Part shown: piece by piece, positions 1-33,511 of the stretch
Numbering within the stretch: position 1 is the first letter of the stretch
Layout: the number at the start of each line of letters is the position of its first letter
DNA from: an uncultured Lentisphaeria bacterium
GTDB lineage: Bacteria; Verrucomicrobiota; Lentisphaeria; Victivallales; Victivallaceae
Direction: 5' to 3'
Assembly (NCBI GenBank): GCA_903831825.1
Contig: CAIKZE010000250.1
Coordinates: 1-33,511 of the forward strand
Length of the DNA: 33,511 nt
Notes under the pieces: model-generated
What the model was told of the DNA's origin: nothing
Databases searched by the model: none
Seen by the model: the letters and a program-made list of their open reading frames with translations, nothing else
Program-made: the position numbers and the translations under genes

Positions 1-31
1 CTTTCATTTTAAGCTCCAATATCGTAAATTA

Positions 32-49
32 ATAGATTTATAAATCTAT
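32..49. repeat. 18-bp perfect palindrome in AT-rich leader
   Basis: Positions 32-49 read the same on both strands (centre TTTATAAA). The surrounding bases 1-120 are very AT-rich and hold no gene I can support. The palindrome could be an operator or a fragment of a mobile-element end, but nothing nearby decides this. Confidence 0.4.
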
Positions 50-120
50 CGGAATATACACAAAAAAATATAAAAAACAAGTATTTAATAATAAAAATAG
101 TGAAAAAATAAAAAAGTTAA

Positions 121-828
<708 letters not shown>

Positions 829-1062
829 TTCGCGCAAAATAATAAAAATCCCATAAAACTTTCCGCCGCCGGAACGCAGGCAGGCTTTCCGTCCTGTCCA
901 TCCCTGTTTTATTTCTTCACAAAACTTGATTTAACATCCTTACTTTAAATCCTTTGCACATTGTTAAGTTGACAAATATTCTATATATGTAGACTTTGAT
1001 TTAAATTTTAAAATGGGGAACTATGGATTAATTGAAAATTGAAGACCAGGAAAAACGGATTT

Positions 1063-1087
1063 ACCACAGAGACACAGAGGCACAGAA
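1063..1087 (+). repeat. CACAGAG-family dispersed repeat, copy 1
   Basis: ACCACAGAGACACAGAGGCA is followed by CAGAA. At least nine further copies lie in the window, in both orientations and all between genes: about 1441-1466, 1918-1946, 10017-10060, 14594-14614, 14648-14676, 14877-14901, 14926-14955, 14989-15019 and 16064-16091. The unit is a microsatellite-like alternation of CACAGAG and GCACAGA preceded by TTAACCA. Confidence 0.85.
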
Positions 1088-1145
1088 AATACAGGGGACG
1101 ATTTACCATGAAGGACGTGAAGAAATTGAAGGTTAAAAAATCTAT

Positions 1146-1196
1146 CTTCATTACCTTCATTACCTTCATTACCTTCATTACCTTCATTACCTTCAT
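1146..1196. repeat. 9-bp tandem repeat (CTTCATTAC), 5.7 copies
   Basis: Five exact copies of CTTCATTAC at 1146-1190 plus a six-base partial copy to 1196. The 9-bp period keeps a reading frame open on both strands (ITF repeats on plus), which explains the short open frames here. I do not consider them genes. Confidence 0.95.
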
Positions 1197-1238
1197 GGTG
1201 AAGCGTATTTCTGTTTTCTGTGGTTAAAAACAGTTCTG

Positions 1239-1876
1239 CTCAACGGTTGTCTAAAGTCTCGGAGTCGGGTGTCAGATTTGGAGGGTTGACCTCCGTGGCA
1301 ACCTATTCCGATCCCAGTTGCGACAGAGCGCAACCCTCCATTGCGGAACATGGTTCCGCTTAACGGCTATTTAATGTCTCAGAGTGTTAATGGTCGAAAT
1401 AAGAAAAAAGGAATGGGCTGTGGATTTAAAAGGTAAAAAACTCTGTGTCTCTGTGCCTCTGTGGTTAAAATTGAAAACAGTTGTGTTCAACGGCCCTCCA
1501 AAGTCTCGGAGTCGGGCGGTTGCCCGCCCGTTGCATCCGGGTTTGGTAGCCGCATGGGCGAAACAGTCTATGCACAACAGTACTCCAAAGTCTCGGAGTC
1601 GGGCGGTTGCCCGTCTGGTTATGCTGGCCGCATGGGCGAGTCTCCGCTCAACGGGACTCCAAAGTCTCGGAGTCGCCGGACGGCGATGGGAAGACCGGGA
1701 GGACTGAGAATACTGGGAATCCTGGGGTTATCGCCGGAAAATCCGCTGAGACTTCCGCTCAACGGGACTCCAAAGTCTCGGAAATGTAAAGAACGTGAAT
1801 AGTGAATGGTAACTGGTGAATGGTAAAAATAGGGGAAAAGCGGTTATACTGGAGATGTCTCTAAGCCTCGGAAATG
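1239..1876 (+). repeat. Seven irregularly spaced copies of a 30-bp repeat (core CCAAAGTCTCGGAGTC)
   Basis: Copies start at about 1239, 1359, 1486, 1573, 1646, 1756 and 1841 (the last is degenerate). The shared pattern is CTCAACGGGACT followed by CCAAAGTCTCGGAGTC. Copies 3 and 4 continue with GGGCGGTTGCCCG, itself a small hairpin. The sequences after copies 3 and 4 also share GCCGCATGGGCGA. Spacing varies from about 70 to 135 bp, which argues against CRISPR. Copies 1 and 3 both follow a CACAGAG-family sequence joined through AAAACAGTT. Confidence 0.8.
1280..1339. repeat. Twin-hairpin palindromic element, copy 1
   Basis: The ends are inverted (GGAGGGTTG at 1280 and CAACCCTCC to 1339). Each half also folds alone: GGTTG with CAACC in the left half, and GTTGCG-ACAGAG-CGCAAC (1317-1334) in the right half. 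A second copy with substituted but still pairing stems is at 14708-14807. This is REP/MITE-like and non-coding. Confidence 0.75.
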
Positions 1877-2067
1877 TTCCGTATGGTCCGGAATGAACCC
1901 GATTAGAAATAAGGATTTCTCTGTGCCTCTGTGTCTTTGTGGTTAAAAATGGTTTCGGTCGCCGCCCGCCGTTGTGACATAGAGCCATTATTTATGGCAA
2001 GAAAGCTGTTTTTTAAACTGAAATAATGTAAAACTGTGATATATTGGTTAAATCATACATTTTAAAA

Positions 2068-2096
2068 TTGACTTGACTAATGTTTGATATTTTATT
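2068..2096 (+). promoter_or_regulatory. Candidate sigma70-type promoter for the UDP-GlcNAc pyrophosphorylase operon
   Basis: TTGACT (2068-2073) and TTTATT (2091-2096) are separated by 17 bp, in an AT-rich stretch about 65 bp ahead of the chosen start codon. The -35 box is good and the -10 box is weak. A second TTGACT begins at 2073, so the exact promoter is uncertain. Confidence 0.3.
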
Positions 2097-2162
2097 AAAT
2101 TGTTTATAATTATTTTTAGAAGTAAAGCAATATTAGCAATAAGCAAGTATCGGGGGGACGCC

Positions 2163-3587
2163 ATGTACAAGGAACTGCATGATAAGTTGTCAAAGTACGG
2201 TCAGCAGCATCTGCTGCAATTCTGGAAAGAACTGGATTCAGCCCGTCAGGAAAACCTGGCGGCGCAGCTTAATGCCATTGACTGGGAAAGCCTGACCGGA
2301 CAGATTAAGGCGTATGTGTTGAAACAGCCGGAAGTGGTCATTCCGCACGACCTCTCCCCCGCGCCGTACTTTCCGCTGCATACTAAGGAGTCCGACCTGC
2401 TCGAACTGTACAAGAAGGCGACGGCCAAGGGCCATGAACTGCTCCATGCCGGAAAAGTCGGGGCGCTCACGGTGGCCGGCGGCCAGGGTTCCAGGCTCGG
2501 ATATGAAGGACCGAAGGGAACTTATCCGATCACTCCGGTAAAGCATAAAACCCTGTTCCAGTATTTTGCCGAATCCATTTTGCGCCTGAACGCCAAATAT
2601 GATCAGGAAATGAACTGGTACATCATGACCAGCAAGCTCAACGACTTGCAGACTAAAGACTTTTTCGAGAAGAACGACTATTTCGGGCTCAAGCAGGATA
2701 AAGTTATTTTCTTCACCCAGGGCACCATGCCGGCCATCGGCAATGACGGCAAGCTGCTGCTGGCGGACAAAGATTCGCTGGCGCTGGCGCCCGACGGTCA
2801 CGGCGGGACGCTGCTGGCCTTGAAACGTTCCGGCGCGCTCGGCAGAATGAGGGCCGACGGGATTGATTATATTTCTTATTTCCAGGTGGACAATCCGCTG
2901 GTGTCGATTGTAAATCCGCTGTTTCTCGGGCTGCACGTGATTGAAGAGTCGGAAATGAGCGCGATCATGCTGGCGAAAACCGGGGCGTTTGAAAAGCTCG
3001 GCAATTTCTGCATGTCCGGCGGCCGGCTCCAGATCATCGAATACAGCGATCTGCCGGAGGAACTGGCCAAAGCGAAACATAACGACGGATCACTGAAATT
3101 CATTGCCGGCAGCCCGGCCATCCACGTCATCAGCCGTAAATTCATCGAAGCGCTGACCGCCGACGGCAAATTGAATCTGCCCTGGCATCGCGCCGATAAA
3201 AAAGTTCCCTTCATCAACAGCAAAGGCGAACTGGTAACGCCTGAAACGCCCAACGCGGTCAAACTGGAGTCATTCATTTTTGACGCCCTGCCGCTGGCAT
3301 CCAAAACGGTTCTTCTTGAAGCTGACCGGGCAGAGGAATTCGCGCCGACCAAAAACAAAACCGGCGTTGATTCCGTCGAAAGCTGTCAGACAATGATGAT
3401 CGAAAGAGACGCCCGCAGGCTGGAAAAGGCGGGAGTGAAAGTTCCCAGGGGCAAAGACGGAAAACCGGCAATCGCCATTGAAATATCCCCGCGAGTCGCC
3501 GTTGATGATGAAGACGTCGCCGCATATTGCCGGACTCATGGAATAAAAGACCTGACTGCCGGTCATGAAGGCGTTTATCTGTCATGA
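2163..3587 (+). CDS. UDP-N-acetylglucosamine pyrophosphorylase (UDPGP/UAP family)
   Basis: A nucleotidyltransferase that makes UDP-GlcNAc from GlcNAc-1-phosphate and UTP in the cytoplasm. At 474 residues it fits the eukaryote-like UAP family rather than bacterial bifunctional GlmU. The nucleotide-binding signature AGGQGSRLG...PKG lies at about residues 105-119. Further family blocks are the GNDGKLLLADKDS and APDGHGGTLLAL segments and FQVDNPLVSIVNPLFLG. I start at ATG 2163 because GGGGGAC sits just upstream; the frame is open to 2100 but those 21 residues are not family-like. The stop overlaps the next start (ATGA). The product feeds MurG, encoded in the same cluster, and probably LPS synthesis. 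Related enzymes use UDP-GalNAc or UDP-glucose, so substrate choice is inferred. Confidence 0.9.
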   Translation: MYKELHDKLSKYGQQHLLQFWKELDSARQENLAAQLNAIDWESLTGQIKAYVLKQPEVVIPHDLSPAPYFPLHTKESDLLELYKKATAKGHELLHAGKVGALTVAGGQGSRLGYEGPKGTYPITPVKHKTLFQYFAESILRLNAKYDQEMNWYIMTSKLNDLQTKDFFEKNDYFGLKQDKVIFFTQGTMPAIGNDGKLLLADKDSLALAPDGHGGTLLALKRSGALGRMRADGIDYISYFQVDNPLVSIVNPLFLGLHVIEESEMSAIMLAKTGAFEKLGNFCMSGGRLQIIEYSDLPEELAKAKHNDGSLKFIAGSPAIHVISRKFIEALTADGKLNLPWHRADKKVPFINSKGELVTPETPNAVKLESFIFDALPLASKTVLLEADRAEEFAPTKNKTGVDSVESCQTMMIERDARRLEKAGVKVPRGKDGKPAIAIEISPRVAVDDEDVAAYCRTHGIKDLTAGHEGVYLS

Positions 3588-3922
3588 TTAAAATCGTCGA
3601 AATTCTTATTGATGATATTTTAAATGACGCGGCAGGTTGTTCCGAGATCATCCACGGGGCCTGCCGGCGCAATCCGGGACTTCATGTCACCGGTCTTTCC
3701 GCCAATGAAGCGATGGTTTTCGTTTCGCTGGAGGATACGCCTTCAACGTCGGGGATGATGCAATACCGCTTTGCCGAGCTGTCGGAACTCGATAAAGATC
3801 TGATTGCCTCGGAAATGAAATCCCGTTATTATGCCGGCTTCACCACCGTGGGCAGTTTCATTTCCGGCAAAACGGTCTGGGCGCTGTTTGCGGCCCCGGT
3901 CAATCAATCAGCAACAAAGTGA
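3584..3922 (+). CDS. Small protein of unknown function, translationally coupled to UAP
   Basis: A 112-residue protein I do not recognise. Its ATG overlaps the stop codon of the preceding UDP-GlcNAc pyrophosphorylase gene (ATGA), and it ends 6 bp before ftsW, so it is almost certainly co-transcribed and coupled. It has no signal peptide and no clear membrane segment. It alternates strand-like and helix-like stretches (MIKIVEILIDDI, EAMVFVSLED, LDKDLIASEMKSRYYAG, TVWALFAAP). Its position between substrate supply and the septal wall synthase suggests a cell-wall role, but that is only a neighbourhood argument. Confidence 0.7.
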   Translation: MIKIVEILIDDILNDAAGCSEIIHGACRRNPGLHVTGLSANEAMVFVSLEDTPSTSGMMQYRFAELSELDKDLIASEMKSRYYAGFTTVGSFISGKTVWALFAAPVNQSATK

Positions 3923-3928
3923 CAAACT

Positions 3929-5152
3929 ATGCGGAATATATTCACACCAGATAAAAGCGTGGAACTCCCGGAAGACATCCAGTCACAAAAATCGATCAAT
4001 TACGCTTACGGCCTGATTATAATCGTCGCCCTGCTTACTCTATTCGGCCTGACCATGCTTTATTCCACCTCGTACAACACCGCCGGCACCAAATTCTTCT
4101 ACAACCAGTTAATGTGGTCGGCGATCGGGGTTCTTTCGGGGGCGTTTGTGTTTACCGTCGGGTATAAGAAACTGGGGGAATACAGCATGCTGCTGATTAT
4201 CGCCGCCACCGTGCTGCTGATTATCGCCGACTTCTGTTTTCCCGCGGTAAAAGGGGCGCATCGCTGGATCAGGATAAAATTTATCGGGGGCCCGTTGAGC
4301 ATTCAGCCGTCGGAACTGGCGAAAATAGCCATCGCGCTGTACATCTCGAAATATTGCGCCGACAATCTGCGTTTTGTCAATGAGATTTTCTGCAAAGAGG
4401 GGCCGATCCGTCCGTGCATTGTATGCGGCATCGTAATTTTCTTCGTCCTGGCCGGCAAAGACCTTGGAACCACAATTCTGCTGGTGACAGTATGCCTGAT
4501 CGTCTTCTTCGCATCCGGCATGAGGTTGCTGTATATTTTACCCCCCATAATCTTCGGGGGGCCCCTGCTGTTTATTGTCATCAAAAAATTCGACCCGATG
4601 CGCTGGGCGCGGCTTACCACGTTCATGAATCCGGAAGCGGATTTGCAGGATGAAGGCTACCAGTTGTGGAATTCGCTGCTGGCGCTGGGTTCCGGCAAAT
4701 GGTTCGGGATCGGCTTCATGGAAAGCCGTCTGAAAGCCAAATATCTGCCGGAAGCGCACACCGACTTCATTCTGTCCATTGTCGGCGAAGAACTGGGGCT
4801 GATTTCGCTCTGTCTGGTGGCTCTGGCGTATATCGTCTTCATGTATTTTGCCCTGAAAATAAGCTTGAACTCCAGAACCAGGCACGGAATGCTGCTCGGT
4901 CTGGCAGTCACTTCAGTGCTGATCTTTCAGTCAGTCATCAACATCGGCGTCGTCTCCGGCGGCCTGCCGACCAAAGGCATGCCCGCCCCGTTCATCAGTT
5001 ACGGCGGCAGCAACCTTATGATGTGCATGACCGGAGTCGGATTGCTGCTTAACATCGCGGCGGAAACCGCGTCTCCCGGCTTCAACGATGAAATTATAGC
5101 GGCCATCAAAAAGAAATTTGCATTCCTGAATTTTTTCAGGAGAAAAAAATGA
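3929..5152 (+). CDS. ftsW: SEDS-family peptidoglycan glycosyltransferase FtsW
   Basis: An inner-membrane enzyme that polymerises lipid II into glycan strands at the division site, normally paired with a class B PBP. It has 407 residues and about ten membrane segments. SEDS landmarks are KGAHRWI (108-114), IQPSELAKI (125-133), DLGTTIL (178-184), LPEAHTDFI (273-281, with the family's essential Asp at about 279) and the NIGVVSGGLPTKGMPAPFIS block (338-357) followed by YGGS. FtsW rather than RodA is chosen because murG follows directly. The ATG at 3929 has no strong Shine-Dalgarno, fitting translation coupled to the gene ahead. Its stop overlaps the murG start. Confidence 0.93.
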   Translation: MRNIFTPDKSVELPEDIQSQKSINYAYGLIIIVALLTLFGLTMLYSTSYNTAGTKFFYNQLMWSAIGVLSGAFVFTVGYKKLGEYSMLLIIAATVLLIIADFCFPAVKGAHRWIRIKFIGGPLSIQPSELAKIAIALYISKYCADNLRFVNEIFCKEGPIRPCIVCGIVIFFVLAGKDLGTTILLVTVCLIVFFASGMRLLYILPPIIFGGPLLFIVIKKFDPMRWARLTTFMNPEADLQDEGYQLWNSLLALGSGKWFGIGFMESRLKAKYLPEAHTDFILSIVGEELGLISLCLVALAYIVFMYFALKISLNSRTRHGMLLGLAVTSVLIFQSVINIGVVSGGLPTKGMPAPFISYGGSNLMMCMTGVGLLLNIAAETASPGFNDEIIAAIKKKFAFLNFFRRKK

Positions 5153-6288
5153 ACCCTCAGAAATCGCCTAAAGAATTAAAGCGGCTGGTGATAACCTGCG
5201 GCGGCACCGGGGGCCATTTCTTCCCGGGACTCAGCATCGCCAGGGAATTTAAGGAAGAAGGCGGCGAAGTGCTGCTTTTCCTCAGCGGCAAAAATGCGGA
5301 CGCCCAGGCGGACATTGCGACGCTTCACGGGATTGATTCCGTAAAATTGACCTCCTCGCCGCGTCCCAACAGCGTGACCGGCGTATACAAATTCACGATG
5401 GATACGCTTTCCGGAATCATCACCGGGCGCAAACAACTGAAGAAGTTCAATCCGGACGCGCTGCTGGCGATGGGCAGCTTCACTTCGCTGCCTTCAGCCA
5501 TTGGCGCTATGATACTGCATATTCCGATATTCCTGCACGACGGCAACGCCAGGGTGGGTAAAGCCAACCGCCTGCTCAGCCGCTGGGCGAAACATTTATG
5601 TACAGCCTTTCCGGCGGTTAACGCTTCACATCTCCGCTGTCCGTATTCCTTTACCGGCATGCCGGTCAGGCCGGAACTGCTCGGCAGCACAATCAGCAAG
5701 AAAGATGCGATCCAAAGCCTGAACATGAAGTTCGGTTCCATTCTGGACCCGGAATTGCCGACCATGCTGATTTTCGGCGGCAGCCAGGGCGCGGAAATAT
5801 TCAACCGCACTTTCCCGGAAGCCATGCAGGAATCCATCAACCGGCAGTTCCAGGTGCTCCATTTGACCGGACACGGCAAATTCGAAATGGTGAACAGTAC
5901 CTATGAAAAAGCATTTTTCCCATCCCTCGTGTTGCCTTCGGCTTCGGAAATGGACCTGTTCTACCAGGCGGCGGATGTCGTCGTTTCCCGTTCCGGCGGC
6001 AGTACAATCGCAGAATTGACCTTGTTCGGCAAGTTCGCCTTTCTGGTGCCGTACCCGTTCGCGGCGGAAAACCATCAGTACGACAATGCCTTGTATATGA
6101 AAAGCGGCGATGCCGCGGAGATCATAGACAACGCCGATTGTACCAAGGAAAAAGTGGCAAAATTGCTCGACCGCTGGCTGGAAAATCCTGAAAAATATCG
6201 TGAGCAGGGCGCCAAAGCCAAAGTCCTGAGCAAGCCGCGTGCCGCCGCCGACATGCTGCAAGTCATTCGCGACGGACTGGCGAAATAG
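5149..6288 (+). CDS. murG: UDP-GlcNAc:undecaprenyl-PP-MurNAc-pentapeptide GlcNAc transferase MurG
   Basis: Adds GlcNAc from UDP-GlcNAc to lipid I to give lipid II on the cytoplasmic face of the membrane. It has 379 residues, a GT-B fold and family GT28 features. The GGTGGHFFPG loop is at residues 18-27, the FGGSQGAEIFN segment opens the C-terminal half, and SRSGGSTIAEL with the PYPFAAENHQYDNA motif follows, where Glu/His/Gln normally bind the donor. ATG 5149 overlaps the ftsW stop (ATGA) and is preceded by AGGAG. It is the last gene of the cluster and uses the product of the first. A hairpin terminator lies 28 bp past its stop. Confidence 0.95.
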   Translation: MNPQKSPKELKRLVITCGGTGGHFFPGLSIAREFKEEGGEVLLFLSGKNADAQADIATLHGIDSVKLTSSPRPNSVTGVYKFTMDTLSGIITGRKQLKKFNPDALLAMGSFTSLPSAIGAMILHIPIFLHDGNARVGKANRLLSRWAKHLCTAFPAVNASHLRCPYSFTGMPVRPELLGSTISKKDAIQSLNMKFGSILDPELPTMLIFGGSQGAEIFNRTFPEAMQESINRQFQVLHLTGHGKFEMVNSTYEKAFFPSLVLPSASEMDLFYQAADVVVSRSGGSTIAELTLFGKFAFLVPYPFAAENHQYDNALYMKSGDAAEIIDNADCTKEKVAKLLDRWLENPEKYREQGAKAKVLSKPRAAADMLQVIRDGLAK

Positions 6289-6315
6289 TCAATCTTTTCA
6301 TCCCAGGATATAAAA

Positions 6316-6342
6316 AACGCCCGGATGTTTTCTCCGGGCGTT
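6316..6342. terminator. Hairpin terminator between convergent murG and argG
   Basis: The 10-bp perfect stem AACGCCCGGA / TCCGGGCGTT (6316-6325 with 6333-6342) encloses a 7-base loop. Six A residues at 6312-6317 give a U-tract on the minus strand, so it is a canonical intrinsic terminator for argG. On the plus strand only a weak T-rich tail follows, so its effect on murG transcripts may be partial. Confidence 0.8.
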
Positions 6343-6369
6343 GCGTTGTTTCAGACTGGGAAATACCGG

Positions 6370-7566
6370 TCAGTATCTGCTCTGCTTGCTGTTGGCCAGC
6401 ATTCTCAGACGCAGGGCGTTAAGCTTAATGAACCCTTCGGCGTCGTGCTGATCATAAACATCTTCTTTCTCGAATGTGCAGATTTTTTCGTCATAAATAC
6501 TGTATTCGGAACGTCTGCCGGTAATATGGCAGGCGCCCTTGAAGAGTTTGACGCGGACGTCGCCGGTGACGAATTTCTGGCTTTCGGTAATCGCGACCTG
6601 AAGCATTTCACGCTCGGGAGCGTACCAGAAACCGTTGTAAATCATTCTGGCATAGTTCGGGATAAAGCCGTCACGCAGGAACATGACTTCCTTGTCCATG
6701 GTAATGGTTTCAAGGGCGCGATGGGCAGTATGCAGGATCGTGCCGCCGGGAGTCTCATAAACGCCCCTGGACTTCATGCCGACAAAACGGTTTTCGACAA
6801 TATCAATTCTGCCGACCGCGTGTTTGGAACCGAGCTCATTGAGCTTAATCATCAGTTTGGCGGGAGAAAGCGTTTTGCCGTTGACTTTGACCGGAATACC
6901 TTTCTTGAAGGAAATAATCACATCTTCCGGCTCGTCAACCGCCTTGCTTAACGGTCTGGTCATTACCGAAAGGTCGTCCGGCGGTGCGCTCCACGGGTCC
7001 TCAAGAATGCCGCCTTCAAAACTGATATGCAGCAGATTGCGGTCCTGGCTGTACGGCTTGGCCGCAGTCACCGGAACCGGGATGTCGTGTTTCTTGGCGT
7101 AATTGATAAGCTCGGTGCGGGATTTGAATTTCCATTCGCGCCAGGGGGCGATAACTTTGATGCCGGGCTGCATGGCATAAGCGGTCAGCTCGAAACGCAC
7201 CTGATCGTTGCCTTTGCCGGTCGCGCCGTGACAAATGGCGTCGGCCTTTTCGGCCCGGGCAATCTCGACCAGGCGTTTGCCGATCAGCGGACGCGCAATG
7301 GAAGTACCCAGCAGATACGAACCTTCGTAGATCGCATTGGCCTGCATCATCGGGAAAATGAAATCCCGGGCAAACTCTTCCGTAAGGTCTTCGACATAGC
7401 ACTTGGTCGCACCGGTGCGAATCGCTTTGGCCTCAACGCCGTTGAGTTCTTCCGCCTGTCCGACATCGGCACAGAAACCGATGACTTCAGCTTTGTAAGT
7501 TTCTTTAATCCACTTGACGATCACAGAGGTGTCAAGTCCGCCGGAATAAGCTACTACTACTTTCAC
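6370..7566 (-). CDS. argG: Argininosuccinate synthase
   Basis: Joins citrulline and aspartate with ATP to form argininosuccinate, the penultimate step of arginine synthesis, in the cytoplasm. Its 398 residues match the usual length. The PP-loop AYSGGLDTS is at residues 6-14, with the [12 protein letters not shown] block and the [19 protein letters not shown] segment expected of ArgG. The start is a GTG at 7566, preceded by an excellent AAGGAG five to six bases upstream. The MscS gene lies 105 bp upstream on the same strand, so read-through is possible. No ArgR-like box was recognised. Confidence 0.95.
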
Positions 7567-7671
7567 GTTAACTCCTTAGTATTTAGAAGGTAATTCATAC
7601 CGAAATCTGCAAATATAAAATTTAGATTAAAAACAACTTTATTCAACACAACTTTGCGCTTTTTTTTACTT

Positions 7672-8997
7672 TCAGTCCAGCTTGTCAATCTGAACCGGAT
7701 GCCTGCGGTCGCCGGCCAGATAACTGGTGCTGGTCGGAAACGCAAACTCAATACCCTCTTCCTTGAAACGCTTAAGGATCATCAGATTTTGCTCATGCAG
7801 CCATTTCCTGGAAATATCTCCGTCTGTAGTTTTGTACCACACTACCACGCTGATATTCAGCGACCAGTCTTTAAAAGCGTCAAAACAGATGGCCGGCGGC
7901 GGCATATCCTTGCTGGAGCTTTCATGATTGTCCAGGATTTCGTGCAGTATCTGTACGGCACGGTCAACTTTTTCCGGCGGCGTGTCATAGGTCAGGCCGA
8001 GGTTGTAGGCGTATTTAATATAGGGACGTTTGCTGATATTCTCAATCGCGGTATCCGCCACCTTGCTGTTCGGAATAGTAAACAGATGGCCGTCAAGCGT
8101 GCGGATGCGGGTACTGCGGAAGCCGACACACTCAACCACCCCGTCAATGTTTTCGATCCTGACCCGTTCACCTACGGAAAACGGCTTGTCCACAATAATC
8201 ATCACCGAGCCGAAAAAGTTGGCAACGGTGTCTTTCGCGGCAAACGCCAGCGCCAGACCGCACACCCCGGCCCCGGCCAGCAGCGTGGTGATATTGATGC
8301 CCAGAATGCTCTGCCCGATAAACAGCACCGAAACCACCGCGATTGTCAGCCTTACGGCCTTGCGGATCAGGTCCACCAGCAGATTGTCCAGATTATTGTC
8401 CGTGCGGCTGGCCAGTTCCAGCAGGAAATGATTCAGCACGGTCGTCAGGCGGAAGACAGCCCAGGCAATCGAACCGGCGACCGCCGCTAGAAAAACTCTG
8501 AACAGGATTTCAAATGCCGCGGACGGCAGTGATTCCAGCAGCGGCAGGGCGCTCAAAAATAAGCCGATGGAGAAAACCATGGCATGCAGCGGACGGGTTA
8601 CGGCTTCACAAATCAAATCGTTGACCACCGGATTGTTTCTGGCGGCCAGACGGCGAATGACCACATGGGCAAATACCTTGCTGATAATCGCGGAAATAAT
8701 CAGCGTCAGGATAATCCCGCCGAAAAGCACGAGAATGTTGAATTTATGATGATCGAACCAGTCCCCGGTCGAACCGTAAATATTGTCCCAGTACTGACGC
8801 AGCGTTTTGGTATTGTCTTCCGCATCGTCGTAATGACTGTTGGTGTTCATGATTTTAGCCAGCGCTCTGCCTTTCATTTCCGGCTGCGCGGCTGCCGGAG
8901 CACCGTCTCCGGCAACAAGAACCGGATTCCCCGCCAAAGCGGACAACGCGGACAATACGCAAAACGTCAAAATTTTAAAATAACTTCCTGTAAACAT
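7672..8997 (-). CDS. MscS-family small-conductance mechanosensitive channel
   Basis: A 441-residue inner-membrane channel protein that would release solutes during hypo-osmotic shock. A signal-peptide-like N-terminus (residues 1-30) is followed by a hydrophilic region and membrane segments at about 86-108, 137-153, 162-182, 212-231 and the pore helix at about 236-265. The pore helix is Gly/Ala rich (LLAGAGVCGLALAFAAKDTV) and continues into ANFFGSVMIIVDKPFSVGERV, the most conserved MscS segment. A cytoplasmic beta and alpha/beta domain completes the protein. It is longer at the N-terminus than E. coli MscS, closer to YbdG/YnaI-type channels. It is expressed alone or with argG downstream. Confidence 0.92.
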   Translation of the reverse strand: MFTGSYFKILTFCVLSALSALAGNPVLVAGDGAPAAAQPEMKGRALAKIMNTNSHYDDAEDNTKTLRQYWDNIYGSTGDWFDHHKFNILVLFGGIILTLIISAIISKVFAHVVIRRLAARNNPVVNDLICEAVTRPLHAMVFSIGLFLSALPLLESLPSAAFEILFRVFLAAVAGSIAWAVFRLTTVLNHFLLELASRTDNNLDNLLVDLIRKAVRLTIAVVSVLFIGQSILGINITTLLAGAGVCGLALAFAAKDTVANFFGSVMIIVDKPFSVGERVRIENIDGVVECVGFRSTRIRTLDGHLFTIPNSKVADTAIENISKRPYIKYAYNLGLTYDTPPEKVDRAVQILHEILDNHESSSKDMPPPAICFDAFKDWSLNISVVVWYKTTDGDISRKWLHEQNLMILKRFKEEGIEFAFPTSTSYLAGDRRHPVQIDKLD

Positions 8998-9140
8998 AAA
9001 TAATCCTGTTTAAACTTTTCAATAGTCAGGTTATATTAAACAACCAGAGTTTATTAATTTAATATGAATCCGGATTTTTTCCATGACAGAGCGGAATAAA
9101 ATCAGGTTTGTCAGGCTTTTCACTGCGGAGAACTGCAATT

Positions 9141-9938
9141 ATGGCGGCAAAATGCTTTTTTGATGAAATAATCGAGTGCCTGGATGCACAAAAGGACAAG
9201 CGGAAAACTGCTTTTGTCCAGCCGGAAACCATCCGGGAACTGTTCGCCGAAAAAACGGACGCGCCCAAACCTGCCCAGGAAAAACCATCAAGACTGCCTG
9301 TTTCTGAACAGCGCCAAACCTCCGATGTGCCGGTCATCAAGCCGCCAACGGCATCACCGGCGGGCAAAGTTGCAGTCGAAAATCTCAGTTTGAATGAACT
9401 CCGGGCCGTCGCGCTGAACTGCCATCTCTGCAAACTGCACAGCAAACGCAATACCGTGGTTTTCGGCGAAGGCAATCCGCATGCCGAACTGATGTTCATC
9501 GGCGAAGGTCCCGGCATGGATGAAGACATGCAGGGGCGCCCGTTCGTCGGGGCCGCCGGACAGTTGCTCGACAAAATGATCGCGGCCATGCAGTATAAAA
9601 GGGAAGACGTGTACATTGCCAATATCGTGAAATGCCGTCCTCCGAACAACCGCAATCCTGAACAGGATGAAGCCGAACAGTGTCTGCCATACCTGAAACG
9701 GCAGATCGAACTGGTCTCGCCGAAAGTCATCGTTCTGCTCGGCGCAGTCCCCCTGCAACGGCTGCTGGGCAAAACCGGCATCATGAAACTTCGCGGACAG
9801 TGGGACGAATACAATGGTATCAAAGTTATGCCGACTTTCCACCCCGCATTTCTGCTGCGCAGCCCGGAAGCCAAAAAAGACGTTTGGCGCGATCTCCAGG
9901 CGGTTATGCAGTTTTTAGGCAAAGTATATAAAAAATAA
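9141..9938 (+). CDS. Family 4 (Fe-S) uracil-DNA glycosylase
   Basis: Excises uracil from DNA to start base-excision repair of deaminated cytosine. It has 265 residues; the first 80 or so form a Pro/Lys/Glu-rich extension and the rest is the catalytic domain. Landmarks are GEGPGMDED (121-129), GRPFVGAAGQLLDKM, NIVKCRPPNNRNP (161-173) and HPAFLLR (234-240). The four [4Fe-4S] cysteine candidates are C94, C97, C165 and C181. I start at ATG 9141, with GGAG about 10 bases upstream. The frame extends to a TTG at 9108, which adds nothing family-like. It is monocistronic, and the repeat array begins immediately downstream. Confidence 0.93.
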   Translation: MAAKCFFDEIIECLDAQKDKRKTAFVQPETIRELFAEKTDAPKPAQEKPSRLPVSEQRQTSDVPVIKPPTASPAGKVAVENLSLNELRAVALNCHLCKLHSKRNTVVFGEGNPHAELMFIGEGPGMDEDMQGRPFVGAAGQLLDKMIAAMQYKREDVYIANIVKCRPPNNRNPEQDEAEQCLPYLKRQIELVSPKVIVLLGAVPLQRLLGKTGIMKLRGQWDEYNGIKVMPTFHPAFLLRSPEAKKDVWRDLQAVMQFLGKVYKK

Positions 9939-10016
9939 TTGAGCTTGGTCATTCCGGACACTTGGACACCTCCTAACCTCATTTTGGACATACCCTGACC
10001 TCATTTTGGACAGCCT

Positions 10017-10060
10017 TAACCACCGAGACACAGAGGCACAGAGGCACAGAGGCACAGAGA
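10017..10060 (+). repeat. CACAGAG-family dispersed repeat, longest copy
   Basis: TTAACCACCGAGACACAGAG is followed by three further GCACAGAG units. This copy has the most units of the family and sits inside the array of CATTTTGGACA boxes. Confidence 0.85.
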
Positions 10061-10092
10061 ACAGCCTTTTCTACGGCGAAGAACATGAAATT

Positions 10093-10508
10093 CATTTTGG
10101 ACATCTCATAACCTTCCCGCAGTCGCGGGAGACACCACCGCCCGAGACGGACGGCACTACAACAAAACCATTTTGGACACCGTTTGAGCACATTTTGGAC
10201 ATCACTCCTGCATATTCTGGACACCGACACCATCCCGCATTCGCGGGAGATACCACCGTCCGAGACTGACGGGTGCTACAACAAAACCATTTTGGACACC
10301 GTTTGAGCACATTTTGGACACCGCTCCTGCATATTCTGGACACCGACACTATCCCGCATTCGCGGGAGACACCACCGTCCGAGACGGGCGGCACTACAAC
10401 AAAACCATTTTGGACACCGTTTTAGCATATTTTGGACACCACTCCTGCATATTCTGGACACCGACACCATCCCGCATTCTCGGGAGACACCACCGTCCAA
10501 GACGGACG
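10093..10508. repeat. 118-bp tandem repeat array (about 3.3 copies) with phased TGTCCAAAATG boxes
   Basis: The sub-sequence TCCCGCATTCGCGGGA or its near-identical variants begin at 10115, 10233, 10352 and 10470, giving periods of 118, 119 and 118 bp. Each unit carries a small palindrome (CCCGC...GCGGG), a CCACCGTCCGAGACGGACGG segment, and three boxes of the type CATTTTGGACA or CATATTCTGGACA spaced 20-22 bp apart. Isolated boxes also occur at 9950, 9980, 10002 and 10093, before the array proper. Confidence 0.9.
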
Positions 10509-10517
10509 GCGCTAAAA

Positions 10518-10549
10518 CCCATACTTCCCATACTTCCCATACTTCCCAT
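10518..10549. repeat. 9-bp tandem repeat (CCCATACTT), 3.6 copies
   Basis: Three exact copies of CCCATACTT plus CCCAT. This is the second of three unrelated 9-bp microsatellites in the window. Confidence 0.9.
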
Positions 10550-10572
10550 GTTTTGTTTCCCGGTTGCCAGAC

Positions 10573-10616
10573 TATGGACTATATGGACTATATGGACTAT
10601 ATGGACTATATGGACT
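10573..10616. repeat. 9-bp tandem repeat (TATGGACTA), 4.9 copies
   Basis: Four exact copies and an 8-base partial copy. This is the third 9-bp microsatellite. The minus strand reads as Ile-Val-His repeats in an open frame that I reject as a gene. Confidence 0.9.
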
Positions 10617-10770
10617 GCCAATCCGGACAACTGTCCGTTCCCCTGATTTCCTTGTTTTCCGGCCCATAGGACCACATAAGACCCATAGGACTCATTGGAC
10701 CCATAGGCCTCATTCTCTGTAGAATGGTTTTCCCGTTTTCTGATTTATTCTGACTACTGACTTCTGGCTG

Positions 10771-11526
10771 TTAGATATCCATTTCGAAAAATTCGGCTCT
10801 GGCCTTCCAGTTTTCGATCAGATCTTTGGTGTATTTCCCTTTTACCGTCTTGGGAGCTTCGGCGGTATAGGGGATCAGCGGACGGCCTTCGGCTTCCGCT
10901 TGGGTGTTGTATTTCCGCCTTTCCATTTCGGTAAAGGTTACCAGCATCATCTCTTCGAATTCCTCGGTTTCTTTTTTGCTGAAACCGTCACCGGCGTCGG
11001 CGGGACACAGGGCTTTGTATTCGGCCAGGGCTTGCAGCCCGCCGATTTCCGAAGGATCAAGTTCCGGGGCAGGGGGAACAATCGGCTCCGTCTGGATTTC
11101 AACTTTCGGCTGTTCAGTCTTCTCTTCTAACTTTTCTCGCTTGTCTATCCCGCAGTCGCGGGACCCGCAAGGCGGGGCCTTAATGCCTTTTCTCCTGTCG
11201 CTGCGTTCCAGCCATATCACAATCGCTTTGAGACTGGCTACTGCGTCTTTGACGGTGGTGCGGGTTCGGCCTTCATGGTCGGTCACATGGGTGGTGATGG
11301 TGTAATCACCCAACGCCTGCCGCAGCAGGCTGTTTTCGACCTTGCCGTCAACGACGTCCCGTCCGGACTCAATTGCTTCGACCAATTCCGGATATTGCCG
11401 TTTATAGTTGTAGAACGATGAACGCGAGACCCCGAGTCTGTATGCAATCTGGCTGTCGGTCAGACCGTCTGATGCTAAATCCATTGCGCGTTCCGGAAAA
11501 CTTTCGTTGTACTTTGATTCCGCCAT
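10771..11526 (-). CDS. HTH protein resembling phage terminase small subunit, orphan
   Basis: A 251-residue protein. Residues 1-75 look like the DNA-binding part of phage terminase small subunits and related HTH proteins: a helix-turn-helix at about 22-45 (LTDSQIAYRLGVSRSSFYNY), then YPELVEAIESGRDVVDGKVENSLLRQALG. Residues 85-112 (TRTTVKDAVASLKAIVIWLERS) also fit such proteins. A charged Pro/Glu-rich linker (130-160) leads to a C-terminal domain I do not recognise. ATG 11526 is preceded by GGAG. No large terminase subunit, portal or capsid gene is nearby, so it is a stranded prophage gene or a domesticated DNA-binding protein. Residues 117-127 are encoded by a palindrome related to the upstream array. 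Confidence 0.72.
   Translation of the reverse strand: MAESKYNESFPERAMDLASDGLTDSQIAYRLGVSRSSFYNYKRQYPELVEAIESGRDVVDGKVENSLLRQALGDYTITTHVTDHEGRTRTTVKDAVASLKAIVIWLERSDRRKGIKAPPCGSRDCGIDKREKLEEKTEQPKVEIQTEPIVPPAPELDPSEIGGLQALAEYKALCPADAGDGFSKKETEEFEEMMLVTFTEMERRKYNTQAEAEGRPLIPYTAEAPKTVKGKYTKDLIENWKARAEFFEMDI
11148..11177. repeat. Palindromic element inside the HTH gene
   Basis: TCCCGCAGTCGCGGGA (11148-11163) is nearly identical to the palindrome in every 118-bp array unit and exactly equal to the one at 10115-10130. It is followed by a second hairpin, CCCGCAAGGCGGGG (11164-11177). It encodes about ten residues in frame, in the stretch joining the N-terminal domain to the linker. Confidence 0.75.
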
Positions 11527-11960
11527 GATACCCGTCTCCTGTTTTTTTTATTGTTTTTTGCGCCGTCGCCTGTTGCAACGTGCGTATACAAATAGTAAAT
11601 TTGTCAACTAAATATATTGTAAAGCATTTGAATTAAATATGTTGAGACATTAATTCAGATATTTCAAAACTACGGAAAATACGGGCCGAAAACGTGAAAA
11701 AAAGTTGCAAATGAAATGCTGCCGGATATAGTAGGGCAGGGGGATGAACCGCTAATGAACGCCAATAAACGCGAATGTGAAGAAGAATGGCACACGATAT
11801 GTTCATTAGCGTCCATTGGCGGTTATTCGCGGTTCAATACTGCTTAAGCATTGAATCTTAAAGAGTCGGCAGTACATTGTTGAATGGAGAAATTCAGTTT
11901 GGATAATACGGGATTTTATAACGTTAAGCACACGAGAATTGAAAATAAAGGAAGCGCATC
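11527..11960. other. Intergenic region with imperfect inverted repeat
   Basis: The 434 bp between the divergent HTH gene and the toxin-antitoxin pair are AT-rich at 11580-11700. An inverted repeat lies at 11746-11835. No additional gene is supported. Confidence 0.6.
11746..11835. repeat. 32-bp imperfect inverted repeat
   Basis: The arms at 11746-11777 and 11804-11835 (GAACCGC...GCGGTTC outermost) match at roughly 25 of 32 positions around a 26-bp spacer. The arms themselves are built from short GCCAATAAACGCGAATG-like units. It could form a long hairpin; there is no coding content. Confidence 0.75.
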
Positions 11961-12383
11961 ATGATTCTGGAACTTGACAGCTTGAGAAAAGCGACGGCTT
12001 CGCTGGACGAGATTATGGCGCGGATTCATGACCGCAAGTTGATGGAATCCTTTGATGCGGTCGTCCGGAACGGCTTGAAAGCCGGCGCTATACAGAATTT
12101 TGAATTTACTTATGAACTTTGCTGGAAATTCATGAAACGCTGGCTGGAACATAATATCGGCCCGACTTATGTTGACGGCATCACCCGGCAGGAACTCTTC
12201 CGGTATGCCGCCGAAAATAAATTGATTGCCGATGTCCAGAAATGGATGGATTATCACCGCGCCCGTAATATGACCAGCCACACTTATAATGCGGAAACAG
12301 CGGACGAAGTGTTTAACGCCGCCTCGGAATTCGTCGCTGACGCCGAGGCTTTGCTGCAACAACTGGAAGCGCACAATGATTGA
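11961..12383 (+). CDS. HepT-like HEPN protein (HI0074 family), probable toxin
   Basis: A 140-residue helical protein of the nucleotidyltransferase substrate-binding / HepT family, the partner of MNT-type nucleotidyltransferases. The HEPN signature R-x4-H-x-Y is intact at residues 102-109 (RNMTSHTY). In HEPN toxins this motif is linked to RNase activity. Family blocks are NFEFTYELCWKFMKRWLE (46-63) and the ITRQELFRYAAENKLI region. The ATG at 11961 has AAGGAAG upstream. Its stop codon overlaps the start region of the downstream MntA-like gene, so the two are coupled, with the HEPN gene first. The toxin role is inferred from characterised MntA-HepT pairs; this exact subfamily may instead act as a stable nucleotidyltransferase complex. 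Confidence 0.88.
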   Translation: MILELDSLRKATASLDEIMARIHDRKLMESFDAVVRNGLKAGAIQNFEFTYELCWKFMKRWLEHNIGPTYVDGITRQELFRYAAENKLIADVQKWMDYHRARNMTSHTYNAETADEVFNAASEFVADAEALLQQLEAHND

Positions 12384-12681
12384 GGTCAGTCCTGAACAAC
12401 TGAAGACAGTTACCGATATCCTGGCGCAATTTGTCCCGGAGAGCGAAGTGCGGGTTTTCGGCTCACGGGTCAATGGCAACCCCAAATCTTATTCCGATCT
12501 GGATTTGGCGGTCATCGGCCGGGAAAAAATCCCGATAAGGCTGTTGGGGCAGCTCCGGGAAGCTTTTGAAGCCTGTGAACTGCCCTTTCGGGTCGATGTC
12601 CTCGACTGGAATGCGATCCCCGAATCGTTCCGCAACATCATTCAGCAGAATTACGAAGTCATTCAGAAATACAAAAAATAG
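12376..12681 (+). CDS. MntA-like minimal nucleotidyltransferase, probable antitoxin
   Basis: A 101-residue MNT-fold enzyme. The full catalytic signature G-S-x10-D-x-D is present (GS at residues 29-30; DLD at 41-43), with a third acidic residue at about D74 (FRVDVLDW). In characterised MntA-HepT systems the MNT protein silences the HEPN toxin by transferring AMP to the Tyr of its RX4HXY motif, which is present in the upstream partner. ATG 12376 overlaps the last codons of the HEPN gene by 8 bp. An upstream in-frame start at 12289 would lie inside that gene and add unrelated sequence, so I reject it. Confidence 0.9.
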   Translation: MIEVSPEQLKTVTDILAQFVPESEVRVFGSRVNGNPKSYSDLDLAVIGREKIPIRLLGQLREAFEACELPFRVDVLDWNAIPESFRNIIQQNYEVIQKYKK

Positions 12682-12737
12682 AGTTTTGTACTCGGGTCGC
12701 AATACCTCATTTTCAATGACAGCATAAGGTTTAAATT

Positions 12738-13448
12738 GTGATGTTGAAAATTTTATCTGTAAAACGTTTGATTTTAGTTGGACTGATATTTATCGCCGTA
12801 TTTGGAATTGGCTGTAAATATTTTATAGATAATTCTCAAAACCTCTCATCAAACCAACTTTTATGGCTGCCAGTCATATTCAGCTTGGCAATGGCTTTTA
12901 TCTTATTCTTTCTGGTTTCAACTTGGGTTATATATTATTTGATAGATAATAGCGTAAAACGTCCAATAATAAGGCAAGGAATAAAATTTATTCTTGGAGC
13001 CGGTAACGCTGTTGTTATATTCATAACATTATGTGTTTTATCCATCCTTTTCAGCGGACAACCATTCTCCAATGAAGAATTATTAAATTATTATTTTGAT
13101 ATGCCTGCTTCCGATTTCAAGGATGTTCATGTTTATTATGATGAGAGGCAAAAGATGTTGTTCGTTTATTTCAGGTTTCAGATGAATGGAGATGCCGCGA
13201 ATAAGCGCATGCAGAAATATATTGACAAGTATTGCCACAAAAATGCAGCCTCGTTAAGAAAAGGATTTGATACACTACAACTAAAATGGTGGAACCCTCA
13301 AGTTGAGAAAAGTGATACCTTTTATAGCGGAGGATTTAGAGGGAAAAAAGTTGACTTGGCGAAACTTTATATTGATGATGGTAAAACAATATATGTAATG
13401 TTGATGCACGTATTTTCAGACACCAAAACAACACAGAAAAAGCAATAG
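12738..13448 (+). CDS. AT-rich membrane protein of unknown function, probably frameshifted at its end
   Basis: A 236-residue protein I do not recognise. It has three hydrophobic segments (about 10-28, 41-69 and 83-106) followed by a soluble domain of about 130 residues rich in Tyr, Lys and Asp. Codon use is strikingly AT-rich (many ATA, TTA and AAA) compared with the GC-balanced neighbours, which suggests horizontal acquisition. Start is GTG 12738 or ATG 12741; AAGG at 12726-12729 suits either. The frame ends at TAG 13446-13448. The +1 frame continues from there as RLEEKYPKLKFDLDTSAIYY and WHNS to a stop at about 13521, which looks like the true C-terminus. An A5 run at 13437-13441 is the likely slip point. 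Confidence 0.65.
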   Translation: MMLKILSVKRLILVGLIFIAVFGIGCKYFIDNSQNLSSNQLLWLPVIFSLAMAFILFFLVSTWVIYYLIDNSVKRPIIRQGIKFILGAGNAVVIFITLCVLSILFSGQPFSNEELLNYYFDMPASDFKDVHVYYDERQKMLFVYFRFQMNGDAANKRMQKYIDKYCHKNAASLRKGFDTLQLKWWNPQVEKSDTFYSGGFRGKKVDLAKLYIDDGKTIYVMLMHVFSDTKTTQKKQ

Positions 13449-13595
13449 GCTTGAAGAAAAATACCCAAAGCTAAAATTTGATCTTGATACTTCAGCAATA
13501 TATTACTGGCATAATTCATAACACTGCGGATAGACTTAATGCCATATTGTTTTTGCTTAGCGAAACGCTATATTAAGCGCGGAATATGAAAACCT
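13449..13595. other. AT-rich intergenic tail after the membrane protein
   Basis: The first 70 bp probably encode the displaced C-terminus of the preceding gene. A small hairpin TAGCG-AAA-CGCTA lies at 13558-13570. The long hairpin element starts at 13596. Confidence 0.5.
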
Positions 13596-13756
13596 AGGAA
13601 CCGTCTCAAAATAACCTATGTTTTTACACCGTTCTCTTGAATGCTTTTCGCGCCGCTTGTTCGTTACATACCGGCCGGTATGCGCCTCACAAGCAACTCG
13701 AAAATCAAATCAAGATATTCGGTGAAAATTCAATAGTTTATTTTGTTCCAGTTCCT
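13596..13756 (+). repeat. 161-bp long-hairpin element, copy A, just upstream of the SpoU methyltransferase
   Basis: The ends are inverted (AGGAAC...GTTCCT) and the arms pair imperfectly across roughly 60 bp on each side. The arms converge on GCTTG / CAAGC. The centre reads TTCGTTA, a 16-base palindrome (CATACCGGCCGGTATG, 13667-13682), then CGCCTCA. The architecture matches copy B (30882-31044) segment by segment. It ends 19 bp before the start codon of the next gene. Confidence 0.8.
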
Positions 13757-13775
13757 TACATTTAAGGGAATTGTC

Positions 13776-14594
13776 ATGTTGAATGAGCTTAAGATTACCA
13801 GTGTGCAGAATCCTTCGGTTAAGCATGTGTGCCGGTTGCGGGAACGGCGCGACCGGGAGCAGGAACAACTGACGCTGCTGGAAGGTTATCGCGAACTTAC
13901 GCGCGGCCTGGAATACGGAATGGAAATATTGCAATGCTTCTATTGCCCGGAAATGTTTCTGGGCGAAAACGAATTTCCATTGCTGGAAAAAATGTCCGCA
14001 GCCGGGGCGAAAGTGGCGGAAGTGACCAGCCATGTGCTGGAGAAAATGGCTTACCGGGACCGTCCGGAAGGACTGATCGCCATTGCCCGGATGAAGAAAC
14101 ATTCGCTGGCTGATTTGAAAGTCGTTCCCGGCGGGTTGTATCTGGTGGCGGAGGCGGTTGAAAAACCGGGGAATCTCGGCTCGATCCTGCGTTCGGCGGA
14201 CGCCGCCGGAGTTGACGGCCTGATTATCTGCAACAAATGCACCGATATTTATAATCCGAACGTCATTCGCGCCAGCACCGGGGCGCTGTTCTGCGTGCCG
14301 CTGGCCGAAGCCACCACCGAAGAAACCGTGGCCTGGCTCAAACAGCATAACATCAAATCGCTCGCCGCCACGCCTCATACCGATAAGATATATACCGAGA
14401 TTGACATGACGCAGGGCATTGCCATTATTGTCGGCACCGAACAGCACGGCTTGACCGATCAATGGCTGAAAGCCGCCGATATCAATATCCGCATCCCGAT
14501 GCTGGGCAAAATAGATTCGCTGAATGTAGCCACCGCCGCCACCATTCTGCTCTACGAAGCCGCCCGGCAGCGCAAGTGGAATACAAAAGCGTAA
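13776..14594 (+). CDS. SpoU/TrmH-family RNA 2'-O-methyltransferase
   Basis: A SAM-dependent 2'-O-ribose methyltransferase for rRNA or tRNA, 272 residues. An N-terminal substrate-binding domain (about 1-105, with the ITSVQNPSVKHVCRLRERR opening typical of RlmB/TsnR-like enzymes) precedes the trefoil-knot SPOUT domain. Motif 1 is PGNLGSILRSADAAG (131-145), motif 2 IIVGTEQHGL (217-226), and motif 3 begins IPMLGKIDSLNVATA (240-254). The ATG at 13776 has AAGGGA upstream; an earlier in-frame start at 13743 would fall in the hairpin element. The target nucleotide cannot be told from sequence. It is convergent with rfaP, and a large palindrome begins at its stop codon. Confidence 0.92.
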   Translation: MLNELKITSVQNPSVKHVCRLRERRDREQEQLTLLEGYRELTRGLEYGMEILQCFYCPEMFLGENEFPLLEKMSAAGAKVAEVTSHVLEKMAYRDRPEGLIAIARMKKHSLADLKVVPGGLYLVAEAVEKPGNLGSILRSADAAGVDGLIICNKCTDIYNPNVIRASTGALFCVPLAEATTEETVAWLKQHNIKSLAATPHTDKIYTEIDMTQGIAIIVGTEQHGLTDQWLKAADINIRIPMLGKIDSLNVATAATILLYEAARQRKWNTKA

Positions 14595-15019
14595 TTTAAC
14601 CACAAAGACACAAGGAAAGCTTGGCATTAAACAGCCGGTAAGCAGCCTTAACCACAGAGGCACAGAGACACAGAGAAAACCGTTGGACTGGTTAAGATGC
14701 CGTCTTTGGAGGGTTGTCCTCAGTGGCAACCGTTCTTTCTGTTTCAGGAATCATCCATGAAGACTGCGAACGCCGTAAAATCCGGTTATGACGGAGCATA
14801 ACCCTCCAATGAAAATCGTAAAACCGGTCTATGATTCTATGCACAATCCGCTATGACTTTTTTGACAAAAAAATGTTTTCTCTGTGCCTCTGTGGTTAAG
14901 GCTGTTTAACCCAGTCCAACGGTTTTCTCTGTGTCTCTGTGCCTCTGTGGTTAAGGCTGTTCCCCGGCTGTTAACCCAGCCCAACGTTTTCTTTGTGTCT
15001 TTGTGCCTTTGTGGTTAAT
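14594..15019. repeat. Giant inverted repeat filling the gap between convergent genes
   Basis: The inner arms at 14643-14691 and 14911-14959 are perfect reverse complements over 49 bp. The match continues outward, less perfectly, to about 14594 and 15019, including ACAGCCGG and a second CACAAAGACACA-type repeat on each side. The spacer (14692-14910) holds a twin-hairpin element and another CACAGAG-family repeat (14877-14901). No gene lies here. Transcribed from either side it would form a very stable hairpin and could act as a bidirectional terminator. Confidence 0.9.
14708..14807. repeat. Twin-hairpin palindromic element, copy 2
   Basis: Related to 1280-1339. The left hairpin is GGTTG...CAACC (14712-14731) and the right hairpin GGTTATG-ACGGAG-CATAACC (14784-14803), with outer GGAGGG / CCCTCC ends. 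Relative to copy 1 the right stem has two base-pair substitutions changed on both sides, so pairing is kept. The spacer between hairpins is longer than in copy 1. Confidence 0.75.
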
Positions 15020-15023
15020 TGCT

Positions 15024-15827
15024 TTACAAAGCGCAATTGGGGGCGGTGCCGAATTCTTTCAGGTAAAGACGCTTGGCGGTTTGGTTGACATTGTTCCAGA
15101 AATTATGGTCTGTGGACATATTTTTACTGTAAATGCTGATGAAGCGCAGGACATCGCGTTTGCTCAGTCCGATATCCATTGCTGAAAACCAGATTCCGGC
15201 GATGTCTTTGACGACCCAGCGGCGGGGAGTTTTGCTCCGGAGCTGGGCGCGGTGCAGGTCGATCAGGTATGCTTTCAGATTATCCGGATTTACGTTTTCC
15301 CGCCCGCCTGCAATATCCAGCAGAAAATGACAGATATAAAAATCGCGGTGGTTGAGGCCGTTGGCATGCATTTTCCCGCTGACCCGTGCCAGTTTCCGGA
15401 TCAAGGCGTGTTTCAGGCGCGGGGACGGCGGATTTTGCTTCCAGTCCCGGCAGAAATCTTCCAGGCTGATGGTATTGGTCAGTTCGTCGGTAATGATAAA
15501 TGAATCCTGATTGGCCGGGTTGACGCCGCGCGAACCGAAAGCGCACGGCGTCATTGTTTCAATGCCCAGCTTTTGCAGTTTTATGAGCGCCGCATATTCG
15601 TTGCCGGCCCCGGTGATGGTGGATTTGAATTGAGTCAGATTTTTCAGGATTTCCAGCCAGCCGACGCCGTGATGGATTTTGGCGAAAAAGCCTTTGCCGT
15701 TCATTTCGAAGCGGAACGTGCGGCGCGACTTGACGGCGCGGAAGACCTTGCCTTCCAGTTTTTCAACTTCTTGAAAAGGGTCTTTTCCTGCCCAGGCTTT
15801 TTGAAAATCTTCTCTTAGATAGAGCAT
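15024..15827 (-). CDS. rfaP: Lipopolysaccharide core heptose(I) kinase
   Basis: A cytoplasmic kinase of the RfaP/WaaP and InaA family that phosphorylates heptose I of the LPS inner core, stabilising the outer membrane. It has 267 residues, the usual length. The protein-kinase-like catalytic loop is NHRDFYICHFLLD (159-171), with the catalytic Asp at 162, and the metal-binding segment is LIDLHRAQ (188-195). The N-terminal SRRTFRFEMNGKGFFAKIHHG segment carries the probable ATP-binding Lys. RRWVVKDIAGIWFSAM is also close to RfaP. ATG 15827 has only a weak upstream ribosome-binding site. The gene implies a heptose-containing, phosphorylated LPS core. Confidence 0.9.
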   Translation of the reverse strand: MLYLREDFQKAWAGKDPFQEVEKLEGKVFRAVKSRRTFRFEMNGKGFFAKIHHGVGWLEILKNLTQFKSTITGAGNEYAALIKLQKLGIETMTPCAFGSRGVNPANQDSFIITDELTNTISLEDFCRDWKQNPPSPRLKHALIRKLARVSGKMHANGLNHRDFYICHFLLDIAGGRENVNPDNLKAYLIDLHRAQLRSKTPRRWVVKDIAGIWFSAMDIGLSKRDVLRFISIYSKNMSTDHNFWNNVNQTAKRLYLKEFGTAPNCAL

Positions 15828-16197
15828 TTAATTACTCGTTTAGTGTTAAATAAATCCAGAATTCAGAATTCAGTAGTCAGTAGTCAGAATGAAAGACTTA
15901 AATCCGGGATTCAGAAGACAGAAGTAAAAATTCAGAATAAAAGCATAACCATCAAGTCCTGAAAAATCTTTACTGTTTGTTTTCATTGCCCTCTCTCCTG
16001 ATTTCCGGCTTTATTCTTGACTGTATTTGTTCCATTCTGACTTCTCTTTTGAAACTCTTTTTAACCACAGAGGCACAGAGACACAGAGAAATCCTTTTTT
16101 AATATTAAAACTTTTATCTTTTTACTTTTGTCTTTTATCTTTGCCCCATTGACAGTTTCTTTTTGATAAAACTGCGGATACCGCAGTCAAACGCTGA
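15828..16197. other. Gene-free region with short degenerate repeats
   Basis: Holds CAGAATTCAGTAGTCAG-type repeats (about 15856-15890 and again near 15910-15940), a CTTTTATCTTTTT-type degenerate repeat (about 16110-16145) and one CACAGAG-family copy at 16064-16091. I see no coding sequence. Confidence 0.7.
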
Positions 16198-17982
16198 CTA
16201 CTGACTTCTGACTTCTGTTTTGACGGGCTTGTCGATTTTTTTCCGGAACGCCACGCATTGCTGGTGGCCCATTCTGCCGGAAACGATTATTTCATATAAC
16301 GGCTTCAGTTCCGCCGGGAATTTCTCATCGTAGTAATCTTTTCTGGTTATGTAAATGGTGCTGGCCGGCATATCCGCCATTTTATCGCATTCGGAGATGA
16401 CATAACGCGGTTCGATTGGCGGATAAGCTTTTTTATCTTCCGGGCAGGCGCGCAGGATGGCTTCAAATACGGCGCTCTTTAAATCGGTTGACGGATTTTT
16501 CAGCTTCGATTCATAGACCGGTTTGTAGGAAGGAAAGAAATAGCGGCCGACAAATCTTTTTTCAATCGGAATATTAATCAGGTACTTCAATTCATCGCCG
16601 TCGGGCCCGAGCTTGAAGAAACAGACCTGCGCCTGGTCCTGCCGGACAGTTTCAACCGCGGCGATGAATTCGCGGGCGCTTTCAGAGTCCCGGTCTATCG
16701 GTTCCAGAATCAGAATTTTGGTTACGGCAAGGGTGGCGACGGCCAGCGCGACAAGCGTAAAATCGCGCTGCTCAGTTTTCAGGCTCTTTAAAAACGCGGA
16801 GATGCTGACCGCGAAAAGCAGGAACAGAATCGCCGGCAGCACCACCGGAAATTCTGTTTTCAAGCCGATTATTTTGAGGACAATCACCAGGATTATCAAT
16901 GCCGCCAGCGCCAGCAGCGGCAATATCCGGCAGAAAATGAAAAAAGACGTTCTGATTTTAGCGAATAAAGGCAGTTTATCGAAATTCATGAAAATCCATG
17001 CTCCGGCCAGCGCCAGCGCCGGAATTACGGATACGATATAGCGCAGGTGTTTGGTTCCCGGGATGCTCATGACGAACAGCACGATCAATATCCAGGCCGC
17101 AATGCTTCTTAAAAAATAAATCTGGTTATTATCTTCGGCTGACGGCTTTTTTATCAATTTTTTGAAATAGACAATAATTACCAGCAGTCCCAGCGGGAAG
17201 GTAATGGAATATGAGGCCAGGCCATTGGTGAAGAAATACCAGACGGGTTTGCCCGCCTCAAACCGGCTGACGATCTGGTCGGTGAGAAACGCTTCCAGCA
17301 GTTCTTTGCCGCCCTGCCGGACGCACAACAGCAGCAGTCCGGCCATGCACAAAACCGCCAGCAAGCCGGAAACGGCCGCGCAGACGATGCACATTTTCCA
17401 TTTGCGGTTGACCAGATAATAGCTGAAAACGACAATGGACGGGATCACGATTCCCAGCGGTCCGCGGAAAGCAAAGCCGAAAACCATGCACAGCGGCACC
17501 AGCAGCAGCCTTTTCCAGCCTTTGTCCTGATCGGCGGTGTAAATCAAATAGAAGGACAAAATAGTGGCGGCGGCCACAAACAGGTCCAGCGACGGCGCGC
17601 GGGCAATCGACACGAATTCGAATGACAGCAGGCAGAGCAGAACGGCATAGCCGCCGAGCCACTTTGAAATGCGCGCGCCAAGCAGATAGGTCATAATCAG
17701 GGTGAATACCGCCATCAGCGCGCTGGGCAGGGTGGCCGTCAGCATATTGACGGCATAGCCGCAAAACGAAGCCAGGTACATCATCAGGATATGGCTTGAA
17801 GGGTAATCAGTGTAAGGCTTGTCATAGAGCGTGGGAAAAATACCGATGCCGTATTGCCGCATTTCACCGATAAACAGCGCGAACCGGCAGTTGATGCGGG
17901 TGAACTCGGCGGAGTAGAGCCCTCCCAGAAAAATAACCATTCCCAGGGTGGATATTATTGCCAGCGCTTTTTTATTACTCAA
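16198..17982 (-). CDS. GT39/ArnT-like membrane glycosyltransferase
   Basis: A 594-residue polytopic membrane protein with about 11-12 hydrophobic segments in the first 430 residues and a soluble C-terminal domain. The N-terminal arrangement suits the PMT_2 (GT-C) family, which transfers sugars from polyprenyl-phosphate donors on the periplasmic side: one membrane segment, a loop ending in FPTLYDKPYTDYPSSHI, then repeated helices. The acceptor (lipid A, LPS or protein) cannot be determined; rfaP next door makes an LPS role attractive. The last residues (TEVRSQ) and the stop codon are encoded by a dispersed CAGAAGTCAGTAG repeat, so the natural C-terminus has been replaced or extended. Confidence 0.75.
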   Translation of the reverse strand: MSNKKALAIISTLGMVIFLGGLYSAEFTRINCRFALFIGEMRQYGIGIFPTLYDKPYTDYPSSHILMMYLASFCGYAVNMLTATLPSALMAVFTLIMTYLLGARISKWLGGYAVLLCLLSFEFVSIARAPSLDLFVAAATILSFYLIYTADQDKGWKRLLLVPLCMVFGFAFRGPLGIVIPSIVVFSYYLVNRKWKMCIVCAAVSGLLAVLCMAGLLLLCVRQGGKELLEAFLTDQIVSRFEAGKPVWYFFTNGLASYSITFPLGLLVIIVYFKKLIKKPSAEDNNQIYFLRSIAAWILIVLFVMSIPGTKHLRYIVSVIPALALAGAWIFMNFDKLPLFAKIRTSFFIFCRILPLLALAALIILVIVLKIIGLKTEFPVVLPAILFLLFAVSISAFLKSLKTEQRDFTLVALAVATLAVTKILILEPIDRDSESAREFIAAVETVRQDQAQVCFFKLGPDGDELKYLINIPIEKRFVGRYFFPSYKPVYESKLKNPSTDLKSAVFEAILRACPEDKKAYPPIEPRYVISECDKMADMPASTIYITRKDYYDEKFPAELKPLYEIIVSGRMGHQQCVAFRKKIDKPVKTEVRSQ

Positions 17983-18507
17983 AATTCCAACTCTCTATTG
18001 TTTTTAATATCGTATATATTAACTGGGAAATATAGCATTGCGGATGATATTTTCAATTGTTTGAAAAGGGTTGTTTTATTGGTATGTTTCAAAAGGTAGT
18101 TGACACTTTTATGTCAAACGCTCTGATAAAATAAAGTAAAACCGTCAAAACAAGCTCCGGCGGAGCGATACATATTGTAGCACCGGACTTTAGTCCGGTG
18201 AATGATGACAATTAAAATTTGGAGTTCCGTAGGAACGAAACATATAAGGATTGATATGATTCGAGCCTACGGCTCTCAAATTGTGAGGGGGGATGGCGGA
18301 CGGATTAAAATCCGTCCCTACAACATGATTCGAGCCTACGGCTCTCAATGGCGGCGTCTCAAAAAGTGTCAACTATCTCTAAACCTTTCTGAAACATGCC
18401 GTTTAATTTTTGAAATTATATAGCGTCCTTTCATATTATTTGCGGATAAAACTGCTATATTAACCGCCTGATTACGCGCCTGATTTTTTATAATTACAAA
18501 GAAGATT
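17983..18507. other. Gene-free divergent region with a multi-hairpin element
   Basis: Lies between the divergently transcribed glycosyltransferase gene and hrpA, so both promoters should be here. The middle is taken up by the element at 18086-18395. The flanks (17990-18085 and 18396-18507) are AT-rich. Short open frames across the hairpins have no protein-like features. Confidence 0.7.
18086..18395. mobile_element. MITE-like element of six small hairpins with terminal inverted repeats
   Basis: The left end GTTTCAAAAGGTAGTTGACA and the right end match as reverse complements, with a 9-base insertion in the right arm. Inside are hairpins at 18154-18166 (GCTCC/GGAGC), 18181-18200 (CACCGGAC-TTTA-GTCCGGTG), 18224-18236 (GTTCC/GGAAC), 18263-18275 and 18332-18344 (both GAGCC-TAC-GGCTC), and 18298-18317 (GGACGGAT-TAAA-ATCCGTCC). 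A 24-bp perfect direct repeat occurs at 18256-18279 and 18325-18348. No transposase is encoded. Confidence 0.75.
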
Positions 18508-21500
18508 ATGCCGGAAGACTTTACTATACAAAAAACACGCCTGAACGAACTGGAAAAGCGGGTTTCGGAACTGCTGCTCCGGGACCGGCACGCCGCCGTT
18601 CCGCATATAACCCGGATCAAGCAGTGCATTCATGCCGGACAGCCGGTTGACCGGATGCTGGACAATCTGGAAAAATCCATCGTCGATTGTGAACGTTTCG
18701 TGCTGAAACCGGTCGCCGGACGCATCAACTATCTGTTCCCGGACAATCTGCCGATAACAAACCACGTGGAGAGTATCCGCGAGGCGCTTCGGGGCCATCA
18801 GGCGGTGATTGTCTGCGGCACGACCGGTTCGGGAAAAACCACCCAGTTGCCGAAGATCGCGCTGGCAATCGGGCAAGGCCGGTACGGACGCATCGGCTGC
18901 ACCCAGCCGCGCCGGCTGGCGGCGACCGCCATGGCCCGCCGCGTGGCGTCCGAACTGAACGTTCAGTGCGGACGGGAAGTAGGGTATCAGGTCAGGTTTG
19001 ACAACCGCACCGGCGCCGATACGGTCATCAAATTCATGACTGACGGCATTTTGCTGGCCGAAACGCAGAACGACGGCAATCTGCTCCAATATGACACTTT
19101 GATTATTGACGAAGCCCATGAACGCAGTTTGAACATTGATTTCATTCTCGGCTACCTGAAAAATCTGCTTACCAAACGCCGCGACCTGAAAATCGTCATT
19201 TCTTCGGCGACGCTCGACGCGGAAAATTTTTCCAGGTTTTTCAACAACGCCCCGATCATTACGGTTGAAGGCCGCACCTATCCGGTGGAGGATTTCTTTC
19301 TGCCGCCGGAGGAGGACGAAGATCTGTACGCTCATATCGGGCGCGCGGTCAGGTGGATTTCAGAGATTGACCGCCGGGGCGATATCCTGGTTTTTCTGCC
19401 GGGAGAGCGCGAGATCCGCGAAACCGCCGATTTGCTGCACGGCTGGAATCTGCCCCACACGGAAGTGCTGCCGCTGTTTGCCCGCCTCAGCATGAGCGAC
19501 CAGCAGCGGGTGTTTTCGCCGGGGCATCTCCGGCGCATTATCCTGGCGACCAATGTTGCGGAAACTTCCATTACGATTCCCGGCATTCATTACGTGATTG
19601 ATTCCGGTTTTGTCCGCCTGAGCCGGTTCAATCCGCGAAATCAGATTCAGGAATTGCAGGTTGAGCAGGTTTCCCAGGCCAGCGCCAGGCAGCGCCGGGG
19701 CCGCTGCGGCCGTATTGCTGACGGCATCTGCGTTTACCTGTATGAAAAAGAGAGACTGGAAGCCAGCCAGCCGTACACCGATCCGGAAATCCGCCGCACT
19801 TGTCTTGCCGGCGTCATTCTGCAGATGGCGACGCTCGGTCTGCCGCCGATTGAGCGTTTTCCGTTTCTCGACGCGCCGCAGCCGGCGCTGATCCGGGAAG
19901 GCTACCGCACTTTGCGGGACATCGGCGCGATTGACGATGCCGGGCGGATAACCCGCGAAGGCCGCCAGATCGCCGCGCTGCCGCTCGACCCCAGACTGGC
20001 GAAGACGATCTGCTATGCCAGAAGCTGCAAAGTGCTGCCGGAAATCATGGTCATCAGCGCATTTCTCAGCATTCAGGATCCGCGTGAACGGCCTTCCGAC
20101 CAGCAGCAGGCGGCGGATCAGGCGCATCTCCAGTGGCGCGATGAAAACTCTGACTTTATCTCCATTCTCAAACTCTGGAATTTCATCCAGAAGGAAGCTG
20201 CCGCAATATCCAACAGCGCGCTGCACAAACTCTGCCGCCGCAACTTTTTGAATTACAACCGTGTCCGGGAATGGAAGAATCTATACCTCGACCTCTGCGA
20301 AGCGGTATCGGATGAGGAATGGGGCGTTTCCACCGCGGCGGGAATCGCGCAGGATGAATTCAATTACGACATGATCCATAAAGCGCTGCTGTCCGGAATT
20401 CCCGGCAATATCGGCATGTATGACCGCGAAGAACAGATATTTATCGCCGCCGGAAACCGCAAATTCTATATTTTCCCCGGTTCCGGGCTGTTCAAAAGGA
20501 AACCCGTTCCGCCGTGGGTGATGACGTTCGCGCTGGTCAGCACCGCTAAAGTTTTTGCCCGCCAGGTGGCGGTCATTAAACCGGAATGGATTGAAGAAGT
20601 CGCGCCGCATCTCTGCACCAGGATTTACGAGAATGCGGCATGGGATAAAGCCGCCGGATTTGTTTTCGCCAGGGAGAAAGTCATCTTCGGCGGGTTGCTG
20701 ATAAACGCCGGACGGCGGGTTCACTACGGCAAAGTCTGTCCGGCCGAGGCCCGCGTCGTTTTCATCCGCGAGGCAGTGGTTTCCGGAGAAATCAATTCAT
20801 CCGGCAAATGGCTGAAAAATCATTTGCGGATGCTGGAGACAATCAATACGCTGGAAGAGAAAATCCGCCGTCCCGGCACACTGCTGGATACGGAGGCGAT
20901 CTTTGAGCATTTCAACCGGGTGCTGCCGCCGCAGGCGTGTTCCGCCAAAAGTCTGGAACTGTGGCTTCAGGAAAACGGCGCCGAAATCAATATGCAAATG
21001 GCGGACGCCATGCAGGAACAGTTTACGCCGCTCCATCCGGAAGATTTTCCGGACGAACTTTCTTTTTCCGGCCATCTGTTTGAGTTGAAATACCGTTTTT
21101 CGCCGGGTGAGCCGGACGACGGCATCTGCATTCTGTCCGCCGCGGACGAAATGAACCTGATTCCCGCCTGGGGGCTGGAATGGCTGGTGCCGGGGCGGTT
21201 GGCGGAGAAGGTTGAACTGCTGATCAAATCCCTGCCCAAAACCCAGCGCATGCAATGCAGTCCCGTTGCGGAAACCGCGGCGGATTTTGCGGAGAACGTC
21301 CGCGATAATAAAATATCCCGCGAACAAGGTCTGACCGATGCGCTGGCGGCATATCTCAGCCGCACTTTCGGCGGAGATTTCCATCCCAAAGATTTCGACG
21401 CCGGGCGGCTGCCGGATTATCTGTCCATGAAGATCGCGGAAACCGACGGCGGCGGCAAAATCCTGGCGCTGCATCATGAAGTTCCGGCGGAACTGGCTTC

Positions 21501-22401
21501 CGGTTCCAAACTCAGCGCCGCCGTTAAAGGCGTCGGCAAATGGATACTTTCCGGCTGCACCGGATGGCCCGACGGCGATATGCCGGAATCCATTCAACTG
21601 CCCGGCGAAGAAGAACTGAAGGCGTTCCCGGCACTGACCGATGAAGACGGCGGTTTCATCGGCCGCCAGGTGTTTCTGGATCCGCGCGAAGCGGAATATT
21701 CTCACCGTCGCGGCCTGATCCGGCTGTTCCGCAATGCTCATGCCGGACAGCTTAAACTGATGAAAAAGTATTTTCAGTTCCCGTCGCAGATACAACTCTG
21801 CTGTTGCGTGAATGACCGGGCCGGGCGTTATCCGGATGACTTCGCCGATGCGGTGATCCTGGCGGCGCTGACGGCGGAGAATACGATTGACATCCGTTCG
21901 CAAAAAGTTTATCAGGAACGTGCGGAAGCCGCGCTGCCCGGACTGGTTAATTTTGCGGAAAAACGCGTTGCCATGCTGGAGCAGATGGCTGAACAGTGTG
22001 ACCGCATCCATGAGTTGCTGAAAAAATCCGGCGGGCGGGCGCATGAAAATTGCGCCGACGCCATGGCTCAACTGGATTTCATGTTTCATTCCGGATTTTT
22101 GCGCGGCGAAACCGTCTGGACCCGTTACCCGCGTTACCTTAAAGCGCTGTCCATTCGCGCCGAACGCATTCACAGTTCCCCGCAGAAAGATCTGGAAAAA
22201 ATGGAGCCGCTGCAGCCGTTTGCCGCCCGTTTTGAACTGGCGGCCGGAACCGTAAAAGATTTTGAACTGGCTTTCGATCTGAAAGAATTCTGGCTGCTGC
22301 TGGAGGAATTCCGCATCATGCAGTTTGCTCCGGAAGTTCGTCCGCTGGAAAAAGTCTCGGTCCCGCGTCTCCAGGAAACCTGGAACCGTCTGCGCCTGTG
22401 A
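18508..22401 (+). CDS. hrpA: ATP-dependent RNA helicase HrpA (DEAH box)
   Basis: A 1297-residue DEAH-box helicase matching full-length HrpA (about 1300). The E. coli protein rescues stalled ribosomes and acts in mRNA processing. In order: an N-terminal helical region (1-85), Walker A GTTGSGKTT (104-112), DEAH (201-204), SAT in ISSATLDAENF, then motif V NVAETSITIPGI and motif VI QRRGRCGR. The HA2/OB region follows, and the long C-terminal domain found in bacterial HrpA fills residues after about 600. ATG 18508 has only an AAGAAG-like upstream sequence. Long open frames on its minus strand are composition shadows. Confidence 0.95.
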   Translation: MPEDFTIQKTRLNELEKRVSELLLRDRHAAVPHITRIKQCIHAGQPVDRMLDNLEKSIVDCERFVLKPVAGRINYLFPDNLPITNHVESIREALRGHQAVIVCGTTGSGKTTQLPKIALAIGQGRYGRIGCTQPRRLAATAMARRVASELNVQCGREVGYQVRFDNRTGADTVIKFMTDGILLAETQNDGNLLQYDTLIIDEAHERSLNIDFILGYLKNLLTKRRDLKIVISSATLDAENFSRFFNNAPIITVEGRTYPVEDFFLPPEEDEDLYAHIGRAVRWISEIDRRGDILVFLPGEREIRETADLLHGWNLPHTEVLPLFARLSMSDQQRVFSPGHLRRIILATNVAETSITIPGIHYVIDSGFVRLSRFNPRNQIQELQVEQVSQASARQRRGRCGRIADGICVYLYEKERLEASQPYTDPEIRRTCLAGVILQMATLGLPPIERFPFLDAPQPALIREGYRTLRDIGAIDDAGRITREGRQIAALPLDPRLAKTICYARSCKVLPEIMVISAFLSIQDPRERPSDQQQAADQAHLQWRDENSDFISILKLWNFIQKEAAAISNSALHKLCRRNFLNYNRVREWKNLYLDLCEAVSDEEWGVSTAAGIAQDEFNYDMIHKALLSGIPGNIGMYDREEQIFIAAGNRKFYIFPGSGLFKRKPVPPWVMTFALVSTAKVFARQVAVIKPEWIEEVAPHLCTRIYENAAWDKAAGFVFAREKVIFGGLLINAGRRVHYGKVCPAEARVVFIREAVVSGEINSSGKWLKNHLRMLETINTLEEKIRRPGTLLDTEAIFEHFNRVLPPQACSAKSLELWLQENGAEINMQMADAMQEQFTPLHPEDFPDELSFSGHLFELKYRFSPGEPDDGICILSAADEMNLIPAWGLEWLVPGRLAEKVELLIKSLPKTQRMQCSPVAETAADFAENVRDNKISREQGLTDALAAYLSRTFGGDFHPKDFDAGRLPDYLSMKIAETDGGGKILALHHEVPAELASGSKLSAAVKGVGKWILSGCTGWPDGDMPESIQLPGEEELKAFPALTDEDGGFIGRQVFLDPREAEYSHRRGLIRLFRNAHAGQLKLMKKYFQFPSQIQLCCCVNDRAGRYPDDFADAVILAALTAENTIDIRSQKVYQERAEAALPGLVNFAEKRVAMLEQMAEQCDRIHELLKKSGGRAHENCADAMAQLDFMFHSGFLRGETVWTRYPRYLKALSIRAERIHSSPQKDLEKMEPLQPFAARFELAAGTVKDFELAFDLKEFWLLLEEFRIMQFAPEVRPLEKVSVPRLQETWNRLRL

Positions 22402-22565
22402 TTTGTTGTAACGGGGTGATTACTTTTGTCAATAGTTGCAATACGGTTTTTTAATAGAAATAATAGCAAAGATTTCCGAAAGAATGTTTGAATCATTTTT
22501 AAACAGTCTTAAATTTTAAGATACGTATTTAATATTTAACATTTTTTAAGATAAGATATTTTTTT

Positions 22566-23657
22566 ATGTTATACTGGCTTTCTGATTTGAGTAATTATTT
22601 CGGCCCCTTCCGCCTTTTCGAATATGTTACATTCCGAGCCGCCGGAGCCGCATTCACCGCAATGCTGCTGGCGGCGCTGCTGGGACCTTTCACGGTGAGA
22701 AAACTTAAACAGTTGCGGGCTACCGCGCCGTGCCGGCTGGAAGGCCTGGTTGACAAAGCGTTTATCGACCGCAATAAAGACAAGACGCCCAGCATGGGCG
22801 GCCTGCTGATAGTTTTTTCCATCATCGTGTCTTCACTGTTGTGGAATATCATCACCAATCCGATCACCCTCACTCTGCTGGTGGTGATGGTGCTGTTTGC
22901 GGCAATCGGTTTTATCGATGATTTTGCCAAGGTGAGATTTGGCAAGCGGGACGGGATTCCGGGGAAAATGAAACTTCTGCTGCAATTCTTTTTCGCCGTC
23001 GGCGCGATTATGTTTCTGGACTGTATTCCCGAAACCCGTGACTTGCTGCATCAGTTGATGCTGCCTTTTCTCAAACAGCCGGTGCTGATAAGCGGCTGGG
23101 TCATGGCGCTCGGCGCTTTCGTGGTGGTTGGTTCCTCCAATGCGGTAAATCTGACCGACGGCAAAGACGGGCTGGCGGTGGGATGCTGTATTTTCTGCGC
23201 GCTGACGTATGCGGTTTTCGCGTATCTGTGCGGACATAAGATATTCGCCGCTTACTTGAGCATTCCGTTTATTCCCGGCGTCAGCGAAGCGGTGGTATTC
23301 GCGGCGGCGCTGGCGGGGGCCTGCATCGGCTTCCTGTGGCACAACTGTCATCCGGCGTCGATGTTCATGGGCGATACCGGCAGTCTGTCGCTGGGCGGAA
23401 CCATCGGACTGATTGCGGTAATGGTCAAACAGGAACTGATTCTGGTTGTGGTCGGCGGCGTGTTTGTCATGGAAGCCGCTTCCGTTATCATACAGGTTAC
23501 CAGCTTCAAACTTACCGGCAAACGGGTATTCCTCTGCACCCCGATCCATCATCACTTTGAGCAGAAGGGGTGGACTGAGACCCAGATTGTCGTACGCTTC
23601 TGGATTCTTGCCGGGATTCTGGCGCTGGCCGGACTGGCGACGCTGAAACTGCGCTGA
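22566..23657 (+). CDS. mraY: Phospho-MurNAc-pentapeptide transferase MraY
   Basis: Transfers phospho-MurNAc-pentapeptide from UDP to undecaprenyl phosphate, giving lipid I in the inner membrane. It has 363 residues and about ten membrane segments. Conserved blocks are KTPSMGGLLI (73-82), the magnesium-binding FIDDFAKV (116-123), SNAVNLTDGKDGLAVG (191-206), NCHPASMFMGDTGSLSLGG (260-278, with D270) and TPIHHHFEQKGW (325-336). It is isolated from ftsW/murG by 16 kb, although the product would feed MurG. It is 164 bp downstream of hrpA in an AT-rich gap that probably holds its own promoter. The start is ATG 22566; no strong Shine-Dalgarno is visible. Confidence 0.96.
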   Translation: MLYWLSDLSNYFGPFRLFEYVTFRAAGAAFTAMLLAALLGPFTVRKLKQLRATAPCRLEGLVDKAFIDRNKDKTPSMGGLLIVFSIIVSSLLWNIITNPITLTLLVVMVLFAAIGFIDDFAKVRFGKRDGIPGKMKLLLQFFFAVGAIMFLDCIPETRDLLHQLMLPFLKQPVLISGWVMALGAFVVVGSSNAVNLTDGKDGLAVGCCIFCALTYAVFAYLCGHKIFAAYLSIPFIPGVSEAVVFAAALAGACIGFLWHNCHPASMFMGDTGSLSLGGTIGLIAVMVKQELILVVVGGVFVMEAASVIIQVTSFKLTGKRVFLCTPIHHHFEQKGWTETQIVVRFWILAGILALAGLATLKLR

Positions 23658-23683
23658 TCCGTCAAAAAAAGGAGACAGTTGTT

Positions 23684-24499
23684 ATGAAAATCATGATTAT
23701 GACTGATATGGAAGGCTGTGCCGGGATTCTCAATCACGATGATTGGGTTACGCCTGAAGGCAGATATTACGAAAAAGGCCAGCGGTTCCTGACCGGAGAG
23801 GTCAATGCCGCCGTCGCCGGCTTTTTTGAAGCCGGGGCAACCGAAGTAGTGATAATCGACGGCCACGGTTACGGCGGAATCGACCCGGAACTACTGGACG
23901 AAAGGGCATCGCTGAGCAGGGGAGCTCCCAAGCCGGTCTGGCCGTGGGGACTGGATAAAACTTTCGCCGGCATGGCTTTTGTCGGGCAGCATGCCAAAGC
24001 CGGCACTCCTTATTCGCATATTACCCACACCGGCTGGTTTAACTGCATTGACACGACCGTTAACGGCATTTCAATCGGTGAATACGGCAACATGGCGCTG
24101 TGCGCGATGGAGCTGGGCATCCCGACCATTCTGGCCTGCGGGGAACAGGCTTTAGCGGCGGAAGCCGCGGCGCTTACTCCCGGCGTTGTCACTGTCAGCG
24201 TCAAGCACGGCACCCTGCCGGACGGCCTGGACGCGCTGGACTGCGACTCCTACCGCAACGCCAAACTCAGCGCGGTTCACCTGTCGCCGCTGAAAGCCCG
24301 GAAAATGATTAAAGAGGGTGCGTTCAATGCATTGCTGAAGCTCAAGCATGAGCCGAAAGCTTTTTCCTATCCCAAACTGACGCCGCCGTATGTGCTGGAA
24401 ATAAAATTACGGGCTGACGGCGACAAACCAGCCTATAGCCGCCGGTATGAACATCCAGACAGCATCATCTGGCTGTTGAATCTGCAATGTGAAGCATAG
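23684..24499 (+). CDS. M55-family D-aminopeptidase (DppA-like)
   Basis: A zinc peptidase of the DppA family; the B. subtilis member removes N-terminal D-amino acids such as D-Ala from D-Ala-peptides. It has 271 residues, the usual length. Zinc-ligand candidates match the family pattern: D8 and E10 (TDMEG), H61 (IIDGHGYGG), H103 (VGQHAKAG) and E133 (IGEYGNMA). There is no signal peptide, so it should be cytoplasmic. A strong AAAGGAG precedes ATG 23684, 26 bp after mraY, so co-transcription is likely. This pairs peptidoglycan precursor synthesis with turnover of D-amino-acid peptides. A broader peptidase role is possible. Confidence 0.88.
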   Translation: MKIMIMTDMEGCAGILNHDDWVTPEGRYYEKGQRFLTGEVNAAVAGFFEAGATEVVIIDGHGYGGIDPELLDERASLSRGAPKPVWPWGLDKTFAGMAFVGQHAKAGTPYSHITHTGWFNCIDTTVNGISIGEYGNMALCAMELGIPTILACGEQALAAEAAALTPGVVTVSVKHGTLPDGLDALDCDSYRNAKLSAVHLSPLKARKMIKEGAFNALLKLKHEPKAFSYPKLTPPYVLEIKLRADGDKPAYSRRYEHPDSIIWLLNLQCEA

Positions 24500-24565
24500 T
24501 TTTACTGGATTTTTTTCTTTTCCGGCATTAGAATATCTATACAATAATTTACGGTGGTGTAAAAG

Positions 24566-25591
24566 ATGATTCGATGCAGATCAAGATTTTTATATGTGAT
24601 GCTGATTTTTTCGGCAATTTCATTATCCTGCCTGTCATTATATGCCGCGATGTACTGCAGCGTCTGCAAAAAGCAGATCAAAGGCAGTTATTTAAAATAC
24701 GGCGATAAGATATTCTGCAGCCAGAGTTGTCTGGATAAGACACTTCCCAAGTGTGCCATTTGCGGCAAAACCTGCAATGGCGGTTTCCAGAAGGACGGGA
24801 AATACTACTGTTCCAAGGCATGCCTGGAGAAGACTATGCCCAAATGCGCGCTTTGCGGCAAGCCGTTCAGCTCGGGAATGCTTTTCAGCACCAACGGCAA
24901 AGATGGTCCGGTTTACTGCGCGGAATGTGCGAAAAAGCCGAAGTGCTTTGCTTGCTGCCTGCCTAATGATTGCGAGCAATTGAGCGATGGCAGGTATATC
25001 TGCCGGAATTGCAAAGCAAGCGCGGTATTTAACGAAGAAATGGCTTTGCAGATTTTCAATGATGTCAGAAAACGGATGTATGAAGACCTTGGATATTCGA
25101 CGCCGCATGATATCGAATTCTATGCGACAGATGCTAAAAACCTTGAGTCAAAGTCGAAAAGCTATTCTCCAGGCCAGGAACTTGGTTTATATGTCTGCAA
25201 TTTTACCATGAACACCGTGACTAAGACTAAGGTCGGCTGGAATTTAAAAACCGAAGAAAAGACTGAGCAATATAAGAGCAATGAGAAATTTACGGTGTAT
25301 GTCCTGTATGGACTGCCGCGAAAGAAACTGATTGAAGTCTGCGGACATGAACTGGCCCACGACTGGATGCAGGAAAATTTTCCCAAAACTCAGGATATTA
25401 AACTGAAGGAAGGCTGGGCTGAATACATCGCGACCAGGATCAATGATCTTTTCGGACAGTCGGAAATGAACAAGCGCATGGAGGAGAATCAGGATAAAAT
25501 CTACGGCGACGGCTACCGGATGGTCAAAGATTTCGTCAGGCAGAACGGCATCGAGAACATCGGCCAGTTATTCCGACAGCATGAGGGGTGA
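24566..25591 (+). CDS. Secreted treble-clef (LIM-like) zinc protein with DA1-like HExxH metallopeptidase domain
   Basis: A 341-residue protein. An N-terminal signal-like segment (about 1-27, ending SLYAA) is followed by consecutive zinc-binding modules. Two near-repeats of C-x2-C...YC-x3-C-LxKTxPKC type cover about 31-63 and 64-94, then CALCGK...YCAEC (95-121) and CFACC...YICRNC (127-149). The C-terminal domain (about 155-341) carries HELAH (261-265) and a downstream KEGWAEY (281-287) whose Glu is the expected third zinc ligand. The combination and the spacing from HExxH to EG match plant DA1 peptidases (LIM plus HEMMH). Bacterial LIM-metallopeptidase proteins have been described by comparative genomics. 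The substrate is unknown. The 3' end overlaps the next, convergent gene by 24 bp. Confidence 0.85.
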   Translation: MIRCRSRFLYVMLIFSAISLSCLSLYAAMYCSVCKKQIKGSYLKYGDKIFCSQSCLDKTLPKCAICGKTCNGGFQKDGKYYCSKACLEKTMPKCALCGKPFSSGMLFSTNGKDGPVYCAECAKKPKCFACCLPNDCEQLSDGRYICRNCKASAVFNEEMALQIFNDVRKRMYEDLGYSTPHDIEFYATDAKNLESKSKSYSPGQELGLYVCNFTMNTVTKTKVGWNLKTEEKTEQYKSNEKFTVYVLYGLPRKKLIEVCGHELAHDWMQENFPKTQDIKLKEGWAEYIATRINDLFGQSEMNKRMEENQDKIYGDGYRMVKDFVRQNGIENIGQLFRQHEG

Positions 25592-27334
25592 TGATTTTAG
25601 CCGGCAGGACACGGTTACGATGGACATAAAATCCGTTCCGGGCAGATCCAGCAGAACAGGTTTATCAATAGTGATTTTAGCCAGCAGACGCTTTATGTCA
25701 TCATTGGTAATTCTTCGGTAATTTATGTTTTTGGACAGTACCAGCGTGAATGCCCGGACATTGTTTCTTCTCATCAACTCAACAAACTTTTCGAGATCCT
25801 GCCCGGAATTTACCTGCATGAACTTTTTACTGTAAAACAAACGCGGGTTTTCGGCAGGCAGCCAGAAAATATCCGAAACAATCACTTCATTGGCATTTTC
25901 CAGATGATTGTTCATGATGGCTACATTGTTTTTCATCAGGAACAGATTCTTTACACCCTTGACCTGAATGAGCAGACTTATTGAAAAAAGCAGAATTCCG
26001 AGACCGGCTATTTTCATCGCAAGCCGGCGGTTTTCCGTGCGGTAATACAGTTTTATCATTGCGTAAATGCATAGCGGCACCAGCAGCGGAAAGAGATAAA
26101 TAAAATGCCGAGGCCCCCAGATGATTCCCATGTCATTTTGCGTCAGCACGGGGGCAATAACGATACAATAAATGACGGAAGTCAGCAGAATCAGTTTTAT
26201 CCGGCGCAATCTGCCGGAGAAGAAAGAGCGCATGGACAGCAGCAAAGGCACCAGCAGTGGAGAAGAGGTTAACAAGCCGACCGTGAAAATAGTGTCTAGC
26301 ACCGGTTGATTATTGTTCAACAGCATTAAGGTGAGAATGGCGGAACTGATAACTGTCAGCAGCATTATGACGAAGATCGCGGTTGTGCGTCCGGCGGGAT
26401 TCTTAAACAGAATACCGGAGAAAACGGCCAGGATGAAAGGGATTGCCAGCAGGAAATAGCAATAATTATCCGCAAAGTCGCCGGAATTGAATTTCAGCAG
26501 GTAAGTATAGTATCCGTTTAACTGTTGCAGCAGAAACGAGACGCTGCTGTTTTCAGCTCCAGTATTGTGGGCGTAATACGTACTGCCGTGAAGCCCCAGG
26601 ATATGTCCGTATTTTGCATATTGGATTGACCATAGCGATATGACAATAACCATAATTCCCGCGCAGGTCATTGCGATGTTGATTTTTTTATACTTCAGGA
26701 TAAACATGGCAGCGACCAGCGCCGCCGCCAGAATATAAATGTCTTCCCGCAGAATTATTGCTGAACCCAGCATCAGCCCGGCCAGCAGGAATTCGTGCAT
26801 GACCGTACGCTCTTCAGTGCGCCGGACAATCATTAATACCGCGGTGGTGGTCAACATTGCGGTGAGCGTCATTTCCCAGAACGTCAGGCTGTAGAAAAAG
26901 AATGGAGTGCACAATCCCAGCACCGGCAGCGACAGCAGGTATTTGTCGGGAAGTCTCAGCCGCTGAATGAGGCGGAGCGTCAACAGCAGTATTATTCCGG
27001 TGGAAAGGATTGAAATCAGATACAGCCCCCAATAACCGGCGGCCCTGTAAAAAAATGAGGCAAATGCTGAAAAGTAAGGCGGAAATATGGAGTAGACGTT
27101 GTCCTGGTGGCGCACGAAATGAAAGTTGCTGTACGGGAAGAATTTAAATTCAGGATCAATGTCGGCGGCGGGATAGGCAATCGCCTCGGTTCTGTCGCGG
27201 ATAATGTTTTCCATGGTGATGAACTTATTGCCGCCGTCGGTGATCCAGAATACGTCCCGCGGCATCAGCGCGGTCAGCAAAGCATAAACCATGCAGATTG
27301 CCAGAATCAGCAGTACGGCTAAATATGTGCGCAT
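25568..27334 (-). CDS. Polytopic membrane glycosyltransferase-like protein
   Basis: 588 residues with about 11-12 membrane segments and a soluble C-terminal domain of about 120 residues, the layout of GT-C enzymes. The early periplasmic loop contains DVFWITDGGNKFITMENI, a DGGNK motif I associate tentatively with the LA_3751/LA_3752-type putative glycosyltransferases of Leptospira. HFIYLFPLLVPLCIYA lies late in the membrane part. I start at ATG 27334, since GGAGG lies 7-8 bases upstream; the ATG at 27349 has no ribosome-binding site and would contain that GGAGG within its own codons. It differs clearly from the GT39-like protein at 16198-17982. Substrate is unknown. Confidence 0.72.
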   Translation of the reverse strand: MRTYLAVLLILAICMVYALLTALMPRDVFWITDGGNKFITMENIIRDRTEAIAYPAADIDPEFKFFPYSNFHFVRHQDNVYSIFPPYFSAFASFFYRAAGYWGLYLISILSTGIILLLTLRLIQRLRLPDKYLLSLPVLGLCTPFFFYSLTFWEMTLTAMLTTTAVLMIVRRTEERTVMHEFLLAGLMLGSAIILREDIYILAAALVAAMFILKYKKINIAMTCAGIMVIVISLWSIQYAKYGHILGLHGSTYYAHNTGAENSSVSFLLQQLNGYYTYLLKFNSGDFADNYCYFLLAIPFILAVFSGILFKNPAGRTTAIFVIMLLTVISSAILTLMLLNNNQPVLDTIFTVGLLTSSPLLVPLLLSMRSFFSGRLRRIKLILLTSVIYCIVIAPVLTQNDMGIIWGPRHFIYLFPLLVPLCIYAMIKLYYRTENRRLAMKIAGLGILLFSISLLIQVKGVKNLFLMKNNVAIMNNHLENANEVIVSDIFWLPAENPRLFYSKKFMQVNSGQDLEKFVELMRRNNVRAFTLVLSKNINYRRITNDDIKRLLAKITIDKPVLLDLPGTDFMSIVTVSCRLKSSPLMLSE

Positions 27335-27340
27335 GCTCAA

Positions 27341-27347
27341 CGCCTCC
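27341..27347 (-). promoter_or_regulatory. Shine-Dalgarno that decides the start of the membrane glycosyltransferase
   Basis: On the minus strand GGAGGCG precedes the internal ATG at 27334 with normal spacing. This places the start five codons later than the longest open frame. Confidence 0.7.
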
Positions 27348-27471
27348 ATTTTTTATAATCGTATAAAATAACCGCTTATGTTAAACAAAGCAAAAGAAAA
27401 TTCAGCTTATGATTGGTTATTAACGCCGGTAAGATTATATTGTAAAAACATTTTAAGGCAAATAATATCAA

Positions 27472-29694
27472 ATGAGAATAGCCCGAGTTATTGTTGATTT
27501 ATCCCTGGACAGGGGGTTTGATTATAATATTCCGGACAGTCTGGCGGGAAAAGTTCATGTTGGAGTTCAGGTCAAAGTGCCGTTCGGCAAGTCGTTCCGC
27601 CGCGGTTATGTGCTGAATATCATTGACCATTCCGAATATCCGGACAGCCTGAAAGATATTCATTCAATTTGTGAACACCATACCCGGATTCCGGAACCGC
27701 TGGTCAAACTTGGCCGCTGGATGTCCGAATACTATTGCTGCAGCCGGGAACAGGCGGTCAGGACGCTTCTGCCCAGGGCAGTGCGCAGCGGCAAGGTCAA
27801 ACACCGTACCTTGAAACACTATTCCGTGGCGGATACCGCCGAAGCGGAAAAGTTCATCATTGAAAATTCCGACAAAAAACGCGCCGCCGGACAGATACAG
27901 GTAATCAAAACCCTGCTCAGTTGCAAAGAATTATCCCAGGAAAAGCTGATGAGTGAGGCCGGTGTTACCGCGTCAGCGGTCAGCGGCCTGATGAAAAAAG
28001 GGCTGATCGCCGAGGAAAAACGGGTGGTTCGCCGCGATGCTTATGCCGATGTCGAGATTATTCATTCCAAACCGCTGGAACCGACTCCCGAACAGGCGTC
28101 TGTGCTGAAAAAGATTTACGCGATGCTGGAGAATCCGGACGGCAGGAAGACCATGCTGCTGTACGGGGTGACCAACAGCGGCAAAACCGAAGTCTATCTC
28201 CAGGCTATTGCCAGAACATTGGAAATGGGTAAGGAATCCATTGTGCTGGTGCCGGAGATTTCACTTACGCCGCAGACTGTCCGCCGGTTCCGCGCCAGAT
28301 TCGGCGACATGGTGAGCGTCCTGCACAGCCGCCTGACCGAAGGCGAACGTTTCGATGAATGGAGCAAAGTCAGTGACAGTCTGGTTAAAATTGTGGTCGG
28401 AGCGCGTTCCGCGCTGTTCGCTCCGTTCCGCAATCTCGGCCTTATCATTGTCGACGAAGAACATGAAAGCTCATACAAACAGTCGGAGTCCCCCCGTTAT
28501 CACGCCCGCGATGTCGCCGTGATGCGCGGACATATTGAAAACGCCGTGGTCATTCTGGGCTCGGCAACCCCTTCCTTCGAGTCGTTTAACAATGCGCTTG
28601 CCGGTAAATACGAATTGGGCGAAATGCTCCAGCGGGTGCAGAATTGCCTGATGCCGGTGATGAATGTCGTTGACGGCCGCATCGGCGCCGTCGAACCGGG
28701 CAAAGTTACTTTTTTTTCAAAAATTCTGGTGGAAGCGGTTTTCGACCGGCTGAGCAAAGGCGAACAGACAATCATCTTCCTGAACCGGCGCGGCTATGCC
28801 CGCCAGATGATGTGCGAACACTGCGGATTTGTCGCCGAATGTCCGGACTGCTCGGTTTCCTACACCTATCACCGCCAGCGGGAAAGTCTGTCGTGCCATC
28901 TCTGCGGTGACGTGATCAAGGCATTTGCGCGCTGCCCGGAATGCGGCGCCGAAGATATCCGCTATTCCGGGATCGGCACTGAAAAAGTTGAAGCCGCCGC
29001 CATGATGATTTTCAAGGAGGCCAGGATCGTCAGGATGGATTCCGATTCCATGCGCAAGACCAGTTCTTATGAAGATGTGCTCAACCGTTTCCGGCGCGGC
29101 GATGTGGACATCCTGATCGGCACTCAGATGATCGCCAAGGGACTGCATTTCCCTAATGTTACGCTGGTCGGGATTATCAATGCTGACCAGAGCTTGTATA
29201 TCCCGGATTTCCGTTCCTGCGAACGCACTTTTCAACTGCTTACCCAGGTTGCGGGCCGGGCCGGGCGCGGCGACGTCAACGGCGAGGTGGTCGTTCAGAC
29301 CTGCAATCCGTTCAACGAAACGATTATGTATGCGGTGCGGCAGGACTTCCGCAAGTTTTACGAATATGATATGGAAGTCCGCAAAACCTTGAATTACCCC
29401 CCAGTCGGACACTTGATTGCGGTGCATTTTCGCGGTCCGGAATTGGGCGCGGTCAGCCGCTTCGCTTCGGAATTCATGGAAAAAATCCGGCCATGCTGTC
29501 ACGATGAAATCATTGTCACCGAACCTGCTCCCGCCCCGGTGGAAAGAATCAAAGGAAAATACCGTTACCTGATAATTTTCCGCGGCGCCAAGCTGAAAAC
29601 GCTCCGCGAAACGCTCCGCGAACTAATCCTTCACGGTTCCACTCCGCGCGATGTTGAAGTTTATGCCGACGTTGACGCCCAGTCCTTGATGTAA
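27472..29694 (+). CDS. priA: Primosomal protein N', replication-restart helicase PriA
   Basis: A 3'-5' DNA helicase that recognises stalled forks and D-loops and reloads the replisome. It has 740 residues, the standard length. The N-terminal DNA-binding domain starts ARVIVDLSLDRGFDYNIP. Walker A is GVTNSGKTEVYL and the box II motif IIVDEEHESSYKQ. The zinc-binding insert has paired cysteines (CEHCGFVAECPDC, CHLC, CPEC), followed by GIGTEKVEAA and the motif V/VI region LIGTQMIAKGLHFPNV...QVAGRAGRG. AAGG lies about 12 bases before ATG 27472. Divergent from the glycosyltransferase gene; the 137-bp gap should hold both promoters. Confidence 0.96.
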   Translation: MRIARVIVDLSLDRGFDYNIPDSLAGKVHVGVQVKVPFGKSFRRGYVLNIIDHSEYPDSLKDIHSICEHHTRIPEPLVKLGRWMSEYYCCSREQAVRTLLPRAVRSGKVKHRTLKHYSVADTAEAEKFIIENSDKKRAAGQIQVIKTLLSCKELSQEKLMSEAGVTASAVSGLMKKGLIAEEKRVVRRDAYADVEIIHSKPLEPTPEQASVLKKIYAMLENPDGRKTMLLYGVTNSGKTEVYLQAIARTLEMGKESIVLVPEISLTPQTVRRFRARFGDMVSVLHSRLTEGERFDEWSKVSDSLVKIVVGARSALFAPFRNLGLIIVDEEHESSYKQSESPRYHARDVAVMRGHIENAVVILGSATPSFESFNNALAGKYELGEMLQRVQNCLMPVMNVVDGRIGAVEPGKVTFFSKILVEAVFDRLSKGEQTIIFLNRRGYARQMMCEHCGFVAECPDCSVSYTYHRQRESLSCHLCGDVIKAFARCPECGAEDIRYSGIGTEKVEAAAMMIFKEARIVRMDSDSMRKTSSYEDVLNRFRRGDVDILIGTQMIAKGLHFPNVTLVGIINADQSLYIPDFRSCERTFQLLTQVAGRAGRGDVNGEVVVQTCNPFNETIMYAVRQDFRKFYEYDMEVRKTLNYPPVGHLIAVHFRGPELGAVSRFASEFMEKIRPCCHDEIIVTEPAPAPVERIKGKYRYLIIFRGAKLKTLRETLRELILHGSTPRDVEVYADVDAQSLM

Positions 29695-29708
29695 TCTGGT
29701 TTCGTGTG

Positions 29709-30623
29709 CTACAGCCAGTCTTCGAACCAGGCATATGCGGCGTCTTGGGCAACTTTCGGGAAGGTATGCTGCTGATGATGATTAAAAAAGATGATTTTGT
29801 TTTCAGCCCCGTACAACCGGTACAGCGGCTTCACTTGCCGGATGTACAATTCATCGCTTAATTTGCCGTCGGCATTGTCGCCGCCGATGAGCAGGAAAGG
29901 TTTAGGCGCGATCAAAGCCAGGACTTCGTGATGAGACGAGGGGAAACCCCGCTCATGGACAGCCGCGCCCAGGTAATGTTCGGCATCCCAGTTGGACATA
30001 TCCAGCCCGATACCCATCTCTGAACATACGGCAGCCTTGACGCGGGGATCGAATGCCGTCAAGTAGAACGCTTCCTTGCCGCCTAATGAATGTCCGATAG
30101 CGCCGATAAGTCCGTTTTCCAGGTATGGCAGGCTGCATAACACGTCAACCGCGCATTGCGCGTCCCAGAGCATTTTGCCCAGGCCGGTCCATGCGGGAAA
30201 ATCCTGTTTCAGCCTGGCGACGGCTTTTGCCCATATTTGTTCTTCGGGGCTCCACAGGAAACAGCGGGGATTAATGGTAATGAAACCGCGTTTCGCCAGA
30301 CGTAGTCCCATATCCAAATCAGGGGAGCCGGAGATGCCGGCGGTTTCGTCAATAGTATAATCCGTGTTCTGGTGCAGACAAACTATGCCGGGATGCCGTC
30401 CCGTAAGTTTTGCCGGCCTGATTAGATATGCTTCCACCGTACAGCCCGGATAGACGTCGTACTGGATTTTATCCCGAACGCAGTTGTCAATGTTTTCTGA
30501 AGATAAGGTTTTTAATCCGGTCACATTACGCTGTTCCGGGCCTTTGCCGAGAATTTTCATCCAGCTTGCCGTAATGCGCTCTTTTGCTTTTTCCCATTCT
30601 TCGATTGTGCCGAAGTCCCACAT
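29709..30623 (-). CDS. Alpha/beta hydrolase (dienelactone hydrolase / acetyl-xylan-esterase-like)
   Basis: A 304-residue serine hydrolase. The nucleophile elbow GHSLGG is at 177-182 (S179), an acid candidate is D249 or D252 after FLLIGGDNADG, and the catalytic His is likely H286 in NHHQQHTFP. The stretch VEAYLIRPAKLTGRHPGIVCLHQ (63-85) is the typical opening of esterases acting on decorated polysaccharides or small esters. No signal peptide is visible, so it is likely cytoplasmic. ATG 30623 has GGAG upstream. It is convergent with priA (14-bp gap) and divergent from the GHL6-type gene, with which it might share a carbohydrate role. The exact substrate is unknown. Confidence 0.82.
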   Translation of the reverse strand: MWDFGTIEEWEKAKERITASWMKILGKGPEQRNVTGLKTLSSENIDNCVRDKIQYDVYPGCTVEAYLIRPAKLTGRHPGIVCLHQNTDYTIDETAGISGSPDLDMGLRLAKRGFITINPRCFLWSPEEQIWAKAVARLKQDFPAWTGLGKMLWDAQCAVDVLCSLPYLENGLIGAIGHSLGGKEAFYLTAFDPRVKAAVCSEMGIGLDMSNWDAEHYLGAAVHERGFPSSHHEVLALIAPKPFLLIGGDNADGKLSDELYIRQVKPLYRLYGAENKIIFFNHHQQHTFPKVAQDAAYAWFEDWL

Positions 30624-30879
30624 AAGTTATTTCTCCAAAATCTTGCATTTGATCCGCCGTAATGCGACCGGTTATTTGTATTATTGTCATAATATAAATA
30701 TTGCTGTTCAAGACAAATATTCAAGCGCCGGAAGAAATGCCGGATAAAATTATCCGGATTGCCGGTTTATGGAATAATCAGCGCTGTTGCATATTGCAAA
30801 ATTTTTAAAAATGTGTATTTTAATTAATGTAATATACATTTAGTTAGTAAAATATATAAATTTTGTGTGTTTTTCACAC
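30624..30879. other. AT-rich divergent promoter region
   Basis: Between the hydrolase gene and the hairpin element. It is AT-rich at 30780-30880, likely holding promoters for one or both divergent genes. I could not choose specific -35/-10 boxes, and there is no coding sequence. Confidence 0.5.
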
Positions 30880-30881
30880 TA

Positions 30882-31044
30882 AGGAGTCGTTCAAAAATAA
30901 CTGGTGCTTTCTACTGGTGTCTCGGTGGTACTTTTGGCTTTGCCGGTTCGTTACAAAGCTACGGCTTTGCTCCTCTCCGGCAACCCCAAAATTTCTCTCC
31001 GATACCCTCAGTATAAAAATACCACTTATTTCTTTACAACTCCT
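30882..31044 (+). repeat. 163-bp long-hairpin element, copy B, just upstream of the GHL6-type gene
   Basis: The left end AGGAGTCGTTCAAAAATAAC matches copy A's left end at 15 of 20 positions and pairs with its own right end (CTTATTTCTTTACAACTCCT). The arms converge on GCCGG / CCGGC. The centre reads TTCGTTA, a 16-base hairpin (CAAAGC-TACG-GCTTTG, 30954-30969), then CTCCTCT. It ends 24 bp before the ATG of the next gene, in the same orientation as copy A relative to its gene. Confidence 0.8.
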
Positions 31045-31068
31045 AAGCAGTCAGAAAGGGATTGAGAT

Positions 31069-33099
31069 ATGAGCAGCGCGATGAGATTTCGTCAGGTGCA
31101 TTTGGATTTTCATACTTCGGGGGATATTCCGGAGATCGGTAAAAAATTTGATAAGCGGCATTGGCAGAGGACGCTGAAAGATGCGGCGGTTGATTCGATC
31201 ACCTGTTTCTCATTATGTCATCATGGCTGGAGCTATCATCCGACTAAAGTTGGAAAGATGCATCCGCATCTGGATTTTGACCTGTTGCGGGCACAGATTG
31301 ACGCATCGCATGAAATTGGCGTGAAGGTGCCGGTTTATCTTACGGCCGGAGTCAATAATGTTGCTTTCGGACTTAATCCGGCATGGCGCGAAATTTCCTT
31401 TGAAGGCAAATATGCCGGATGGACGACGAATCCGCTGATCCCCGGTTTTCATAAACTCTGTTTCAATACGCCGTATCTGGATCACCTTTGCCGCCTGATT
31501 GAAGAAGCGGTTGCGCTGTATCCGGACGGCGACGGTATTTTTCTGGACATTATTTCCCAGGGGTCGTGCTGTTGTCCGGTCTGCATGAAAGGGATGCTGT
31601 CCGAAGGTTATGATCCGTCTAAAGAAGCTGACCGGACGGCATATTCGCTGAAAGTACTGGAAAAGTATTATCAGCGCACGACTGAAGCGGCGAGAAGCAA
31701 AGACCCGGCGATGCGGATTTTTCACAACAGCGGACACATTGGACCGGCCTGGTTGAACCGGCTTAAATACTTCAGTCATCTTGAACTGGAGTCGCTGCCG
31801 ACCGGCGGCTGGGGCTATGACCATTTTCCGCAGAGTGCGGCATTCGCCGGGAAGACCGGGTTGGAGTTTCTGGGCATGACCGGCAAGTTCCATATCAGTT
31901 GGGGCGAATTCGGCGGTTACAAGCACCCGGACGCATTGCGTTATGAATGTGCGGCAATGCTGGCATTCGGCGCTAAATGCAGTATCGGCGATCAACTGCA
32001 TCCCTGCGGCAAACTTGACGAAAGCACTTACCATATTATCGGCAGCGCTTACCGCGAAGTTGCGCGGAAAGAGCCCTGGTGCCGGGATGCGGTCAGCCTG
32101 GCTGAGGTGGCGATTATCCCGCAGGAAGCGTTTTTTATTTATGACGGACGGCCTCAAGACAACAGCGGCGATATCGGGGCCGGGCGGATGCTGCTGGAAG
32201 CTCATATCCCGTTCGATGTTATTGCCCCGTCAATGGATTTTTCATCTTACAAACTGCTGATTCTGCCGGATGACATTGTGATTGATGGCGCGCTGAAAAT
32301 TAAGCTGGACGCGTTTCTTGCCGGCGGCGGCAAACTCTTTCTGTCCGGTTCCAGCGGCCTGAACCGCGACCGGAACGCTTTTCTGTTCGATATCGGCGCG
32401 GAATATTGCGGGGAAAACGCCTTTGTGCCTAATTACATTAAACCGGATGCTGATTTCTCTCCGGATTTCTGCAATTCTCCGTTTGTAATGTATGGTAAGA
32501 GCCGGAATATAAAAGTTCGCGGCGGCAAGTCGCTCGGTAAAATTTATGAGACTTATTTTAATCGCGATTTCCGCCATTTCTGTTCGCATCGCCATACGCC
32601 CAATCTGCCCGATGCTTCGGAATATGACTGCGGTGTAATTAATGGCAATATCGCTTATATGCCGCATGCGGTATTTACCATTTACCGGCAAGTCGGCGCG
32701 GTGGCTTATCGCCAGTTCGTGATTAAAGCGCTGAAGACATTGCTTGGCAAGCCGATGATTGAAACCAATCTGCCGTCAATTGCCAGGATTGCCTTGACTG
32801 AACAGGTGGCGAATAAGCGCTATATTGTACATCTGCTCTCGGGCAGTCCGGTGAAGCGCGGCGGCGATTTTAATTTTATGGCGGAAGGCGCCCTTGCCAT
32901 TAATGGCGGAATTGAAGTGATTGAAGACTTGATCCCATTGCACAATGTGGAATGTTCCATACATACCGCGAATCCGGTCAGGCAAGTAACACTGGAACCG
33001 CAGGGCAGCGAATTGCCGTTTGAAAACGACAACGGACGACGCTGCGTATTCAAAGTAAATGAGTTTACTTGTCACCAGATGGTGGCGCTGCATTATTAA
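31069..33099 (+). CDS. GHL6-type glycoside-hydrolase-like protein with glutamine-amidotransferase-like middle domain
   Basis: A 676-residue protein. The N-terminal part (about 1-340) looks like a TIM barrel of the hypothetical glycosyl hydrolase 6 group (PF14871): FRQVHLDFHTS near the start, VPVYLTAGVN, and GDGIFLDIISQGSCCCPVCMKGM with acidic candidates at strand ends. A middle domain (about 345-470) has a flavodoxin-like pattern (LLILPDDIVID, FLAGGGKLFLSG), like the trimerisation domain of GH42 beta-galactosidases. A C-terminal beta-rich domain follows. No signal peptide was seen. ATG 31069 has AAGGGA at 31056-31061. A role in carbohydrate breakdown is a family inference; catalytic activity of this group is poorly established. 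Confidence 0.78.
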   Translation: MSSAMRFRQVHLDFHTSGDIPEIGKKFDKRHWQRTLKDAAVDSITCFSLCHHGWSYHPTKVGKMHPHLDFDLLRAQIDASHEIGVKVPVYLTAGVNNVAFGLNPAWREISFEGKYAGWTTNPLIPGFHKLCFNTPYLDHLCRLIEEAVALYPDGDGIFLDIISQGSCCCPVCMKGMLSEGYDPSKEADRTAYSLKVLEKYYQRTTEAARSKDPAMRIFHNSGHIGPAWLNRLKYFSHLELESLPTGGWGYDHFPQSAAFAGKTGLEFLGMTGKFHISWGEFGGYKHPDALRYECAAMLAFGAKCSIGDQLHPCGKLDESTYHIIGSAYREVARKEPWCRDAVSLAEVAIIPQEAFFIYDGRPQDNSGDIGAGRMLLEAHIPFDVIAPSMDFSSYKLLILPDDIVIDGALKIKLDAFLAGGGKLFLSGSSGLNRDRNAFLFDIGAEYCGENAFVPNYIKPDADFSPDFCNSPFVMYGKSRNIKVRGGKSLGKIYETYFNRDFRHFCSHRHTPNLPDASEYDCGVINGNIAYMPHAVFTIYRQVGAVAYRQFVIKALKTLLGKPMIETNLPSIARIALTEQVANKRYIVHLLSGSPVKRGGDFNFMAEGALAINGGIEVIEDLIPLHNVECSIHTANPVRQVTLEPQGSELPFENDNGRRCVFKVNEFTCHQMVALHY

Positions 33100-33106
33100 A
33101 ATCTTC

Positions 33107-33141
33107 TATCTGGAAGCGGCAACTTTTGCCGCTTCCGGATA
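33107..33141 (+). terminator. Hairpin terminator after the GHL6-type gene
   Basis: Perfect 11-bp stem GGAAGCGGCAA / TTGCCGCTTCC (33112-33122 with 33126-33136) and a CTT loop, extended by a wobble pair and TATC/GATA to 33107-33141. There is no T-tract on the plus strand, so termination strength is uncertain. It lies 8 bp past the stop codon. Confidence 0.65.
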
Positions 33142-33335
33142 GCTAGACCCTGTCCGAAAAGGTCCTAAAAGAAAATCCTGCCGGGTTTGACGGCGGCAAT
33201 TTAACTGCCATTTCCGGCGTTTACAATAATATCTTATCCAGCGATCTTAATGCTTGCATTAATACAGTTTAAAACTCTATTTATTTAAGAGTTACTTTAT
33301 TTATTTGAGGTTGCTTCATTTTTTTCAGGCTTTTT
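33142..33335. other. Intergenic region with possible IS end
   Basis: GACCCTGTCCGAAAAGGTCC begins at about 33147, right after CTAG, and resembles a terminal repeat of an insertion sequence whose transposase would be the partial gene at the edge. The remainder is AT-rich with TTATTTAAG/TTATTTGAG near-repeats (33279-33308). The other terminus is outside the window, so this cannot be confirmed here. Confidence 0.35.
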
Positions 33336-33511
33336 TCAGGCCGCTTTCTTTGCTGGCGGCCGGGCTGCAAGTTTATCCATCTCCTGCTTATGCTTAATTA
33401 CGCCGATCCTCCAGAAATTGTTAACTATCATTTTCTCGGTCATCTCTCCCTTGACGGCCTCAATTCCCCGGCGGCTGAACCGGTACATGCTGAATTTATA
33501 TCGCAATGTAA
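33336..33511 (-). CDS. C-terminal part of a protein, possibly a DDE transposase, running off the window
   Basis: The minus-strand frame is open from the right edge to a stop at 33336-33338 and gives 58 codons. The residues YRFSRRGIEAVKGEMTEKMI, VNNFWRIG and a basic, Ala/Pro-rich tail ending AKKAA resemble the C-termini of IS1182/IS5-type DDE transposases, where an R-x-G-x-E-x-V-x-x-E pattern precedes an N-x-W/L-R segment. This is pattern recall only. An IS-end-like sequence about 190 bp downstream supports the idea. The 5' part is outside the window, so intactness is unknown. Confidence 0.4.
   Translation of the reverse strand, partial: TLRYKFSMYRFSRRGIEAVKGEMTEKMIVNNFWRIGVIKHKQEMDKLAARPPAKKAA

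What the first reader, a model, noticed from the sequence alone, without database searches (positions are those of the whole stretch)
24566..25591. Bacterial secreted DA1-like protein: tandem LIM/treble-clef fingers plus HExxH peptidase
Plant DA1 is a ubiquitin-activated peptidase with LIM domains. This protein combines several Cys-rich fingers, two of which are near repeats, with HELAH and an EGWAEY third-ligand segment. Here it carries an export signal, so a ubiquitin link is unlikely and it may act in the periplasm or outside the cell. Finger-rich exported metallopeptidases are little studied.
Basis: partly seen in the sequence, partly recalled or inferred. Interest (0 to 1): 0.7.

Follow-up and report, generated by a model that had tools for sequence, protein, structure and literature searches.

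The report
Exported bacterial DA1-like zinc peptidase
A bacterial gene that is widespread in one group of bacteria encodes an exported relative of the plant growth-control protease DA1, with a variable row of zinc fingers in front of the enzyme; its substrates are unknown, and it is a new exported variant of a known protein family.

Summary
ORF 24566-25591 (+, 341 aa) has a signal peptide, four Cys4 fingers and HELAH-x16-E (H261, E262, H265, E282). Fingers 1 and 2 are near repeats (15/32 identical; 0 of 1000 shuffles as good). It passes Pfam's cut-off for DA1-like PF12315 (36.3 vs 25 bits). It does not match the LIM family, but a confident model (pLDDT 91.7) resembles tandem LIM domains.

It belongs to an exported family found in 112 of 198 Lentisphaeria genomes searched (a few are fragments or partial hits), with members in two families outside the class. 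Of 76 members, 75 have export-type N-termini; the exception is a cytosolic canonical LIM-DA1. Finger number varies from 2 to 5; the last finger and catalytic residues stay fixed. In one outside family, 7 of 8 signals carry twin arginines, suggesting export after folding. DsbB and VKOR are absent from 59 class genomes, so zinc-Cys fingers could plausibly persist in the periplasm.

Best reading: an exported gluzincin endopeptidase, the last finger part of the catalytic unit, the others binding modules. Substrate, zinc loading and activity are inferred. Bacterial DA1 relatives were already known (PMC5322733); the exported finger-repeat branch looks new. New variant of a known kind, moderate interest.

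The parts
24566..25591 (+). Whole gene: exported DA1-like metallopeptidase, 341 aa
24566..24646 (+). Signal peptide (residues 1-27, Sec type; cleavage near LYA|A, shortly before the first zinc-ligand Cys)
   Evidence: Hydrophobic core after +3 charge; export-type N-terminus in 75 of 76 family members; fastest-evolving part of the gene
24656..24730 (+). Finger 1 (C31,C34,C51,C55)
   Evidence: sequence; beta-hairpin plus short helix in the model
24752..24823 (+). Finger 2 (C63,C66,C82,C86), near repeat of finger 1
   Evidence: 15/32 identical, 0 of 1000 shuffles as good
24845..24928 (+). Finger 3 (C94,C97,C118,C121)
   Evidence: C118 invariant and C94, C97, C121 nearly so in 37 relatives
24944..25012 (+). 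Finger 4 (C127,C130,C146,C149 with LSDGRYIC), the DA1-type last finger
   Evidence: All four Cys invariant in 37 relatives including the cytosolic LIM-DA1 L055
25019..25588 (+). Peptidase domain (residues 152-341)
   Evidence: PF12315 match; model of this domain alone pLDDT 94.0, pTM 0.87
25346..25360 (+). HELAH zinc site and catalytic Glu (H261,E262,H265)
   Evidence: invariant
25409..25426 (+). EGWAEY third-ligand segment (E282), 16 residues after HELAH
   Evidence: E282 invariant; spacing 15-19 across 76 members
25502..25519 (+). YGDGYR C-terminal motif (Y313,G314,G316,R318)
   Evidence: invariant in 37 relatives; present in 74 of 76 members

Best explanation
The gene makes an exported zinc endopeptidase of the DA1-like family (gluzincin, clan MA type). 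It leaves the cytoplasm by the Sec route and works in the periplasm or outside the cell. The catalytic zinc is held by H261, H265 and E282, with E262 as the catalytic base. The last finger (C127-C149) is part of the catalytic unit. The preceding one to four repeat fingers form a short zinc-stabilised arm that binds and positions substrate proteins. Shown here: family membership, conserved catalytic residues, export-type N-termini, variable finger number, purifying selection. Inferred: zinc loading, peptidase activity, the arm's role, and an envelope protein as substrate.
For: PF12315 36.3 bits, cut-off 25; Peptidase_M1 second at E 4.8e-5, below its own cut-off. All 37 members of A1 match PF12315 at E <= 0.1. 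H261, E262, H265, E282 and the YGxGxR motif are invariant. Profile search finds aminopeptidase N sequences over the HExxH...E segment and LIM proteins over the finger segment. Confident model with the finger region matching LIM4-5 of PINCH1. Export-type N-termini in 75 of 76 members. Fingers vary from 2 to 5 while the last one is fixed. In plant DA1 a C274Y change in the LIM-like domain abolished peptidase activity (PMC5322733), so the last finger is probably needed for catalysis. dN/dS 0.11-0.17. No DsbB or VKOR in 59 class genomes, so thiol-zinc fingers could survive in the periplasm. Twin-Arg signals in 7 of 8 members of one outside family, all of whose genomes hold TatC, suggest export after folding there.
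Against: No activity, zinc content or localisation has been measured. Gene order is not conserved, so no partner or substrate is suggested. The peptidase-domain model has no convincing match among solved structures: best peptidase 3o0y, TM 0.35, E 0.22. Many outside-class members do not match PF12315 even at E 0.1.
Confidence: 0.62

Rival explanations
1. The fingers are not zinc sites in the mature protein. Their CxxC pairs form disulfides after export, giving a rigid disulfide-rich arm on an extracellular protease.
For: The compartment is outside the cytoplasm, and CxxC pairs can form disulfides. The window protein has 21 Cys in its mature part.
Against: DsbB and VKOR are absent from 59 class genomes. 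The model adopts treble-clef hairpins that match zinc-bound LIM domains. A twin-Arg signal in one branch suggests export after folding.
Confidence: 0.15
2. It is mainly a metal sensor or zinc-handling protein: the finger arm gains or loses zinc and switches the peptidase on or off.
For: Finger motif FCSxxC resembles FCS/TRASH-type fingers, with weak Pfam hits to zf-FCS and TRASH. Finger number varies.
Against: The zf-FCS hit of the window protein is below its cut-off. No gene family other than ptsH-ptsI, mraY and a few clade-specific ones recurs beside it; neighbours were not all annotated.
Confidence: 0.12
3. It is a cell-wall maturation enzyme, because mraY and an M55 D-aminopeptidase lie just upstream.
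For: MraY-type gene (22566-23657) and M55 gene (23684-24499) precede it on the same strand. mraY precedes it in four relatives, two of the same genus and two of another genus.
Against: mraY linkage covers only one small corner of the tree, whereas other lineages have ptsH-ptsI or unrelated neighbours. The M55 gene is not found beside it in L037 or L039.
Confidence: 0.08
4. It is a cytosolic DA1-type regulator whose apparent signal is a chance hydrophobic start.
For: Plant DA1 and the L055 relative act or lie in the cytosol.
Against: Export-type N-termini in 75 of 76 members, with the first finger starting shortly after the predicted cleavage site.
Confidence: 0.03

Closest known systems
Plant DA1 / DAR peptidases (PF12315), ubiquitin-activated
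   Same: Treble-clef fingers before a HExxH...E gluzincin domain; PF12315 match over cut-off; HExxH-x16-E spacing fits HEMMHx15EE as printed for DA1 if the second Glu is the ligand
   Different: Signal peptide, no UIM reported, no canonical LIM, 2-5 repeat fingers, bacterial, no known ubiquitin involvement
Bacterial cytosolic LIM-DA1 proteins (Roseiflexus, Burroughs 2011 as cited in PMC5322733; L055 here)
   Same: DA1-like peptidase; in L055 the last finger and the YGxGxR motif are shared
   Different: L055 has true LIM domains (71 bits) and no signal peptide; joined to the exported family only by a very long branch
M1 aminopeptidases (aminopeptidase N)
   Same: HExxH...E gluzincin site, weak profile similarity
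   Different: Below the M1 cut-off; HExxH-x16-E here against x18 in M1 (own knowledge)
LIM domains of PINCH1 (7d2t)
   Same: Tandem treble-clef arrangement by fold search
   Different: Four-Cys units with 7-residue spacers between fingers 1-2 and 2-3; not recognised by Pfam LIM

Membership tests
DA1-like peptidase (PF12315) | Profile score above Pfam's curated cut-off | tested here: met
   36.3 bits vs 25; all 37 A1 members match at E <= 0.1
DA1-like peptidase (PF12315) | HExxH with a downstream Glu about 16 residues on | tested here: met
   H261, E262, H265, E282 invariant; x16 in the window, 15-19 in the family
DA1-like peptidase (PF12315) | LIM-like Cys finger just before the peptidase | tested here: met
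   C127, C130, C146, C149 invariant, also in cytosolic L055
DA1-like peptidase (PF12315) | Peptidase activity | not testable with these tools
   needs enzyme assay
Plant DA1 (ubiquitin-activated) | Ubiquitin-interacting motifs | tested here: not met
   no UIM reported among Pfam hits up to E 10, with the caveat that HMMER's filters drop most weak matches
Plant DA1 (ubiquitin-activated) | Intracellular location | tested here: not met
   conserved export-type N-terminus; location itself not measured
LIM domain (PF00412) | Profile match | tested here: not met
   not reported for the window protein at E <= 10; matched by 7 of 37 relatives at E <= 0.1, over the cut-off in L055
LIM domain (PF00412) | Tandem treble-clef fold | tested here: met
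   model matches PINCH1 LIM4-5, E 3.7e-4, probability 1.00, but TM 0.39 by target length and rmsd 8.6, so the finger-to-finger arrangement differs
Peptidase family M1 | Profile score above cut-off | tested here: not met
   23.5 vs 27.7 bits
Gluzincin (clan MA type) | HExxH and Glu ligand brought together on two helices | tested here: inconclusive
   HELAH lies in helix 252-271 and E282 in helix 278-295 of a confident model, but distances could not be measured and fold search gave no significant peptidase match

The most novel reading that the evidence does not exclude
A broad bacterial branch of DA1-type peptidases moved outside the cytoplasm and uses a modular array of zinc fingers, with repeats gained and lost, as a substrate-reading arm in the envelope; in one branch it is exported already folded and zinc-loaded by the Tat route.
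Probability: 0.35. Interest if true: 0.68.

Novelty: new variant of a known kind. Interest (0 to 1): 0.48.

Why it matters
[quoted passage not shown] A small, exported bacterial relative that needs no ubiquitin could give a structure and a clean test of what each finger does. Exported zinc-finger arrays are also unusual, and this family is common in Lentisphaeria, where envelope proteolysis is little studied.

Tried and rejected
Phage or plasmid origin: no match in plasmids or phages and no relative in viral contigs. Plasmid search with the cytosolic relative L055 also found nothing. Conserved operon: none; ptsH-ptsI is divergent from the gene in about 10 loci and mraY lies upstream in a few, otherwise neighbours differ. 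Lipoprotein reading: the residue before the first finger Cys varies widely, so no lipobox is conserved there. Viral structure library: no match at E <= 0.001. Burroughs 2011 (PMC5938088) is not held, so what it says about exported forms could not be read.

Full report
What is there. The ORF at 24566-25591 encodes 341 aa. The window is contig C250 of a 5.9 Mb genome. Two same-genus copies come from MAGs titled uncultured Lentisphaeria bacterium. The protein starts with a Sec-type signal. Four Cys4 fingers and a peptidase domain follow. Cys pairs are 31/34-51/55, 63/66-82/86, 94/97-118/121 and 127/130-146/149; HELAH is at 261-265 and the third ligand is Glu282. Fingers 1 and 2 are near repeats: score 88 against a best of 27 in 1000 shuffles. 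The gene is under purifying selection (dN/dS 0.11 and 0.17 against the two same-genus copies), with the peptidase part the most constrained and the signal the least.

Family. Pfam puts it in DA1-like PF12315 (36.3 bits, cut-off 25), with Peptidase_M1 second and below cut-off; no LIM or UIM match is reported at E <= 10. NCBIfam has no model for it. All 37 relatives first aligned match PF12315 at E <= 0.1. Invariant residues are C118, C127, C130, C146, C149, H261, E262, H265, E282, G283, Y313, G314, G316 and R318. One relative, L055, is a cytosolic protein with true LIM domains (71 bits) and the same peptidase, and its genome also holds an exported member.

Distribution. A profile of the family finds matches in 112 of 198 genomes of the class; a few of these are fragments or finger-only or peptidase-only hits. 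Full-length members also occur in two families outside the class, f30 and f34. PF12315 alone found 30 of 289 genomes in the phylum, so the Pfam model misses many. Of 76 members with a complete motif, 75 have an export-type N-terminus; the exception is L055. A simple script flagged 72: L057 and L118 were missed because their signals contain a CxxC, and L109 because its twin-Arg signal is less hydrophobic; their sequences are. Finger number by motif count is 2 (5 proteins), 3 (12), 4 (58) or 5 (1), so repeats have been gained and lost; simple counting is approximate. Some f4 genomes carry a tandem pair of long and short copies.

Export and zinc. In family f30, seven of eight members have a twin-arginine N-terminus, such as FSRRIF or TRRIF, and TatC is present in all 13 genomes checked. 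This suggests, but does not show, export after folding. DsbB and VKOR, the usual partners for periplasmic disulfide formation, are absent from 59 of 59 class genomes while the controls ring. Together these make zinc-bound fingers outside the cytoplasm plausible. Other thiol oxidation routes were not tested.

Structure. AlphaFold2 on the 37-member alignment gave pLDDT 91.7 and pTM 0.77. The finger region matches PINCH1 LIM4-5 (E 3.7e-4), with a low TM-score because successive fingers are arranged differently. The peptidase domain folded alone is confident (pLDDT 94.0, pTM 0.87), but no solved structure matches it well; the best peptidase, 3o0y, has TM 0.35 and E 0.22.

Context. No operon is conserved. 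In the window an MraY-type gene (22566-23657) and an M55 D-aminopeptidase (23684-24499) precede the gene. mraY is also upstream in L037, L038, L039 and L054; M55 is present in L038 and not found in L037 or L039. In about ten loci from several families of the order the gene is divergent from ptsH-ptsI, named here from their sequences (L069 judged by its overlap only). These look like inherited positions; each of the two groups needs two changes on the tree.

Known work. Arabidopsis DA1 is a ubiquitin-activated peptidase with a LIM, a LIM-like domain and HEMMHx15EE; a C274Y change in the LIM-like domain removed peptidase activity; relatives in Roseiflexus were noted, citing Burroughs 2011 (PMC5322733). 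DA1 family peptidases cleave the receptor kinase TMK1 near its membrane domain (PMC9546594). I found no paper in the held library on an exported branch, but the Burroughs paper could not be read.

Mechanism. Most likely an exported zinc endopeptidase in which the last finger is part of the catalytic unit and the earlier repeat fingers bind substrate. The first part rests on conserved residues and on the C274Y result in plant DA1; the second on the variable number of repeats against a constant core. The substrate is unknown; an envelope protein is a guess from location.

Verdict. It is a new variant of a known kind.

Noticed in passing
L123:3525-5576 (G194:C4, minus strand): A 683-aa protein with about nine tandem fingers of the same type, no HExxH and no signal peptide, followed by a C-terminal half that I read as possibly nuclease-like and ending in an Ala/Ser-rich hydrophobic stretch; no Pfam match at E <= 0.001. 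The same finger unit appears on an unrelated protein.
   Followed up: partly
L055:931-2016: Cytosolic canonical LIM-DA1 in a bacterium of the same class, whose genome also carries an exported member (L122).
   Followed up: yes
L063, L067, L068: Tandem duplicate DA1-like genes, one long with four fingers and one short with two, in several genomes of family f4.
   Followed up: partly
L102-L104, L106-L110: Outside-class family f30: DA1-like members with twin-arginine (Tat-like) signals in 7 of 8 and a conserved neighbourhood with efflux-type genes on the opposite strand.
   Followed up: partly
Class-wide, 59 genomes: DsbB and VKOR are absent from all 59 Lentisphaeria genomes tested, so disulfide formation outside the cytoplasm may be absent or use another route.
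   Followed up: partly
L040, L043, L046-L049, L066, L134, L139 (and L069): DA1-like gene divergent from ptsH-ptsI across several families of the order.
   Followed up: partly
window 18508-22401: HrpA-type helicase with a DUF3418 C-terminus, ordinary.
   Followed up: no
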